In this document: in pieces, positions 1-64,000 of the stretch
Position numbering within the stretch: position 1 is the stretch's first letter
Layout: each line of letters begins with the position of its first letter
NCBI GenBank assembly: GCA_947475295.1
Contig: CANJLF010000002.1
Span: forward strand, 1 to 64,000
From: Fidelibacterota bacterium
GTDB taxonomy: Bacteria > Pseudomonadota > Alphaproteobacteria > Rhodospirillales > Rhodospirillaceae
Reading direction: 5' to 3'
Length of the DNA: 64,000 bases
Notes under the pieces: model-generated
What the model was told of the DNA's origin: nothing
Databases searched by the model: none
Seen by the model: the letters and a program-made list of their open reading frames with translations, nothing else
Program-made: the position numbers and the translations under genes

Positions 1-8
1 ATAACTCA

Positions 9-776
9 TTGATCAAACGTGGAAATACGCAACTTGGGTGGGGTCACGATTGGGCGCGTCACGCGACCCCCTCAATTGCAATCTTTCACAACGAGATCAA
101 TGCGCTGAGAAGCCTTCGGGGTGGGGTCAATGTTGGATGCGATTTTACATGGGGTTGGATCGACCGGACGCCCCTGAAGATGAAGCGGCTCAAGGAAGAT
201 GGCGGCAGAATTGTTTACCTCACGACGGAGCAAGCTGAGGCGCTCTTGAATGCATCCAAAGCTGATCAAAATCGCCAAATTTATCCGTTCATCCTGATCG
301 GTTTGCGCACGGCGATGAGAAAATCCGAAATTCTTTCGGTTCGGCGTGAGCACGTTGACCTTGCTACGAATAGGATTCACATCCCGCATGCGAAAGCGGG
401 ACCACGGAGCCAGCCAATTTCCCAGGATCTCGCTGCATTTCTCGCGGGATACCTCAAGACGTTGCCACCAGGGACCCCCTGGCTGTTTCCCTCTCCCGGC
501 GCTCGCATGGGACATACCGTCGATGTCCGTAAGCCGTTTGTGCGCGCGGTCATGGCTGCGGGCCTCGATCCGACGCAGGTTGTACGCCATACACTTCGCC
601 ATACAGCCATTACCCATTTGGTCCAGGCAGGAGTGGATTTGCCTACAGTCAAGCGAATCAGCGGCCACAAGACCATGATCATGGTAGAGCGGTATGCTCA
701 TCAGTCAGGTGCGCATATTGCCGCCGCAATGGATAAGCTCGACATGCGTTATCAAACGGTGCCTAAAAAGAAATGA
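9..776 (+). CDS. Tyrosine recombinase / phage-type integrase (N-terminus open at window edge)
   Basis: Site-specific tyrosine recombinase of the kind that inserts and excises genomic islands. The catalytic half is clear: the first Arg in GLRTAMRKSEIL, the HTLRHT box (His-x-x-Arg), the GHKT box, and the nucleophile Tyr in MVERYAH close to the C-terminus. The stretch before about residue 60 matches a core-binding domain only poorly. The frame has no stop between the window start and the TTG at 9, so the true N-terminus may lie outside the window. The gene reads toward tRNA-Phe, whose 3' end is 281 bp downstream, the classic target for such enzymes. Its stop codon overlaps the ATG of the HsdM stub. 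Family call is firm; whether it is full-length or active is not. Confidence 0.85.
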   Translation: MIKRGNTQLGWGHDWARHATPSIAIFHNEINALRSLRGGVNVGCDFTWGWIDRTPLKMKRLKEDGGRIVYLTTEQAEALLNASKADQNRQIYPFILIGLRTAMRKSEILSVRREHVDLATNRIHIPHAKAGPRSQPISQDLAAFLAGYLKTLPPGTPWLFPSPGARMGHTVDVRKPFVRAVMAAGLDPTQVVRHTLRHTAITHLVQAGVDLPTVKRISGHKTMIMVERYAHQSGAHIAAAMDKLDMRYQTVPKKK

Positions 777-991
777 CGACAGGCACGTTCCAGAGCATTG
801 ACCAGGTCGAAGCCAACCTTTGGCAAGCCGCCGATCAGCTGCGCGCCAATTCCAACCTGACGTCGAGCGAATACTGCATGCCGGTGCTCGACGTCATTTT
901 TCTGCGTCACTCCACCAACCGCTACGACACGGTCTGCCGCCAAATCGAGACGGAACAAGCCGCCAGCGAGCATGCCGCCGCCGCGGCATGA
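773..991 (+). pseudogene. Type I restriction-modification HsdM, N-terminal remnant
   Basis: A 72-residue frame whose first 50 residues match the start of HsdM N6-adenine methylases: LWQAADQLRANSNLTSSEY followed by a VLDVIFLRH segment, the helical N-terminal domain that contacts DNA and HsdS. It stops after a short Ala-rich tail, so the whole methylase domain (SAM-binding loop and NPPY motif) is missing; a normal HsdM is about 500 residues or more. The ATG overlaps the integrase stop (ATGA). Most likely it is debris left at the end of an integrated element. A small expressed protein is possible but nothing supports it. Confidence 0.7.
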
Positions 992-1056
992 TTACACAGG
1001 AATTACACCACCTCGCCGCGACGAAGTGGATTTCACTCAACAAAATGACGTAAAAA

Positions 1057-1132
1057 TGGTGCCCGGGGACGGAGTTGAACCGCCGACACACGGATTTTCA
1101 ATCCGTTGCTCTACCAACTGAGCTACCCGGGC
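1057..1132 (-). tRNA. tRNA-Phe (anticodon GAA)
   Basis: Cloverleaf on the minus strand: acceptor GCCCGGG pairs with CCCGGGC, the D-arm is GCTCAGTTGGTAGAGC, the anticodon loop TTGAAAA carries GAA, the T-arm contains GGTTCAACTCC, and CCA is encoded. Total 76 nt. Its 3' end faces the integrase and HsdM stub, consistent with use as an integration site. In many Alphaproteobacteria tRNA-Phe follows yacG, as here. Confidence 0.97.
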
Positions 1133-1279
1133 ATAAGGGCAAAGCCACATTAGGGACAAAGCCTTGGAAAGCGCGCTTTATAAAAGAGAACCGGGGGCCT
1201 GTCCAGCATCCGTGCCGATGCGGGGAGCGGGCTGAAATCCTTGAGGTTCCTGGGCTTTTTCGGGGTTTTGCGGCGGCTT

Positions 1280-1516
1280 TTAGGGCTTCTCGGGGTCTTC
1301 CTCGCCGCCCGGACCACTGTGCTGATCTGGGCCTTCGTCGGTGGCGACCTTGTAGCCGCCCGTAAACCACTTGCCCAAATCGATATCGGCGCAGCGCTGG
1401 CCGCAGAACGGCCGGAAACGCGGCTGCACCGGCTGACCGCAACGAACGCACTTGGCCGCCGTTACACGGACCTGGGAGAGCTTACTTGAATCTGTGGGAT
1501 CGGCTTCGTCACTCAT
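1280..1516 (-). CDS. yacG: DNA gyrase inhibitor / zinc-finger protein YacG
   Basis: Small zinc-binding protein of 78 residues. The zinc ligands are visible as Cys23 and Cys26 (CVRCGQP) and Cys38 and Cys42 (FCGQRC), followed by the family signature DLGKWFTGGYKV. E. coli YacG binds GyrB and inhibits gyrase; transfer of that role here is inference. The start is the ATG at 1516 giving MSDEADPTD; a longer upstream frame exists but overlaps rng and looks spurious. The acidic Gly/Pro-rich tail after residue 60 is typical. It lies 31 bp downstream of rng, probably in one transcript. Confidence 0.92.
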   Translation of the reverse strand: MSDEADPTDSSKLSQVRVTAAKCVRCGQPVQPRFRPFCGQRCADIDLGKWFTGGYKVATDEGPDQHSGPGGEEDPEKP

Positions 1517-1547
1517 GGCTGAATAATTGGGACAGCCCGGCAAAAGG

Positions 1548-2669
1548 TCAAGCCGGTCTGAGTTCAAAACGCGTGCGCGTAAAGTCGGTGCGAGCGTTGA
1601 GCGCGATCTCGCCTTTGACCATGTCCCTCGCCTCCTCCAAGGCCGGTCGCAAGGTGCCCTGGAGCAGCGCCACCACCGCCGGCGCGGCACCGGCGGCAAC
1701 GCCCGCGGCCTTCTCCGTAACCGCGAGCCGTACCGCATCGCGCAACAGCTTGTAAGCCACGCTGGCGGCGCTGAGCCCACCGTCGGCGTCGCACAGCATC
1801 TCGCGCAGCGAAAGCCCTAAACGCTGGCGGGTCAGCTCGATCATGCCAAGCGGTGTCAGACCTGTGACCCGTGCGGGTACGGGATCGTCGCTGAGAGCCT
1901 CAGCAAGAAGCCGCGGCCATGCCGCCCGGCGCCGCCCAGGGATGATGTCGACCAGGATATGCCCGGCGATATTGCGCCGGCGCAGCTCGGCCGCGACCGC
2001 CACCACTGCCTCGCCGTTGGCGATGCCGGGATCGGCCGGGCCCGAGTTGATATCGATAGCGATAATGGCGGCGGTGTGCTCGATGATCAGGCTGCCGCCG
2101 GAAGGCAGCGGCACCAACGGCGCGAGGCCCGCTTCAATGGCCTCATCGACGCCCTCGGCGGCAAAGAGATCACCGTCGTAGTCCTCGACCGGCGCGCCCG
2201 GGCCCAGAAGCGTGCGCAGACGCTGGGCTTCGCGACGCGGCGTCGCGACAATGCGCGCGATACCCTGGTCGTAACAGGTAAGCCATGCGGTGACGGGCTC
2301 AGGCGCGGCCTGCAACAGGCTGGGGACTTTGGCAGTGTCCGGAATACGCAGCTCGGCGGCCTTCAGCTCGGCGCCCTTCTGGTTTGAAGTGTCGCCGCGC
2401 GCCGGCACGATCACCGTCACCGCCACGGCCGTGCCCAGCGGCGGCGGATGTTTGACCGCCAGAACGCCGGGGGCCCCGTCGCCAATCTCGACAAATACCG
2501 CGTTCACACCCGGCACGCGCGCGGTGATTCGGCCCGCATAGACCGCGCCCGGCTGCAGTTCGGCATCGCGGCGGTGGACAATCTCGATCACCTGTTCGCC
2601 CGCTAGCAACGCGTAGCGCGTCTCACCGGGCGAACGGCTGACCAGGATGGTGTCGGGGGCAGCGCGCAC
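1548..2669 (-). CDS. rng: Ribonuclease E/G family protein (short form)
   Basis: Endoribonuclease of the RNase E/G family, acting in rRNA maturation and mRNA turnover. An S1-like RNA-binding segment lies around residues 35–115 (GAVYAGRITARVPGVNAVFV). The catalytic core has the metal-binding aspartates Asp206 (IIAIDINSG) and Asp241 (HILVDIIPG). At 373 residues it is shorter than E. coli RNase G (489) and lacks the CPxCxG zinc link used for tetramer formation; such compact forms are common next to yacG in Alphaproteobacteria. The GTG start sits 3 bp after the stop of the upstream glycosyltransferase gene, so it may be co-transcribed with genes of unrelated function. Confidence 0.88.
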   Translation of the reverse strand: MRAAPDTILVSRSPGETRYALLAGEQVIEIVHRRDAELQPGAVYAGRITARVPGVNAVFVEIGDGAPGVLAVKHPPPLGTAVAVTVIVPARGDTSNQKGAELKAAELRIPDTAKVPSLLQAAPEPVTAWLTCYDQGIARIVATPRREAQRLRTLLGPGAPVEDYDGDLFAAEGVDEAIEAGLAPLVPLPSGGSLIIEHTAAIIAIDINSGPADPGIANGEAVVAVAAELRRRNIAGHILVDIIPGRRRAAWPRLLAEALSDDPVPARVTGLTPLGMIELTRQRLGLSLREMLCDADGGLSAASVAYKLLRDAVRLAVTEKAAGVAAGAAPAVVALLQGTLRPALEEARDMVKGEIALNARTDFTRTRFELRPA

Positions 2670-2672
2670 GCG

Positions 2673-3566
2673 CTAGTCCTGCTCATGCACGAAGTAGCGG
2701 CCTTCGGCGTGGTTATAGAGGATGGTCTTCAGCGGCGGGCCCATGTTCTTGTCGACCAGGTGGCCGAAGCCGATGGCCTTCAGATGCTTGGCGATGACCC
2801 GGTCGCCGAGGCGCTTTAAGTCCTCAGGGATGATCGGCGTATAGCGCTGCAGCACCTTGACGCATTCGTCGCGGTAGACGTCGCGCTGCGCGATGGCGGC
2901 ATTGGCGCCGTGATAGCGATAGATGCCGAAGGGCACCGGCACGACGTAGAGGTCGGTTTTCTGGATGAAGCGCGCCCACAGCTCGAAGTCCGCAGCCAGC
3001 TTCAGCGATAAATCGAAGGCGCCGCCCACCTCGTCCCACAGATCGCGCCGCCAGAAGGTGCAGTCCTGTACGATCCAGCCCGAGGACGGCAGACCCAGCG
3101 AGCGCACATATTCGCCGTTGAAGAATCCCCAGTTGTCGACGCCGGGCAGGAAGTCGGCTTTGATCACAATGCCGTCTTTGCGCGCCTGCATGGGATGGCG
3201 CGAGGTGATCCAGCGCACGTTCGGTAATTGGTCGAAAATATCCAGCACGCTTTGAATGGCCCAGGGCGCCAGCTGGTCATCGGAATTGAGCCAGCCCATG
3301 TAGGGCGCGTCCGACTCGGCGAAGCCCGCCTGGATGGCGTGGTACATGCCGGCGTCGCGTTCGGTCTGCCAGTAGGCCAGCTTCGGGGCGTGCGACTTGA
3401 TGATGTCGATTGAATTGTCCGTTGAGCCGCCGTCCATGACGATGTAGTCGACCCGCTGGGCGCCTTTGCTGGACAGGATCGACCGCATGCAGTCGTCGAG
3501 ATAGGCGCCGTAGTTGTAGTTGGTCGTCACCATGCACAGACGATTAGCTTGGCGGTTTTGGCTCAT
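2673..3566 (-). CDS. Family 2 glycosyltransferase
   Basis: GT-A fold inverting glycosyltransferase, 297 residues. The N-terminal nucleotide-binding strand leads to VMDGGSTDNS, the acceptor region has GWLNSDDQLAPW with the DxD-like metal-binding motif, and a later ADFELWARF segment (typical ED-like catalytic region of GT2 enzymes) follows. No membrane segments are seen, so it is probably cytosolic and acts on a polysaccharide or lipid-linked sugar. The ATG overlaps the stop of the upstream HAD-type gene (ATGA), the usual sign of translational coupling. A longer upstream frame to 3848 is an artefact inside that gene. Donor and acceptor sugars cannot be read from sequence. Confidence 0.87.
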   Translation of the reverse strand: MSQNRQANRLCMVTTNYNYGAYLDDCMRSILSSKGAQRVDYIVMDGGSTDNSIDIIKSHAPKLAYWQTERDAGMYHAIQAGFAESDAPYMGWLNSDDQLAPWAIQSVLDIFDQLPNVRWITSRHPMQARKDGIVIKADFLPGVDNWGFFNGEYVRSLGLPSSGWIVQDCTFWRRDLWDEVGGAFDLSLKLAADFELWARFIQKTDLYVVPVPFGIYRYHGANAAIAQRDVYRDECVKVLQRYTPIIPEDLKRLGDRVIAKHLKAIGFGHLVDKNMGPPLKTILYNHAEGRYFVHEQD

Positions 3567-6088
3567 GGCCGCGCCGCGCCGAAGACGGGATCGAGCTTCA
3601 AGTACTTGAACCGCAGGACCAGCTGCAGCGCGTGCGGCCAAGCCGGCGGTGTGTTGAGCGCGATGATGGCTTCGGCGGGCTTGCCGGGCTCGATCATGTA
3701 AATCCCTTGCATGATCTTGAAGGCGCCGCTCCACACCACCGGCCGCAGTTCGGCCGGGCGTTGTTCGTGCTCGCCAATGTAGGCGGCGGCGGCGCCGTCG
3801 ATTTGCAAGATGGCCCGCGCATCGGGCCAGCTGAAGCGTAAGCGCCAATAGGCCTCGGGACCGAAGGGTTTGATCATCGCCTCGATTTCGCCGCGCCCGA
3901 AGGCGTTGACGGCGAGCGGCACCACACCCTGGCGCTTGGTGTCGAAACCCGCGCCCATGTCCGGGCAGATGACCACGCCGCCGAGCATTGGCCCGGCGGT
4001 CAGGTGGGAGGCTTCAAAGGCCATATCCACGCCCTGGGCGTAGCCCGCGCCCAGGAACGGGTTTGCCGTCGTCAGCGCCGCCGCCGGCCAATAGACCTGG
4101 TGGCGTCCCAACTGGTGCAGCGCCGGCCAGCCGCGGTATTCCAGCTCCGTCGGGTGGAAAGCCAGATCGGCCAGACGGCGTACGTCGGTGAGGTCGAAAT
4201 TGGCCTCGTGTTTCCAGCCGCCGATAGCAGCCGCCTCCTCGGGGGTGGGGCGCAGCAGCGCCCCGGAAATGATCTGGGCAATCTGGGCTTTGAGCGCGGG
4301 CGTGGCCGCCGGCGTGCGGTCCAGGCCGCCCAGCAGCCGGTTGACGGCCGCCACGCCCGCCAAGATGCCATCCTGCATCGCCTCCATCTGGGCCAGCTGG
4401 GCAGCGTCGCGCTGATTGGGCAGGAGAACGGGCGCACCGGCGTCGTCGTAGGCCTCTAGGCTGCCTTCGCGGCACATGCAGGCGTGCTCCAGAACATCTG
4501 GCGTCCGCGACAGCAGCGCCGCCGTGGTGCCTAGGAAGCCCTCGTCGCCCAGATAGGCGCGCAAGTCCGCGCCGTCGCGCACATTGGCCATGGCCTTGTC
4601 GTTGAGCGCGAGGTAAAGGCCGGTCAGCATCACCGGGCTGCCCTCGCGCGCGAGGATGCGGGCCAGCACGGTCTGAATGGTGGCGGCATAGCCCAGGTCC
4701 AACACAGTCACATTCTGGGCCGCGCCGGTATCAAGCTGCTTGGCGAGGCCCTTGAGCAAATTGGCGCGTAAGTGCGCCGAGGCCGCCACCACTTTGTCCT
4801 TCAGCGCCGGGGTCGCGGCGATTGCCTGGCTCAACGCCGGCAGGGCATCGGGCTGGTTGAGGGCAAAGCCGGGCGGCAGCACGCCGTTCAGATCGGCCGG
4901 GCTTAACCCCAGGCCCGCCAGGATAGCCTGCAGGCCGGCGCCGGGCGTCAGCAGGATCGCTTCCGGCAGCAAGTTGAGATCGTCGGCATAAAGGCCCGCC
5001 CGCACCACAGCACGGCGGGACAGCCATAGCTCCTCGACCGCGCGCGGCATGCCGAGTTGTTCGGCTGTGGCTTCCACCACGCGCTTCAGGAACCTGCCCT
5101 CGCGCATCAGGCCGAAAGTACGTCCGGATGCCGCGCTCTCGGCCACCACCCAGCGGGCGAAGCCGGCAAAGACCGGCGCCAGCACCGAGGCGCCGTAGCT
5201 CCAATAGGCTTTCAGGTCGGCGGTCATGTCTGCCGGCGGGCGGTAGGCGAGCCGCGAGCGCAAACCCGAAAGGCCGAAGTCGCCCCGCTCGCCCAAAAGG
5301 CCCGCGCGTTTTTCCCGCCCCGTGATCGGCGAGGGAAACTCCACGGTCTGGACCCGGGGCGGAAAGCTCCATTTGTCATAGAGCGCTGCGGAGATGCCGC
5401 GCAGGCGGCACGGATTGATGTCGGCCTCCAGGGTATCGCCAATGTGGACGATAGAGCTCGGCACGACCGCCATGTCCTTTACGATCACGTCGAACAGGTC
5501 GCGGTATTTGGGCTTGCCGGCTTCGCAGGAGACATAGACGCGGTCGATCAGCGACTCATCCTTAAATCCGGCGGCCGTCAGGAAACCGCGCAGCTCGGCC
5601 GACGAAAAATAGGTATCCGATACCAGAATGACGCGCCCACCGGCGGATTTGGCAGCCTTCATCAACGCGACCACATCTTCATCGAGAACCAGTTGGTCAC
5701 GTTCCAGCGCCAACTCGGTCTCTATGCGCGCGGGCCTTTCAAAGCCGGCGGCAAACACGTGATCCGGCAGCTCGGCGTAAATGTCCGCCAGCGTGATTTC
5801 GCGGTAGCCGGTGACGGCCTGCACCTTTTCGCGCGCCGCGCGCTCGGCGCCCCGGCGCAGGTCGGAGAACGCCATGGGCGAGGTATGGGCGGCCAGTTTG
5901 CCGGCGGCGGCCAGGGCATGTCCCAGAACCAGAAAGAAATCGGCGGCCTCGGGCACACGGCGCCACAGCAGCGTGTCGAAGACGTCCAGCGAAAGCACTT
6001 TATGGCGTCCGGCGATGATCGCATCGCGCACCGGAATCAGCCGCTGATCAGCCATGGGCCGATCGGTTACATCAAGAACTTCAGACAC
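3563..6088 (-). CDS. Large HAD-domain protein linked to a glycosyltransferase
   Basis: An 841-residue multidomain protein. The first 250 residues form a HAD phosphatase-like domain: motif I LSLDVFDTLL (Asp35, Asp38), motif II around VILVSDTYFSS, and motif IV HIGDTLEADINP. The middle contains FGLMREGRFLKR and LWLSRRAVVRAGL, which resemble a region found in polysaccharide-biosynthesis HAD proteins. The last 200 residues I do not recognise; they are rich in aromatic residues and short beta-like stretches. It is coupled to the GT2 gene, so a role in building or modifying a surface glycan is a reasonable inference. Substrate unknown. Confidence 0.7.
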   Translation of the reverse strand: MSEVLDVTDRPMADQRLIPVRDAIIAGRHKVLSLDVFDTLLWRRVPEAADFFLVLGHALAAAGKLAAHTSPMAFSDLRRGAERAAREKVQAVTGYREITLADIYAELPDHVFAAGFERPARIETELALERDQLVLDEDVVALMKAAKSAGGRVILVSDTYFSSAELRGFLTAAGFKDESLIDRVYVSCEAGKPKYRDLFDVIVKDMAVVPSSIVHIGDTLEADINPCRLRGISAALYDKWSFPPRVQTVEFPSPITGREKRAGLLGERGDFGLSGLRSRLAYRPPADMTADLKAYWSYGASVLAPVFAGFARWVVAESAASGRTFGLMREGRFLKRVVEATAEQLGMPRAVEELWLSRRAVVRAGLYADDLNLLPEAILLTPGAGLQAILAGLGLSPADLNGVLPPGFALNQPDALPALSQAIAATPALKDKVVAASAHLRANLLKGLAKQLDTGAAQNVTVLDLGYAATIQTVLARILAREGSPVMLTGLYLALNDKAMANVRDGADLRAYLGDEGFLGTTAALLSRTPDVLEHACMCREGSLEAYDDAGAPVLLPNQRDAAQLAQMEAMQDGILAGVAAVNRLLGGLDRTPAATPALKAQIAQIISGALLRPTPEEAAAIGGWKHEANFDLTDVRRLADLAFHPTELEYRGWPALHQLGRHQVYWPAAALTTANPFLGAGYAQGVDMAFEASHLTAGPMLGGVVICPDMGAGFDTKRQGVVPLAVNAFGRGEIEAMIKPFGPEAYWRLRFSWPDARAILQIDGAAAAYIGEHEQRPAELRPVVWSGAFKIMQGIYMIEPGKPAEAIIALNTPPAWPHALQLVLRFKYLKLDPVFGAARP

Positions 6089-6167
6089 GCGTCACCATCC
6101 CCCGGAGAAAACCTTCGCGCGAGTGTAGCCAAACCGCGGCGGCAGCGGTAGGCGCTAAGGACGCTGA

Positions 6168-7259
6168 TTAAGAACGTGGGCCCAGGCGGCGCATGCGCTT
6201 CAGATCGCGGAAGCGTATCAACTGCTTTTCGGCCTCGTCCCACAGCGCGAGGCGGGTACAGCGCAAGGACTCCAGCAGAGTCACGCGCCGGGCCTGTCCC
6301 AGCTCGGGCACGCGGTCCTGGCATTCCTGCAGACGGTAGTTCGGCACCCGGCTGCACAGGTGGTGGATGTGGTGCAGGCCGATGTTGGCGGTCAGCCACT
6401 GAAGAATCTTGGGCAGGCTGTAATAGGAGCTGCCGTAAAGCGCCGCATGATCGGGGTGCCAGTCGTCGCCGCGCCACCAATGCACGCCGTCGAACTGGTG
6501 CTGGATGAAAAACAGCCACACGCCGATGGCTGCGGCCACGAATGTTACCGGCACCTGCAGCTTGATCATGTCGATAGGACCGATCAGCACCGCCAGCAGC
6601 ACAAGGACCACGGCGATGGCGCCATTGGTGGCCAGCACGCTGCCCCACAGCCTGATCTTGCGCAACGGCAGATCCAAAGGCAAGCGATGCTTGATCATGA
6701 AGACATAAGCCGGGCCGATGCCGAACAGCACCAGCGGATGGCGATAGAGGCGGTACATGAACCGCTGCCAGCGTGATAGGGCGAGGTATTCGCGCACGGT
6801 CAGCGTCGTCACATCGCCAACGCCGCGCTTGTCGAGATTGCCCGAGGTCGCGTGATGTTCGGCATGCAAGCGCCGCCAATAGGTGTAGGGCGTCAGCGTA
6901 AGTACGCTGATCATGCGTCCGACCAGGTCATTGGCGCGCTGCGAGCGGAAGAACGAGCCGTGGCCGCAATCGTGCTGGATCATGAAAAAGCGCACCAGAA
7001 AGGCCCCCGCCGGGATCGCCAATGCCAAGGTGAGCCAATAGCTGACGTCCAGGCACCACCACATCGCCAGCCAGAGTCCGGCAAAGGCCGCCGCCGTGAC
7101 GAGCAACTGCCGCAAGCCGCGGAAGCTGTCCGGTACGGCATGGGCTTTGACGCGCGCGACCAGGTCGCGCGCGGCCTCGGAAGCCTGTGATGAAGCCGCA
7201 GCAGAGGACGCGGCGCAGGGTGCGGGACCCTGGGAACCCGCAGGATGAACGTCGATCAC
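6168..7259 (-). CDS. Membrane fatty acid desaturase
   Basis: Di-iron integral membrane desaturase. All three histidine boxes are present: HDCGHGS, HAEHHATSG and GLHHIHH near the C-terminus, with hydrophobic segments between them (LLVTAAAFAGLWLAMWW; LTLALAIPAGAFLV; AIAVVLVLLAVLIG). It should introduce a double bond into a lipid acyl chain or related substrate. The frame is open to a TTG at 7325, but the extra N-terminal residues look non-homologous and no ribosome-binding site precedes it; I placed the start at the GTG at 7259, with low certainty. It is divergently arranged with the aldo/keto reductase at 7563. Confidence 0.85.
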   Translation of the reverse strand: MIDVHPAGSQGPAPCAASSAAASSQASEAARDLVARVKAHAVPDSFRGLRQLLVTAAAFAGLWLAMWWCLDVSYWLTLALAIPAGAFLVRFFMIQHDCGHGSFFRSQRANDLVGRMISVLTLTPYTYWRRLHAEHHATSGNLDKRGVGDVTTLTVREYLALSRWQRFMYRLYRHPLVLFGIGPAYVFMIKHRLPLDLPLRKIRLWGSVLATNGAIAVVLVLLAVLIGPIDMIKLQVPVTFVAAAIGVWLFFIQHQFDGVHWWRGDDWHPDHAALYGSSYYSLPKILQWLTANIGLHHIHHLCSRVPNYRLQECQDRVPELGQARRVTLLESLRCTRLALWDEAEKQLIRFRDLKRMRRLGPRS

Positions 7260-7562
7260 GATATGGAAACTCTTCGCAAAGCGGTTGAGAAAAGAATTAA
7301 GAAAAGGATTTTCAGGGCGCCCCAATCTGGAACATGAAAACGGCGTTCCAATGACGTTTCATCAGCCCGGAAGTCCCCCCGGGAAATCAGCGGCGCGACA
7401 CTACCACGCACAAACTCGGACGCGCCATATTGAATGCGCGAGCGATATCAGCACCCAAGCCACACCGCAGCGCATCAAGAAATTCCCCTGGAATACAACT
7501 TTCGCCCCGGAACCATGCGCGCGCCACCTGACATCTTTCTCGGGTTATCCTATGATGGCCCC

Positions 7563-8384
7563 ATGCAACAACGCCCTATTCCCTCCACCGGTGAGATGCT
7601 GCCCATCGTCGGCGTCGGCACCTACCGCGGCTTTGATGTTGGCGGCGACGCCGGTACCCGCGCGCGCTTGACCGAAGTGCTGAAGCTGGTGGTCGCCACC
7701 AAAGGCGGCGTCGTGGACAGCTCACCCATGTACGGCCGCGCGGAAGATGTCTCCGGCGCACTCCTACAGGAGGCGAACTTGCGCAACCGCGCGTTCATCG
7801 CCACCAAGGTCTGGACATCGGGCCAGGCGCGCGGCATTGCCCAAATGGAAAAGTCCTTCAAGCTGTTCCGCACGGACCGTATTGATTTAATGCAGGTCCA
7901 TAACCTGCTCGATACGCGCGCCCATCTCGACACCCTAGCAGGCTGGAAGAAAGAAGGCCGCGTGCGCTACGTCGGCGTCACCCACTACCACAGCGGCGCT
8001 TATAACGAGCTGGAAGCCGCCCTGAACAACGAAAAGGTGGATTTCGTCCAGCTCAACTATTCTCTGGACGACCGCATGGCCGAGCAGCGCCTTCTGCCGC
8101 TGGCGGAGCACAAGGGCATCGCCGTGATCGTCAATCTCCCCTTCGGCGGCGGCAGCCTCTTGAGCGAAGTTTCGAAACAGCCCCTACCGCCCTTCGCCAA
8201 GGAGATCGGCGCCTCAACCTGGTCTCAAGTGCTGCTGAAGTTCGTCCTCGGACATCCCGGCGTCACCGTCGCCATTCCAGGCACCGGCAACCCTACGCAT
8301 ATGGCCGAAAATCTTGCGGCCGCCGACGGTGATCTCGCCCGTGGCCGCGAAGCGATCTTGAAATGGGCGAAGGGCCGGCTTTAG
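7563..8384 (+). CDS. Aldo/keto reductase family oxidoreductase
   Basis: NAD(P)H-dependent TIM-barrel oxidoreductase, 273 residues from the ATG at 7563 (MQQRPIPSTGEMLPIVGVG). Catalytic Tyr lies in SSPMYGRAED, the Lys in FIATKVWTSG, and His in LMQVHNLLD; VAIPGTGNPTHMAEN near the C-terminus is the usual cofactor-phosphate-binding region. The N-terminus lacks a signal peptide from this start. Physiological substrate unknown. Its stop abuts the outermost copy of the DHS-derived tandem repeat (8381), so the convergent neighbour once ended almost exactly here. Confidence 0.87.
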   Translation: MQQRPIPSTGEMLPIVGVGTYRGFDVGGDAGTRARLTEVLKLVVATKGGVVDSSPMYGRAEDVSGALLQEANLRNRAFIATKVWTSGQARGIAQMEKSFKLFRTDRIDLMQVHNLLDTRAHLDTLAGWKKEGRVRYVGVTHYHSGAYNELEAALNNEKVDFVQLNYSLDDRMAEQRLLPLAEHKGIAVIVNLPFGGGSLLSEVSKQPLPPFAKEIGASTWSQVLLKFVLGHPGVTVAIPGTGNPTHMAENLAAADGDLARGREAILKWAKGRL

Positions 8385-8626
8385 CTGAACAGCTTCGCGA
8401 ATTTACGCGCCTTGCGGTTTTTCCAGGCGCCGTCGCGCCGGAGGCGCGCAAGTAAAGACATCACTCAAACAGCTTTGCGAATTTACGCGCCTTGCGGTTT
8501 TTCCAGGCGCCGTCGCGCCGGAGGCGCGCAGGCAAAGACATCACTCAAACAGCTTCGCGAATTTACGCGCCTTGCGTTTTTCCAGGCGCCGTCGCGCCGG
8601 AGGCGCGCAAGCAAAGACATCACTCA
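8381..8626 (-). repeat. Three tandem ~80-bp repeats derived from the 3' end of the DHS-like gene
   Basis: Direct repeats begin at 8388, 8468 and 8548, with periods of 80, 80 and 79 bp; the inner unit carries a one-base deletion at about 8577. The first ~45 bp of each unit match the 3' end of the adjacent DHS-like gene (fourth copy, from 8627). The remainder contains the hairpin CGCGCC-GGA-GGCGCG. On the minus strand each unit opens with ATG overlapping the previous TGA (TGATG). The outer two read as 26-codon frames ending GAWKNRKARKFAKLF, at 8381–8461 and 8461–8541; the inner one is frameshifted. There are no spacers, so this is not CRISPR. Confidence 0.9.
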
Positions 8627-9690
8627 AACAGCTTTGCGAATTTACGCGCCTTGCGCTTCTTCCAAGCGCCTCTGTGATAGGCGTCGGAGCCGATCAGCGG
8701 GATGACGCTGGACGCTTCGGCGAAGACCATCTGTTCATAGGTCGTGTCGACCTTGCCCCAGGAATTGGCTTCCTTGAGGGTTGAGGATGAGCACGCCCCG
8801 TCACGAACATCGGCAATGGTGATCTGGATGGCGTATTTATGCATTTCGGCATCGACGCCCAGAATTTCAGCGCAGACCACCGTGTCCTGCACAAAGTTCT
8901 TGGGCACGCCGCCGCCGATCATCAGCAGGCCCGTCGAGCCGGCCTTGATCTTGATATCGGTCAGTTCGCGGAAGTCGGCAATAGAATCGATGGTCATATG
9001 CGATTTCGGATTGCGCTTCTGGTGCAGCACCAGACCGAAGCCGGCCGAGCTGTCAGTGAACGCCGGGCAGAAGATCGGCACATCCATGTCGAAGCATGTC
9101 TCGACCAGGGACTCCTTCTTGCGGTTTTTACGGCCTTTCAGCCAGCGGCCCATTTCCTTGATGAAGGCGCGGCTCGAATAGGCGCGCGGCTCCAGGCTGT
9201 CGGCGATTTCGCCGATGACCTTGTCGCAATGCTGCAGCTCTTCCTCGTCGATATAGGTGTCGTAGATGCGGTCGATGTAATTGGCGCGCAGGTCGCGGTC
9301 GTCGATGAACTGCGAGCCCTGGTAGTGCTTGAAGCCGAGCGCTTCGAAGAAATCCATATCGACGATGGACGCGCCGGTGGAAACGATGGCGTCGATCATG
9401 CCGTACTTCACCATGTCGACGTAGACCTGCATGCACCCGCCGGCCGAGGTCGAGCCCGCCAGCGTCAGGATGTTCGAGCACTTGGAATCGTTCAGCATCA
9501 TATTGAAGATGGCCGCCGCACGGCCGGTGTCGCGCGAGGTGAACGACATCTTGCCCATGGCGTCGATGATGGGGCGCGCATCGAACGAGGTGATATCGAT
9601 GTGCTCGACCGGCGTCGAGAGCAGCTGCGCCTTGGTGTTCTTGCGCGGGTTCTTCGAGGCGGTCTTGGATTTCGTTTTGGGCGCGGCCAT
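8620..9690 (-). CDS. Deoxyhypusine-synthase-like polyamine enzyme
   Basis: 356-residue member of the deoxyhypusine synthase fold: NAD-dependent transfer of an aminobutyl-type group. Visible family features are LTLAGSTSAGG, AIVSTGASIVD, LLMIGGGVPKNFVQD and SWGKVDTTYEQ, in which Lys313 is the equivalent of the catalytic lysine of eukaryotic DHS. Bacteria lack eIF5A, so the acceptor is presumably a free amine; bacterial members are annotated as homospermidine or bis(guanidino)azanonane synthases. It lies 96 bp downstream of a PLP decarboxylase, which supports a polyamine role. The N-terminus is Lys/Thr-rich and the C-terminus is strongly basic (KKRKARKFAKLFE). That basic end is what has been tandemly duplicated downstream. 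Confidence 0.88.
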   Translation of the reverse strand: MAAPKTKSKTASKNPRKNTKAQLLSTPVEHIDITSFDARPIIDAMGKMSFTSRDTGRAAAIFNMMLNDSKCSNILTLAGSTSAGGCMQVYVDMVKYGMIDAIVSTGASIVDMDFFEALGFKHYQGSQFIDDRDLRANYIDRIYDTYIDEEELQHCDKVIGEIADSLEPRAYSSRAFIKEMGRWLKGRKNRKKESLVETCFDMDVPIFCPAFTDSSAGFGLVLHQKRNPKSHMTIDSIADFRELTDIKIKAGSTGLLMIGGGVPKNFVQDTVVCAEILGVDAEMHKYAIQITIADVRDGACSSSTLKEANSWGKVDTTYEQMVFAEASSVIPLIGSDAYHRGAWKKRKARKFAKLFE

Positions 9691-9786
9691 GGGTCGAGCG
9701 TCCGTTCCTGATAGGTTGAGAGGGAGAGAAAAAAGGCAGAGGAACCCGCCCCGGTCAAGACCGGTGCGGGAAAGCCTGTAACGCGG

Positions 9787-11214
9787 CTATTTTAGCTCAA
9801 GCGTATGGGAGTCGGTGTTACCGTCCGCGGACAATTCGGAGCCGGACTCGGCACCCGCCTCGGTCCCGGACAGCGGTTGCGGGGCAGGCTGGGTCAGCGT
9901 GGCCTGGGCGGGCCCGGACGCCGGCTGGGAAACGTCGCGCAGCCCCCCCCGCTTACGCGGGCGGTCCACGGCGAAGGCCGGCATGGATTCGGGCCAAACC
10001 GTCGCGGCCACCGACGAATGGAAGCCGTTGAAACGCGTCTGCATGGCCGAGCCGTAGGCGCCCAGCATGCCAATCTCGATCCAGTCGCCTTCCTGGGTAT
10101 CTTCGGGCAGCAGGAAGGGGCCCTTCATCTTGTCCATGTTGTCGCAAGTGGGGCCGTAGAACACGAACGGCACCAGCTTCTCGGACGGAAGGCGGGTGTT
10201 GGGCGTCGAGGAGTTTTTGCCGCTGCGGCCCATGGGGCGCACCAAACGCACCGGGAAACGCCAGTTCAGGGCGCCGGCGTCAAACAAGCTCCCGTAGGTA
10301 CCGTCGTTGATGAACAGGCGACGACCTTTGCGCAGCATCACGCGCACAAGCATGGAGGCGCCGGCGGCAACCATCGCGCGGCCCGGTTCGCACCACAGCG
10401 CCGCACCGGCGGCAATGCCGCCTTCGGCGATGAGCGGCTGCGCCGCATCAACAATCGCGGACATGAAGTCTTCCAGCGGCGGCGGCGTCATGTTCGGGTA
10501 AGTCGCGGGGAAACCGCCGCCCACATCCAGGACATCGACCTTCACCTTGGCTTTGCCGATGACTTCGCCCGCACGGCCGATGGCGGCACGATAGGCCGCC
10601 GGGTCCATGCACTGGGAACCGACGTGGAAGCAGATGCCGAGCTTGTAGGCGACCTTGCGGGCATGGCGCAGCAAGTCCGCCGCCGCCGAAGGCGCCGCGC
10701 CGAATTTGCCGGACAGGTCATAGGCCGCCGCGTTGCCGGAGACGGCCAGACGCACGAACAGCTTCAGATCCTTTGCCGATCTGGTTTCTTCCAGGATCTT
10801 CATTAGCTCGCCGACAGAATCCAGCGCGAACGTGCGCACGCCCAGCTTGTAGGCCGCGCGGATGGCGTCACGGGATTTCACCGGGTGCATGAAGTGCAGG
10901 GTCGCGGTCTTGGGGAAGAGGCTCTTCACCAAGCGCACTTCGTCCAGCGAGGCCACGTCGAATTGACGGATGCCGGCCGCATGCATGTGGCGCAGGAACT
11001 CCACGCCGGGATTGCACTTCACGGCATAGAGCACTTCGCCCGGGAACTGGGTGATGAAAGCTTGCGCCTGCGCGCGGATGCTTTCCGGGAATACGCACTG
11101 CACGGGCGCTTCGGGCTTCAGCCGCTTGGCCACGTCGTCAACGGAACGGAAAAGAGTTTCCGGCAGGTCGTTCGCTATGGGCTGTTCGAATTGACGCGCT
11201 TTGAATTGGACCAT
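9787..11214 (-). CDS. PLP-dependent ornithine/lysine/arginine-type decarboxylase (fold type III)
   Basis: Alanine-racemase-fold decarboxylase, 475 residues. PLP-lysine is Lys66 in LYAVKCNP; other signatures are CFHVGSQCMDP, DVGGGFPATYPN, WCEPGRAMVA and VFYGPTCDNMD (substrate-side Cys–Asp). The pattern fits ornithine decarboxylase best, but lysine and diamine specificities use the same scaffold, so substrate is not fixed. The last ~60 residues are a low-complexity Ser/Gly/Pro/Glu tail not needed for the fold. It is the first large gene of a two-gene polyamine unit with the DHS-like enzyme. A 600-bp leader region upstream contains two small reading frames and a hairpin (see 11332 and 11563), suggesting post-initiation control. 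Confidence 0.87.
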   Translation of the reverse strand: MVQFKARQFEQPIANDLPETLFRSVDDVAKRLKPEAPVQCVFPESIRAQAQAFITQFPGEVLYAVKCNPGVEFLRHMHAAGIRQFDVASLDEVRLVKSLFPKTATLHFMHPVKSRDAIRAAYKLGVRTFALDSVGELMKILEETRSAKDLKLFVRLAVSGNAAAYDLSGKFGAAPSAAADLLRHARKVAYKLGICFHVGSQCMDPAAYRAAIGRAGEVIGKAKVKVDVLDVGGGFPATYPNMTPPPLEDFMSAIVDAAQPLIAEGGIAAGAALWCEPGRAMVAAGASMLVRVMLRKGRRLFINDGTYGSLFDAGALNWRFPVRLVRPMGRSGKNSSTPNTRLPSEKLVPFVFYGPTCDNMDKMKGPFLLPEDTQEGDWIEIGMLGAYGSAMQTRFNGFHSSVAATVWPESMPAFAVDRPRKRGGLRDVSQPASGPAQATLTQPAPQPLSGTEAGAESGSELSADGNTDSHTLELK

Positions 11215-11331
11215 CTTTACTTTCGTTCCCGCAACTTCGTTTGTTCAACTAGCCGCTTTCGGCGGCGCCATACCATCAGCCCGGCCGGTTCCCCCCGACG
11301 GGCAGCAGACACTAACGGTGAAGCTGGGATT

Positions 11332-11478
11332 TCAACCCCGAAGAACATTAAACCTGGAGATGACAACCAAGTCGTGGCCGTCCCAGGCGATGTTGCGACA
11401 ATCGGTCAACGCAGCCGGCACCCGATTGTTGCGCGGGGTCGGCAAACGCAAACGTGGTCTCTTTTTTAGAAGGGGCAT
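11332..11478 (-). CDS. Candidate 48-residue leader peptide upstream of the decarboxylase
   Basis: Small frame with an unusually good ribosome-binding site: AGGAGG at 11485–11490, 6 nt before ATG. The peptide is basic at its start (KKRPRLRLPTPRNNR) and ends ISRFNVLRG. Its stop lies 117 nt before the decarboxylase ATG. Codons 16–28 coincide with an RNA stem-loop: 11395–11405 pairs with 11422–11432 (10 of 11 positions) around a 16-nt loop. Ribosome stalling or translation across this hairpin could alter folding downstream, as in known amino-acid and polyamine leader systems. I do not recognise the peptide; a conserved small protein of other function is the alternative. Confidence 0.5.
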   Translation of the reverse strand: MPLLKKRPRLRLPTPRNNRVPAALTDCRNIAWDGHDLVVISRFNVLRG

Positions 11479-11562
11479 GCACGGCCTCCTTTGATCAATC
11501 AGACGAACACTAAGTCCAACCAACGAAAGGACGCTTACGTCGTTGCTTAACGGCAAGCTGCT

Positions 11563-11595
11563 TTAGGCACGTGCGCGTAACGTCTGGGTTCGCAT
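11563..11595 (-). CDS. Candidate 10-residue Arg-rich leader peptide
   Basis: ATG at 11595 preceded by AGGAG at 11599–11603 (3-nt gap, rather close). It encodes MRTQTLRARA and then TAA. Three of ten residues are arginine, the precursor of ornithine and agmatine. It lies 84 nt before the 48-residue frame on the same strand, both leading into the polyamine decarboxylase. A frame this short can arise by chance, so the call depends on conservation in relatives. Confidence 0.3.
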   Translation of the reverse strand: MRTQTLRARA

Positions 11596-11819
11596 TTACT
11601 CCTATTGTGCGGGAAATCAAGTAATAATCTTTAACGCTCCGGATTTTTTTTGACTCTGTGCCTTTAGGCCAACAAGCTGGTGTTCGCCGGTCGGGGCCTC
11701 GGGGAAGTCTGGGCCCGCCGGCAACGGCGACGCTGTGGCGCAATCAAGGCGCCGCCGCCGCTGACGGAGGCGCACACCAGGCGCTGCCGACGCGCCAAAA
11801 ATTTGGGGAGAAAATCGCC

Positions 11820-12224
11820 ATGATCGCCGCATACCCGCTGAGCTCTCTCGTCGTGGTGCTTTCACTTTTTGTTTACATTTGGGCCGCGCTGAGAGTGGGC
11901 AAAGCCCGCGCAAAATATAATGTTCATGCGCCTGTCGTGGATGGTCCGCCGGAGTTCCAGCGGGTCTTCCGCGCGCATATGAACACACTCGAGCAGCTGG
12001 TGATCTTCCTGCCCGCCATGGCCTTGTTCGCGTCAGCGTGGGGCGATCCGGCCGCCGCCATCGTCGGCATCTTCTGGCCGATCGGGCGCCTGCTCTATGC
12101 CCTCGGCTACTTCAAAGCCGCCGAGAAGCGCGGCCCCGGCTTCGGCATTTCATTTCTGTCATCGGTGATCTTGCTGCTGGGCGCTTTGGCCGCCTTGGCG
12201 CGGCATCTGACCGAAACGCTCTAG
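11820..12224 (+). CDS. MAPEG family membrane protein
   Basis: 134-residue integral membrane protein of the MAPEG family (glutathione/eicosanoid-type enzymes). Four hydrophobic helices are evident: SSLVVVLSLFVYIWAA at the N-terminus, LEQLVIFLPAMALFAS, IFWPIGRLLYALGYF and SSVILLLGALAALA. The family signature FxRxxxNxxEQ is matched by FQRVFRAHMNTLEQL around residue 50, the glutathione-contacting loop. The ATG at 11820 is preceded by GGGGAG at a good distance; a longer frame from 11658 is not needed. Bacterial substrates of this group are largely unknown. The nearby gshA (13393) would supply glutathione. Confidence 0.87.
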   Translation: MIAAYPLSSLVVVLSLFVYIWAALRVGKARAKYNVHAPVVDGPPEFQRVFRAHMNTLEQLVIFLPAMALFASAWGDPAAAIVGIFWPIGRLLYALGYFKAAEKRGPGFGISFLSSVILLLGALAALARHLTETL

Positions 12225-12333
12225 CGGTAAGCACCCGAGTCGCTCCAGGCTGGCGCCTTTTGCTGGCCCATTGACGCCGGTCAAGGCCTCGGCCAACGGC
12301 CTGTCTCATTCTGTCCGTCCTGTGTGACAGGAG

Positions 12334-12927
12334 ATGACGACGGCCATGCCCTATGCGCTCCCCGACGCCCTCGGCCGGTTATCCCTTGACCATGTCGCCT
12401 TTCGCCGAGCGCTCAACGTATTAGACCGCCAGGTGAATGCGATCGCCCAATTCAAAGCCCCCGACTTTGACATCCTGAACGGACTGCTTCGCTATCTCGG
12501 TGAATATCCGGCGAACTATCATCACCCCGTCGAAGACGAGATCTACAATGCCCTTAAGATGCGATCCGCCGAACGGGCCTTCGAGGTCGTTCAGATCGAG
12601 CGTGAGCACGGCGAGGTTGCCGACAAGCACGAGCGTTTCGCCGAGGCGGTGTCGCGGGTTCTGGCTGATGCCGAGATTTCGCGGCAGGCCTTCTGCCAAA
12701 CCGCTCGGGACTTTATCGCCGCGGAACGGCGCCACATCCGCCGCGAAGAAGGGCTCTTCTTTTCCTATGCCTTGGAGCACCTGACGCCTGAAGATTGGGA
12801 AAAAATCGACAGCAAATTGCGCCGATCATTGTCACAGCCGGGCTATGGCGACCGGCTCAAGCAGTACGCCAAGATGCTCGACGATATTGCGGCCTGGGAA
12901 CAGGCCGATCTGCAAGCCACCGGTTAG
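12334..12927 (+). CDS. Hemerythrin-like domain protein
   Basis: 197-residue four-helix-bundle protein with the His/Glu pattern of hemerythrin-like di-iron sites: LDHVAFRRAL near the start, NYHHPVEDEIYNAL around residue 65, EREHGEVADKHERF, and ERRHIRREEGLFF near residue 135. Such cytoplasmic proteins bind oxygen or NO or help in metal and redox homeostasis; which applies here is unknown. Start ATG at 12334 follows CAGGAG; a second ATG at 12346 is possible. It overlaps the end of the convergent chorismate-mutase-like gene by 4 bp. Confidence 0.85.
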   Translation: MTTAMPYALPDALGRLSLDHVAFRRALNVLDRQVNAIAQFKAPDFDILNGLLRYLGEYPANYHHPVEDEIYNALKMRSAERAFEVVQIEREHGEVADKHERFAEAVSRVLADAEISRQAFCQTARDFIAAERRHIRREEGLFFSYALEHLTPEDWEKIDSKLRRSLSQPGYGDRLKQYAKMLDDIAAWEQADLQATG

Positions 12928-13379
12928 CGGGTTTCAGCCTTTAGCGTATGCAGCGCCTGCCAATGGCGCTGCTCGTCGGCTGTGAAGGCGTCGATGATGC
13001 TGCGGTAGACGCGCTCGATGGTGTCCGGACTGGCGCCAAGACTCGCCGCAGCGGCGCGCACCCTAAGGATTATCTCCTCGACCCGCGACGGCACCACGAC
13101 GCCGGCGACCGAGGGTTTGAAATTAGCCGCCTGGGTGACGAAGTGCAGACGCTGGCACAGCAGCGGCACGATCAGATTGTCGAGACGGTCGATGTTCTGG
13201 CGGATTTCGGCGAGGCTGGTGCAAGTGATGCGCCAATCTTTTTTCTTGGGGGCTTTTTTCTTGGGGGCTTTCTTCTTGGCCACCTTTTTTTGAGCGGGGC
13301 GCTTGGCCGGCTTCGCTATGCGCTTGGCCTTGGGCTTGGCTTTAGATTTGGCCTTAGCTTTGGACTTTGCAGTTGCCAC
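12924..13379 (-). CDS. AroQ-type chorismate mutase-like protein with Lys/Ala-rich N-terminus
   Basis: 151 residues. From about residue 50 it shows an AroQ helical domain: LAEIRQNIDRLDNLIVPLL, then KPSVAGVVVPSRVEEI and a C-terminal helix ending in a DEQRHWQALH segment, closest in feel to the PchB/chorismate-mutase-related group. Preceding it are about 45 residues of alternating Lys, Ala and Pro (KAKAKSKAKPKAK and KKKAPKKKAPKKK), like the tails of histone H1-type proteins. The GTG start at 13379 follows a GGAGCGGGG stretch, 13 bp after the gshA stop. Whether the domain is a chorismate mutase or isochorismate lyase, and what the basic tail binds, are open. Confidence 0.72.
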   Translation of the reverse strand: MATAKSKAKAKSKAKPKAKRIAKPAKRPAQKKVAKKKAPKKKAPKKKDWRITCTSLAEIRQNIDRLDNLIVPLLCQRLHFVTQAANFKPSVAGVVVPSRVEEIILRVRAAAASLGASPDTIERVYRSIIDAFTADEQRHWQALHTLKAETR

Positions 13380-13392
13380 GGATCCCCGCTCC

Positions 13393-14757
13393 TCAATAGC
13401 TGAATGCCTGATAGGCCTTGCCCACATCGCCGCCCCAAGGGCCGTTGTAGAGGGCCAGCATACGCTCCGCGGCGGTTATCCCCGATGCGGTTATCTCCTG
13501 CAAGGGGGCGAGGTAGCAGGTTTCGTCCCTGCCCGCCTGATCCTTGCGGGCGCGGCGCTTGAGCCCGGCCTCGGACAGCGCCAACAGGTCCCGGGCGATC
13601 TCCCGCACTGAGCGTCCACCAACTTCGGCCTTTAGACCCAGCACCGGCGCGTCGGCCCGGAGTTGCGCGCGCGCAGCGGCCGACCAGCCCTTGGCCAGGT
13701 CCCAGGCGCCGTCGAGGGACGCTTGGTCATAGAGCAGACCGGCCCAGAAGGCCGGCAGCGCCGCCAAGTGGTCCAGCGGGCCGGAATCGGCGCCGCGCAG
13801 TTCGATGTAATTTTTCACCCGCGCTTCCGGGAAGGCGGTGGACATGTGATCGATCCAGTCGGCGACCGTGGGTGCCTGGCCCGGCAGCGCCGGCAGCTTG
13901 CCGTTCATATAGTCGCGGAAGGATTGCCCGGAGGCGTCGATGTAGCCGTCGCGGTAGACAAAATACATCGGCACATCGAGCAGGTAGTCAACGTAGCGCT
14001 CGAAACCCATGCCGTCCTCAAACGCAAAGGGCAGCATGCCGGTACGATCGGGGTCGGTGTTCTGCCAGACCTTGCCGCGCAATGAGAGACAGCCGTTGGG
14101 CTTGCCCTCGGTGAAGGGCGAGTTGGCCCACAAGGCCGTCGCCACCGGCTGCAACGCGAGGCTGACGCGCAGCTTCTTCACCATGTCGGCTTCGGATGCG
14201 TAGTCCATATTGACCTGCACCGTGCAGGTGCGGGTCATCATGTCGATGCCCATGGTTCCGACCTTGGGCATATAGCTGCGCATGATCTTGTAGCGGCCCT
14301 TAGGCATCCAATGGATGTCCTCGCGCCGCCAGTCGGGCGTGAAGCCCAGCGCCAGCATGCCTTGCCCCAACTCGTCGCCGACGGTTTTCACTTGGGCCAG
14401 GTGATCGCTGATTTCGGCGTGGGTCTCGTGGACCGTATCGAGCGTGGCGCCCGACAATTCCAATTGCCCGCCGGGTTCCAGCGAGATCGTGCCCTTGCCC
14501 TTCTGGCTAAGCGAGATGACGTTGTCGCCCTCCAGCACCGGCTGCCAGCCGAAGCGCTGCAATCCGCTCAGCAGGGCTTGGATGCCGGCGGGACCCTCGT
14601 AGGGCAACGGTTGGTGCGTACTTTTGATGTAGCCGAATTTTTCGTGCTCGGTGCCGAGACGCCATTGGTCCTTGGGCTTGGACCCGTTGGCCAGCGTCGC
14701 AATGAGCTGAGCCTTGGACGTTACTGGCTCGTCCTGTTCGGAGCGGAACGACGTCAT
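13393..14757 (-). CDS. gshA: Glutamate–cysteine ligase
   Basis: ATP-dependent first step of glutathione synthesis. 454 residues, the plant/alphaproteobacterial GCS2-type enzyme rather than the enterobacterial form. Signatures: WRLGTEHEKFGY near residue 33, ISLEPGGQLELSGA around 90–105, MGIDMMTRTCTVQVNMDY in the middle, and FWAGLLYDQASLDGAW. Cytosolic. It is followed after 13 bp by the chorismate-mutase-like gene, likely the same transcript. Start ATG at 14757; a second possible start is the GTG-like position before TSKAQLIATL. Confidence 0.93.
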   Translation of the reverse strand: MTSFRSEQDEPVTSKAQLIATLANGSKPKDQWRLGTEHEKFGYIKSTHQPLPYEGPAGIQALLSGLQRFGWQPVLEGDNVISLSQKGKGTISLEPGGQLELSGATLDTVHETHAEISDHLAQVKTVGDELGQGMLALGFTPDWRREDIHWMPKGRYKIMRSYMPKVGTMGIDMMTRTCTVQVNMDYASEADMVKKLRVSLALQPVATALWANSPFTEGKPNGCLSLRGKVWQNTDPDRTGMLPFAFEDGMGFERYVDYLLDVPMYFVYRDGYIDASGQSFRDYMNGKLPALPGQAPTVADWIDHMSTAFPEARVKNYIELRGADSGPLDHLAALPAFWAGLLYDQASLDGAWDLAKGWSAAARAQLRADAPVLGLKAEVGGRSVREIARDLLALSEAGLKRRARKDQAGRDETCYLAPLQEITASGITAAERMLALYNGPWGGDVGKAYQAFSY

Positions 14758-14902
14758 GAAAGGCTGAGGCCCCTTGCCTGTCGAGATAAAACCGGCGCCC
14801 AGGATCGTAAGGGCCGTACAACGCTTTCGTGGTCGCGGTTACATAGGACGCCCGCCGCGCGGCCGCCAGCCGTAGCCTATGACATTTATTCTTCGCTCGA
14901 GG

Positions 14903-15646
14903 TCAGTTCCGCGGCGCCCAGTCTTTTCCTGACCAGTCCCCCAACAGGGCCTGCCAGCATGCCACCGCGGCCAAGGCCGCGGTCTCAGCCCGCAAGATGC
15001 GCGGTCCCACTCCCACCGCCGTAACAAAAGGCAGTTGCCTAAGGGCGTCAAGCTCAGATTGGGCGAAGCCGCCTTCGGGGCCGGTGAGAAAGCCGGCGGG
15101 CTCATGGACCGTAAGCGCCGCGGCAATGGGTATGCCGCCGCCGGTTTCATCGAGAACATAGAGCCGGCGGTCCTTGGGCCATGCGGCAATCAAGCGCTCG
15201 AAGCTCACGGGTTCGTGAACGGTCGGCACGGTCAGGCGCTCGCATTGCTCGGCGGCTTCGGTGGCATTGGCGCGCAGGCGCTCGACATTCACGCGCGTGA
15301 TGTCGGTGTGGCGCGTGAACACCGGCTGCAGCTCCGCCACGCCCAGCTCCGACGCTTTTTCCGCGAGGAATTCGATCCGCTTCACCGGCGCGAAAGCCAG
15401 CCACAGATCGGGCATGGGTGTTTGCGGACGCGTCTGACGCGTCACATCAAACTGCACACGCTTTTTGGCGGGCAGGCTGAGCGTGGCTTCCCACTCGCCG
15501 TCGCGCCCATTGAACAGTTTGACTAAAGTACCCGCGCCCGCGCGCATGACATGCAGAAGGTAATGGGCCTGGCCCTCCGACGCGGCCACGGCGGCACCGG
15601 CGTCCAGAGAGGCCTCAACGTATAAGCGGGGCGAAGGCTTGGACAT
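14903..15646 (-). CDS. rsmE: 16S rRNA (uracil-1498-N3)-methyltransferase RsmE
   Basis: SPOUT-class methyltransferase, 247 residues, usual length about 245. The N-terminal PUA-like RNA-binding part has HYLLHVMRAGAG; the C-terminal knot carries AFAPVKRIEFLAEKASELGV, FLTGPEGGFAQSELD and VGVGPRILRAETAALAAV, the SAM-binding loops of RsmE. It methylates U1498 of 16S rRNA. Upstream of gshA on the same strand with a 145-bp gap. Divergent from ubiA, an arrangement seen often in Alphaproteobacteria. Confidence 0.95.
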   Translation of the reverse strand: MSKPSPRLYVEASLDAGAAVAASEGQAHYLLHVMRAGAGTLVKLFNGRDGEWEATLSLPAKKRVQFDVTRQTRPQTPMPDLWLAFAPVKRIEFLAEKASELGVAELQPVFTRHTDITRVNVERLRANATEAAEQCERLTVPTVHEPVSFERLIAAWPKDRRLYVLDETGGGIPIAAALTVHEPAGFLTGPEGGFAQSELDALRQLPFVTAVGVGPRILRAETAALAAVACWQALLGDWSGKDWAPRN

Positions 15647-15739
15647 GGACCTCGTGAAGCATTGAGCACAAGCATTGAGTAGGGCGCGCGTTGCCCCTAG
15701 TCTAGTGGAGCTTGGGGATTTGAGAAGAGCGGGGCCACG

Positions 15740-16639
15740 ATGGGGACTAGCAACTTTTATAGCCGGGAGTGGATTGATCTTTATCTGCCGCCACCGTTCC
15801 GGCCCTTCGCGCGCCTAGCACGCCTCGACCGGCCCATCGGCACCTGGCTTTTGCTGCTGCCGGGCTGGTGGGCCATCACCCTGGCGGGCTTCGGCGTGCC
15901 GGATCGCCAGCTGATGCTCTTGTTCCTGGTGGGCGCCATGGTAATGCGCGGGGCAGGATGCACCTTCAACGACATTGTCGACCGCGAGATCGACGCCAAG
16001 GTTGCCCGTACCGCCACCCGCCCCCTGCCCGCCGGCCACGTCAGCGTGCGCGCGGCCTGGATTTTTCTCGCCGTGCAATTGGCCGCGGGCCTCGCCGTAC
16101 TGCTGCAATTGAATACGGCCGCGATCATCGTCGGCGCGGCCTCACTGCCGTTGATTTTTATCTATCCCTTTATGAAGCGGTTTACTTACTGGCCCCAGAT
16201 TTGGCTGGGCCTGACCTTCAATTGGGCCGCGCTCGTGGGCTGGATGGCCATGCGCGAGCACTTAGAGGCGGCGTCGCTGGTTCTTTATGCGGCGGGCTTT
16301 TTCTGGACACTGGGCTACGACACGATTTACGCCCACCAGGACCGCGAGGACGACGCGCTGGTCGGCGTCAAATCGTCGGCATTGGCGCTGGGCAAGCACA
16401 CCAAGCCCTTTGTCGCGGCGATGTATCTTCTGACGCTCGCGCTGATTGCTTACGCCAGCGCGCGGATCATCACACCCAGCTGGCCGTCGCTGGCGGTTTT
16501 GGCTTTAGCGGGCGCGCATCTGGTCTGGCAGGTGGTGACGCTGGATATCAACAGCCCCGCCAACTGCCTCCGGCGCTTTCGCACCAACCGCGATTTCGGT
16601 TTGTTGGTCTTGGCCGCGCTGCTGCTGCAGCGCGTTTAA
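15740..16639 (+). CDS. ubiA: 4-hydroxybenzoate polyprenyltransferase UbiA
   Basis: Integral membrane prenyltransferase that attaches the polyprenyl tail to 4-hydroxybenzoate in ubiquinone synthesis. 299 residues. The first Asp-rich motif is NDIVDREIDAKVART, the second DTIYAHQDREDDALVG; both bind Mg-diphosphate. Hydrophobic helices alternate along the chain (WLLLLPGWWAITLAG; LPLIFIYPFMKRF; FVAAMYLLTLALIAY). Start ATG at 15740. The pathway is also represented in this window by ubiD and coq7. Confidence 0.95.
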   Translation: MGTSNFYSREWIDLYLPPPFRPFARLARLDRPIGTWLLLLPGWWAITLAGFGVPDRQLMLLFLVGAMVMRGAGCTFNDIVDREIDAKVARTATRPLPAGHVSVRAAWIFLAVQLAAGLAVLLQLNTAAIIVGAASLPLIFIYPFMKRFTYWPQIWLGLTFNWAALVGWMAMREHLEAASLVLYAAGFFWTLGYDTIYAHQDREDDALVGVKSSALALGKHTKPFVAAMYLLTLALIAYASARIITPSWPSLAVLALAGAHLVWQVVTLDINSPANCLRRFRTNRDFGLLVLAALLLQRV

Positions 16640-16647
16640 ACTTCACC

Positions 16648-16757
16648 GTCATTGCCCGATTTATTCGGGCAATCCACTTATCGGCGTGCGCGAACGTCAA
16701 GGTCTGTGCGCATTGATGAATGGATCACCCGCTCTCGCAAGCTCGGCGGATGATGAC
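16648..16757. repeat. Intergenic palindromic element with hairpins at both ends
   Basis: Between ubiA and the HD-GYP gene. The left end is a perfect stem ATTGCCCGA–TTTAT–TCGGGCAAT at 16651–16673. The right end, around 16730–16757, has GGATCACCCG and CGGATGATGAC forming an imperfect stem. The two termini are near-inverted (GTCATTGCCCG versus the complement of CGGATGATGAC). This shape resembles mosaic intergenic repeats common in Alphaproteobacteria. It may also act as the transcription end for the two convergent genes. Confidence 0.6.
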
Positions 16758-16771
16758 AACCGAGACTTTGA

Positions 16772-18541
16772 CTACTCCGCTGCTTGCGGTCGCGGCGCGG
16801 GCGGCGCCGGCGGCTGCAGGTACTGATTGATATCGACCTTATCGATCTGCTCGGGCTTCAGGAACTGCTCGGCGTATTCCATGTAAGCGCCGGAGCGCAG
16901 GAACAGCTCGAACAGATCCGGATCGACGTGCTTGTCCTTCTTCATGAACCACAGAATCTTCAGGCTCTCGGACAAGGTCTTGGCCTTTTTATAAGGCCGG
17001 TCGGCGGCGGTCAGCGCTTCGAAAATGTCGGCAATGCCCATCATCTTGGCGGGCCATGACATCTGTGCGCCCGTGAGTTTGTTGGGATAGCCCGTGCCGT
17101 CGATCTTTTCGTGGTGGCCACCGGCGTATTCGGGCACGCGCTTCAGATGCTTGGGGAATGGCATCTCGTTCAGCATGTCGATGGTCAGCACAATGTGATC
17201 GTTGATCTTGCGGCGCTCGTCGTCGTTGAGCGTACCGCGCTGGATGCACATGTTGAGCACTTCGCCGAGATTATATTCGGCCTCGGAGTGCTCCGGCAGA
17301 TCGGCCAGCACCTGTTCCCAGCCGTCGGCCGGCGGCGGCGCTTTGTCCAAGAGCTTGGCTTCGGTCCAGGATAGGCCAAGTTTGCGGTCGAAATAGCGAT
17401 ACCATTTCTGCTTGGCGATCTCTTTGACCTTGTCCTGCTTTTCCTGCGACATGAATTCGCCGCCGATATTGGACTCGGCGATGAATTCCCACTGCTTCTT
17501 CAGCTCAGCGCAGCGGTCCTTGAATTTCTTCCGCTCGATGCGCGCGTTTTTGCCCTTGGCGATGGACTTCAGCATCTTGATCTCGGCGTCGCGCTGCAAG
17601 ACCTCGAAGCGCATACGCACTTCATGCACGCGATCGTAGATGGTTTGCAGCTTGGTGGCCTTGTCGACCACGAACTCCGGCGTCGTGACCTTGCCGATAT
17701 CGTGCAACCAAGCCGACACATGCAGTTCGTACCATTGCTGCTCGTCGAGCTTGAAATCCTTAAAGATACCTTCGGTCGCGGCTTGCGCTTTCATCGCCAA
17801 CATTTTGGTGAGTTCAGGCACGCGCTGACAATGGCCGCCCGTGTAGGGCGACTTCGCGTCAATCGCGTGGGCCATGACCTTGATCAGGCTGTCCATCAGG
17901 GCTTTTTGCGCTTCGATCAGGTTCTGGTTATCGATGGCGACCGCGGCCTGTGAGGCCAGTGCTTCGATGGTCCGCTGCACTTCCTTGGAGAACGCGATGA
18001 CTTCGCCGGCGTCGTTCTTGGCGTTGATGAGCTGCAGCACGCCGATCACTTCATCGGAATAATTCAGCAGCGGAATGCACAGGAACGACTTGGAGCGGTA
18101 GCCGGTGCCCTGGTCGAATTTCTTGGTGCCGGAGAAATCGTAGCCTTCCGCCTCGTAGGCGTCGGGAATGTTAATCGGCTTCTTGGTAATGGCAGCCGAA
18201 GCCGAGACGTTGTTGTGGTTGGGCTGGCCGGTTTCGGCGTTGTAGAGCCGCACAGGGGGAAACGGAATCGGCACGCCCGTGGTGCCGCCCATGGCGATCT
18301 TCAGCGAATTGGTGCGCATGATGGTGAACTTCAGCGCGTCTTGGTCGGTGCGCAGATAGAGCGTGCCGCCGTCGGCCTTGGTGATGCTCATGGCCTCCAG
18401 CAGGATCATCTCGGTCAGGCGGTCGTGATTGCGCTCGGCCGAAAGCGCCAAGCCGATCTCGATCAGCCGCTCCAGGCCGCTGGCTCCGGTGGAAACGCCG
18501 TCGCCGCTCACCGCGAGATTTTGTGCCGCCGCTTCAGCCAT
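16772..18541 (-). CDS. GAF–HD-GYP protein with a long insertion in the HD-GYP domain
   Basis: 589 residues, probably a cyclic-di-GMP phosphodiesterase or relative. Residues ~22–205 form a GAF sensor domain (SFLCIPLLNYSDEVIGVLQLIN). The HD-GYP domain starts at ~215; HDIGK is at 280–284 and GHHEKIDGTGYP at 475–486. In ordinary HD-GYP proteins these motifs lie roughly 60 residues apart; here they are about 195 apart, so some 130–140 residues, largely charged helix (GKNARIERKKFKDRC), are inserted. Metal ligands of both halves are kept. The C-terminal tail is Pro/Ala-rich. No transmembrane segment. The signal sensed by GAF is unknown. Confidence 0.87.
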   Translation of the reverse strand: MAEAAAQNLAVSGDGVSTGASGLERLIEIGLALSAERNHDRLTEMILLEAMSITKADGGTLYLRTDQDALKFTIMRTNSLKIAMGGTTGVPIPFPPVRLYNAETGQPNHNNVSASAAITKKPINIPDAYEAEGYDFSGTKKFDQGTGYRSKSFLCIPLLNYSDEVIGVLQLINAKNDAGEVIAFSKEVQRTIEALASQAAVAIDNQNLIEAQKALMDSLIKVMAHAIDAKSPYTGGHCQRVPELTKMLAMKAQAATEGIFKDFKLDEQQWYELHVSAWLHDIGKVTTPEFVVDKATKLQTIYDRVHEVRMRFEVLQRDAEIKMLKSIAKGKNARIERKKFKDRCAELKKQWEFIAESNIGGEFMSQEKQDKVKEIAKQKWYRYFDRKLGLSWTEAKLLDKAPPPADGWEQVLADLPEHSEAEYNLGEVLNMCIQRGTLNDDERRKINDHIVLTIDMLNEMPFPKHLKRVPEYAGGHHEKIDGTGYPNKLTGAQMSWPAKMMGIADIFEALTAADRPYKKAKTLSESLKILWFMKKDKHVDPDLFELFLRSGAYMEYAEQFLKPEQIDKVDINQYLQPPAPPAPRPQAAE

Positions 18542-18943
18542 AATTCACTACCCAACCCATCGACGCCTGATCCACCGGGTCCCTACGCCCGGGTGTCCGC
18601 TACATTAATGTGTGGGCCGGAGGCTTCGCCGCGCACCGATGATGGCCTCAGAAACACGTCCCACGTCCGCCCTGGCACTTGAACGCCTCTAAAGAAACGG
18701 CGTCTGTGTCATTTTTTGAAGGCGTTTTTTTTGAACCCTCAGCAGGTTAGCCCGAATTTGCCAACGAACTGTATACGAATTTTACCATAACCGGGACGCC
18801 GTTTCACGGCAAGATTATAGGTGTTTTTCGCCATTTGGTTGAGGTCCGGACGACTGGGGCGCCCGCTTGACGGACCCCCGCGGAGGGCCTTAAGTGCCCG
18901 GTATATCCGGAAAATTTCCCTGTCGCCGGCCTCTGGAAGCGCC
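18542..18943. other. 402-bp divergent intergenic region
   Basis: Lies between the divergent HD-GYP gene and ubiD and must hold both promoters. AT-rich stretches occur at 18708–18732 and 18770–18835. A small hairpin GCCGT-GAA-ACGGC lies near 18800. A minus-strand TTGCCG–17 nt–TATGGT pairing could be a promoter for the HD-GYP gene but is weak. I see no gene with a credible ribosome-binding site. Confidence 0.4.
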
Positions 18944-20470
18944 ATGCCTTATCAGTCCCTACGTGAGTTCATGGACCGCCTGGAGCGGGACGGACGGCTT
19001 CTCCGGGTCAAGGCGCCGGTTTCGCCCCATCTGGAGATGACCGAGATCCAGACTCGCGTTCTGGCCGAGGGCGGCCCGGCCATCCTGTTTGAGAACGTGG
19101 TCGGCGCCGACGGGCGGCGCTCGCCCATTCCGGTGCTGGTCAACTTGTTCGGTACTGTCGAGCGCGTGGCCTGGGGCATGGACCGCGAACCTCATCAGCT
19201 GCGCGAGGTCGGCGAGACGCTGGCCTTTCTGAAACAACCCGAGCCGCCCGGCGGATGGAAAGAGGCGCTCGAGATGCTGCCTCTCTTGCGTACTGTCATG
19301 GCCATGAAGCCCAAGACGGTCTCGAAGGCGCCCTGCCAAGAGGTTGTGCTGACCGGCAACGATATCGATCTTGCAAAGCTGCCCATTCAAACCTGCTGGC
19401 CCGGCGATGTGGGTCCGCTCATCACCTGGCCGCTGGTGGTCACCAAAGGGCCCACCTTTGATGAAAAGGGCGGCGATAAGCGCGACGTCTACAACCTCGG
19501 CATCTACCGCATGCAGGTGACGGGCCGCGACACCACGCTTATGAGGTGGCTTAAGCACCGCGGCGGCGCCGGCCACTTCGACCGTTGGAAAGGCAAGAAG
19601 GCCGAGCCCCTGCCCGCCGCCGTGGTCATCGGCGCCGATCCCGGCACGATCCTCGCCGCCGTCACACCTGTGCCCGATACGCTGTCGGAATATCAGTTCG
19701 CGGGACTCTTGCGTGGGCGCAAGGTCGAGCTGGTGGACTGCAAGACCGTGCCGCTGCAAGTGCCGGCCGAAGCCGAGATCATCATCGAAGGTCACGTCAT
19801 GCTCGACGAATATGGCGATGAAGGTCCCTTCGGCGACCACACCGGCTATTACAACGCCGTCGAGAAGTTCCCGGTGTTCAAGGTCTCGGCCGTCACCATG
19901 CGCCGCGATCCGATTTATCTATCGACCTACACCGGCCGGCCGCCCGACGAGCCCAGCATCCTCGGCGAAGCTTTGAACGAGGTCTTCATTCCGCTGCTGA
20001 TCCAGCAGTTCCCGGAGATTGTCGATTTCTGGCTGCCGCCCGAAGGTTGCAGTTACCGCATCGCCGTCGTCAGCATGAAGAAGGCCTATCCCGGCCATGC
20101 CAAGCGCGTAATGATGGGCGTGTGGAGTTTCCTGCGCCAGTTCGTCTACACCAAGTTCGTCATCGTCGTGGATGCCGATATCAACGCGCGCGATTGGAAA
20201 GATGTGATGTGGGCGGTGTCCACGCGCATGGACCCGGCCCGCGACATCACCGTCATCGAGAACACGCCGATCGACTATCTCGACTTCGCCTCGCCCGAAC
20301 CGGGCCTGGGCGGGAAGATCGGCCTCGACGCCACCACCAAGATGTATCCGGAAACCAAGCGCGAATGGGGCACGGAGATCAAAATGGCCGACGACATCGT
20401 TAAGCTCGTCAGCGACAAGTGGACGAGCTACGGTCTGCCCGGCAGCGGCAAGAAAATTTGGAAAGATTAA
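18944..20470 (+). CDS. ubiD: UbiD family decarboxylase
   Basis: Prenylated-FMN-dependent decarboxylase, 508 residues (E. coli UbiD 497), acting on polyprenyl-4-hydroxybenzoate in ubiquinone synthesis. Typical segments: [17 protein letters not shown] at the start, [10 protein letters not shown] with the prFMN/Mn site, [33 protein letters not shown] containing the catalytic Glu region, and [11 protein letters not shown] near the C-terminus. The start at 18944 ([11 protein letters not shown]) fits the family; an upstream in-frame extension is not conserved-looking. It needs a UbiX flavin prenyltransferase, not found in this window. Confidence 0.94.
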
Positions 20471-20552
20471 GTCTGCGGCACTGGGCTCTGCGGCGGCGCT
20501 TCAAGACCTTACTGAAATTTCCGACGACGAAGTGCTGCAACATCACTTGCAG

Positions 20553-20969
20553 TTACCGATCCTCCACCGCGATCCGCATTGTCTTACCGAGCGTATTGAA
20601 CGCCTCCTCCATTGTATCCAGGCGGGTGGCATGGCGGAGATTGAGGAGCCGGTCCACTTGCGGCCGATGCCATTTGAGCCGCCGGGCCAGCTCGTTCTTG
20701 CTCATGCTCTGGCTGCGCATCGCGCGATAGAGGAGAACCTTGGCCACGGCTTGCGCCGGCAACACTACTTTAAGGCGGCCCAACGAGGGATTTGGGATGT
20801 TTTCCTTGTCAGCCATGCGCGCGGCGATGGCTTCTTCAATGGCTTCCACAGCTCGCTTGCGGGCATCGTCTTTGTCCTGGCCGAAAGTAGTCACTTCAGG
20901 AAAGTCCGGGGACGTCACAAGATAGGTGCCATTGTCGTCCTTGGTGAGTTTGATCGGGTAGGTCCACAT
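20553..20969 (-). CDS. hicB: HicB-family antitoxin
   Basis: 138 residues. The N-terminal HicB fold (partial RNase H-like) is recognisable in YPIKLTKDDNGTYLVTSPDF and FGQDKDDARKRAVEAIEEA; the C-terminal half is a helix-turn-helix (MSKNELARRLKWHRPQVDRLLNL) that would bind the operator. It should neutralise HicA and repress the operon. It follows hicA by 20 bp on the same strand; toxin-first order is normal for hicAB. Convergent with ubiD. Confidence 0.9.
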   Translation of the reverse strand: MWTYPIKLTKDDNGTYLVTSPDFPEVTTFGQDKDDARKRAVEAIEEAIAARMADKENIPNPSLGRLKVVLPAQAVAKVLLYRAMRSQSMSKNELARRLKWHRPQVDRLLNLRHATRLDTMEEAFNTLGKTMRIAVEDR

Positions 20970-20989
20970 ACCTCTAGTCCTTCAAGCCA

Positions 20990-21178
20990 TTAATCTTTTA
21001 GCCCCAAGTCCTTCTTGATCTTATGCACGAGGCCGGTGCCGAGTTCCTTGCGGCCGTGCATGGGCAACTGAGTCTTTCGCCCTTCACGCCGCACGGTAAG
21101 GTGTCCGCTCCCGCCCTTATGGGTTTCAAAGGTACAGCCACGCTGCTGGAGCCAGCGCCTTAATTCATTGGCATTCAT
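20990..21178 (-). CDS. hicA: HicA-family mRNA interferase toxin
   Basis: 62 residues, the usual HicA length. Double-stranded-RNA-binding-like fold with the catalytic His in HKGGSGHLTVRREG and the following LPMHGRKELGTGLVHKIKKDLGL, typical of HicA. The Gly-Ser-Gly-His sequence replaces the common Gly-Ser-His-His. It cleaves mRNA when not bound by HicB. The ATG at 21178 lies 9 bp downstream of a 30-bp inverted repeat (21188–21217), the likely operator. Confidence 0.9.
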   Translation of the reverse strand: MNANELRRWLQQRGCTFETHKGGSGHLTVRREGRKTQLPMHGRKELGTGLVHKIKKDLGLKD

Positions 21179-21187
21179 AATATACGC

Positions 21188-21217
21188 AACAGATATGTTG
21201 CCTGCAACATTTCTGTT
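21188..21217. promoter_or_regulatory. hicAB operator dyad
   Basis: Inverted repeat AACAGATATGTTGC–CT–GCAACATTTCTGTT: the 14-bp arms match at 13 positions. A second overlapping pair, GCAACA (21186–21191) and TGTTGC (21196–21201), repeats the half-site. Placed directly upstream of hicA, it is a good candidate for binding by the HicB helix-turn-helix and would overlap the promoter. Confidence 0.7.
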
Positions 21218-21300
21218 TCTCCCTATGCGATCAATCCCTTATCTTGTACACGAATTGCCACAATCCGTTCACCACCCGAGCGCGCCCAAACAGGAAACCC

Positions 21301-22644
21301 ATGCCTCACGCCGACCTTCTCAACCTCCTCTCCGACCTGATCACCGATGCCCGCAAGTCCGGCGCCGATGCCGCCGACGCCCTGGTGGTCGACGGCACTT
21401 CGGTTTCGGTCACATCGCGCCTCGGCAAGCTGGAACAGCTGGAGCGCTCCGAAGGCGGCGACATCGGCCTGCGTGTGCTCATCGGCAAGCGCCAGGCCAT
21501 CGTCTCCTCCGCCGACCGCTCCAAAGAGGCGCTGAAAGAACTGGTTGAACGCGCCGTGGCCATGGCGCGGACTGTGCCCGAAGACCCCTTCTGCGGCATC
21601 GCTGAACCGGGGCAGTTGGCGACGAATTTGCCGGCCCTCGATATCTGCGACCCCGCCGAGATTTCAGCCGAGACGCTGATTGAACGCGCCCAGGTCTGCG
21701 AAGCCGCCGCCCGCGACGTTAAGGGCGTGACCAATTCCGAGGGCGCTTCGGCGGCCTGGGGCAAATCTCAAGTCGCTATCGCCGCCTCAAACGGTTTCGC
21801 GCGGGCTTATGAGTCGTCGGGCTCGTCCATGAGCGTGTCGGTCATCGCCGGCGACTCCGATCACGGCATGGAAACCGACTACGACTACACCACGGCGGTC
21901 TATTTCGCCGACATGAAGGGCCCGGCCGAAGTCGGTCTCAACGCCGGCACGCGCGCCGTGCGCAAGTTGGGCGGGCGCAAGGTCTCCAGCCGTAAAGTGC
22001 CGGTGATTTTCGATGCCCGCGTCGCCCGCGGACTGGTCAGTCACTTCCTCGGCGCCATCAGCGGCTCATCCATCGCGCGCGGCACCAGCTTCCTGAAGGA
22101 CGCCATGGGCACGGAGGTTTTTGCGCCCGGAATCAATATCTTCGAAGACCCGCATCGCAACCGCGGCCTCAGGTCCAAGCCCTGCGACGGCGAGGGCCTT
22201 GCCAATAAGCCCAGCGCCCTCATCGACAAAGGCGTGCTCACCACCTGGATTCTGAATTTGAGCTCCGCCCGGCAATTGAAGCTGGCGCCCACCGGTCATG
22301 CCACACGCGGCACCGGCTCGCCGCCCGGCTCCGGCACTACCAACGTCTGGCTGGAAGCCGGCAGCGTCACGCCGGCCGCCCTCATGAGCGACATCAAGGA
22401 CGGGTTATTCGTGACCGATCTGGTGGGCCAAGGCGTCAACGGTGTGACCGGCGACTACAGCCGCGGCGCGGTGGGATTCTGGATCGAGAACGGCGTGCTC
22501 ACCTATCCGGTGCACGAAATCACCATCGCCGGAAATCTCAAGGATATGTTCAAGCGCGTCACCCCAGCCAACGACCTGGAGCTGCGCTACGGCATCGACG
22601 CGCCGACGGTGCGGATCGACGGGCTAACGCTCGCTGGGACTTAA
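21301..22644 (+). CDS. pmbA: TldD/PmbA family metalloprotease homologue PmbA
   Basis: 447 residues, the PmbA (TldE) member of the TldD/PmbA pair, which in other bacteria matures peptides and degrades the CcdA antitoxin. PmbA subunits themselves lack the zinc site found in TldD, and I see no HExxxH here. Recognisable parts: LVVDGTSVSVTSRLGKLEQL, SEGGDIGLRVLIGKRQAIVS, IARGTSFLKDAMG, and GVNGVTGDYSRGAVGFWIENG near the C-terminus. Start ATG at 21301; the frame is open to 21244 but the family begins near MPHADLLNLL. It overlaps the lipid kinase gene by 4 bp, tail to tail. Confidence 0.92.
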   Translation: MPHADLLNLLSDLITDARKSGADAADALVVDGTSVSVTSRLGKLEQLERSEGGDIGLRVLIGKRQAIVSSADRSKEALKELVERAVAMARTVPEDPFCGIAEPGQLATNLPALDICDPAEISAETLIERAQVCEAAARDVKGVTNSEGASAAWGKSQVAIAASNGFARAYESSGSSMSVSVIAGDSDHGMETDYDYTTAVYFADMKGPAEVGLNAGTRAVRKLGGRKVSSRKVPVIFDARVARGLVSHFLGAISGSSIARGTSFLKDAMGTEVFAPGINIFEDPHRNRGLRSKPCDGEGLANKPSALIDKGVLTTWILNLSSARQLKLAPTGHATRGTGSPPGSGTTNVWLEAGSVTPAALMSDIKDGLFVTDLVGQGVNGVTGDYSRGAVGFWIENGVLTYPVHEITIAGNLKDMFKRVTPANDLELRYGIDAPTVRIDGLTLAGT

Positions 22645-23579
22645 GCCGGGAAAATCAGCTGCACCGGTTCCGGGTCCACAACGATCGTGGCCGGCAAGTG
22701 CGCGACGATATCGCCGTCGGCCTGCACCGGGCGGCCCGGCACGCCCCTCACCATAACCTCGCGGCCTTTGATCAAGCGCACGTCATGGAGCTTCGAGATT
22801 TGGCCCAGCATGAGCGCCATGCCGTAACGGGCCGTATTGAACCAGCCGCGGCCCTGCATCAAAACCACGTGGAAACAACCCTCGGCCAATGACGCATCGG
22901 GCGCAGCAATAAAAGGCCCGCCGTAGCGACGGCCGTTGCAGGCCACCACCGAAACCGTTTGATAAACCGTTCCATCGATGGTCACCTCACAGCCTGCGCC
23001 ATCTTCCCGAAACGCTTGAACTGCGGACTGCCAGACATAAGCCAAGGGGCCGATCACTTTTTTCAGGGTAAGCGAGACGCCACTTACCACGTTGGCGTCA
23101 AAGCCCGCACCCGCCATCATCACAAAGCGCCGGCCATTGACCCGGCCCACATGGATGGGACGGATGGGACCCACGGCCAGCGCGCGCGTGATCGCCTCGG
23201 CATCGCGCGCGAGGCCAATCTCGTCGGCCAGCACATTGGCGGTGCCCAGCGGAATAATTCCAAGCGCAATTGATTTGCCGACAAGGCCATTGACGACTTC
23301 GTTGACGGTGCCGTCGCCGCCGGCGGCGGCGATGACGTCGAAGTCATCCCCGACCTCGCGGGCGATGCGCTCGGCATGGCCGGGGGCTGTGGTCTCCATG
23401 ACAGTGACGGAACAGCCCATGTCGCGCAGGCCGTCGACGATGTGATCGAAGCGAAAACGGCGGTTGCGGCCTGCGGCGGGATTGAAGACGGCGAGGATGC
23501 GCCGCAAGCGGGGCGCAAAGCTGGCCTGTGCGGCCAGCGACGCCGCATCACTCCCGTCAACATTCATGCGCCGCTCCAT
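22641..23579 (-). CDS. Diacylglycerol/sphingosine kinase-type lipid kinase
   Basis: 312 residues, DagK/YegS family. The nucleotide-binding motif is AAAGGDGTVNEVVNGL, preceded by FNPAAGRNRR and followed by LGIIPLGTANVLADEIG, the family signature block. The C-terminal beta-sandwich ends in QADGDIVAHLPATIVVDP. It likely phosphorylates diacylglycerol or a related lipid at the inner membrane. Two starts are possible, ATG at 23579 or 23567; neither has a strong ribosome-binding site. Divergent from the metallophosphoesterase gene. Confidence 0.9.
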   Translation of the reverse strand: MERRMNVDGSDAASLAAQASFAPRLRRILAVFNPAAGRNRRFRFDHIVDGLRDMGCSVTVMETTAPGHAERIAREVGDDFDVIAAAGGDGTVNEVVNGLVGKSIALGIIPLGTANVLADEIGLARDAEAITRALAVGPIRPIHVGRVNGRRFVMMAGAGFDANVVSGVSLTLKKVIGPLAYVWQSAVQAFREDGAGCEVTIDGTVYQTVSVVACNGRRYGGPFIAAPDASLAEGCFHVVLMQGRGWFNTARYGMALMLGQISKLHDVRLIKGREVMVRGVPGRPVQADGDIVAHLPATIVVDPEPVQLIFPA

Positions 23580-23718
23580 ACGCTATGCCCCGGCGCTTTG
23601 GTAGTGACAGTTGTGTTTCATTCGCATGAAGAGTGAGTGAAGACAAGGGTCCGCAGTCTAGCAAAGCGACTCGGGTTCACCTACATCCTTCGCGCGCGGA
23701 TTGGTATTTAAGGAGAAC

Positions 23719-24702
23719 ATGTTGCGCGCCATTGGCAGCTCCCTCAGGTTCCGCACCATCTTCGTCTCCGATATTCATTTGGGCACCCGGGGATGCAAAG
23801 CCGACTTTCTCCTCGACTTCCTCAAACATACCGAGTCTGAAAAGCTATTCCTCGTCGGTGACATTATCGACGGCTGGCGCTTGAAGAAGAACTGGTTCTG
23901 GACCCAGGCCCACAACGACGTGGTGCAGAAGGTCCTACGCAAGGCGCGCAAGGGCACCGAAGTCATCTACGTGCCAGGCAACCACGACGAATTCGCCCGC
24001 GACTTCCTGGACCAGGAATTCGGCCAGATCAAGGTCGTGCGCGACGCCATCCACGACACCCTCGATGGCCGAAAATTCCTGGTGGCTCACGGCGACGAAT
24101 GCGACGGCGTAATGATCTACGCCAAGTGGCTCGCGATCCTGGGCGACACCGCCTACGGCACGGCCCTCATTCTCAACACCTGGTTCAACCTGCTGCGGCG
24201 GCGTTGCGGCCTGCCCTACTGGTCCTTGTCGAAGTACCTAAAGCACAAGGTCAAGAACGCGGTGCAGTTTATCTCCAACTACGAGCACGCCATGGCGCGC
24301 ATGGCGCGCGAACGCGGCGCCGACGGCATCGTCTGCGGGCATATCCACCACGCCGAGATTCGCGATATTGACGGCATCACTTACCTCAACGACGGCGACT
24401 GGGTGGAGGGCTGCACGGCGCTGGTCGAGCACTTCGACGGCCGTTGGGAAATTCTGCACTGGGCAGACCTGCGCGGCCTCGTGCCCATCGACACGCTCAC
24501 TAACGAGCCGACATCGACCGAGGAAATCTCCGAAGACAGCGATGTGGTTCCGCTGCCTGCTGCCCTCGTTCTCGCGGCATCCCCTCTTCAAGTATCAGGG
24601 GGCCGCATCCCGCTAGAAGCCACCAACAAGGCAAAAGAATGCGAATACTCATCGTCACCGATGCCTGGCACCCCCAGATCAATGGCGTTGTCCGAACCCT
24701 GA
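23719..24702 (+). CDS. LpxH-like metallophosphoesterase
   Basis: 327 residues of the calcineurin-like fold, closest to UDP-2,3-diacylglucosamine diphosphatase-type proteins. Metal ligands are clear: VSDIHLGTRG, VGDIIDGW, VPGNHDEFARD, VAHGDECDGV and CGHIHHAEI. It is longer than E. coli LpxH (240), with a C-terminal extension of low complexity. The ATG at 23719 follows AAGGAGAAC and is preferred over an upstream TTG. Its last 64 bp overlap the next gene in another frame, an unusually long overlap. Substrate may be a lipid A precursor or another nucleotide-linked lipid. Confidence 0.85.
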   Translation: MLRAIGSSLRFRTIFVSDIHLGTRGCKADFLLDFLKHTESEKLFLVGDIIDGWRLKKNWFWTQAHNDVVQKVLRKARKGTEVIYVPGNHDEFARDFLDQEFGQIKVVRDAIHDTLDGRKFLVAHGDECDGVMIYAKWLAILGDTAYGTALILNTWFNLLRRRCGLPYWSLSKYLKHKVKNAVQFISNYEHAMARMARERGADGIVCGHIHHAEIRDIDGITYLNDGDWVEGCTALVEHFDGRWEILHWADLRGLVPIDTLTNEPTSTEEISEDSDVVPLPAALVLAASPLQVSGGRIPLEATNKAKECEYSSSPMPGTPRSMALSEP

Positions 24703-25715
24703 CGACGCTAACGAACCACTTAAGCGCGGCGGGCCACGAGGCCATCACCATCACGCCGGATCAGTTCCGCACCATTCCCTGCCCGAGCTACCCTGAGATT
24801 CGTCTGGCGCTGATGCCGTCGCGGCGCATGGCGCGCATCATCGAGGGTTTCCGGCCCTGTGTGGTGCACATCGCCACGGAAGGGCCCTTGGGCTTTGCCG
24901 CGCGGAGCTATTGCACAAAGCGCAAAGTCCCCTTCACGACCGCCTTCCATACCAAGTTCCCCGAGTACCTGAATGCCCGGGCGCATGTGCCGGTCAAATG
25001 GACCTATAAAGTCATGCGCCACTTCCACGAGCCGTCGCAGTCCGTGATGGTGGCGACCCAGACCGTCGAAAACGAACTGGCGCAGCACGGCTTTCGCAAC
25101 ATCAAGCGTTGGAGCCGGGGCGTGGATACCCAGCTGTTCCGCCCGCGCGACAAAAGTTTCCTCAACCTGCCGCGCCCCATCGCGCTCTATGTGGGCCGCG
25201 TCGCGGTTGAGAAAAACATCGAGGCGTTCCTGGCCCTCAACCAGCCGGGCAGCAAGGTTGTCGTCGGCGACGGGCCGCAGCTGGCCCAGCTTTCGCGCAA
25301 ATATCCCGATGTGATCTTTGCGGGGGTGAAGGAAGGCGAGGAACTGGCGAAATATTTCGCCGCAGCCGACGTGTTTGTCTTCCCGAGCCTTACCGATACG
25401 TTCGGTCTGGTGCTGCTGGAAGCCTTGGCCTGCGGCGTGCCTGTAGCAGCCTATCCTGTGGCCGGTCCGCTCGACGTCATCGGCGACGCGCCGGTGGGTT
25501 GCTTGAATGCGGATCTGGGTGTGGCGGTACGCAAAGCCTTGGACGCCTCGCCCGACGCTTGCCGCGCCCACGCCGAAAGCTACTCCTGGGATTCCAGCGT
25601 CGCGCAATTCCTGGCCAACATCGCGCCGTTTCCGCCCGAACGCTTTTTCCCCGGCGGCGGCCTGCCGCCGACGGAGTTCAAAGGCGATTCGACCGTGGCG
25701 GTTTCGCCAATTTAG
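24639..25715 (+). CDS. Family 4 (GT-B) glycosyltransferase
   Basis: 358 residues, retaining GT-B enzyme related to MgtA/SqdX-type lipid glycosyltransferases. N-terminal RILIVTDAWHPQINGVVRTL is the acceptor-side loop; TTAFHTKFPEYL follows; the donor side has LYVGRVAVEKNIEAFL, VVGDGPQL and the E-x7-E region SLTDTFGLVLLEALACG. It overlaps the phosphoesterase by 64 bp, so the two are surely co-expressed and probably act on one glycolipid pathway. Sugar and acceptor unknown. Confidence 0.88.
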   Translation: MRILIVTDAWHPQINGVVRTLTTLTNHLSAAGHEAITITPDQFRTIPCPSYPEIRLALMPSRRMARIIEGFRPCVVHIATEGPLGFAARSYCTKRKVPFTTAFHTKFPEYLNARAHVPVKWTYKVMRHFHEPSQSVMVATQTVENELAQHGFRNIKRWSRGVDTQLFRPRDKSFLNLPRPIALYVGRVAVEKNIEAFLALNQPGSKVVVGDGPQLAQLSRKYPDVIFAGVKEGEELAKYFAAADVFVFPSLTDTFGLVLLEALACGVPVAAYPVAGPLDVIGDAPVGCLNADLGVAVRKALDASPDACRAHAESYSWDSSVAQFLANIAPFPPERFFPGGGLPPTEFKGDSTVAVSPI

Positions 25716-26050
25716 TTCTTCTGTGGCGGCTCTTCGCCGGGCCCGTCGACCCATTCGCCGTCGCCGGGAAGACGCGACTTTTCCATCATCTGCATCTGCT
25801 GCCGCTGTTCTTCCTCGATCCGCTTGACGGTCTCGGCCGCATCGGCAGCGGTCAGGTCGCCGGGCGGGGGATCGGCGGAGTCTACTGTTGTCTCTTCCGC
25901 CGGAGCCGCGGCGGCAGGTTTTTCAGCAGGGGCCGTAGCAGCCGGGGTCGTCACGGGTGCCGGGTTCTGGCTCGCGCCGAGATAGTAGGCCGCGACGACC
26001 AGCACCGTGCCGACCAGCACAACCCACAGCAAATTGCGGTTAGACTGCAT
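25712..26050 (-). CDS. Small single-span membrane protein, unknown
   Basis: 112 residues. One N-terminal transmembrane segment (NLLWVVLVGTVLVVAAYYLG), then a Pro/Ala/Thr/Glu-rich stretch (about residues 30–60) and a charged helix rich in Gln and Met (RIEEEQRQQMQMM). It is probably anchored in the inner membrane with the tail outside. No family recognised. It overlaps the end of the convergent GT4 gene by 4 bp. Confidence 0.65.
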   Translation of the reverse strand: MQSNRNLLWVVLVGTVLVVAAYYLGASQNPAPVTTPAATAPAEKPAAAAPAEETTVDSADPPPGDLTAADAAETVKRIEEEQRQQMQMMEKSRLPGDGEWVDGPGEEPPQKN

Positions 26051-26111
26051 ATCCTGTCTCCAAAGAGCGCCCCAGTTCTCACATAGTTCTCAGGGACATC
26101 GATCTCCTTTA

Positions 26112-26897
26112 TTGTCGGCTGATGATCAAGACGATGCAAGTTCCGGCTCGGGCGAGGACATAAACCTGGGCAAGATCCTCAAACAGCTGGGACGCAAGCC
26201 CTTGGTCCAGCGTGGCGTCGCGGCGCTCGCGGCCGGGCTCATGGGCGCCGTCAAAGCCACCACCCGCTGGCGGACGCTAAACGGCGCGGCGGCGGCCGGC
26301 GCCTGGGCCGGGGAAAAACCGGTCATTGTCGCCTTCTGGCATAACCGGCTGGCCATGATGCCCGCCTGCTGGCCGTCGCGGCAGCCGTTCCACATGTTGA
26401 TCTCGTCCCATCCTGATGGGCGGCTGGTGGCCGCCACCATCGCTCACTTTGGCTTCCAGAGCATCGCCGGGTCGTCGACCCGTGGCGGCTTTGATGCCAT
26501 GCGCCATCTGGTGCGCGCCTTGCGGGACGGAGCCAGCGTCGGCGTAACACCCGACGGTCCGCGTGGGCCGCGCATGACCGCCGGCGACGGTGTGCTGGCC
26601 CTCGCCCGCCTGTCCGGCGTGCCGATCGTACCGTTGTCCGTTTCCGTCAGTCACCGCATCGTTCTCGATACCTGGGACCGGCTTATCATCCCCTTGCCTT
26701 TCGGACGCGGCGCCATGATATGGGGGGACCCCATCGCCGTGCCGCGCGACGCCGACGACGCCATGCTCGCGACTTTGAGAACCAAACTGGAAGAGGATTT
26801 GATCCGCGTGAGCGCCGAGGCCGATGCCATCGCGGGACATGCGGCCATGACGCAAGGCGCGTCCTCCACACACGTTGAGAACAATGCGCGCGCCTGA
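26112..26897 (+). CDS. DUF374 lysophospholipid acyltransferase-like protein
   Basis: DUF374/LPLAT-type acyltransferase, often found beside lpxK and Kdo transferase genes in Alphaproteobacteria and linked to lipid A modification. Features: VIVAFWHNRLAMMPA (the His motif region of acyltransferases), SHPDGRLVAATIAHFG, SSTRGGFDAMRHLVRAL, TPDGPRGPRM and PIVPLSVSV. There is no ATG near the conserved start; I placed it at TTG 26112, low certainty. The frame is open back to 26007, but that part overlaps the divergent membrane protein. It overlaps lpxK by 14 bp. Confidence 0.85.
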   Translation: MSADDQDDASSGSGEDINLGKILKQLGRKPLVQRGVAALAAGLMGAVKATTRWRTLNGAAAAGAWAGEKPVIVAFWHNRLAMMPACWPSRQPFHMLISSHPDGRLVAATIAHFGFQSIAGSSTRGGFDAMRHLVRALRDGASVGVTPDGPRGPRMTAGDGVLALARLSGVPIVPLSVSVSHRIVLDTWDRLIIPLPFGRGAMIWGDPIAVPRDADDAMLATLRTKLEEDLIRVSAEADAIAGHAAMTQGASSTHVENNARA

Positions 26898-27852
26898 CTT
26901 CTGGTACGACGATAGCGGTATCGGCCGGCTGCTGGAGCCGGTCGGGCTGATCTACGGCGCCGTCACCGCGCGGCGCATCGCGCGCGCGACACCCGTCCGG
27001 GCCTCCAAACCGGTGATCTGCGTCGGCAATCTGACCGTCGGCGGCACCGGCAAGACACCAATCGCCGCATCCATCGCCGCGCGCCTTTCCGACCAAGGGC
27101 GAACACCTGCCATCCTTTTGCGCGGCTACGGCGGCAGCGTGGCCGGGCCCGTCAAGGTCAGCGCCCACAGCCATACCGTGGACGAAGTCGGCGACGAGGC
27201 CCTCTTGCATGCCCGCGCCGGCGCCACCTGGGTCGCACGTAAACGATCCCTCGCCGCACCGCTTGCCATCGCCGATGGCGCCGACGTGCTGATCATGGAC
27301 GACGGTCATCAGCACCCCAGCCTTGCCAAGGATCTCTCTCTCGTTGTCGTCGACGGCGTGAGCGGTTTCGGCAACGGGCGCATCGTTCCGGCGGGCCCCT
27401 TGCGGGAGCCGGTGGCGGTCGGCCTCAAACGCGCCGACGCCGTGGTGCTGATGGGTGAGGACCCGAACAATCTTGCCGCGCGCCTAGCTGAACGTCTGCC
27501 GGTCTTGCGCGCGCACTTGGCGCTCGGCCCCGAATGGCAAACCTTACGCGGACAAAAAGTCGTGGCCTTTGCCGGCATCGGCGGACCCGAGCGATTTCTC
27601 AACACCCTGCAAGCCGTGGGGGCGCGGGTTGTGGCCTTTCATCCCTTCGGCGATCACTACGGCTATGCCGCCGCCGATATCGAGACCATCCTCGACGAAG
27701 CCTATAATTTGAATGCGCTGCCGGTGACGACGGTAAAAGATGCGGTGCGCCTCGACCCCGACCAGCGCCAGCAGGTCAACGTGCTCACGATCAAGGCCGC
27801 GTGGGAAGACAGCGACGCCCTGGACGCGCTGTTGGATAAAGTGCTCGCTTAA
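26884..27852 (+). CDS. lpxK: Tetraacyldisaccharide 4'-kinase LpxK
   Basis: ATP-dependent kinase adding the 4'-phosphate of lipid A at the inner membrane. 322 residues. Walker A is VGGTGKTP after the ICVGNLTV strand; LLRGYGGS, VDEVGDEALLHA and IMDDGHQH (catalytic Asp and the Asp-Asp-Gly block) follow, and FAGIGGPERF with AFHPFGDHY mark the second domain. Start ATG at 26884 (MRAPDFW). Coupled to the DUF374 gene. Other lipid A genes are not seen here apart from the LpxH-like protein. Confidence 0.95.
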   Translation: MRAPDFWYDDSGIGRLLEPVGLIYGAVTARRIARATPVRASKPVICVGNLTVGGTGKTPIAASIAARLSDQGRTPAILLRGYGGSVAGPVKVSAHSHTVDEVGDEALLHARAGATWVARKRSLAAPLAIADGADVLIMDDGHQHPSLAKDLSLVVVDGVSGFGNGRIVPAGPLREPVAVGLKRADAVVLMGEDPNNLAARLAERLPVLRAHLALGPEWQTLRGQKVVAFAGIGGPERFLNTLQAVGARVVAFHPFGDHYGYAAADIETILDEAYNLNALPVTTVKDAVRLDPDQRQQVNVLTIKAAWEDSDALDALLDKVLA

Positions 27853-28668
27853 CTATTTCTGCGCCGGCAACACCGCCAGCAAGGTTGCGGGATCTAGCCG
27901 CGTATTGAACCAGGTCGCGCCGAAATGCAGATGGGGTCCGTTGGCGCGGCCCGTCATGCCAATTTCGCCAATGACGTCGCCTTGTTTCACGTGCTGGCCG
28001 TCGGCGGCCAAAATTTTGCTCATATGAATGTAGATTGTCTCAAGGCCGTAGCCGTGATTGAGGACGATGGTATTGCCGGTCATGATCATCATGGGATGGC
28101 TGAGCGTCACAATGCCGTCCGCCGCCGCGTGGATCGGCGTGCCGATGGGGCCCGCGATATCAAGGCCGGTGTGGGGCGCCAGCGGTGTGCCGTTGAGAAC
28201 ACGCTGGCTGCCGAAAACACCCGAGATGCGCCCCTCCGCCGGGCGGATGAACCCGGTTTCGAACAGCGGCATCAATTCCAGTTTCATATAGGCCGCATAC
28301 ATCAGCTTATTCTCGGTGGCGATCTTGGCCACCAGCACGGGGTCCGGCGTCACCAACTGTTGCGGCACGCCATCGACGCGCTCGATCTCCCAGGCCCGCT
28401 TGGCGATGGTAAGGGTCTTGGTCTCAGCCGCGCTCCCGGGCGCGGCCACATGCACCTCGGCCTTGGCGGGCGCATCGCGGCTGATGCCTAAAAGAAAATG
28501 GCCGTCGGCGGTCACGGGAACGTTGGCGCCGTTGAAGGTGATTGCGGTGCCCGGCGGCGCGGAGCCCACCACCAATCCGCCCTGTTCCAACCGGCCCGCG
28601 AAGGTGACCTCGGCCATGGCAGAGGCTGACACGAATATCGTCCATAGAAACACAAGCGCGCGAATCAC
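27853..28668 (-). CDS. Secreted M23-family peptidase
   Basis: 271 residues. Signal peptide at the N-terminus ([15 protein letters not shown]). The C-terminal LytM domain has the zinc ligands HTGLDIAGP (His, Asp) and PHLHFGATW (His-x-His), so it should be an active D,D- or glycyl-endopeptidase acting on peptidoglycan, or a regulator of such enzymes. The middle is a beta-rich region. Its ATG overlaps the stop of xseA by 4 bp, a coupled pair. Convergent with lpxK with no gap. Confidence 0.9.
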
Positions 28669-30089
28669 AGCAGCGTTCCTTGCGTACCACCGTCTTTCTT
28701 TGGCGCTGGGCGCGCTGGTTTGGGCGCTGCACCTTCGACGCGCACCGGCACCTCACCGTCGGCGAACTCGATCTTGAGCGATGCTCCAGCGGCGGCGGCG
28801 GCCATAGAGGTTATCGGCACGCCGCCGGCGTCCCGCACCAGGGCATAGCCCCGCTCCAGCACACGCCGGGGCGAAACCGACTCAAGGCGCGTGAGAAGAC
28901 TTGCCAGGCGCGTCGAGGCATCGTTCGATGACCGCACCAGCGCGCGGGTTGCGCGCTCGGCGATATTCTGCAAATCCACCGCGTGACGGCGCAAATCCGC
29001 CGTGAAGCGATCCAAGGCCAAACGCCCACTCAGCATCAGCAAGGCATCGCCTTTGGCCAGCAGTAAACGCTGCGGCGCTTCAGCGAGGCGTTCGCCCAAG
29101 GCATCCAGGTCTTGCGTCTTTTGGGCGACAATCATGTCGAGGCGCGGGATGCCGCGCACCAGACCTTCAAGATGGATACGGCGTTCTTCCAGCGTGCGCA
29201 TGACCGCTTGCATCAAGCGGCCGTGACGCTGCTGCACCTCCGCCAGCAAATCGAGCCGCACCGGAACGGCCATTTCGGCGGCGGCGGTCGGCGTCGGCGC
29301 GCGGCGGTCGGCGGCGAGATCAATGAGCGTCCAATCGGTTTCGTGGCCCACGGCGGCGATCAACGGCACGGCCGAGGCAGCAGCCGCGCGCACGACGACT
29401 TCCTCGTTGAAGGCCCACAGATCCTCCAAACTGCCGCCGCCGCGCGCGACGATGATCACGTCGGGTCTTGGGATATCGCCGCCAACGGTCAAGGCGTTGA
29501 AGCCGGCGATGGCGGCGGCAATCTCCTCGGCCGCACCCTCACCCTGCACCTTCACCGGCCAGACAATCACCCGGCGCGGGAAGCGGTCGGCCAGCCGATG
29601 CAGAATGTCGCGGATGACCGCGCCCGTGGGCGAGGTCACGACGCCGATCACGCCCGGCAAATAGGGCAGCGGCCTTTTGCGGGCTTCGTCGAATAAGCCT
29701 TCAGCACCGAGCTTCTTACGGCGATCCTCCAACAGCTTCAGCAGCGCGCCTTGGCCGGCCAATTCCAGGGACTCGATGATGATCTGGTAGCTGGACCGGG
29801 CCGGATAGGTTGTCAGCTTCCCGGTGGCGATGACCTCCATGCCCTCCTCGGGCCGGATCGATAGCCTGCTAAGGGTGCCGCGCCATATGATCCCGTCGAT
29901 GGCCGCATTTTCGTCTTTCAGCCTTAAATAGCAGTGGCCGGAGCCGGGGATTTTGGGCTGGGAAATCTCGCCCCGCACGCGCACATAGCCGAAAGCGTCT
30001 TCGACTGTGCGCTTTAAAGTGGCGGCCAGCTCCGTAACCGTAAAGGCGGCGGCATTTGACGGGGTCTCTGGGGATGACAAATCGCTCAT
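28665..30089 (-). CDS. xseA: Exodeoxyribonuclease VII large subunit
   Basis: 474 residues. N-terminal OB fold ([20 protein letters not shown]), catalytic domain with [13 protein letters not shown]-type sequence ([16 protein letters not shown]), [19 protein letters not shown] and [23 protein letters not shown] split over the active site, then a long coiled-coil C-terminal region. It degrades single-stranded DNA with the small subunit XseB, not found in the window. Start ATG at 30089; a longer frame to 30461 runs into purD and is spurious. Divergent from purD, a common alphaproteobacterial arrangement. Confidence 0.95.
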
Positions 30090-30144
30090 AGCTCTGTTAT
30101 GCCACAGCGGGCGGCGGTCATATAGGGCAGCGGAGCGGCGATTA

Positions 30145-31431
30145 ATGCGAGTTTTGGTGGTAGGCGGCGGCGGACGGGAGCATGCCTTGTGCTGGGCCTT
30201 AGGCGCCTCGCCGTTCTGCGACGCGCTGTACTGTGCCCCGGGCAATCCTGGGATCGCTAAAGTCGCCACCTGCCTGGCCGTCGGCGCCGAGGACATCGCC
30301 GGGCTGGTGAGCACCGCGCAAAAAGAGAAAATCGATTTCGTCGTGGTGGGCCCAGAAGCGCCCTTGGTGGCGGGCCTGGTGGATGCGTTGGCGACGGTGG
30401 GCATCAAAGCCTTCGGCCCGACGGCAAAAGCCGCGCGCCTGGAGGGCTCCAAAGCCTTCATGAAAGACTTCTTCGCCCGTCACAAAGTTCCGACGGCGGC
30501 CTACGGACGTTTCACCGACGCCGCCAAAGCCAAAGCTTTCATCACGTCCAAGGGCGCGCCGATCGTTGTCAAAGCCGACGGCCTGGCGGCAGGCAAAGGC
30601 GTGATCTTGTGCCAGAGCGTCGCCGAGGGTCACGCCGCCATCGACACCATCATGACCGACAGGGCTTTCGGCGCGGCGGGTAACGAAGTCGTCGTCGAGG
30701 AATTTCTGCCTGGCGAGGAAGCCAGCTTCTTCGCCATCGTCGACGGCACGACGGCCCTACCCCTCGCCGCCGCCCAGGATCATAAAGCGGTGGGCGACGG
30801 CGACACCGGCCCCAATACCGGCGGCATGGGGGCCTATTCGCCGGCGCCGATCATCGACGCCGCGATGCAGGAGCGCATCATGGCCGAGATCATTATGCCG
30901 ACAGTGCGCGGCATGGCGGCAGAGGGTTGCCCCTTCAAAGGCGTATTGTTCGCCGGACTCATGATCGATAAGAACGGCCCCAAGACCTTGGAATTCAATG
31001 TCCGCTTCGGCGATCCCGAATGCGAAGTGCTGATGACGCGCCTGAAGTCCGATCTTTTGCCGGCGCTGGTCGCCGCCGTGGACGGGCAGTTGAAAAACTT
31101 CGATCTGCGCTGGCACGACGACACCGCGCTGACAGTGATCATGGCGGCTAACGGCTATCCCGGCACGCCGCAAAAAGGCACCGTCATCAAAGGCCTGGAT
31201 GCCGCCGCTAAAATCGAGGGCGTTACCGTGTTCCACGCCGGCACCAAGGCCGGCGACAACGGGGCGATCATCGCCAACGGCGGTCGCGTCCTGGCCGTCA
31301 CCGCCACGGGGAAGACCGTGGGCGAAGCGCAAGCGCGGGCCTACAAAGGCGTCGATGCGATCAAATGGCCGGGAGGATTTTGCCGCCGCGACATCGGCTG
31401 GCGGGCTATAGCGCGCGAGAAGCGCGGCTAG
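30145..31431 (+). CDS. purD: Phosphoribosylamine–glycine ligase
   Basis: ATP-grasp enzyme of purine synthesis, 428 residues (family about 425). [13 protein letters not shown] opens the protein; the ATP-grasp core has [45 protein letters not shown] and [27 protein letters not shown] is the conserved end. Start ATG at 30145, 56 bp from the xseA start, so the two promoters overlap. Nothing odd in the sequence. Confidence 0.96.
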
Positions 31432-31447
31432 TTTCTATTTACACTGA

Positions 31448-32029
31448 CTACTTGCACTGTGACGACAACGTTTTGGATTTGGGATCCAACGCCATCGGGT
31501 CGGCATTGGTCATCTTGACCGTGGGATCCAAAGGCTTGGACCCTTCCGTCGTCGGCTTCTTTTGCTCCGGCTGGCCGTCTTTGCCGATGGGGCTTGGTTC
31601 GGCATCGCGCACCATCAGCGAGCTCTCGTCGACGATCTGAACACCGGAATAATAGCCGCGGTCGGTGGTCGCCACAGCGATATCCAGCAATTTCTTTTCG
31701 AGCACTTCCTTGCGCTGACCGACAAGATCGGCGGGCTGCAGCAGGGCGCTGTTGAGGTACATCAAAAACTTCTCATGGATGATCGGCGCCATGAAGCAGG
31801 CGGGTTTTTCATTCAGGCCCGCGTCCAGAATCAGCTGCAGCGTTATGACCTGATAGCGGACGCCGCTGGGCGTACGATAAGGCGCCATGAACGGCGCGAG
31901 CCGCACTTTGGCGCCGCCGTAGCCGATGGGCTCATCAGCAGAATGCGCCGCAAAAACCGGCGCAGTTGGGCTCGCGGCCAGCAGAACCCCGGCCAAGATC
32001 GCCGCGATAGGTAGGAAAAGGCGTTTCAT
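31448..32029 (-). CDS. Secreted protein of unknown function
   Basis: 193 residues with a clear signal peptide (IAAILAGVLLAASPTAPVFA). The mature part begins acidic, then KVRLAPFMAPYRTPSGVRYQ and a helical stretch EVLEKKLLDIAV; the organisation faintly recalls FliL-like domains, but I would not name it. The tail is Lys/Pro-rich. Start ATG at 32029; the upstream extension overlaps tadA in another frame. Between purD (convergent) and tadA on the same strand. Confidence 0.6.
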   Translation of the reverse strand: MKRLFLPIAAILAGVLLAASPTAPVFAAHSADEPIGYGGAKVRLAPFMAPYRTPSGVRYQVITLQLILDAGLNEKPACFMAPIIHEKFLMYLNSALLQPADLVGQRKEVLEKKLLDIAVATTDRGYYSGVQIVDESSLMVRDAEPSPIGKDGQPEQKKPTTEGSKPLDPTVKMTNADPMALDPKSKTLSSQCK

Positions 32030-32085
32030 ACCGCCATGGTAAGATGAACCGCCCCCGCTGCAAAGACCTCCTGGACTGGGGACCC

Positions 32086-32553
32086 TTACCGCCGGGCGGC
32101 AAAAAAGCTCTTTAACAGGCTCTCGGCGCGGCTGGCATTGACGCCGCCAACCACTTCGGGCCGGTGATGGCAGGTAGCCTGGGCAAAAACCCGCGCCCCA
32201 TGATCCACGCCGCCGCCCTTGGGATCGTAGGCGCCGTAGACCACCCGGCGCAGGCGGGCCAGGGACGCGGCCGCCGCGCACATGGCGCAGGGCTCCAGCG
32301 TGACGTAAAGGTCGCATCCGGCCAGACGCGGCGCGCCCACCCGGGCAGCTGCGGCGCGGATGACGAGCATTTCGGCATGGGCGGTAGGATCGCAGGCCGC
32401 CTCGGTCTGGTTGCCGGCGGCGGCCAGGACATCACCCGTGGCCGGGTCGACGATCACAGCCCCCACGGGCACCTCGCCGCGCGCGGCGGCGGATTCGGCT
32501 TCGCGGAAGGCCAGCGCCATAAAGTCGGGGGCGGTGTCGTTGGATGCGGACAT
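32086..32553 (-). CDS. tadA: tRNA-specific adenosine deaminase TadA
   Basis: Zinc-dependent deaminase that converts A34 to inosine in tRNA-Arg(ACG). 154 residues from ATG 32553 (MSASNDTAPDF). Zinc motif: TAHAEMLVIRAA (His, catalytic Glu) and LEPCAMCAAA (two Cys). Other marks are VPVGAVIVDP and a YGAYDPKGGGVDHG segment, slightly unusual: most TadA have YGA.DPK.G. A TTG at 32589 could extend it. A generic cytidine-deaminase-like enzyme is the alternative, but the PCAMC pattern favours TadA. Confidence 0.88.
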   Translation of the reverse strand: MSASNDTAPDFMALAFREAESAAARGEVPVGAVIVDPATGDVLAAAGNQTEAACDPTAHAEMLVIRAAAARVGAPRLAGCDLYVTLEPCAMCAAAASLARLRRVVYGAYDPKGGGVDHGARVFAQATCHHRPEVVGGVNASRAESLLKSFFAARR

Positions 32554-32620
32554 GACCCGCAGAGTCGGCGAGGAACCGGTGGCCGTCAAGGCTACCGGTT
32601 ACAATCGTCGACCTTGAGTC

Positions 32621-33127
32621 TTACTTGGCGGGCGCGGCGGCCGGGCGCTTATTGAACTGGATGCCGGTCACATCATTACTGTTGAAGGTCACCAGCACGT
32701 CGTAGGCCTTGGCGGCGGCATACATTGCATTCTGCTCGGCATCCTGGTGCGATTTGACTGACAGTTCGATGACGTCAGACAAGATGCCGCGCGCGGGCGG
32801 CTCCGAGCTTACTTTCTTGAGCTTCACCGAACCGCCCGACTTCAGGACAACGCTGAGCCACTTCTCAAGACGCGGCGGCAGCGCGTTGGGGCTGAACGGT
32901 CCGCTCGGCACCACCATGGCGCCGCTCGGCTGTTTGCCAAGCGTGCTCGAAAGGTCTTTATCGAAGGCCAGAGAATCAAAGAACGTCAGCTCTTCCGCAG
33001 TGACGGCGCTCTCCGCCGCGGCGGGCGCAGCCGCTTCGGGTTCCGCCGCCATGGCCGCGGGGCCAAGGAATAGCGCAACGCACGCCGCGAGAAGGACGCC
33101 GCTGAAAACGACATTATGCTTGCTCAT
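32621..33127 (-). CDS. Secreted protein of unknown function
   Basis: 168 residues with a signal peptide ending near GPAAMAAEPE. An Ala/Glu-rich linker follows, then a globular part with LEKWLSVVLKSGGSVKLKKV and YAAAKAYDVLVTF. No family recognised and no catalytic motif visible. Transcribed alone on the minus strand between tadA and a divergent outer-membrane gene. Periplasmic location is the only safe inference. Confidence 0.6.
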   Translation of the reverse strand: MSKHNVVFSGVLLAACVALFLGPAAMAAEPEAAAPAAAESAVTAEELTFFDSLAFDKDLSSTLGKQPSGAMVVPSGPFSPNALPPRLEKWLSVVLKSGGSVKLKKVSSEPPARGILSDVIELSVKSHQDAEQNAMYAAAKAYDVLVTFNSNDVTGIQFNKRPAAAPAK

Positions 33128-33250
33128 GGAGTGCTCCCTTTAGTTCTGGCTCACAGGGGTTTCATCGCGTTTATTGAACTTGATCCGTCGTCGTGAAAAA
33201 GGGTTTCATGCGGTCGGTGATATCGATATCGAACAAAAGGGATCAAACTC

Positions 33251-33784
33251 ATGCGTACTCTGGGGACAGTTGTCGCGGCGGGGGTCGCCGCGCTTATTTC
33301 GACGAGCGCCATGGCGCAAGATGCCACGTCCGCCATTAGCTCGGGCAACAGCGAACTCTCGGTCAACGGGTTTTTGACCTATGCCGGTGGCACGACCGTT
33401 GCTTTCGGCGGTTTCTCATACGGTTCGTTTATCGATGACGCAACACTGTTGAAAATTGGCGTCAACGCGTCCATCACCTCCGGCGGCGGTTTTTCGTCCT
33501 ATACTCTCGGCATGCGTCCCGCCGTGAATTTCTACTTCCCGAGCGAAGGCTCAACCACCGTTCCTTACATCACGGCCTACGGCAACATCACCGCGATTAA
33601 GACCAGCGGCGCCTTCGGTAGCACCAGCACCCAGTACGGTGGTGGCGCCGGCGTCGGCGCGAAGTTCTTCATCAAGGAGAACATCGCCTTCGGTCCGGAA
33701 GTCGACTACGAATACAACCGCTCCAGTGGCGGCGGCGGCCAGGGCCAAGCCATCGCGAAGCTCGAACTGAGCGCTTACTTCTAG
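33251..33784 (+). CDS. Small outer-membrane beta-barrel protein
   Basis: 177 residues. Signal peptide cleaved after SAMAQ. The mature chain is Gly/Ser/Tyr-rich with alternating hydrophobic strands (YTLGMRPAVNFYF, AGVGAKFFIKENIAFGP) and ends in Phe (LELSAYF), the outer-membrane insertion signal. Length fits an eight-stranded OmpA/OmpW-type barrel. The predicted last strands contain GPEVDYEYNRSSGGG. Function may be structural or transport. GTG or ATG further upstream is not needed; the ATG at 33251 is good. Confidence 0.75.
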   Translation: MRTLGTVVAAGVAALISTSAMAQDATSAISSGNSELSVNGFLTYAGGTTVAFGGFSYGSFIDDATLLKIGVNASITSGGGFSSYTLGMRPAVNFYFPSEGSTTVPYITAYGNITAIKTSGAFGSTSTQYGGGAGVGAKFFIKENIAFGPEVDYEYNRSSGGGGQGQAIAKLELSAYF

Positions 33785-33827
33785 GCCTAAAGCCCGTCTG
33801 CGACATGCAAGTGCCGCCGGGATACGC

Positions 33828-34208
33828 ATGTATCCGATAGCGCTTTCGCGGGTCCTGAACACGGCGGCCCGACTTGAGGGCGTCAACAAGTTCCTGGGGA
33901 CCCATATCGCCGTCAGCGGCGTTACAGCCGCGAAGACGAGCGGCATTCGCCTGCGGCCCGCGGCCGACGTCATGCTCAAGGGCAAGAAAGAGAAACTTGC
34001 GGTGCTGGAACCCGTCGAGGACATGACGGACGACCAGATCAAGCCTTATCTCGAAGCCTATGAACTCATGCGCGAAGGCACGCCGCAGGCCCTAGAGATT
34101 TTCGAGCAATTTCACCGCCGCTGGCCCAATGATCGTCTAGCGGAATTTCATCTCAAGCGATTGCGTAAAGGCGAGATCGGCTGCACAGTCAAATTGAAGC
34201 GTAAGTGA
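33828..34208 (+). pseudogene. C-terminal remnant of a class III adenylate/guanylate cyclase
   Basis: 126 residues whose sequence begins at the very end of a nucleotide cyclase domain: VLNTAARLEGVNKFLGTHIAVS corresponds to the conserved VN-ARLE helix, and RPAADVMLKGKKEKLAVLEP to the closing strand. A C-terminal helical extension of the type seen in CHASE2-cyclases follows (FEQFHRRWPNDRLAEFHLKRL). Everything before (sensor, membrane spans and catalytic Asp residues) is missing. It is therefore a degraded fragment, not a working cyclase. It overlaps the next frame at 34205. Confidence 0.65.
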
Positions 34209-34219
34209 GGGCACGTCCC

Positions 34220-34914
34220 ATGAGAACGATACTTTCACAAGCAATACTTTCACTCTTGATCCTGCTCGCGACCGCACTGGCCTGCGCATGGAAAATCCTG
34301 GCCCTGGAAGGGGACAACGCCGAGGGCTTCACCGCCGGCAGCACCTTTGACGGCGGCGGCTCCATCAGCGTCGCTTCGGGCGCGCGGCTCGTGCTCATGG
34401 ACGAACTTGGTGTGGCCATCACGATCAAGGGCCCTTACACCGGCATTCCCGGCGGGGGTGCTAGCGCCAACGGTCCGAGCTTTCTTGACCGCCTGGCGGC
34501 GATCGTGAAATCTCCCACCGCCGCTGACAATCATCCGGTTCTTGGCGCAACCCGCACGATGGGGCCCGTAGCGGTCTTGCCGAATGCTTGGGCGCTTGAC
34601 GTTACCGCGACAGGCTCCGCATGCATGCGCGGCGCGAACCCCGCTGTTTTGTGGCGTCCATTGCCGCGACCCGCGACGACCATTGTATTGCAGCGCCGGA
34701 GCGCAGCGCTCAACTTGCCAATTTCAAAGACCTAGCCAGCCACCGAAGCGACCCTACCAGCAGAACTGCCGCTGGAAGACGGGGCTCCTACGTCGTGACG
34801 GTCGGCACGTCCACCGCCCAGCAGGTCCTCACTGTACGTGTAGCGCCCGCGACAGCCTCAGATGTCGACCTCTTGAACTGGATGGCCGAAGCCAAATGTA
34901 CCGCCCAAGCCTAG
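34220..34914 (+). pseudogene. Secreted protein, apparently frameshifted
   Basis: Signal-anchor region LLILLATALACAWK, then a beta-rich part (GARLVLMDELGVAITIKGPYTG) that reads well to about 34700 and stops at 34735. Sequence in another frame from 34621 to 34914 continues sensibly, ending GSYVVTVGTSTAQQVL and LLNWMAEAKCTAQA with a stop at 34914. The simplest reading is one gene broken by a frameshift between about 34690 and 34780. Families like this sit downstream of CHASE2-type cyclases, matching the cyclase remnant just before. If the frameshift is a sequencing error, the gene is intact. Confidence 0.5.
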
Positions 34915-35066
34915 GCTCTCTTGGCCGAGATGGGCCAACGCAAGATTATCGAGGGCCGGTCCGCCTCCTCGGCTGGAATTTTTAGTAATTATATCAATAG
35001 CTTAGATAGTTAATCCGGGTAAAGGATTCGGTAACCGCGACGGCGTAGTGTTCCAGGCTGTACGCT

Positions 35067-36173
35067 TTGGAGCTTACGCCCTTGGTTCAGAACATATCCG
35101 ATATGGTGAAGATCGCCGGCCAAACCGTCGATCGCGCGACATTGACGGGCTTGCAGAACGCCAGTCAGAAAAGCGGCGTCAGCTTTCAATATCTGGTAGC
35201 CAAGGCCGCCCAGGAAAGCAGCCTGCAAACCGATGCTCAGGCCGACACGTCATCCGCCGCCGGATTGTTCCAGTTCACGCGCGGCACCTGGCTCGATATG
35301 ATGAAGAAGTACGGATCGCTGTACGGTTACGGCGATCTCGCCCAGAAAATTTCCGTCGGCGACGACGGCAAAGCAGTCGTCAAGGATAGCGGCGCCGAGA
35401 AACGCCTTATGGCCTTGCGCGGCAACGCCGAGGCTTCCGCCCTCATGGCCGCCGAATACGCCCGCGACAACGCCACGTCGTTGCACGATGCCCTGGGGCG
35501 CGGCGCGGATGCCGCCGACCTTTACCTCGCGCACTTTCTTGGACCCAAAGGCGCAAGTCAGCTCCTGAACGCGGCTGCGAGCGAACCAACAGCATCTGCC
35601 GCGAGCCTGTTGCCGGCCGCCGCCAAAGCCAATCAGGCTATTTTCTATAACGCCGAGGGCCACGCCCGCAGCGCCGCTGAAGTTGTGAAACTGGTGCGCG
35701 AGCGTTTCACCGGCCAGATGGACCGCTATGCCGACGCGGCTTCAACCATGACCGATCAAGAGCCGACCAATGTGATCGCGCCTGAGCGCGGTCCCATGGG
35801 AATCAACATGAACCCCGAGGTTCGCGCCGCCTTAGCGAAAACCGACAAAGCCGATCCCACCAAGACGATGATCTCACACTACATCCTGGAAGAGATGGCC
35901 AAGCTCATCTCCAGCAATCCCATGACCATGAGCGACGGCAGCGAAACCGAAGACAACGGCGACGGCAACGCCCTGCCCTCGATCGCCTTCCAGGGCGCCG
36001 ACTGGACCGCCGCCATGACCCGCTCCCTCACCAAGGACGGCCGCGCCACCGCCGATCAGGCCGCGCTCGAGCGCGGCATTGCCCGGGGCCGCGCCATGGA
36101 GGCCAACCGCACCTACGAGATGTTGAATGCGGTGCCGACCATAAACCCGGCCATCCCGCCCCCCCCGCCGTAA
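35067..36173 (+). CDS. Transglycosylase SLT-domain protein
   Basis: 368 residues. The N-terminal part carries a lysozyme-like SLT motif: LVAKAAQESSLQ (catalytic Glu in AAQES) and SSAAGLFQFTRGTWLDMM, followed by ADLYLAHFLGPKGASQL. The rest is low-complexity (DGSETEDNGDGNA) and ends in Pro repeats. No clear signal peptide is visible, so export is uncertain; flagellar or phage-type lytic transglycosylases of this kind are sometimes leaderless. The start is uncertain: TTG 35067 is the first possible, ATG 35103 the next. Confidence 0.75.
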   Translation: MELTPLVQNISDMVKIAGQTVDRATLTGLQNASQKSGVSFQYLVAKAAQESSLQTDAQADTSSAAGLFQFTRGTWLDMMKKYGSLYGYGDLAQKISVGDDGKAVVKDSGAEKRLMALRGNAEASALMAAEYARDNATSLHDALGRGADAADLYLAHFLGPKGASQLLNAAASEPTASAASLLPAAAKANQAIFYNAEGHARSAAEVVKLVRERFTGQMDRYADAASTMTDQEPTNVIAPERGPMGINMNPEVRAALAKTDKADPTKTMISHYILEEMAKLISSNPMTMSDGSETEDNGDGNALPSIAFQGADWTAAMTRSLTKDGRATADQAALERGIARGRAMEANRTYEMLNAVPTINPAIPPPPP

Positions 36174-36264
36174 CGATCCGAGCTAGGCTTTTCGCCCTAA
36201 CGTCGGCCGGTCCTTGACTTCCCGCGCCTGCGGCCCTACTCCGCCCGTAGAGGTAAGGTGATTC

Positions 36265-37017
36265 ATGCGCGCGCCCCTGATCGGCATTACCGCCGATAGC
36301 GAAGAACCGACCAGCAGCCCAGCCGACGACGGCGGCCGCACCGGCTATTCCAAATATCCCTGGTACGCCATTCGCGAGAACTACTGCGCGGCCGTGCGCG
36401 CGGCCGGCGGCCTGCCGCTGGTACTACCGCATGAGCCGAGCTTGATCGCGCAATATGCCGATCTCTTGGACGGACTTCTGGTTTCGGGCGGGGCCTTTGA
36501 CGTGGACCCGGCGTTGTTCGGCGAAGGCGAGCGCCATCCCACAGTCATCCTCAAGGAAGGCCGCACCGATTTCGAGCTGGGCCTCACCCGCGCCATGCTG
36601 AAAGCCGACAAGCCCATCCTCGGGATTTGCGGCGGTCAGCAATTGCTCGCCGTGGCCTTGGGCGGCAGCTTGATTCAGCACATTCCCGACGAGATCAATC
36701 AGCCCCTCGCCCACGAGCAGCCCAACCCGCGTCACCAGGCCGGCCACGACGTCGCGATCCTGGAAGGCTCGCAGCTGCACCGCATCACCGGCGAAACCCT
36801 GGTGCCGGTCAACAGCGCGCACCATCAGGCGGTGAAAGACGTGCCCGCAAACATCGTCGTCGATGCCGTAGCACCCGACGGCGTCATCGAAGGCATCGAA
36901 GACCCTAGCCGCGCCTTTTGCATCGGCGTGCAGTGGCACCCGGAGTTCCACATCAGCCCCGCCGACGTGAAGCTGTTCGCAGCCTTTGTCGACGCCGCGC
37001 GTGTGCGCGCGAAATGA
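36265..37017 (+). CDS. Gamma-glutamyl-GABA hydrolase-type class I amidotransferase (PuuD-like)
   Basis: 250 residues. Catalytic Cys in GICGGQQLLAVALGG, and His–Glu in GVQWHPEFH, as in PuuD/peptidase C26. PuuD hydrolyses gamma-glutamyl-aminobutyrate in putrescine breakdown. That would connect with the polyamine module at 8620–11214, but the family has other members and the genes are 25 kb apart. ATG at 36265 follows GAGGTAAGGTG. It overlaps the pseudouridine synthase gene (ATGA at 37014). Confidence 0.87.
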   Translation: MRAPLIGITADSEEPTSSPADDGGRTGYSKYPWYAIRENYCAAVRAAGGLPLVLPHEPSLIAQYADLLDGLLVSGGAFDVDPALFGEGERHPTVILKEGRTDFELGLTRAMLKADKPILGICGGQQLLAVALGGSLIQHIPDEINQPLAHEQPNPRHQAGHDVAILEGSQLHRITGETLVPVNSAHHQAVKDVPANIVVDAVAPDGVIEGIEDPSRAFCIGVQWHPEFHISPADVKLFAAFVDAARVRAK

Positions 37018-37841
37018 AAACTGCCTCTAAAGACAGTTCCGAAAAAGGCGAGCGCATCGCCAAGGTCATGGCGCGCGCCGGACTTTGTTCGCGCCGCGAC
37101 GCCGAGAAGTGGATCGCCGCCGGGCGGGTGACGCTCAACGGCAAAATTCTTGAGACGCCCGCCGTGACCGTGCGCGACACCGACGACGTGCGCGTCGACG
37201 GCGAGCCCTTGCCAACCGCCGACCGGGCGCGGTTGTGGCGCTTCCATAAACCCAAAGGCCTCGTCACCACGCACAAAGACGAAAAAGGCCGCACGACGGT
37301 GTTCGACGTGCTGCCGCCGGATCTACCGCGCGTCGTCAGTATCGGCCGCCTCGATTTAACTTCGGAAGGTCTATTGCTGCTCACCAACGACGGCGCGCTC
37401 GCGCGCGAAATGGAACATCCGTCGCGCGGCTGGGTACGGCGCTACCGTGTCCGCGTGCACGGACGGGTCGATGCCGGGCAACTGGCGCGCCTCAAAAACG
37501 GCGTGACCGTTGACGGCGTGCGCTACGGCGCCATCGACGCCAAGCTCGAAGCCACCACGGCCGACGGCAAAGAAAAGGGTGCGGCCAAAAGCAATGTCTG
37601 GGTCACGGTCTCGCTGACCGAAGGCAAGAACCGCGAAGTCCGCAAGGTCATGGAATTCTTAGGGCTTACCGTGAACCGCCTGATCCGCACGTCTTACGGG
37701 CCTTTCCAGCTTGGCAAACTTGAGCCCGGCGTACTGGAAGAAGTGCCGCGCCAGGTGGTGCGCCAGCAGTTGGGTGCGGCCACGCCGACCGGCTTCGATA
37801 AGAAAAGACAACGGCATGAAAAAGCCGAATCCAAAGACTAA
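37014..37841 (+). CDS. RsuA/RluB-family pseudouridine synthase
   Basis: 275 residues. N-terminal S4 RNA-binding domain (RIAKVMARAGLCSRRDAEKW), then the synthase domain with the catalytic Asp in VSIGRLDLTSEGLLLLTNDG, a WRFHKPKGLVTTH motif and EGKNREVRKVMEFLGLTVNRL. It modifies rRNA (23S in RluB, 16S in RsuA); the subtype is not decided. Coupled to puuD upstream and overlapping rsmD by 26 bp. The tail is Lys-rich. Confidence 0.92.
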   Translation: MKTASKDSSEKGERIAKVMARAGLCSRRDAEKWIAAGRVTLNGKILETPAVTVRDTDDVRVDGEPLPTADRARLWRFHKPKGLVTTHKDEKGRTTVFDVLPPDLPRVVSIGRLDLTSEGLLLLTNDGALAREMEHPSRGWVRRYRVRVHGRVDAGQLARLKNGVTVDGVRYGAIDAKLEATTADGKEKGAAKSNVWVTVSLTEGKNREVRKVMEFLGLTVNRLIRTSYGPFQLGKLEPGVLEEVPRQVVRQQLGAATPTGFDKKRQRHEKAESKD

Positions 37842-38424
37842 GCCTTCAGCGAAACCGGGCGCGCTCAGAATCATCGCCGGCGCTTGGCGTGGGCGCGGCA
37901 TCGAAGTGCCGCCCGGCAACATTATCCGCCCCACCTCCGACCGCGTGCGCGAAGCGCTGTTCAACCGCCTCGCCCATGCCTTCAGCGACGAAGGCTTTCG
38001 GCTGGCCGGCGCGCGGCTTGTGGATGTCTTCGCCGGCACCGGCGCGCTGGGCCTTGAGGCCCTGTCGCGCGGCGCGGCACAGGCGGTGTTTCTGGATCGC
38101 AACCCCGACGCCATCGCGCTCATCAAGCGCAATGTCGCCAAGCTCGGCGCCGAAGATCGCGCCATGGTCATGAATGCCGACGGCGCCCACGCGCCGCGCG
38201 CCGCCGTATCGTGCGACCTGGCCTTTCTCGATCCGCCCTATGGTGAAGGCCTGGTACAGCCGGCGCTGGAAAGCCTCGCCGTTCAGGGCTGGTTGAAGCC
38301 AGGAGCGCTCGTCACCGTGGAGACCGACGCCGGTGAACCCGCGCCGGCGGCGGTGGGCTATGACTTTCTGGATCGGCGAGAATATGGCCGCGTCGCGGTG
38401 AGCATCCTGCGCTTTAAGCCTTAG
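37816..38424 (+). CDS. rsmD: 16S rRNA (guanine-966-N2)-methyltransferase RsmD
   Basis: 202 residues. SAM-binding VDVFAGTGALGLEALSRG and the catalytic FLDPPYGEG (NPPY-type) motif are clear; LRIIAGAWRGRGIEVP and IRPTSDRVREALFN are the family's N-terminal marks. It methylates G966 of 16S rRNA. The ATG at 37816 is inside the upstream gene's end. Ends convergent with the next gene, 4-bp overlap. Confidence 0.95.
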   Translation: MKKPNPKTKPSAKPGALRIIAGAWRGRGIEVPPGNIIRPTSDRVREALFNRLAHAFSDEGFRLAGARLVDVFAGTGALGLEALSRGAAQAVFLDRNPDAIALIKRNVAKLGAEDRAMVMNADGAHAPRAAVSCDLAFLDPPYGEGLVQPALESLAVQGWLKPGALVTVETDAGEPAPAAVGYDFLDRREYGRVAVSILRFKP

Positions 38425-39323
38425 CGCTCAGGTATGATATCGCCGAGCGTCGGTCCATCGAGCGGCGGCGACTCTACATCCACCGCCAGGCCGTCCTCTT
38501 TCGGCAAGTCTTGTTCCGCGACGTTGCGCTGATAGACCTTGCCCGAAACGGTGTGGATATAATCGTGGCTGGGATGCTCCTCCGGATGCGGCGCGAAGAG
38601 CCAGTCCCATTCCTCGTTATGTACGATGCTCGGCGTCGGCGGCAGGCGATAGGCCTTCAGCAGATCCGTGCGCGAGACGATCTTGTCGTCCTGCATCACG
38701 AAGCGTTCCGTGTCGGTGATGATCACGCCGATGCCCGTGGCGTCGTTGGCGATGGCTTTGCAGTGCTGCTCCATGATCTGGTAGGCAAGCTTGTCGGAAT
38801 CGAGATCGGAGAACCCGCGCGTCTGCTCGAAGTAATCGGTGAAAGGCCCCGCTAACTGGGTCAAGCAATTGCAGGAGACGATCAAGTCGGCCTCCTTTAA
38901 ATGCGGAATACGCGGCGGCGGGGCCGGAACGTGCGGACCGGGCGGATGGTTTTCCTTCATGGCCTGGAACACGCCGGTGATATCGCCGGTGAGCAGTTTG
39001 ACGTTGAAGTGCTTCTTGGCCTCGCGGCGCGCCTGGGGCATGTGGAAGATATCCACCAGATAGACGCGCTCGAACTTCTCGGCCAGCGTCTTCAAGGGCA
39101 CTTCCAGCAGCAGGCCCGATCCCAGCACCACGGCAATGCGCTGGTGCTCGCACAAGTCCGAGGCTTTGACGATGAAGTTGCGCGCCGCGCGCTGATGGCT
39201 GACCCAGGCGGAAGCGCAGCGCTTGGCCCGGAACTCCAGCGCGATCAGGCGCTTGAGGTAACCGAACTTGCGCGTGCGTTCCGGCGCGAAGGTCGTAAGG
39301 TAACGTAGGAACTCGCCGATCAT
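38421..39323 (-). CDS. Methyltransferase-like Rossmann protein, unknown
   Basis: 300 residues. IAVVLGSGLLLEVPLKTL looks like the glycine-rich SAM-binding loop, RVYLVDIFH the following acidic strand, and ADLIVSCNCLTQLAG motif IV, so a SAM-methyltransferase fold is likely. No substrate signature is recognised. It sits 12 bp downstream of mutL and may be in the pgi–mutL transcript. A non-catalytic Rossmann protein cannot be ruled out. The first 60 residues are basic and helical. Confidence 0.55.
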   Translation of the reverse strand: MIGEFLRYLTTFAPERTRKFGYLKRLIALEFRAKRCASAWVSHQRAARNFIVKASDLCEHQRIAVVLGSGLLLEVPLKTLAEKFERVYLVDIFHMPQARREAKKHFNVKLLTGDITGVFQAMKENHPPGPHVPAPPPRIPHLKEADLIVSCNCLTQLAGPFTDYFEQTRGFSDLDSDKLAYQIMEQHCKAIANDATGIGVIITDTERFVMQDDKIVSRTDLLKAYRLPPTPSIVHNEEWDWLFAPHPEEHPSHDYIHTVSGKVYQRNVAEQDLPKEDGLAVDVESPPLDGPTLGDIIPER

Positions 39324-39335
39324 ACCCCTGCCATC

Positions 39336-41156
39336 CTATCTGCGGCCAAACAGCCGCTCGATATCCTTCAGCTTTAGCTCGACATAGGTCGGACGCCCAT
39401 GATTGCATTGACCGGCGTGGGGCGTCACTTCCATTTGTCGCAGCAGCGCGTTCATTTCGGCGCCATTGAGCCGCCGTCCGGCGCGCACCGCGCCGTGGCA
39501 CGCCAAGGTGCCGCAGACGTCGCCCAAGCGGTCTTTCAGGCTCAACGCCTCATCTACGGCCGCGAGGTCGTCGGCCAGGTCCTTCACCAAGCCAACCACG
39601 TCGGTTTCACCCAGCAACGCCGGCACTTCGCGCACGACAATGGAATTGCCGCCGAAGGCTTCAAGGGTGAGGCCCAATTCCGCCAGCTCCGGCGCGCGCG
39701 CGGCGACCCGCGCCGCCGAGGCCTCGTCCAATTCGATGACTTCGGGAATCAACAATATTTGACGCGCTATGCGGCCTTCGGCGAGCGCAGCTTTCATGCG
39801 CTCATAGACCAGACGTTCGTGGGCGGCATGCTGATCGACGATCACAATACCGTCGCCAGTCTGGGCGACAATGTAGGTCTCGTGGACCTGGGCGCGGGCC
39901 ACACCAAGCGGATGCGAGCGGTAGTCGGCTTCCACCACCGGGATCGGCGTGGCGTCGGGCGCCGAGGGGGCCAGCGCGAAGAGTGAGTCGCCTTCGGCCA
40001 GGCCCTGATTCTCGTCCTCCTGCGGCGCTTGCAGCGCATAGGCGGCGCCGTAGCCGCCTTGCGAGGACGGCGGGCGGATATTCAAATTGCGGTAGCCGCC
40101 GGCTTGGAAAGATCCCAAAGCGCCGGTTGACACCGTCGTCGAAGCCCGGTGCCCGGCTTCGGCCAGGGCATGTTTCAGCGCGCCCACCATGAGCCCGCGC
40201 ACCAGACCTGAGTCGCGGAACCTCACTTCGGCTTTGGCCGGATGAACGTTCACGTCGACCTCGCGCTGGGGCAGATCGAGGAACAAAACCACGTAAGGGT
40301 GCCGGTTGGGGGCTAGAAAGTCTTGGTAGGCCGCGCGCACCGCCCCCGCCAGCAGGCGGTCGCGCACCGGGCGGTCGTTGACAAACAGATACTGGGCCAG
40401 CGCATTGCCGCGGTTGAACGTGGGCACGCCGATGTAACCGTAGAGCTTGATGCCTTCCCGCTCCGCCGCCACGGGCACGGCATTGGCAGCGAAGTCCTTG
40501 CCGAGAATGACCGCGAGGCGCTCCAGATGCGCGTCGAACAAGTCACCCTGCGTCAAGCCGGCGGGCAGATTCAAACGCTGCTTGCCGTCGGCGGTAATCG
40601 TAAAAGAGATGTCGGGGTGCGCCATGGCCAGGCGCTCGATGGCATCGACCGCATAGGACAACTCGGTTTGCGCCGACTTCAGGAACTTAAGCCGCGCCGG
40701 CGTGGCGAAGAAAATATCGCGCACTTCGATGCGTGTGCCGCGCGGATGGGGTGCAGGCACCGGGCCGTCTTTGCGCCCGCCGGCCACCACCACGTACCAG
40801 CCGGAGTCCGCGCCGGCGATGCGGCTGGTGACCGTGAGCCGCGCCACCGACCCGATGGCGGGTAAAGCCTCACCGCGAAACCCGAGGTAACTGATGTCCA
40901 AAAGATCGTCGTTGGGCAGCTTGGAGGTCGCATGGCGGTCCACCGCCACCATCAACTCCTGCGAGGTCATGCCGCAGCCGTTGTCGGTCACGACGATGAG
41001 GGACCGGCCGCCGTCGTTGAGCACAATGTCGATACGCGTGGCCTGGGCGTCGATGGCGTTCTCGACCAGCTCTTTCAAGGCTGACGCCGGGCGCTCCACC
41101 ACCTCGCCAGCGGCGATCTGATTGACGAGATTGGGCGGCAGCAGGCGGATGGTCAT
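39336..41156 (-). CDS. mutL: DNA mismatch repair protein MutL
   Basis: 606 residues. GHKL ATPase: [24 protein letters not shown] spans motif I, then DNGCGM, and [14 protein letters not shown]. The C-terminal half has the endonuclease motif [14 protein letters not shown] (DQHA-x2-E-x4-E), ACHGAVRAG and a [11 protein letters not shown] segment, so this is an endonuclease-type MutL, as in bacteria without MutH. ATG overlaps the pgi stop (41153–41156). The linker around residues 340–400 is variable. Confidence 0.96.
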
Positions 41157-42748
41157 GCCCCCCCCGCTTTCGTGCCACTCTTGGCCTTGAGATAAGCCGC
41201 GATCAAGCCGTTGGTCGAACTGTCGCGGCCTTTCAGCGCCCCGCCCGTTAAGGCCGGCTGCAAAGACTTGGCTAATTCCTTACCCAATTCCACGCCCCAC
41301 TGATCGAAGGAATTGATGCCCCATACCAGCCCTTGAACAAAAACCTTATGCTCATACAAAGCCATGAGCATCCCCAAGGCATAGGGCGATAGTTCCTCCA
41401 ATAACAGCGTGGTCGACGAACGGTTGCCTGAAAAACGGCGGTGCGGCGGCAAATTCGCATCGGTTCTTCCGATCATCAGGGCTTCGGCCTGGGCGAACAT
41501 ATTGGCCAAAAGCAGGTCACGGCTGGGTTTTAACGCGCCGATAAAATCACAAGGGATGTGGCGTGGACTCTGATGCAGAAGCTGGAAGAAGGAGTGCTGG
41601 CTGTCGGAGCCGCCGCCGCCGAAGACAATCGGGCCGGTTTCTCCCGCGACCGGCGTACCGTCGGTCATCACGCCCTTGCCGTTGCTTTCCATGTCAAGCT
41701 GCTGCAGATGAAACGGTAGCAACCGCAAGCGATGATCGTAAGGCAGGATGGCCACGGCGGGGCTGTCGAGAAAGTCCGCGTGCCACACACCGATCATGGC
41801 CAGGATCACCGGCAGATTTTGATCCAGCGATGAGGTTTCGAAATGCCTGTCCATGGCCTCGGCGCCGGCCAGGAACTGATCGAACGCTTCGGGCCCGCAG
41901 GCGATGGTCAACGCAAGGCCGATGGCCGACCACACCGAATAGCGCCCGCCCACCCAGTCCCACATCGGAAACACGTTGTCTTTGGGAATGCCGAAGGCCG
42001 CGGCCGCGTCCAGATTGGTGGAAATGGCGGCGAAGTGTTTGCCGACGGCAGACTCACCTAGTTTATCCACCAGCCAGGTTCTTGCTGCCCCGGCATTAAA
42101 CATGGTCTCGGCGGTGGTGAAAGTTTTGGAGGCAACAATGAACAGCGTCGCTGCCGGATTGAGCGCCGCCAGCGCATCGTCGAGCTGCGCGCGGTCGGGA
42201 TTGGAGATAAAGGCCACCGACAAATCGGCCTGCTGAAAATCCCTCAACGCCTCGGCCACGAACATCGGACCTAAGTGCGACCCCCCGATGCCAATGTTGA
42301 CGATGTGGCGAATGGGTTTGCCCGTCGCACCCAACCATCCGCCCGTCCGCACCTGCCGCGCAAAGGCATTGATGCGCTCGCGGACGCTGCGCACCTCTGG
42401 CATGACGTCGATACCGTCGACCATCATTGGACGCTGGGCGCGATTGCGCAGCGCTACATGCAACACGGCACGGTCTTCGGTGGTGTTGATATGCGCGCCG
42501 GCGAACATGGCGGCGCGCCCCGCCTCGACGTCGCGCGCCCGCGCGAGTTCCATAAGCAGTCCCATGGTCTCAGCCGTGACGCGATTTTTGGAATAATCGG
42601 CCAGCAGCGGGCCCAGCGTGAACGAAAACCGCGCGAAACGGTCAGGATCGCCGGCAAACAGATCGCGCAGGTGAGCCTCGCGCAGCGCGCTTGCGTGCGT
42701 TTCCAGCGCGGCCCAGGCAGGCAGCGTCGTCAGCGGGTGTCCGGTCAT
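41153..42748 (-). CDS. pgi: Glucose-6-phosphate isomerase
   Basis: 531 residues, class I PGI. Active-site stretches: [60 protein letters not shown] and the [14 protein letters not shown] end motif. Interconverts glucose-6-P and fructose-6-P in the cytosol. Coupled to mutL downstream by a 4-bp overlap, an odd functional pairing but a plausible transcript. ATG at 42748; the 192-bp region upstream to the M16 gene holds no gene. Confidence 0.96.
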
Positions 42749-42940
42749 GGTTTAGACGTGGGCGCGCGTGTCATGAATGGGCGCCACCATATCAACCCAT
42801 AGTGCCCAAGCCAAACCCTTGAATAGCCGGACCACGCAGAATCAAGGGCTTATGGCCAGTCGGGCGGCGTCAAAGGGCCGGAATGCGCGTAGTTCGCGCG
42901 CGGTTCCCGCCCAAAACAGCCCTTACGGGTTTTAGAGAGT

Positions 42941-44272
42941 TTACCTTTTTGCGGGCGGCGCCTTCGGTGCCGCGCCGACCACCACCACCGTCAGGCCCTC
43001 CGGATCATAGAGACGTTTTGCCACACGCTTGGCGTCGGCCAGGGTCACGGATTCGATCAGGCTGTTGCGCTTATCGATGTAATCGAGACCAAGTTTGTCC
43101 TTTTGCACCGAGAGTAGAATGTCAGCGATGCTGCCGGTCGAGGTAAAGCGCAGTGGCCAAGCGCCGGTGAGGTATTGTTTGGCGTCGTCGAGTTCTTTTT
43201 GAGTCGGCCCCTCATCGCGCATCTTTTTCCATTCGTCGCGCATGATGGCAATACTGGTTTCGGCCTGATCGGATCGCGTGCCAACGTAGCCCAACATGTA
43301 CGAGCCGTAGTCAAAGGGCGATACAGCCGAGGCTACCGAGTAGGCCAGCCCGCGTTTCTCGCGCACCTCGTTCATCAAGCGCGAGGAAAAACTGCCACCG
43401 CCAAAGATATAGTCATCGACAATCTCGATGTACCAATCAGGATCGTTGCGCAAGATTCCCTTCTGCGCCATGTAGACGATACTTTGCGACAACGGCTTCT
43501 CGACGCGGATCGTCTTGCCTTTAGCCGGAGGTGTCACCTGCGGCAAGGCAACATTAATCCCGGTCGTCGCTGGCAGTTCGCCAAAGAGCTGGTCGATAGC
43601 CTTACCAAGGTCCGCGGGCGTAATGTCGCCGGAAGCAGACACCAAAAGACGGTCGCGCGCGAAGGTGCGCTTCACCCAAGCCCGCAGATCATCGGTGGTG
43701 ATGGCGGCAATGGTCGCCTGCGTGCCGTCGTCGTCGCGGGCGTAAGGATGACCGGCAAAAATCGCTTCCATCAAAGTCCGGCGCGCAATGTAGCTCGGGT
43801 CCTCCTGGTTGGAGGCGATACCGACCTGTATCTGGCGGCGAATGCGTTCCACCGGCTCGGCGTCGAAACGTGGCTTGGTCAGGGCAAGGTGCATCAACTC
43901 CAAGGCTTTGGAAGCATTGGGCGTCGTGGTGAGAAGATTTCCGCGGATCATGTCGCGCTCGTCGCCAAAGCGCAGCGTAATCGCGCGATCCTGGAGCTCC
44001 GACTGAAAGGCAAAGGAATCGAGATCCCCGGCCCCCTCATCTAACAGCGAGGTCGCCAGGCCCGACAAGCCGAGTTTGGCCGCCGGATCGAGCGCCGAGC
44101 CGCCGCGGAAACCGAAAGTAATGGCGATGATCGGCGTTGCATGGTCTTCGGCAAGATAGGCGGTAATACCGCCCGGGCTTTTGACTTCCTTCACGGTGAT
44201 GGCAAGCGCCGGCACCATGGCCGCCAAAAGCAAGCCAACGGCGCAGACAGACGTGCGGATAAAGGCGATCAT
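42941..44272 (-). CDS. M16-family peptidase, zinc-ligand-lacking partner
   Basis: 443 residues. Signal peptide (SVCAVGLLLAAMVPALA). The M16 fold is seen in GLSGLATSLLDEGAGDL, SASGDITPADLGKAIDQLF and RLMNEVREKRGLAYSVASAV, but the position of the HxxEH zinc motif reads without the His and Glu ligands, so it is probably the inactive half of a heterodimer. Its ATG overlaps the stop of the active M16 gene just upstream. Acts in the periplasm. The two together are the usual pair. Confidence 0.88.
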   Translation of the reverse strand: MIAFIRTSVCAVGLLLAAMVPALAITVKEVKSPGGITAYLAEDHATPIIAITFGFRGGSALDPAAKLGLSGLATSLLDEGAGDLDSFAFQSELQDRAITLRFGDERDMIRGNLLTTTPNASKALELMHLALTKPRFDAEPVERIRRQIQVGIASNQEDPSYIARRTLMEAIFAGHPYARDDDGTQATIAAITTDDLRAWVKRTFARDRLLVSASGDITPADLGKAIDQLFGELPATTGINVALPQVTPPAKGKTIRVEKPLSQSIVYMAQKGILRNDPDWYIEIVDDYIFGGGSFSSRLMNEVREKRGLAYSVASAVSPFDYGSYMLGYVGTRSDQAETSIAIMRDEWKKMRDEGPTQKELDDAKQYLTGAWPLRFTSTGSIADILLSVQKDKLGLDYIDKRNSLIESVTLADAKRVAKRLYDPEGLTVVVVGAAPKAPPAKR

Positions 44273-45654
44273 GGCTTTGCTCCGCCGGCAGCTGGGCGCC
44301 CAGGGGCGGCGGCGCGCGCGGCCGGCGGAAGCAGAACACCGGTCGCCCACGAATATTGGGTGAATAATTTGCGGGCGGCGCTGCGCACCTGCTCGGTTGT
44401 GACTTTGCCGATTTCGTCGGGCCAATTTTCAATATCTTCGAGGGTTTCGCCCACGGCCAACGCCGCGCCGACGGCGCGCGCCGCTGACATGGGCGAATCC
44501 TTGGCGAACGCCAGCCCCGCCAGCATACGCCGCTTCGCCTGGACGACATCGGCATCGGTAATGCCATCCTTCAACGTCGCATCCATGGCTTTGGTAAAAG
44601 CCTCTTCCGCCTGCTCGGGCGTCACGCCCGGCGACGGCGTCATGGACAGATAGAAGGTGCCGTAAGAGATCGCATCCGCGTCGTAGCTCGCACCGAAGGA
44701 CGCCACAACTTTCTGCTCAATGACGAGCGTGCGGTAGAGCTTGGCGGTAGAACCGCCGCCGATCATCTCGGCGAACAGTTCCAAGGCATGCACGTCGGTC
44801 CGGTCGCCAACATTATAACTGGGCGCGATGATTTCGCGCATCCACTCTGGCTGGCTGACACGTTCGTCGCGCAGAACAACCCGGGTCTCGGCCCGGGGAT
44901 CAAGGAACGTGGAACGGGCGCGCGGCTTATAGTCGCCACTCTTTGGAATTGCACCGTAATATTTTTCGGCAAGCGGCTTGAGCTTATCCATCGTGATGTC
45001 GCCAGCCACCACCAGGATGGCGTTATGCGGCGCATAAGCGGCGTGATAGACGTTGAAGGCGTCCTCGCGCGTGAGGCCGTGCATCTCCGCCTCCCAACCG
45101 ATGATGGGCACGCTGTAATGATTGGTCATCCATAGACCGGCATTGAGGCGTTCAAAAAGCAAGGCGCTTGGCACGTTGTCAGTGCTCATGCGCCGCTCCT
45201 CGATGATCACCTCGCGCTCGGTGTCGACTTCCTTTTTGTCGAGCACGAGGTTGCGCATGCGGTCGGCTTCGATATCCATCATTAGCGGCAGGCGGTCGAC
45301 GGCGATGTTTTGGTAATAGCCGGTGTAATCCTGCGATGTGAAGGCATTCTGGTCGCCGCCGTTCTTCGCGACGATGTCGTTAATGGCGCCACCGGGATAC
45401 TTGGGCGTGCCTTTGAACATCAGGTGTTCGAGGAAGTGGGCGATGCCGGACTTGCCGGGGGTCTCATCGGCGGCGCCAATCCGGTACCAGACCATGTGGC
45501 GAACAACCGGGGCCCGGTGATTAGGGATGAGGACGACCTGCATGCCGTTGGCGAGCATAAAGGACTCAGCGCCGTATACAGCGGCATTGGCCTCGGCCGC
45601 CATGACGCCCGCGGTCGCGAACATCAGTGTCAGCCCCAAAACAAAACGACGCAC
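44269..45654 (-). CDS. M16-family zinc peptidase (active subunit)
   Basis: 461 residues. Signal peptide near the start (FVLGLTLMFATAGVMA). The inverted zinc motif HFLEHLMFKG is intact and the downstream Glu (VIIEERRMSTDN) is present. The GTG start at 45654 follows GGGAGG with a good gap; the frame to 45765 is only an extension. Likely a periplasmic zinc protease, with the next gene its inactive partner. The pair commonly lies in the ileS–lspA–DUF3035 neighbourhood in Alphaproteobacteria, as here. Confidence 0.93.
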   Translation of the reverse strand: MRRFVLGLTLMFATAGVMAAEANAAVYGAESFMLANGMQVVLIPNHRAPVVRHMVWYRIGAADETPGKSGIAHFLEHLMFKGTPKYPGGAINDIVAKNGGDQNAFTSQDYTGYYQNIAVDRLPLMMDIEADRMRNLVLDKKEVDTEREVIIEERRMSTDNVPSALLFERLNAGLWMTNHYSVPIIGWEAEMHGLTREDAFNVYHAAYAPHNAILVVAGDITMDKLKPLAEKYYGAIPKSGDYKPRARSTFLDPRAETRVVLRDERVSQPEWMREIIAPSYNVGDRTDVHALELFAEMIGGGSTAKLYRTLVIEQKVVASFGASYDADAISYGTFYLSMTPSPGVTPEQAEEAFTKAMDATLKDGITDADVVQAKRRMLAGLAFAKDSPMSAARAVGAALAVGETLEDIENWPDEIGKVTTEQVRSAARKLFTQYSWATGVLLPPAARAAAPGRPAAGGAKP

Positions 45655-45840
45655 GCGGACCTCCCGGATTGAAATCAAAGGCGCCTCATACCGAGGATGC
45701 GGCGGCCCGTAAGACAGGTCAATGCCAACCCGGGTCGTTGGTTGCCTAAACCCCTCCCGAAACATGAAAATCGTGTCATTTCACCGGTCCCTTGTAACGG
45801 CTGTTGCGCTAGTCTGTAGGTCGGCAAAGGAGCATGGGTC

Positions 45841-46722
45841 ATGAAATTTCCGGTGTTTCAAACCACCCTGGATGCACTCCGCTTTTGCTGGCAGGAACGC
45901 AGGCTCGCGGTCCGCTTCGGAACGCTGCCGCTCATCATCGGCTTTATCCTGAGTTTTGCCGGTCAGGCGGTGATGGGCATATCGGCGCTTACCCCAGAAG
46001 CGGCCCCGAGCAACATGAGCCTGGTGTCCATAACGCTCACAATCAACACTCTGCAGATGGTTATTTATGCGCCTCTCGGCGTGACGTGGCTGCGGCTGAC
46101 GGTCTTGGGTGAGGCGGCAGCGCACAGCCGCCCAATATTCACCTTCGGGCACGCGGAGCGCCAATTCTTCCGCTGGCAGGTGCTGTGCTTTTTTGCGGCC
46201 GTGGGGACCGTCGCCGTCGGCTCGGCGATCACAGCGGCCATCTTCATGTTCTTGGAAGATCGGGGCGACATCTTGAGCACGCCGACGCGTTTTGTCGTTG
46301 GTGCGGTTGGCGTTGCATGGACTTGCTTTTGGCTCATCGCCGTTTTCCTCGGCATCATGCGCATCACGATGATCTTGGTGCTCGCGGCGTTGGATCAACC
46401 CGTAAACTTCAAGGCAGCCTGGGCCTCGACCAAAGAATTGGCGTGGCGACTGCTGGGCGCCACAGGCCTGCTTGTTCTCGTGAGCGTGGCGATAAACTTG
46501 GGCTTCCAGCTTCTAGGCGCGATTCTGGGGGCGATTTTTACCCCAGGAATGGGCAATAGGATGGGGCCAGTCAGTGCAATCGTATTGGTCTTCGGCGGCA
46601 GCGTAACCAGCCTGGTGCTTTGGCTGACGGCCGCGAGCTTATACGGGATCGTTCATAAGATGATGGTCGCGCGCGATGCCGCTACTGGAACGCTTTCCGA
46701 AGGCGAACCTGTAACGTCCTAG
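45841..46722 (+). CDS. Polytopic membrane protein, unknown
   Basis: 293 residues with about six transmembrane helices (PLIIGFILSFAGQAVMG; TLQMVIYAPLGVTWL; LCFFAAVGTVAVGSAITAA; FWLIAVFLGIMRITMILV; TGLLVLVSVAINLGF; SLVLWLTAASLYGIV). No catalytic or transport signature. It is inserted on the opposite strand inside an otherwise minus-strand housekeeping run, and its end overlaps the DUF3035 gene by 4 bp. Function cannot be assigned. Confidence 0.7.
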   Translation: MKFPVFQTTLDALRFCWQERRLAVRFGTLPLIIGFILSFAGQAVMGISALTPEAAPSNMSLVSITLTINTLQMVIYAPLGVTWLRLTVLGEAAAHSRPIFTFGHAERQFFRWQVLCFFAAVGTVAVGSAITAAIFMFLEDRGDILSTPTRFVVGAVGVAWTCFWLIAVFLGIMRITMILVLAALDQPVNFKAAWASTKELAWRLLGATGLLVLVSVAINLGFQLLGAILGAIFTPGMGNRMGPVSAIVLVFGGSVTSLVLWLTAASLYGIVHKMMVARDAATGTLSEGEPVTS

Positions 46723-47276
46723 AAAATTCCCGCGAAGCCGCCGCCTTTACCGATAACAGGGATCGGACCATCGGTGGGCTTCTTGCCGGCCGCCGCGTTT
46801 TGGCTGAGCCGCTTCATCTCCGCCGCTGGATCGATAGCGACGGCGCCGCCTTCGCGCCAGAAGACCAAGCGGTCGGTAAAGCTTTTTTGTTCGGCGGCAA
46901 AGCTTGAGACTTCCTTGTCGAGCGTTTCGCGGATTTGCGGCGGAACCACATCTGCGCCCGCGTGCGCAAGCAGACTCGCCTCGCCTGTGGTCAGGCCGCG
47001 ATTGAGATAGTCCTGCAACCGCGCGCGGCCCACCAGCGCGTTACGCGCCTGCTGCGAGGCTGACAGCTGTTGCGGGCGGTCGGCGCCTGGCGCCGGCGGA
47101 CGCAGATTAAAGTCGGGCGGAATGGCGAGCGGTGCGGGGGCCGCGACGGCAAATTCATCGGGCACGGTCTTTTCAAGACCAATGGCGCGTCTTGCGGACT
47201 GACAGCCCGACATGACCAGAACCACAGTCAGCAGCGCCGCGGCTTTAAACGCCTGACGTGAAGAGATGTCGATCAT
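46719..47276 (-). CDS. DUF3035 lipoprotein
   Basis: 185 residues. Lipobox LVMSGC at about residue 24, then a mature domain with PPDFNLRPPAPGADRPQ and RARLQDYLNRGLTTGEASLLAHAG, the DUF3035 signature. Outer-membrane or periplasmic lipoprotein found next to lspA in Alphaproteobacteria, for which LspA would be the signal peptidase. Role unknown. 6 bp after lspA on the same strand. Confidence 0.85.
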   Translation of the reverse strand: MIDISSRQAFKAAALLTVVLVMSGCQSARRAIGLEKTVPDEFAVAAPAPLAIPPDFNLRPPAPGADRPQQLSASQQARNALVGRARLQDYLNRGLTTGEASLLAHAGADVVPPQIRETLDKEVSSFAAEQKSFTDRLVFWREGGAVAIDPAAEMKRLSQNAAAGKKPTDGPIPVIGKGGGFAGIF

Positions 47277-47282
47277 GGCAAC

Positions 47283-47840
47283 CTAATCCTTTGTTTGGCC
47301 GGCGGAGTCGCTATGGCCGGTAGATTGAGGGTGGACGAGGGCGGCGTCAAGCAACCACAGGGCAGCGCCGACGCTGATGCAGGTATCGGCCACATTGAAG
47401 GTGGGGAAGTGCCAGCCCGCCCAGTAAAAATCGAGGAAATCCGCGACCGCGCCGAACATGACACGGTCGATAATATTGCCGAGCGCCCCGCCGATAATCA
47501 GGCCGCAGGCGACTTGCAGCCAGGGCCGATCAAGCTGGCGCAACCACCAGATCAGCATCACGGTCACGGAAATCTGCACCGCCAGAAGTAGAATCGTGGT
47601 CAGGCCCTCGCCGGAATTGAACATCGAGAAGCTGATGCCGGTATTCCAGGACAGCCGCAGCTGGAAAAAAGGCAGAACCTCGATGAGCTTGTCGGTGAAA
47701 TAGGGTGTGCGCGTTTCACCGTCGGGACGCATGACGTGCTCGACGATGACGTATTTCGAAAGCTGGTCGGCCACCAGCGACACCACGGCGATAATGATGC
47801 CGAGCTTTGGAAAGGCGCGCAGCGGGGCGGGTGAGGACAT
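47283..47840 (-). CDS. lspA: Lipoprotein signal peptidase LspA
   Basis: 185 residues. Four hydrophobic helices; the aspartyl protease residues lie in GALGNIIDRVMFG and FPTFNVADTCI, and LSWNTGISFSM is the usual N-terminal motif. It cleaves prolipoprotein signal peptides in the inner membrane. Followed by the DUF3035 lipoprotein and preceded by ileS (7 bp apart). A normal ileS–lspA operon. Confidence 0.95.
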   Translation of the reverse strand: MSSPAPLRAFPKLGIIIAVVSLVADQLSKYVIVEHVMRPDGETRTPYFTDKLIEVLPFFQLRLSWNTGISFSMFNSGEGLTTILLLAVQISVTVMLIWWLRQLDRPWLQVACGLIIGGALGNIIDRVMFGAVADFLDFYWAGWHFPTFNVADTCISVGAALWLLDAALVHPQSTGHSDSAGQTKD

Positions 47841-47846
47841 GAATGC

Positions 47847-50702
47847 CTATCCCGCCGCGATGAGATCGATGGCGCCGTCGCAGCGCTCACACACACCGGG
47901 ATGCCTGTGCTTGCCCACGTCCGGCAGCACTTTCCAGCAGCGCAGGCACTTTTCGCCCCCTGCCAGTTCCACTACCACACCGACGCCCGGAACTTCGGGC
48001 AACGTGTAAGCATGAGGTATCTGCGGGAGATGCATGATCAGAAAGTTGGAGGTAATGCAGATGTCATCCATTGGCAGATCGCGCACAAGAGTGACGAATT
48101 CCTCCGATGCGTAAACTTTAGGACTAGCCTGCAATGACGCGCCGATTTTCTTTTCAGCCCGCGCCACTTCTAAAGCACCCGTTACAACGCTCCGCAGCTG
48201 TCTAACCTTGCTCCACTTCGCCGCCAGCGCATCGTCGCGCCAATTGGCGGGGATGGTGGGGAACTGTTCGAGGTGCACGGAATTGTCTTCGCCGGGGTGG
48301 CGCGCGAGCCAGGCTTCTTCCGCCGTGAAGCAGATGAAGGGCGCCAGCCATTTCACCAGGCAGTCGTACAGTGTATCCAGCACCGTGCGGCACGCGCGGC
48401 GGCGCAAAGACGACGGCGCATCACAATAGAGCGCGTCCTTGCGGATATCGAAGTAGAAGGCCGAAAGCTCAACAGCGCAGAAGTTATGCAATTCGTTGAA
48501 CAGGCCGTGGAAGTCATAGCCGTCGCAGGCTTCGCGGATTTGTTTATCCAACTCCGACAGACGATGGAGCACCCAACGCTCAAGCTCTGGCATCTCTTTA
48601 ACGTCGACGCGCTCGGCCTCGCTGAACCCTGAGAGATTGCCCAGCAGATAGCGCAGCGTGTTACGCAGGCGGCGATAAAGGTCGCTCATCTGCTTCAGGA
48701 TGTTGGGGCCTATGGAAAGGTCCTGGCTGTAATCGGAGGCCACGACCCACAGCCGTAAGATATCGGCGCCGGACTGATTGGTGACGTCCTGGGGTGCAAT
48801 CACGTTGCCCAAGGACTTGGACATCTTGCGGCCCTTCTCGTCCAGCACGAAGCCGTGGGTCAGCACGGCATCGAAGGGTGCGCGGCCGCGCGTGCCGCAG
48901 GATTCCAGCAGCGAGGTGTGGAACCAGCCGCGATGCTGGTCGGAGCCTTCAAGATAAAGATCAGCCGGCCATTTGAGATCGGGCCTCTGCTCTAACACAA
49001 AAGCGTGCGTGCAGCCGGAATCGAACCAGACCTCGACAATGTCCTGCACTTGCGTCCACTCGTCGGATTTGTAGCCGTTGCCGAGGAAACGCTCGGGCGG
49101 CGATGTGATCCAGGCGTCGCCGCCCTCTTCCGCCACGGCTTGGGCGATGCGGTCGATGACCGCCTGATCGCGCAGCATCTCACCGGTCTTCTTGTTGAGG
49201 AAGATGGTGATCGGCACGCCCCATTGGCGTTGGCGCGAAACGCACCAATCAGGGCGCGATTCAATCATGGCCTGAATGCGGTTCTTGCCCAGCGGCGGAA
49301 CCCACTTGGTGGCCTCGATGGCGGCCAGGGCTTTCTTGCGCAGATCGTTCTTCTCCATGGAGATGAACCATTGCGGCGTATTGCGGAAGATCAAGGGCGC
49401 CTTGGAACGCCACGAGTGAGGATAACTGTGAACCAGCTTGCCGTTAGCCAGCAGCGCGCCAGCGCCCCTCAGCGCTTCCAGCATATCCGGGTCGATCTTG
49501 AAGACGTGCTTGCCGGCAAACAGCGGCACATGGGCGTAGTATTTGCCGTCGCCGTCCACCGTCTCGGGGATGGTCACGTTGTTCGCCAAGCCCAGATGGT
49601 AATCGTCCTCGCCATGGCCGGGCGCGATATGCACGAAGCCGGTACCGACTTCGGTGGTGACAAAATCGCCGGCATAGAGCGGCACAGGGAAATCGTAGCC
49701 GCCGGCGTGCAGTGGATGGCGGCAGACCGTGCCAGCAAAGGCATCGCCCTTCACGCGGGCAACAACATCGTGGCCGGTGATGGCGGCGGATTTTAGCAAC
49801 GTTTCGAGCAGCTCAACGGCCACGGCGAAACGTTCGCTGACGCGCGCGAGGCTTTTCTCGCCCACGGCCTTCACTTCGATCACGGCGTAGTCGATGCCCG
49901 CGCCGAAACCGATGGCGCGGTTGCCGGGCAAGGTCCAGGGCGTTGTCGTCCAGATGACGATGGCGCCAGGATTTTCTGGGGTCTTCAGCGCATCGACACC
50001 GGTCTTGGCCACCGGGAAGCGCACCCACACCGTTGTCGAAGTGTGGTCCTCGTATTCGACTTCGGCGTCGGCCAACGCGGTCTTCTCGACCACCGACCAC
50101 AATACCGGCTTGGAGCCGCGATACAGCCCGCCGTTCATGACGAACTTGCCCAACTCGCGCACGATCTGGGCTTCGGCGCCGAAGCTCATGGTGGCGTAGG
50201 GATTGTCCCAATCGCCGGTGACGGCCAGGCGCTTGAACTCTTCCTTCTGCACTTCGATCCACTTGGCGGCGAAGTCGCGGCACTGGCGCCGGAACTCGAT
50301 CACCGGCACATCGTCCTTGTTCTTGCCCTTGGCGCGGTACTCTTCCTCGATCTTCCATTCGATCGGCAGTCCGTGACAATCCCAGCCCGGCACGTAGTTG
50401 GCGTCATAGCCGGTCATCTGGCGCGCGCGGACGATGGTGTCCTTCAGGATTTTGTTGAGCGCGTGGCCGATGTGCAGGTTGCCGTTGGCGTAGGGCGGGC
50501 CGTCGTGCAGCACGAATTTCTCGCGGCCCTTGGCCTTGGCGCGCAGCTGTTTGTAGAGATCCATCTTCTGCCAGCGCTCAAGCAATTTCGGCTCGAGCTG
50601 CGGCAGCCCCGCTTTCATAGGAAAGTCGGTGGCGGGCAGGAAAACCGTAGCGCGGTAATCTGGCGCTTTATGGTCGGATTGGGTATCGGGCGTATCAGCC
50701 AT
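47847..50702 (-). CDS. ileS: Isoleucine–tRNA ligase
   Basis: 951 residues. HIGH motif in YANGNLHIGHALNKIL, editing (CP1) domain, KMSKS in DEKGRKMSKSLGNVIAP and a C-terminal zinc region CLRCWKVLPDVG / GVCERCDG. Class I synthetase charging tRNA-Ile. ATG at 50702 with a 200-bp region to ribF that contains an imperfect hairpin (CCCCATTCCC with GGGATGGGG on the minus strand) that may terminate the ribF transcript or lie in the leader. No T-box. Confidence 0.97.
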   Translation of the reverse strand: MADTPDTQSDHKAPDYRATVFLPATDFPMKAGLPQLEPKLLERWQKMDLYKQLRAKAKGREKFVLHDGPPYANGNLHIGHALNKILKDTIVRARQMTGYDANYVPGWDCHGLPIEWKIEEEYRAKGKNKDDVPVIEFRRQCRDFAAKWIEVQKEEFKRLAVTGDWDNPYATMSFGAEAQIVRELGKFVMNGGLYRGSKPVLWSVVEKTALADAEVEYEDHTSTTVWVRFPVAKTGVDALKTPENPGAIVIWTTTPWTLPGNRAIGFGAGIDYAVIEVKAVGEKSLARVSERFAVAVELLETLLKSAAITGHDVVARVKGDAFAGTVCRHPLHAGGYDFPVPLYAGDFVTTEVGTGFVHIAPGHGEDDYHLGLANNVTIPETVDGDGKYYAHVPLFAGKHVFKIDPDMLEALRGAGALLANGKLVHSYPHSWRSKAPLIFRNTPQWFISMEKNDLRKKALAAIEATKWVPPLGKNRIQAMIESRPDWCVSRQRQWGVPITIFLNKKTGEMLRDQAVIDRIAQAVAEEGGDAWITSPPERFLGNGYKSDEWTQVQDIVEVWFDSGCTHAFVLEQRPDLKWPADLYLEGSDQHRGWFHTSLLESCGTRGRAPFDAVLTHGFVLDEKGRKMSKSLGNVIAPQDVTNQSGADILRLWVVASDYSQDLSIGPNILKQMSDLYRRLRNTLRYLLGNLSGFSEAERVDVKEMPELERWVLHRLSELDKQIREACDGYDFHGLFNELHNFCAVELSAFYFDIRKDALYCDAPSSLRRRACRTVLDTLYDCLVKWLAPFICFTAEEAWLARHPGEDNSVHLEQFPTIPANWRDDALAAKWSKVRQLRSVVTGALEVARAEKKIGASLQASPKVYASEEFVTLVRDLPMDDICITSNFLIMHLPQIPHAYTLPEVPGVGVVVELAGGEKCLRCWKVLPDVGKHRHPGVCERCDGAIDLIAAG

Positions 50703-50904
50703 AGATGCAGAGTCCTCGAAGGAGCAATGAGTGGCGAAGAGAAGCAGTCCCCATCCCGGTCAGGGAATGGGGCGGCTAATTCGCAACGGCTCTGCAGATG
50801 TGAAAGGCATGGGCGGCTGTCTAACAGGGGCCGTTCCGGGGTTCAAGTGAACACCCAACCAGAGCCCCTCGTCCTCCCTCAGGAACCCAGGAAAACCGCA
50901 GGCT

Positions 50905-51897
50905 TCAGCCTCGCTCAAGCGCTACATAGGGCGCGGGTGCCGCCGGGAAATTGCGGCGGGCAAGCAGCTCCCGGGCGGTCGCGCTGTCGGCGGCGATCTG
51001 CGCCTTCAGGGCCTCCAGGCCGTCGAATTTCTTTTCAGGCCGGAGATAGTCCACGAGGGCGACGCGCAAATGGCGGCCGTAAAGGTCGCCCGCGAAGCCG
51101 AACAGGTGAGCTTCCAGCAGCACGTCTTTTTTATCGAAGGTCGGCCGGTTGCCGAAATTCGCCACGCCATTGTGCCAGACCGTATCGACGCCCTGATCGA
51201 TGCCGGCCCTGATGGCGTAGACGCCTTTTTTGGGGTGCAGGTACTCGTGATAGGAAACGTTCGCCGTGGGAAAACCCAAAAGCCGCCCGCGCTGATCGCC
51301 GTGTTCGACGCGGCCTTCGATTTCCCAATACCGCCCGAGCAGTTTCGCCGCATCCTCGGGCTGCCCCTCTTTCAGCAGATTGCGGACATTGGTGGACGAA
51401 TAGCGCGCACCGCCCGGCAGCGTGAGCTCGCCCACAGATGTCACGGCAAAGCCATGCTGCGCGGCCAGCTGGTTCAAAAGCGCAACGTTGCCCCGGCGCT
51501 GAAAGCCGAAAATATAATCGGCGCCGACAACGATATGCGAGACGCCGAGGCCGCCCAATAAAACTTCCGTCACGAAATTCTCCGGCGTGCGGCGCGAAAA
51601 TTCACGGTCGAAGGTCTGCAGATAGAGGTAGTCGAGACCAAGCGCTTCAATCAGACGCGCCTTGATGCGGAATGGGCTGAGCCTGAAGGGCTCTTGGTCG
51701 GGCTTGAAGAACATGCGCGGGTGAGGCTCGAAGGTCATCACACCCGCCGCCGCGCCCGCGGCCCGCGCCAACGCCACGGTCTTGCCGAGGACCGCCTGGT
51801 GGCCGAGATGCAGCCCGTCGAAATTGCCAAGCGCCAGCACGCCACCCTTTAGGGGCGGCGGCACTTCACTCCAGGTCCTGAACAGGCGCATGGACAT
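50905..51897 (-). CDS. ribF: Bifunctional riboflavin kinase / FAD synthetase
   Basis: 330 residues. N-terminal FMN adenylyltransferase: LALGNFDGLHLGHQAVL, VMTFEPHPRMFF, VGADYIFGFQRRGN. C-terminal kinase: SSTNVRNLLKEGQPEDAA, GRLLGFPTANV and VLLEAHLFGFAGDLYG. Makes FMN and FAD; COQ7 and UbiD-type flavin chemistry elsewhere depend on flavin supply. Normal length. Preceded by the MaoC gene with a 9-bp gap. Confidence 0.95.
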   Translation of the reverse strand: MSMRLFRTWSEVPPPLKGGVLALGNFDGLHLGHQAVLGKTVALARAAGAAAGVMTFEPHPRMFFKPDQEPFRLSPFRIKARLIEALGLDYLYLQTFDREFSRRTPENFVTEVLLGGLGVSHIVVGADYIFGFQRRGNVALLNQLAAQHGFAVTSVGELTLPGGARYSSTNVRNLLKEGQPEDAAKLLGRYWEIEGRVEHGDQRGRLLGFPTANVSYHEYLHPKKGVYAIRAGIDQGVDTVWHNGVANFGNRPTFDKKDVLLEAHLFGFAGDLYGRHLRVALVDYLRPEKKFDGLEALKAQIAADSATARELLARRNFPAAPAPYVALERG

Positions 51898-51906
51898 CGC
51901 GGGACG

Positions 51907-52362
51907 TCAGGCAATCGCGCGGGCGGGTACTTTAAGTGTCGCTTCGCCGTCGATAACCAAGAGGTCGCGCACAAAGCACTGGGTCTTGAAGATGACAAAG
52001 TGGCGCTCCGGCACCAGGGACATGACCTCGACCCGGGCGGTCACGGTATCGCCGACATGGACCGGGGCCTTGAACTTGAGGGTTTGGGCCACATAGATTG
52101 AGCCGGGGCCCGGCAGCTTCGTTCCGAGCGCCGTCGAGATGAAACTCGCCGTCAGCGCGCCGTGCGCGACGCGGCCCTTGAACATGGTGCGGCCGGCATA
52201 ATCTTCATCCAGATGGACGGGATTGGTGTCGCCGGAGACGCCGACGAACAGCACCAGATCCGCGTCGGTGACGGTTTTGGCGAAGCTCGCGGTCATGCCG
52301 ACCGCCATATCCTCAAATGTGGTAAAGCCCGTTTGCGCTCTGGATTGGATTGGGGCGGCCAT
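51907..52362 (-). CDS. MaoC/PhaJ-like hot-dog dehydratase
   Basis: 151 residues. Hot-dog fold hydratase motif: the DADLVLFVGVSGDTNPVHLDEDYA stretch contains the hydratase Asp and His residues, then GRVAHGALTASFISTAL. Likely an (R)-specific enoyl-CoA hydratase-type enzyme acting on acyl-CoA or acyl-ACP. Usual length. In line with ribF downstream and divergent from the lipoprotein gene at 52404. Substrate not fixed. Confidence 0.87.
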   Translation of the reverse strand: MAAPIQSRAQTGFTTFEDMAVGMTASFAKTVTDADLVLFVGVSGDTNPVHLDEDYAGRTMFKGRVAHGALTASFISTALGTKLPGPGSIYVAQTLKFKAPVHVGDTVTARVEVMSLVPERHFVIFKTQCFVRDLLVIDGEATLKVPARAIA

Positions 52363-52403
52363 GCGATCATCTTCCCGGTGAATGGTATGGTGAGGAGGTT
52401 CCA

Positions 52404-52778
52404 GTGGCGAAACAAACAGGTCGCGGATGCGGGGTCAAGAGCGCGAAGAGCCCGGTTCTGAAGCGGCTGACCGCCGTTGGGGCTGCCCTCGCGCTGCTCT
52501 CGAGCTGCGCCAGCACCTGGCACAACCCCCAACGCACGCCTCAGGAGGCCAAAATTGACGAGCAGGCCTGCGCCAGTGAGGCGGAAGACATTACGCTTAC
52601 GCGCTCCGCCCAGCAAAAGATTGACTATGGCCGTGATGCCAGTCCCTTGCCGAACCTCAGTCGCGGCGAGACCCCTATGCAGCTGATGCAACGCACCAAA
52701 ACTGAAGACGTCTATACGCGCGAATTTGAAAGCTGCATGTCCAGTAAGGGCTATTCTCAAGGCAAGCCTGCAAACTAA
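52404..52778 (+). CDS. Small lipoprotein of unknown function
   Basis: 124 residues from a GTG at 52404 that follows GAGGAGG. A hydrophobic signal LTAVGAALALLSSC ends in a lipobox Cys; the mature part begins ASTWHNPQRTPQEAK and contains two Cys (EQACASEAE, FESCMSSKGY) that could pair. No family known to me. Likely anchored in a membrane. Upstream of the MarR gene, same strand. Confidence 0.7.
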   Translation: MAKQTGRGCGVKSAKSPVLKRLTAVGAALALLSSCASTWHNPQRTPQEAKIDEQACASEAEDITLTRSAQQKIDYGRDASPLPNLSRGETPMQLMQRTKTEDVYTREFESCMSSKGYSQGKPAN

Positions 52779-52816
52779 CACACCCTTCGCCGCACCCGTC
52801 GTATTGAGACCCGTTC

Positions 52817-53248
52817 ATGGCCATCCGCCGCATCGACTCCCTCGGCTATCAGATCGGCCTCTTGGGCCGCCTTTACGACCGGCGCCTGCAGGACGGGCTG
52901 AAGGACTTCGGCGTGGCGCCTGGGCAATTCGCGCCGCTGGTCATGCTGTTCGAGCAGGACGGCCTCACCCAGGCCGAGCTATGCCGGCGCATCAATGTCG
53001 AGCAGCCCACCATGGCCAATACTTTGCAGCGCATGGAGCGCGACGGCCTGATCCGCCGCAAGAACGACACGGTCGACAAGCGCCGTGTGCTGGTGCATCT
53101 CACACCGCGCGCGCGGGAGATGCAGGCTAAGGTCATGGAACAGGCCCGCGCCGTGTCCAATCAAACGGTCAAAGGGTTGTCGATGGCGGATCAGGACGAC
53201 ATGTTCCGCCTGGTCGCGCGCATGGTCGACAATCTGAAGAACGGCTAG
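52817..53248 (+). CDS. MarR-family transcriptional regulator
   Basis: 143 residues, winged helix-turn-helix of MarR type: LTQAELCRRINVEQPTMANTL is the HTH and RRKNDTVDKRRVLVHLTP the wing with the conserved D-x-R. It would be a dimeric repressor of a nearby or distant gene, often responding to phenolics or oxidants. The 38-bp gap to the lipoprotein gene suggests one transcript. Convergent, 4-bp overlap, with the next gene. Confidence 0.92.
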   Translation: MAIRRIDSLGYQIGLLGRLYDRRLQDGLKDFGVAPGQFAPLVMLFEQDGLTQAELCRRINVEQPTMANTLQRMERDGLIRRKNDTVDKRRVLVHLTPRAREMQAKVMEQARAVSNQTVKGLSMADQDDMFRLVARMVDNLKNG

Positions 53249-53598
53249 CTTTTTGGATCAAACTGGGAGCCGTAGTCCCGCTCCACTTTGCAGATCCGTA
53301 GCCGATAAGCGGCGTACCACTCCGCATTGCCGCGCTGTTGGGCCACGCGATGTTCGGCATTGCGCTTCCAGGCCGCGATAGCCTCAAGACTTTCCCAATA
53401 GCTCACGGTAATGCCCAATCCGTCGCGCACGGACTCCGTCCCCAGAAACCCCGGCTGCGCGGCCGCCAGCTCGACCATCTTGACGGCCATGGCGTCGTAG
53501 CCGCTGAAATCCTTTTCGGTGCGAACCGAAGTGAAGATCACGGCGTAATAGGGCGGTGGGGGTGTGGCGGCGATGCCCTGAGTGAGGTTGGGGGTCAT
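53245..53598 (-). CDS. Antibiotic-biosynthesis-monooxygenase-like (ABM) domain protein
   Basis: 117 residues of a ferredoxin-like alpha/beta fold: YYAVIFTSVRTEKDFSGY, then the VELAAAQPGFLG helix–strand, VRDGLGITVSYWESLEAI and KRNAEHRVAQQRG, the pattern of ABM-type enzymes and heme-degrading relatives. No metal or heme ligand is obvious. Start ATG at 53598 with AGGA upstream; 53607 is an alternative. Single gene, role unknown. Confidence 0.78.
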   Translation of the reverse strand: MTPNLTQGIAATPPPPYYAVIFTSVRTEKDFSGYDAMAVKMVELAAAQPGFLGTESVRDGLGITVSYWESLEAIAAWKRNAEHRVAQQRGNAEWYAAYRLRICKVERDYGSQFDPKS

Positions 53599-53862
53599 GC
53601 GGCGCATTCCTAAAGCCTTTTGCCGCGGCACAAAACATCTGTCCCACGGCATTGTATTAACCCGCTGATTTTACGTGATTTTTCGGCGAAGGCTCGGTAA
53701 CACGCTGTTGCGAAGGATGTCGCCCCATGGAATATTATCCAAACGGGCGGCGTGGGAACGCGGCAGGGCCACCACTGCTTTGCAAAATCCTCAAATCCGC
53801 CAAGGACTTAAGATTTTACGTTACTGGAGACAGCGTGCCCGTTTTCGCGAACGCGATTCCCC

Positions 53863-55527
53863 ATGGTTGAGACTGAAGCCCTGTTCAGTGCGGTGTTGGA
53901 CGCCACGGCCGATGCCGTGATGGTGACCGACCGCGCCGGCATGATTCGCCGGATCAATCCGGCCTTTGAAAAGCTCACCGGCTTCAATCCCGGCGCTCTG
54001 GTCGGCAAGGACGCGCGCACGCTGTTTGAGGATATCAACGACGCCGAGTTCTGCGACGGGCTGTGGGAAGAAACCACCTCAACCCGGCACTACCCCTCGG
54101 TACGTTCCAAACATTCAGATGGCCGCGCCCAGGTCCACGCCCTTAGCATGACGTCAATCAACGACGGCATGGGCAACCCCAGCCAGTTCGTGGCGGTTAT
54201 TCTGTCGGACTCCTTCCAGACCGATGCCGCCTCGGGCGAAACCCGCAGGGTCGGCCACGACGCCCTCACCGGCCTGCCCGACCGCAGCATCCTCGCCGAC
54301 CGCGTCGGCCAGAACATCCTGAACGCCAAGCGCGCCAACAAGTCGATCGCGCTCTTGGTCATGGGCCTTGACCGCTTCGCGGTCATCAACGACGCGCTGG
54401 GCTACGCCGCCGGCGACCAGATGCTGCGCGAAGTCGCCGAACGCCTCGCCAAAGTCATCCGCGTCAGTGACACCGCGGCCAGGCTCGACGGCGACAAGTT
54501 CGCGGTGATGACGCCCATTAGCGCCATCGACGATAGCGTGATCGTCGCTGAGAAGGTGCTGAACGCCATCAAGAAGCCCTTCCATCTCAAAGGCGAAGAA
54601 GTCTTCGTCACCTTCTCCATCGGCATCAGCATCTTTCCCACCGACGGCGAGGATTTCGACGACCTGTTGAAAGACAGCCTCTCGGCCATGCAATACGCCA
54701 AGCAGGATGGGGGCAGCCAATACCGGTTCTTCGCCAGCGACATGAACGCCAAGGCGAAAAACCGCCTGGCTTTGGAAAAGCGCATGCGCGCCGCGTTGGT
54801 CAATGAAGAGTTCGTGCTTTACTACCAGCCCAAGGTCGAGCCCAAGACCGACCGCGTCAAAGGCGCCGAAGCGCTGATCCGCTGGATCGATCCCGTGCAT
54901 GGGTTCATCAATCCCGGCGAGTTTATTCCGGTGGCCGAGGAAACCGGCCTGATCGTCGACATCGGCACTTGGGTCATGCGCAAGGCCTGCTTCCAGATCA
55001 AAGCCTGGCAGGATGCCGGGTACGCGCCGATCAAGATATCGGTGAATGTGTCGTCCATGCAGTTCAAGGCCAAGGACCTGCTCGACAAGGTTAAGTCCGC
55101 GCTCAATGACTCAGGCCTCGACGCCAAGTGGTTGGAACTTGAGATCACCGAAAGCATGTTGATGAACGACGTCGAAAGCGCCATCGCGCGCATGCAGGCG
55201 GTCCGTGATTTGGGCTGTGGATTGTCGATCGACGATTTCGGCACCGGCTATTCAAGCTTGAGCTATTTGGGCCGGTTTCCGATCACGACTTTGAAAATCG
55301 ACCGCGCCTTCGTCAAAGATGTTCAAGAAAATCCAAACACGGCTGAAATCGCGCGCGCGATTATCGGCCTGTCGCGCGGCCTCAACCTTGAAGTCGTCGC
55401 CGAAGGCGCTGAACTCAAGGAACATATCGACTTCTTGAGGGACAACGGCTGCGACAGCATTCAGGGCTTCTTCTATTCGAAGCCGCTGGACGTCAAGGCT
55501 TTTGAAACCAAGTTGACGAAACTTTAG
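53863..55527 (+). CDS. PAS–GGDEF(degenerate)–EAL protein
   Basis: 554 residues. PAS domain (residues ~5–110), then a GGDEF domain (~125–290) whose signature reads DGDKF at 209–213 instead of GG[DE]EF, so it should not make c-di-GMP, although it may bind GTP as a sensor. The EAL domain (~300–545) is intact: EALIRW, ELEITESMLM, IDDFGTGYSSLSYLG and EVVAEGAEL, so it is probably a phosphodiesterase. No membrane segments, hence cytosolic. ATG at 53863. Neighbours do not reveal its target. Confidence 0.92.
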   Translation: MVETEALFSAVLDATADAVMVTDRAGMIRRINPAFEKLTGFNPGALVGKDARTLFEDINDAEFCDGLWEETTSTRHYPSVRSKHSDGRAQVHALSMTSINDGMGNPSQFVAVILSDSFQTDAASGETRRVGHDALTGLPDRSILADRVGQNILNAKRANKSIALLVMGLDRFAVINDALGYAAGDQMLREVAERLAKVIRVSDTAARLDGDKFAVMTPISAIDDSVIVAEKVLNAIKKPFHLKGEEVFVTFSIGISIFPTDGEDFDDLLKDSLSAMQYAKQDGGSQYRFFASDMNAKAKNRLALEKRMRAALVNEEFVLYYQPKVEPKTDRVKGAEALIRWIDPVHGFINPGEFIPVAEETGLIVDIGTWVMRKACFQIKAWQDAGYAPIKISVNVSSMQFKAKDLLDKVKSALNDSGLDAKWLELEITESMLMNDVESAIARMQAVRDLGCGLSIDDFGTGYSSLSYLGRFPITTLKIDRAFVKDVQENPNTAEIARAIIGLSRGLNLEVVAEGAELKEHIDFLRDNGCDSIQGFFYSKPLDVKAFETKLTKL

Positions 55528-55532
55528 GACTC

Positions 55533-56264
55533 TTAACCGGCCGCCGACTGAATCTCGTCGCCGCCCTTGGGGCGCGGCGTGGTCTTCCATCCGCCCGAAA
55601 GCTGGAACTGGATGACTTCGGCGATATTGGTGGCGTGGTCGCCGACGCGCTCCAGGTTCTTGGTGATGAACAAAAGGTGGGTCGAGCACTCGATCTCGTC
55701 CGCATCCCTGCGCGGCGCCCTGATCATGTCCTGAGACATGGCCGAGATCACCTGGCGCATGACGCGCGCCACTAGGTCGTCGAGCTCGTGATCGTGCTGC
55801 CAGACCATTTCGGCCTTTTGCGCGTCGCGGGTGGTGAAGGAGTCCATGACGTCGCGCACGGTGCGCTGGGCCGAAGCGCCGAGCGCGCCCATGTCCGGCG
55901 GCACCGTCACGCCGGGATGGCGCGCCAGCATGATGGTGCGCTTGGCGATGTTCTTGGCGTAGTCGCCGATGCGCTCCAGGGAGCCGGCGATCTTCACATT
56001 GCCGAAGACATAGCGCAGGTCGTTGGCCATGGGCTGGCGGCGGGCAATGATCGACAAAGCGCTGGCTTCGATGGCGCGCTCGCACTCGTCCAGTTCAGGG
56101 TCGCGGGCGATGATGCGTTCAGCCGTTTCAATATCGCGTTTCATCAAGGCTGTCATGGCACCCTGTAATTGGGACTCCGCCAGGCCGCCCATCTCCAGCA
56201 CCCGGCGCTCAAGCTGCGCCAGATCGTTGTCGAAGGACGAGACGATGTGTTCACCACGATTCAT
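55533..56264 (-). CDS. phoU: Phosphate-transport regulator PhoU
   Basis: 243 residues, two copies of the three-helix PhoU repeat with metal-binding patterns (ERIGDYAKNIAKR and ERVGDHATNIAEV). It dampens phosphate signalling through PstSCAB and PhoR. No pst genes are in the window, so it stands apart from its usual operon. ATG at 56264. The stop is 5 bp from the convergent EAL gene. Confidence 0.95.
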   Translation of the reverse strand: MNRGEHIVSSFDNDLAQLERRVLEMGGLAESQLQGAMTALMKRDIETAERIIARDPELDECERAIEASALSIIARRQPMANDLRYVFGNVKIAGSLERIGDYAKNIAKRTIMLARHPGVTVPPDMGALGASAQRTVRDVMDSFTTRDAQKAEMVWQHDHELDDLVARVMRQVISAMSQDMIRAPRRDADEIECSTHLLFITKNLERVGDHATNIAEVIQFQLSGGWKTTPRPKGGDEIQSAAG

Positions 56265-56692
56265 CGCGATATTCCGATTGTTGGAGAGGTCAGGTTAACA
56301 CATCTCATCTAAGCCAATAATGCCAGGGCTTCGTGACAGTCCGATGAAATATTTATGACGAACGCTCCCCGTGCTGTCCTTTTAGGACAGCACCACACGT
56401 TAGGCGCTCGACGAAAAGGATCAGTGCTTTCTCAAAACGTTAATGCAGCAAAAGATGATTTTGGAGTATTCAGCAAATCCTCCTCCGGTGTGCTCGGGTT
56501 CCCCCCTTGGCACATCCGTATATCGAAAACGGCCCCCACAACTCCTCGGGGCCGTTTTCTTTATCTGCACCTAACGCCATCAGTTCCCGCAATACCTTGG
56601 ATTCCGGCCATAAACCTGGCAAATCCGGGCAAAGCCTGGATTCTTAGGCCCCAAAGCGCTATGTCAACGCCCGAATCGAGCGGAATACGGGC
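56265..56692. other. 428-bp region between phoU and queE; candidate small RNA
   Basis: No convincing protein gene. A perfect 9-bp hairpin GTGCTGTCC–TTTTA–GGACAGCAC occupies 56371–56393; a strong terminator lies at 56526–56562. The stretch from about 56360 to the terminator is not obviously coding in any frame and may be a transcribed RNA. The first 75 bp probably hold the phoU promoter. I do not recognise a known riboswitch. Confidence 0.4.
56526..56562. terminator. Rho-independent terminator, bidirectional-looking
   Basis: Perfect 11-bp stem AAAACGGCCCC (56526–56536) and GGGGCCGTTTT (56548–56558) with an 11-nt loop, followed by CTTT on the plus strand. The A-run on the 5' arm makes it work on the minus strand too. 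It is 130 bp upstream of queE and not close behind any coding gene on either strand. Confidence 0.85.
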
Positions 56693-57343
56693 ATGACTTA
56701 CGCCGTTAAGGAAATTTTCTATACGCTGCAAGGTGAAGGCGCGAATACCGGCAAACCCGCCGTATTCTGCCGCTTCTCCGGCTGCAACCTATGGAGCGGC
56801 CTGGAGCGGGACCGGGATAGCGCCGTCTGCCGGTTTTGCGACACCGACTTTGTCGGCACCGATGGCGCGGGCGGCGGCAAATTCGCCGATGCCGAGGCCT
56901 TGGCCAATGCGGTCAGCACGGCCTGGAAAGGCAATGCCCCCTACGAAAAAGATTGGGCGCAGCGCTTCGTGGTCTGCACGGGCGGCGAGCCCCTTTTGCA
57001 AGTGGATGCCGCGCTGATCGCGGCGCTCCATGCCAGGGACTTCAAGATCGCCGTGGAGACCAACGGTACGATAGCTGTTCCAGCTGGTCTCGACTGGGTT
57101 TGCGTCAGTCCCAAGGCCGAAGCCGAATTGGTGGTGACAGCGGGCGACGAGTTGAAGCTGGTCTATCCGCAAGCCGGCGGCACACCCGATCACTATGTGG
57201 GCCTCGCGTTCGCGCATTGGTTTCTGCAGCCCATGGACGGACCGGCGCGCGCGGCCAATAGCCAACTGGCTGTAGACTATTGCCTGGCGCATCCAAAGTG
57301 GCGACTGTCGATGCAGACACACAAGTACTTGGGAATTCCGTAA
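56693..57343 (+). CDS. queE: 7-carboxy-7-deazaguanine synthase QueE
   Basis: Radical-SAM enzyme that contracts 6-carboxytetrahydropterin to 7-carboxy-7-deazaguanine. 216 residues. The cluster motif is the CX14CX2C variant (SGCNLW then AVCRFCDTDF), known for QueE rather than the classic CX3CX2C. VCTGGEPLLQ binds SAM and Mg. Followed by queD after a 5-bp gap, then queC. Start ATG at 56693. Confidence 0.94.
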   Translation: MTYAVKEIFYTLQGEGANTGKPAVFCRFSGCNLWSGLERDRDSAVCRFCDTDFVGTDGAGGGKFADAEALANAVSTAWKGNAPYEKDWAQRFVVCTGGEPLLQVDAALIAALHARDFKIAVETNGTIAVPAGLDWVCVSPKAEAELVVTAGDELKLVYPQAGGTPDHYVGLAFAHWFLQPMDGPARAANSQLAVDYCLAHPKWRLSMQTHKYLGIP

Positions 57344-57348
57344 ACCTC

Positions 57349-57735
57349 ATGGCTCGTGACATTAAATCTGGCCGCTTTCACATCGTCAAAGAGTTCGGCT
57401 TCGAAGCCGCCCACTCTTTCGGGCACAAGCCCGAAGGCCACGCCAACACGCGCGTGCACGGCCATTCGTTCAAGGCCGAGGTGGCGCTGACAGGCGAGCC
57501 CGATGCCACGAGCGGCTGCGTGGTCGACTTCGAGATCCTCACCCAGGCGGTCGATAAAGTGCGCGCGAAGCTCGATCATCACTTTCTCAACGACATCCAG
57601 GGCCTGGGCACACCGTCCTTGGAAAATCTGGCGCGCTGGATTGCCGGCGAGTTGCGCCCGCAGTTTCCCGAGCTGGCCAGCGTCACCGTGCGCCGCCCGT
57701 CGCTGGGCGAATCCTGCCGCTTTGACGTCATATGA
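57349..57735 (+). CDS. queD: 6-carboxytetrahydropterin synthase QueD homologue lacking the usual Cys
   Basis: 128 residues of the 6-pyruvoyltetrahydropterin synthase family. Zinc histidines are visible in FEAAHSFGH and VHGHSF; the LDHHFLNDI stretch is also typical. In E. coli QueD the segment before HGH carries the catalytic Cys (HKCGRLHGH); here it reads HANTRVHGH, with Asn33 in place of Cys. Its place between queE and queC argues that it still does the QueD step, using another base, or that relatives share this form. A neighbouring paralogue is the alternative. Confidence 0.88.
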   Translation: MARDIKSGRFHIVKEFGFEAAHSFGHKPEGHANTRVHGHSFKAEVALTGEPDATSGCVVDFEILTQAVDKVRAKLDHHFLNDIQGLGTPSLENLARWIAGELRPQFPELASVTVRRPSLGESCRFDVI

Positions 57736-58415
57736 GCGAAGCTTCGCTTCGACATATGACAGCATCCCGCTGCGTCGTCTTGCATTCTGGCGGACTTGAT
57801 TCCACCGTTTGTCTGCTGCTTGCCAAAAAACACGGCCGCACGCCGCGCAGCCTCGGCATCGCTTACGGTCAGCGCCACGACGTGGAACTGGCTTATGCTG
57901 CCAAGCAATGCGAGCGCTTCGGTATCGACCGCCATGTGGTTGAAGTGGCCTGGGCTAAGCCCGAGATTCACATCCCCACGGACCGCAGCGTCGCCGAGAT
58001 GAAAGCCGGCATCGCGCCGACATTTGTGCCGGGACGCAACGCCGTGTTCCTGGCGCTGGCCTGCGCCGAAGCCGCCGGCGTCGGCGCCACGGAGGTTTGG
58101 CTGGGCGTCAACGCCGTGGACTATTCAGGCTATCCCGATTGCCGGGAATCTTTTCTGCAAGCCTTCCGCGCCATGTGGGCCGAAGCCGTGCCCAATCCGC
58201 CGCGCATCGTCGCACCGCTGGTGAAACTGACCAAGCCGGAGATCGCCGCCCTCGCCCGCGACCTGGGCCTCAAACACGGCGATACCTGGAGCTGCTATGC
58301 GCCCAATCTTTCAGGGCCGGCACCGGCACCTTGCGGCCATTGCGACGCCTGCCTGCTGCATACCCACGCCTGGGCCGAAGCCGGCAACGTCGGCGCTGTC
58401 AGCGCCGAGATTTAG
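57732..58415 (+). CDS. queC: 7-cyano-7-deazaguanine synthase QueC
   Basis: ATP-dependent nitrile-forming enzyme making preQ0. 227 residues. PP-loop VVLHSGGLDSTVCLLLAKK near the start, IAYGQRH, FVPGRNAVFLALACA, VNAVDYSGYPDCR and the zinc Cys set WSCYAPN / CGHCDACLL at the end. Two in-frame ATGs are possible, 57732 (overlapping the queD stop, ATGA) and 57756; the family commonly begins near the second. A foldback sequence at 57727–57760 spans both. Confidence 0.95.
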   Translation: MSEASLRHMTASRCVVLHSGGLDSTVCLLLAKKHGRTPRSLGIAYGQRHDVELAYAAKQCERFGIDRHVVEVAWAKPEIHIPTDRSVAEMKAGIAPTFVPGRNAVFLALACAEAAGVGATEVWLGVNAVDYSGYPDCRESFLQAFRAMWAEAVPNPPRIVAPLVKLTKPEIAALARDLGLKHGDTWSCYAPNLSGPAPAPCGHCDACLLHTHAWAEAGNVGAVSAEI

Positions 58416-58428
58416 AAGTCCGCGAGCG

Positions 58429-58809
58429 CTATTGCACCGGTTCGCGCAAGGCTTCCGCCATATTGCCGCAGCCTTTATTGATGACCGCGAGATCAACCTT
58501 GTTGTCCTTGGCCGCCTGGGCGCGACGCGCTTCGGTCGGGCACGAAGTATTGAAGAGCCCTTGGACTTTTTCGATGAGCGCCGCGGGACAGGGCGCCGGC
58601 TCGGCGGGCTTTTTGGAAAAATATGCAGGCCCGGCGCCACCCAGCACCGGCTCGCCGCCGACCAATAGACCCATAACAGGCTGCGGCGTCGGGATGACGG
58701 CGCCGTATTGATCAAAGAAGTCCATCTTCACACATTTCGCGGCCGCGGCGGGCGCACTCAGAGCGAGGACGCCGCAAGCCAGGATCGCGAAAGACAAAAC
58801 AAAACGCAT
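58429..58809 (-). CDS. Small secreted protein, unknown
   Basis: 126 residues. Signal peptide VLSFAILACGVLALSAPAAAA; the mature part has five cysteines (among them KCVKMDFFDQY, PAPCPAALIEKV, NTSCPTEA and NKGCGNMA), suggesting disulfides. This could make it a client of the nearby DsbB, but that is inference. No family recognised. Start ATG at 58809; the longer frame to 59019 reads through tRNA-Leu and is spurious. Confidence 0.65.
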   Translation of the reverse strand: MRFVLSFAILACGVLALSAPAAAAKCVKMDFFDQYGAVIPTPQPVMGLLVGGEPVLGGAGPAYFSKKPAEPAPCPAALIEKVQGLFNTSCPTEARRAQAAKDNKVDLAVINKGCGNMAEALREPVQ

Positions 58810-58841
58810 GGCCGCCTTTCGGGCTTTGAGCCCATCGAGAG

Positions 58842-58926
58842 TGGTGCGGGCAGAGGGAATCGAACCCCCACGTCCAAGGACACCAGATTTTGAGTCTGGC
58901 GCGTCTACCAGTTCCGCCATGCCCGC
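58842..58926 (-). tRNA. tRNA-Leu (anticodon CAA)
   Basis: 85 nt on the minus strand including encoded CCA. Acceptor GCGGGCA pairs with TGCCCGC; the anticodon loop CTCAAAA is closed by CCAGA/TCTGG, giving anticodon CAA (codon UUG). The long variable arm (TGTCCTTGGACGT) and T-loop GGTTCGATTCC are typical of tRNA-Leu. Confidence 0.96.
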
Positions 58927-59101
58927 ACGGGCTCGAACCACGTGGGCTCGAAAGTGGACCCCAATTGGGGCCACAGATGGGCGATGGAAATAGACGAGGA
59001 TGGCGGCAGTGTAAAGCACTCCCGGAACGGGAAAATCCCCGGAAATTGCCCCGCCTGCCCTTGAATTGCTTGGGGAACCCCGACCTGATAGGACTTGGGC
59101 T

Positions 59102-59623
59102 ATGGCACCAGGGGCAGATACTCGTTCGCAAGATTGGGGCTGGCGCGCGACGGCAGCCGCAACGGCGGCGGCGGCGGCGATTTTGGCGACGGTCTATGTC
59201 GCCCAATATGGCTTTGACCTCTGGCCCTGCGAGCTTTGCCTGCTCCAGCGCGTGCCTTATTTCCTGATTGTGGTTTTGGGCGGGCTCGCGCTGATGCCCG
59301 CCGTCGACAGCCGCTCGCGGCGCATCGTTCTGTTCCACCTAGCGGGGCTGTTTTTGCTGGATGCGGGCTTTGCCCTCTATCACACCGGCGTCGAGTTCCA
59401 CTGGTGGGAAGGCCCCATCGCCTGCACCGGCGGCAGCGCCCGCGGGATTTCCGTAAACGACCTCATGGGCGCACTCGGCAAGCCAGCCCATCCCAATTGC
59501 GACGAACCGGCTTTCCTGTTCATGGGCATTTCCCTCGCCGGCTTCAATGTCTTCGTAGCGCTTGGCCTTGCCGGCGCGAGCTTGGCGGCGGCCTTGCGCA
59601 AAGCTTGGTGGTCCCAGCCATGA
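59102..59623 (+). CDS. dsbB: Disulfide bond formation protein B (DsbB family)
   Basis: 173 residues, about four transmembrane helices. Redox cysteines CELC (FDLWPCELCLLQR) near the first loop and a second pair in PIACTGG and HPNCDEPAF. It reoxidises DsbA using quinone, so ubiquinone supply from UbiA/UbiD/COQ7 would feed it. ATG at 59102; overlaps coq7 by 4 bp (ATGA), so coupled translation. Confidence 0.92.
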   Translation: MAPGADTRSQDWGWRATAAATAAAAAILATVYVAQYGFDLWPCELCLLQRVPYFLIVVLGGLALMPAVDSRSRRIVLFHLAGLFLLDAGFALYHTGVEFHWWEGPIACTGGSARGISVNDLMGALGKPAHPNCDEPAFLFMGISLAGFNVFVALGLAGASLAAALRKAWWSQP

Positions 59624-60171
59624 CCCTCACCGCGGAAAACCGATTGCCGGGCGATCCCGACCGCGAGACCATGATCGCCGAGATCATTCGCGTTGATCAG
59701 GCCGGTGAATACGGCGCGAAGCGCATCTACGAAGGCCAGCTCGCGGTGCTGGGGATGAGCGACGCCGCGCCGATCTTGCGCGACATGTTGGCCCAGGAGG
59801 AAAAGCACCTCGCCAAGTTCAACACCATCATGGCGGCGCGGCGTGTCCGCCCGACGGTGCTGGAGCCCTTGTGGCATGTGGCGGGCTTCGCACTCGGCGC
59901 CGCCACGGCGCTGCTCGGGAAAGAAGCCGCCATGGCCTGCACGGCCGCCGTGGAGGACGTCATCGGCGAGCACTATGCCGAACAGACCGCGCAACTGGGC
60001 GATGACGAGCGCGATTTGCGGGAAACCATCTCCGCCTTTCGCGGCGACGAGATGCATCACCGCGACGTCAGCCTCGCCCACGGCGCCGAAAGCGCGCCGG
60101 CCTATCTGCCACTGACCACGGCCATCAAGGCCGGCACGCGGCTGGCGATTTGGTTATCGAAAAGAATCTAG
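59620..60171 (+). CDS. coq7: Demethoxyubiquinone hydroxylase COQ7
   Basis: 183 residues, di-iron ferritin-like hydroxylase of ubiquinone synthesis. Ligand motifs: IRVDQAGEYGAKRIYEGQ, LAQEEKHLAKFN and a later EDVIGEHYAEQ with GDEMHHRDV. The family is typical of Alphaproteobacteria and eukaryotes (Gammaproteobacteria use UbiF). Coupled to dsbB. Start ATG at 59620. Confidence 0.95.
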   Translation: MTLTAENRLPGDPDRETMIAEIIRVDQAGEYGAKRIYEGQLAVLGMSDAAPILRDMLAQEEKHLAKFNTIMAARRVRPTVLEPLWHVAGFALGAATALLGKEAAMACTAAVEDVIGEHYAEQTAQLGDDERDLRETISAFRGDEMHHRDVSLAHGAESAPAYLPLTTAIKAGTRLAIWLSKRI

Positions 60172-60186
60172 GAATAGCGGGCCGGC

Positions 60187-60750
60187 TTACGCCTGCTCCA
60201 GTTCCGTATCCCAATAGAGATAATCGCGCCAACTTTGATGCAGGTAGTTGGGCGGAAAGCCGCGCCCGATTTCCTGCAATTCATACGAGTTGGGGCGGTA
60301 GGGACGCTGCGACGGGAACATGTGGGCTTCCTGGGGAAGCCGGTTGCCCTTCACGAGGTTGCAGCTTGAGCACGCCGTCACCACGTTTTGCCAGGTCGTT
60401 CGGCCCCCGCGTGAGCGGGGGATCATATGATCAAAGGTCAGATCGTTGGTGGGATGAGGCGTGTGGCAATACTGGCATTTGAAATAGTCGCGCAGGAACA
60501 CGTTGAATCGCGTGAAAGCGGGCGAGCGCTCCATCGGCGCGTATTTTTTAAGGCAAATGACGCTGGGCAATTTCATTTCCCAGCTGGGCGAGCGCACGAC
60601 CTGGTCGTATTCCTGCACCACTTGCACGCGGCCCAGGAAGACAGCCTTGATGGTTTCCTGCCACGACCACAGCGACAGCGGAAAATAACTGAGCGGGCGG
60701 AAGTCCGCGTTCAGCACCAAAGCCGGACAGGTTTCGAGCAGCGCCGTCAC
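60187..60750 (-). CDS. HNH endonuclease-domain protein
   Basis: 187 residues. HNH nuclease core: FKCQYCHTP (zinc Cys pair), LTFDHMIPRSRGG (catalytic His) and NVVTACSSCNLVKGNRLP (Asn and second Cys pair). The N-terminal 80 residues carry a short beta-strand region. Such free-standing HNH proteins are common near housekeeping genes in Alphaproteobacteria; target unknown. Convergent with coq7, 15-bp gap. No intron or inteliike insertion context is seen. Confidence 0.88.
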   Translation of the reverse strand: MTALLETCPALVLNADFRPLSYFPLSLWSWQETIKAVFLGRVQVVQEYDQVVRSPSWEMKLPSVICLKKYAPMERSPAFTRFNVFLRDYFKCQYCHTPHPTNDLTFDHMIPRSRGGRTTWQNVVTACSSCNLVKGNRLPQEAHMFPSQRPYRPNSYELQEIGRGFPPNYLHQSWRDYLYWDTELEQA

Positions 60751-60856
60751 TACTACACCTCGAGCCAGATATGCGGTCGCAGTCTAGCAACTCTCCGCCG
60801 GAATACAAAATGTGGTATTCGTGACGGGAGCTTCCACTAGATCCACGAGAGCCCCC

Positions 60857-61741
60857 ATGGCGATAGGCGGCATGCGTTCAGCCTTACCCCCGGTCACGCG
60901 GTTTGCCCCCAGTCCGACGGGGTTTTTACACCTGGGAGCCGCCTATTCGGCCCTGTTCGCCGCCGCCGCAGCGGGCCGGAAGGGCCGTTTTCTGCTGCGG
61001 ATCGAGGGCATCGACGGTGGCCGCTGCCGGCCCGAATTCGAGGCCGCCATATACGAGGACCTGGCCTGGCTGGGCCTTACCTGGGAGACCCCCGTGCGAC
61101 GGCAGGAAGAGCACTTCGCCGCCTATGCCGAGGTGGTGGCCGGCCTCAATAAGGATGGACTGCTCTACCCCTGTTTCTGCACCCGGGCCGAAATCCAGCG
61201 CGAGATTGCCGGCGCGGCCTCGGCGCCGCATTTGCAGCTGGGCCCCGACGGCCCGATTTATCCCGGCACCTGCCGGCACCTCTCCCATGCCGAACAGCGG
61301 CGGCGCATAGATGAAGGCCTGCCCTACGCGCTTCGCTTGCGCACGAATGAGGCCCGCGCGTCCGCCGGGCCCCTGACATGGCACGACGACGGCTTGGGCG
61401 AAATGACCGCGATGCCGGAAATCTTCTGCGATGTGGTGCTGGCCCGTAAGGATGTGCCCGCCAGTTATCATCTGGCCTGCACCTGGGACGACGCCCTGCA
61501 GGGCGTCACGCTGGTAACGCGTGGCGAGGATCTGGTGCCCGCGACCCATATTCACCGCCTGCTGCAAGCGCTTTGGAAAGTGCCGACGCCGCGTTACCGC
61601 CACCATCGTCTTCTCGTGGGCCCCGACGGTAAGAAGTTCTCAAAACGCGATCAGGCACCGACGGTGCGGGCTCTGCGCGAAGGGGGGTGCGATCCGGCGG
61701 ATGTCATCGCTATGATCGATGCGCAAGTTCCCAAGATTTAA
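60857..61741 (+). CDS. gluQ: Glutamyl-Q tRNA(Asp) synthetase
   Basis: About 294 residues, a GluRS catalytic-domain paralogue without the anticodon-binding half. FAPSPTGFLHLGAAYSALFA is the HIGH-like region and GKKFSKRDQAP the KFSK region; CFCTRAEIQREIAGAAS and the PGTCRHL segment belong to the zinc region. It glutamylates queuosine in tRNA-Asp, a use for the preQ0 made by queE–queD–queC. Starts at 60857 or 60872 (no strong ribosome-binding site). Confidence 0.93.
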   Translation: MAIGGMRSALPPVTRFAPSPTGFLHLGAAYSALFAAAAAGRKGRFLLRIEGIDGGRCRPEFEAAIYEDLAWLGLTWETPVRRQEEHFAAYAEVVAGLNKDGLLYPCFCTRAEIQREIAGAASAPHLQLGPDGPIYPGTCRHLSHAEQRRRIDEGLPYALRLRTNEARASAGPLTWHDDGLGEMTAMPEIFCDVVLARKDVPASYHLACTWDDALQGVTLVTRGEDLVPATHIHRLLQALWKVPTPRYRHHRLLVGPDGKKFSKRDQAPTVRALREGGCDPADVIAMIDAQVPKI

Positions 61742-61765
61742 GCGAATTAGTATCGGCTAACAGCA

Positions 61766-64000
61766 GTGTCAGAATCAAATTCCCAATCCGCGCCAACCGA
61801 CAGTCGCGCCGACGCAACTCATGCGAAGCTATTGATTGGCCTTGCTCAGCATAAAAACGGGCAACTCGTACAAGCACAACAAACCTACCGGGAGGTACTT
61901 GACCTTCAACCCCAACACTCTGATGCCTTTCATCTATTAGGTGTCATTGAGGCTCAGACTGGGAACTTTGCTCAAGCCGTTACCTATATGGATAAAGCGC
62001 TTGAGATAAACCCTGCCCATATCGTCGCCTATAACAATCGCGCGAACGCGTTGAAGGAGCTGGGGCAACTCAAGGCCGCGGTTGAAAGCTACGACAAGGC
62101 TATCGAACTCCAGCCAAGCCATGTCGAGGCCCACTACGCGCGGGCGAATATCCTCGGCCAGCTTAATCAGCATGAATCCGCCGCTGAAGGTTATCGCGAA
62201 GTCATTCGGCTCAAGCCTGATTTTGTCGAAGCCTATAATAACCTCGGCGTATCATTGCGGGAGCTAAAGCAAACGCAAGCCGCAATTGAAATCTACGATA
62301 AGGCCATTCAACTCCACTCCGGTCATTCGATTCTATTCAACAATCGCGGAATCGCGCTCTTCGACCTGGAGCAGCATGAGGCTGCGTTGGCCAGTTATGA
62401 CAGAGCGATTTTGCTCGATGGCAGCAATGCGCGGGCGCAAAATAACCGCGGCATCGTATTGTCGGCTCTAAAGCAATACGACGCGGCGCTCGCGAGCTAC
62501 GACAAGGCCATCCAAATCGACGCGCGTTTTTTAGACGCCTACAATAATCGTGGGCTTGCGCTAAACGCTTTAAGGCATCACCGATCCGCTATCGATAACT
62601 ATAATATGGCCATCCAACTTAATCCCAACCATCCCGAGGCTTACAATAACCGTGGCGTGGCATTGGCTGACCTAGGGCTTCGTGACGCCGCACTTAGCAG
62701 CTACGAAGAGGCAATCGCATTAAAGCCAGACTATGCGGCGGCCTACAATAATCGCGGCAATGTCTTACAGGATTTGCGGCGGCATAGGGACGCACTGACG
62801 AACTACGACAGCGCGTTACGATTCGATCCTGATAATGCGGCTATTTATAATAATCGCGGCGCCGTGCTGCTGACTTTGAAAGAGTACCGAAAGGCTATTG
62901 AGTCCTTTGACAGCGCCATTCGACTCAAGCCCGATTACGCTGAAGCTCATAACAATCGCGGACACGCGTTGCGGGAGCTGAAGCAATATCAGGCCGCGCT
63001 TGAAAGCTACGAAAACGCATTCCGGCTGGAGCCTGACTTTGAATTCTTATATGGCGTGAAGCTCCACACCCAAATGCACCTTTGTGATTGGAGAGGTGTC
63101 GACAACCAGATCTCGGAAATTGTCGGACAGATTGCCCATAACAAACCGTGCTCCAATCCATTTCCGGTTCTCTCCTTCACCGACTCATTATCTTTACACC
63201 GCAAGGCCGCAGAGATTTGGGTAAATAAGAAGTATCCGTCCAACGCTGTTCTTGGCGCTATTCCTCGGCGTCCCCCGCGCGACAAGATTCGGGTTGGGTA
63301 TTTTTCAATGGATTTCCGCGTCCACGCGATCGCTTTCCTGATTTCGGGGATCATCGAAGCTCACAACCGGGACAGGTTTGAAATCTATGGACTTTGTTTT
63401 GGTCCAAATACGGGGGATGAAATGCAACGGCGACTGAAAACCGCCTTTGATAAGTTTGTCCACGTTGAGGGAACTTCAAGCCAGGACATAGCCGCTCTGG
63501 CGCGAAGCATGAACATTGACATCGCGGTCGATCTGGCGGGACACACGACCGACTCACGCGCTGAGATATTCGCGGCGCGGGCGGCGCCTATACAGGTAAA
63601 TTATCTCGGCTATCCCGGGACTATGGGGGCCGACTATATGGATTACCTCATGGCGGATAAAACCGTCATACCGGAAGAGGATCGAAACCATTACGTGGAG
63701 AAGATTGTTTATCTGCCCAACAGCTACCAACCAAACGACAACAAGCGCCGGACTGCAGATAGAGTTTTTACGCGCGAAGAGCTGGGGCTCCCCCAATCGG
63801 CTTTTGTGTTCTGTTGTTTTAATAACAGCTTCAAGGTAACACCCGCTACATTTGACAGCTGGATGAAAATTCTAAAGCAGGTCGAAGGAAGTGTGCTGTG
63901 GCTTTTGGAAGATAGTCCTATGGCCGCGGAAAATCTCCGTCGGGAAGCCGCGCTCCGGGGCGTAAGTGGTTCCCGCTTGGTTTTCGCGCGGCGTATGGCT
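61766..64000 (+). CDS. TPR–O-GlcNAc-transferase-like protein (3' end outside window)
   Basis: GTG start at 61766, 24 bp after gluQ; 745 codons seen and still open at the window end. Residues ~20–430 are twelve consecutive 34-residue tetratricopeptide repeats (typical unit YNNRGVALADLGLRDAALS). From ~508 comes a GT41/SPINDLY-type domain: GYFSMDFRVHAIAFLISG with the conserved His, IDIAVDLAGHTTDSR, APIQVNYLGYPGTMGADYMD and ADKTVIPEEDRNHYVEKI. The remaining catalytic half is cut off. AT-richer codons than its neighbours hint at transfer. Probably a protein or glycan glycosyltransferase; donor unknown. Confidence 0.9.
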   Translation, partial: MSESNSQSAPTDSRADATHAKLLIGLAQHKNGQLVQAQQTYREVLDLQPQHSDAFHLLGVIEAQTGNFAQAVTYMDKALEINPAHIVAYNNRANALKELGQLKAAVESYDKAIELQPSHVEAHYARANILGQLNQHESAAEGYREVIRLKPDFVEAYNNLGVSLRELKQTQAAIEIYDKAIQLHSGHSILFNNRGIALFDLEQHEAALASYDRAILLDGSNARAQNNRGIVLSALKQYDAALASYDKAIQIDARFLDAYNNRGLALNALRHHRSAIDNYNMAIQLNPNHPEAYNNRGVALADLGLRDAALSSYEEAIALKPDYAAAYNNRGNVLQDLRRHRDALTNYDSALRFDPDNAAIYNNRGAVLLTLKEYRKAIESFDSAIRLKPDYAEAHNNRGHALRELKQYQAALESYENAFRLEPDFEFLYGVKLHTQMHLCDWRGVDNQISEIVGQIAHNKPCSNPFPVLSFTDSLSLHRKAAEIWVNKKYPSNAVLGAIPRRPPRDKIRVGYFSMDFRVHAIAFLISGIIEAHNRDRFEIYGLCFGPNTGDEMQRRLKTAFDKFVHVEGTSSQDIAALARSMNIDIAVDLAGHTTDSRAEIFAARAAPIQVNYLGYPGTMGADYMDYLMADKTVIPEEDRNHYVEKIVYLPNSYQPNDNKRRTADRVFTREELGLPQSAFVFCCFNNSFKVTPATFDSWMKILKQVEGSVLWLLEDSPMAAENLRREAALRGVSGSRLVFARRMA

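Follow-up and report, generated by a model that had tools for sequence, protein, structure and literature searches.

The window, a stretch of 64,000 nt, carries on its reverse strand a gene for a PLP-dependent decarboxylase that is preceded by a leader region and followed by a gene of the deoxyhypusine synthase family (Table 1). The family of the enzyme was assigned by sequence match to Pfam, and no NCBIfam model scored over its cut-off. We placed the probable promoter by inspecting alignment A1 by eye and by the equivalent position in other families; a promoter scan of 11150-11800 returned no site, and no terminator-like site indicative of an intrinsic terminator was found in the same interval. 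The sequence of the spacer hairpin recurs in 8 of 13 aligned relatives, the spacers of the other five being shortened by the chosen start point. The divergent neighbors on the forward strand are, by Pfam, a MAPEG-family gene (11658-12224) and a gene with a hemerythrin domain (12334-12927), and pfam01124 (MAPEG) is among the genes named 3' of odc1 motifs in PMC8632094. Past the synthase gene, the translation of 8412-8705 shows FFQAPSRRRRASKDITQTALRIYAPC twice, so that this DNA is probably a direct repeat.

Table 1. Features of the decarboxylase locus, listed in the direction of transcription
Feature	Position	Strand	Detail
Probable promoter	11593..11620	(-)	TTGATT (11620-11615), 16 nt, TAAATG (11598-11593)
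Conserved structured RNA, speF/ar45-like	11476..11584	(-)	about 109 nt, ends at the leader start codon
Fold A	11530..11584	(-)	helix A, GACGUU (11584-11579) with AGCGUC (11535-11530), holding CGCACGUGCC (11575-11566) and AAGCAACGACG (11548-11538)
Fold B, predicted long-range stem	11479..11574	(-)	GCACG (11574-11570) and GCCU (11568-11565) with AGGC (11487-11484) and CGUGC (11483-11479); RNAalifold, MFE
P3 hairpin	11487..11531	(-)	UCCUUU...GGAC (11531-11514) with GUCU...AAAGGA (11504-11487); pairs part of the Shine-Dalgarno
Shine-Dalgarno AAAGGAGG of leader ORF	11485..11492	(-)	AGGAGG 11490-11485, 6 nt 5' of ATG
Leader ORF, 48 codons	11478-11332	(-)	ATG at 11478, TGA ending at 11332; protein MPLLKKRPRLRLPTPRNNRVPAALTDCRNIAWDGHDLVVISRFNVLRG
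Spacer, 117 nt	11215..11331	(-)	between leader stop and decarboxylase start; CCGC-N-GAAA-GCGG hairpin inside
PLP-dependent ornithine/lysine-type decarboxylase, 475 aa	9787..11214	(-)	Pfam Orn_Arg_deC_N 6.9e-41; family by sequence match
Deoxyhypusine-synthase-family gene, next in presumed operon	8620..9690	(-)	NCBIfam NF002699, 576.6 bits, cut-off 500

A first-pass annotation of this DNA had described the 48-codon frame with its AGGAGG, a stem inside that frame and a 10-codon frame upstream of it, and had proposed that they may constitute a regulatory leader sensing arginine, ornithine or polyamines. All of the described features are present in the sequence where it placed them. We compared them among relatives of the locus. 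The decarboxylase query gave matches in 55 of 61 near-relative genomes, low-identity paralogues included, and 139 stretches of a species-level genome collection encode a relative of the enzyme; we used the best 80 (79 loci). When these loci were searched with the peptide by tblastn, matches lay at the corresponding position, upstream of the decarboxylase. Directly after the same RNA, the leader frame is kept as 40-57 codons in 23 of the 24 species with upstream DNA (L047, without the upstream region, is not in the 24, and L002-L019, which appear to be genomes already among L031-L056, were not counted again). The start codon in the 24 species is ATG in 19, GTG in 2, ACG in 2 and TTG in 1, and the pairing of the leader with the decarboxylase gene is fixed throughout the clade. 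The remaining species, L045, has its leader ORF shortened to 11 codons with the core lost, an intact RNA and an open decarboxylase frame.

The peptide has a basic N-terminus of variable length and a conserved C-terminal stretch of 28 residues that runs to the stop codon, with the pattern VPAA..CR.IAWDGHDLVVISRF[DN]V[IL]R[DG]. For these last 28 codons, pN/pS was 0.295 in 19 species and 0.387 in all 23, L045 being left out for its shortened ORF and four divergent species being treated both apart and within the 23. The same 19 species gave 0.69 for the N-terminus, and 1.13 and 1.90 for the core in the two shifted frames, where stops also occur. Among close pairs, L037 differs from L038 and L051 by 7 and 6 synonymous changes without a nonsynonymous one, and L046 differs from L056 by 11 synonymous changes and 1 nonsynonymous change. 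In L032, L034, L049 and L052, where the RNA is intact, the peptide core is relaxed, with a pN/pS of 0.77 among the four. On these comparative grounds, the 48-codon frame is a real leader ORF under purifying selection in its C-terminal part. The protein-level conservation shows that the leader product or its nascent chain matters, and a conserved ORF upstream of the decarboxylase supports the regulatory leader proposed at first pass.

The selection on the protein and the fixed pairing with the decarboxylase gene could also be expected of a small protein acting in trans, for example an inhibitor of the decarboxylase, whose level alone would be set by the RNA. AlphaFold modeling of the peptide bears on this explanation in both directions: the low-confidence model holds two short beta strands, as a small protein might, but with a mean pLDDT of 52 and a pTM of 0.19 there is no confident fold, which weakly favors a nascent-chain role. 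We consider a trans-acting protein improbable, as the peptide had no match in Pfam or NCBIfam at E 0.001 or in the PDB at E 1, its conservation runs up to the stop codon, and L045 has lost the core while its decarboxylase frame stays open. Peptide matches occurred in one of 289 class genomes, which is its own, with no homologue outside the clade there. The peptide sequence is thus not required by the RNA in general.

The other two features of the first-pass annotation are present in the DNA and do not appear to be functional parts of the leader. The stem over codons 16-28 (11 nt, 10 pairs, 16-nt loop) is best regarded as a chance feature: an equally good stem was held by 374 of 500 codon-shuffled versions of the ORF, and base-by-base comparison with two relatives shows its 10 pairs in the window reduced to 9 (L031) and 7 (L036). 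Of 24 species, 18 retain the 10-codon frame (11595-11563), whereas in 6 it is interrupted. The frame falls within the nearly invariant RNA, where the probable -10 box, as read by position, overlaps its ATG. We read it as most likely a by-product of RNA conservation rather than a gene. Another hairpin, over the DGHDLVVI codons, is not claimed, since its z values relative to synonymous recoding varied widely among 19 sequences (mean -0.97, from -3.2 to +2.0).

By sequence comparison, the most conserved feature of the region is the structured RNA of about 109 nt at 11584-11476, which was absent from the first-pass annotation. Across the 24 related species with upstream DNA, the element shows little or no sequence difference. 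Folded on its own, the window RNA does not stand out (z -1.48; 16 of 200 shuffles were as good), and within the clade, where there is too little variation, RNAalifold found two-sided changes in 0 of the 32 pairs of the full structure. A covariance model of the element, R1, matched the window at 11584-11476 and was found in 25 of 73 genomes of the family, representing 5 of 23 genera. Among 385 class genomes, R1 matched its own genome and four distant ones. A decarboxylase frame follows in all four of these, confirmed by Pfam for L141, L142 and L144.

We also used a core model, R2, which was built from 17 sequences of several families, leaving out the P3 hairpin and containing no ar45 sequences. 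R2 matched 64 of the 385 class genomes, in 45 of 277 genera, and the window at 11584-11526. We examined 30 R2 loci, which are part of the matches and include the window itself (L175) and three repeats of L142, L143 and L144; a decarboxylase lies downstream on the same strand in 27. Eight of these enzymes are closest to that of the window and 19 to the L144 type; the L144 type and the window enzyme share 29% identity. The RNA therefore serves two decarboxylase subfamilies, and comparison establishes both the RNA and its link to a decarboxylase. Rfam at gathering thresholds detected none but one tRNA in 20 R2 loci and only two tRNAs in 19 relatives, and one element pattern had 0 exact matches in viral contigs.

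The first-pass annotation had suspected an overlap with the alphaproteobacterial speF element. Rfam RF00518 (speF, gathering 37 bits) gave no match in window positions 10500-12500, even permissively up to E 5, and 0 matches in the own genome as well as in 14 control genomes. Likewise, RF02347 (ar45, gathering 40 bits) matched neither the window nor the own genome. R2, however, recovers 6 of 8 leaders carrying ar45/speF without having been trained on them, with E values of 9.8e-5 to 0.0015 for L159, L111, L113, L110 and L165 and 0.044 for L114 (L159 and L165 were obtained through ar45); it misses L112 and L115, both of which have long inserts. The R2 matches in L111, L113, L110 and L114 fall exactly at the Rfam ar45 coordinates. 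Four speF-bearing leaders have Rfam ar45 immediately 5' of speF, L114 being just under the speF cut-off. The Rfam ar45 model scored 22.6 bits (E 0.48) on the element of L142, under its cut-off of 40. For comparison, other draws from the class contained Rfam ar45 in 8 of 240 and speF in 6 of 190, four of the latter over the cut-off. Because R2 finds the ar45 halves and the Rfam thresholds are not reached, the window element is, as judged by sequence, a divergent branch of the speF/ar45 leader group and not a member of either Rfam family. The suspected overlap thus holds as a relation to the alphaproteobacterial speF region and fails as a match to the Rfam family.

The window element shares with speF (RF00518) its position as an alphaproteobacterial leader of an ornithine-decarboxylase-type gene, here preceding a COG0019-type decarboxylase (Pfam Orn_Arg_deC, by sequence match), and the same P3 hairpin, in which the U-run is paired with AAGAGG in speF. 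With ar45 (RF02347), it shares the outer helix, CGCACGUGCC and AAGCAACGACG, followed by the U-run. The eight ar45/speF leaders differ from the window group in what follows their SD-like AAGAGG, where we saw UUG frames that vary in length and none conserved as a leader ORF, in their inserts of 38-150 nt as opposed to 18-19, and in a run of 5-6 U after helix A, which the window lacks. Moreover, ar45 is catalogued as an sRNA gene ('Alphaproteobacterial sRNA'), whereas the core in the window is the 5' part of an mRNA leader. The conservation of speF starts near the putative transcription start (Corbino et al. 2005, PMC1273637). A 148-nt transcript of S. meliloti bears both the RF00518 accession and the label C45 (PMC2873474), so that the overlap was already seen there. 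The accessible parts of PMC3766115 and PMC5596092 list speF without a ligand or mechanism. In the literature covered, which includes few subscription journals, we found no description of this leader peptide and no class-wide joining of ar45 and speF.

The pairing of the core was assessed in alignment A5, in which 59 loci chosen to cover families were aligned to the model. In A5, which is biased in favor of structure because it is fitted to the model and holds 14 of the 17 training loci of R2, 7 of 15 core pairs show two-sided changes among 54 distinct sequences, compared with 2.5 in shuffles (0 of 500 as high). Helix A carries four of the seven. It is 98.1% paired over the 54 sequences and has two-sided changes in 4 of its 5 pairs, for example GACG/CGUC to GCCC/GGGC in ar45 leaders. 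The compensatory changes in helix A exceeded those in all 500 shuffles and in all slid versions, and slid partners had 23-63% paired cells against 91.8% for the core pairs. In helix 2, one pair is not formed in 30 of the 54 sequences.

Of 72 distinct segments, 69 form at least four pairs between U-run and Shine-Dalgarno strand. This corresponds to 67 of 70 leaders once L167 and L168, repeats of L142 and L143, are removed, with failures in L144, L184 and L174, the last having its Shine-Dalgarno wrongly placed in this count. P3 pairs the U-run with the Shine-Dalgarno in 24 of 24 relatives of the window and in 8 of 8 ar45/speF leaders. On the strength of these comparisons, helix A and P3 are conserved pairings. 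At 2085-2204 of L045, P3 has an extra inner hairpin beside the shortened leader ORF.

Fold B is a prediction in which, within the clade of the window, GCACG.GCCU pairs with AGGCCGUGC and closes over the Shine-Dalgarno. When enforced, fold B pairs on average 4.9 of the 5 nt of GGAGG and fold A 1.7 of 5, and fold B is predicted to be more stable than fold A by 7.8 kcal/mol (mean over 24 species). Its stem is invariant in the clade but for one mismatch in 2 of 24 species and thus has no covariation support; in the second family described below, fold B is weak by eye. Since helix A would be complete before the Shine-Dalgarno is transcribed, we propose a kinetic switch between the two folds.

The sequences that follow the RNA differ among lineages. 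A second family has a different leader ORF of 33-39 codons that contains Arg and starts 5 nt after the Shine-Dalgarno in 13 of 13 loci, and L144 and L166 have a 31-codon ORF after the RNA. In L141, L174, L188, L189 and L191, from other families, the Shine-Dalgarno starts the decarboxylase itself, although the Shine-Dalgarno of L174 was wrongly placed in this reading, too. The decarboxylases of these five loci have a basic N-terminal extension and no leader stop codon. L179, L193, L194 and L195, where Shine-Dalgarno and ORF could not be read, were left out. As the Shine-Dalgarno leads straight into the decarboxylase in five loci, the RNA appears to act on the translation start of whatever follows it.

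The presence of the same RNA directly on decarboxylase starts without a leader ORF would also fit a metabolite riboswitch, in which the core binds a small molecule, the hiding and freeing of the Shine-Dalgarno is the expression platform, and the peptide only relays the translation status. The strong conservation of CGCACGUGCC and AAGCAACGACG across families and the pairing of the Shine-Dalgarno point in the same direction. However, the A. tumefaciens speF leader bound none of the six compounds examined by in-line probing, namely ornithine, lysine, diaminopimelate, putrescine, cadaverine and spermidine (PMC1273637), and a riboswitch leaves the amino-acid conservation of the leader unexplained. 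We therefore find a riboswitch doubtful, while giving it more weight than the other alternatives.

Attenuation at arginine codons is another explanation, in which slow decoding of Arg in the leader would sense Arg-tRNA, as proposed for Salmonella orf34. Arg accounts for 151 of 1,042 leader codons after the start (14.5%) compared with 6.8% in the decarboxylase, and rare Arg codons make up 37 of 151 in the leader against 16 of 694 in the decarboxylase. The leaders of two other families likewise hold 3-8 Arg in 31-39 codons. Yet other rare codons are enriched, too (68 of 587 vs 235 of 5901), most of all those of Leu (30 of 129 vs 34 of 878); the N-terminal Arg positions are not conserved; and the interval 11150-11800 lacks a terminator-like site. 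We accordingly give arginine-codon attenuation little credence.

The model that we favor, with a confidence somewhat better than even, is a divergent speF/ar45-type leader whose RNA switch gates a leader peptide, which in turn sets the expression of the decarboxylase. Here we infer the switch, the coupling step, the action of the nascent chain and the signal. The region would be the 5' leader of a polyamine-biosynthesis operon. Fold A would arise in the first-transcribed 5' half and would leave the core of the Shine-Dalgarno mostly free. Fold B, predicted to be the more stable in the complete RNA, would hide the Shine-Dalgarno together with P3. The gated Shine-Dalgarno would start the 48-codon leader peptide and not the decarboxylase, and whether and how far the leader is translated would decide the output of the decarboxylase. 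The coupling would most likely consist of protecting the transcript from termination or of changing the fold of the spacer. The conserved C-terminal 28 residues, whose position is fixed relative to the stop codon, would probably work as a nascent chain on the ribosome that is translating them. Precedents are Salmonella orf34 (PMC6386406) and the odc1 motif with its uORF (PMC8632094), and for the coupling the nearest precedent is Rho-dependent control as in Salmonella orf34 (PMC6386406).

In the literature available to us, the odc1 motif (uORF-25-1) is the closest described system. It resembles the window in being an alphaproteobacterial decarboxylase leader with a uORF and with a ribosome-binding site hidden in a stem, which is a prediction for the window. 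The start of the odc1 uORF works in an E. coli reporter (PMC8632094). However, the odc1 uORF encodes 11 aa and has two UUG starts spaced 2 nt apart (PMC8632094), whereas the window leader has an ATG and 48 codons. A decarboxylase leader of Parerythrobacter (L071, 800-890) has UUGAGUUG at the start, as described for odc1; it matched neither Rfam nor the two covariance models, searched up to E 1 for R1 and up to E 5 for R2. Enterobacterial ORF34, whose leader peptide is also named SpeFL, is comparable in that a short leader ORF with Arg codons precedes the gene of an inducible ornithine decarboxylase. Its peptide belongs to DUF2618, PF10940 (PMC6386406), whereas the window peptide matched neither this nor any other Pfam family at E 0.001. 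Furthermore, the sequestered ribosome-binding site is that of speF in the ORF34 system (PMC6386406) and that of the leader ORF in the window.

When speF was reported in 2005, it was an RNA element without a ligand; ar45 is filed as a separate sRNA. The comparison unites the two in a group that now covers 64 of 385 sampled class genomes, and in several lineages the hidden Shine-Dalgarno belongs to a leader ORF. An orphan RNA thereby becomes a model for polyamine control that can be tested and in which peptide modules can be exchanged. Tentatively, and with less confidence than in the model for the window, we suggest that the speF/ar45 RNA might not be a classical riboswitch but a kinetically folding gate that controls translation start across the class. 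Behind this gate, individual lineages would have placed nascent-chain sensors of different kinds, such as Arg-rich leaders or the AWDGHDLVVISRFDVIR leader here, or the decarboxylase itself. A gate with exchangeable sensors would explain why no speF ligand has been found.

Two further observations concern what follows the RNA in other families. Among 17 leader peptides that we picked from the 30 R2 loci, 12 have Ser-Ser near the C-terminus with AGT as the second codon (L167-L171, L173, L176, L178, L180, L182, L185 and L187, several of them close relatives of each other). In the corresponding decarboxylases, AGT accounts for 5 of 333 Ser codons, and 4 of the 12 peptides have a further Ser-Ser pair ending in TCG. 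In L192 (1-1330, reverse strand), the RNA is followed by a 14-codon ORF and then by a gene other than a decarboxylase. This gene, beginning MSSKHVAYDHRIVMVGFGSIGQG, had no NCBIfam match and presumably resembles homospermidine synthase.
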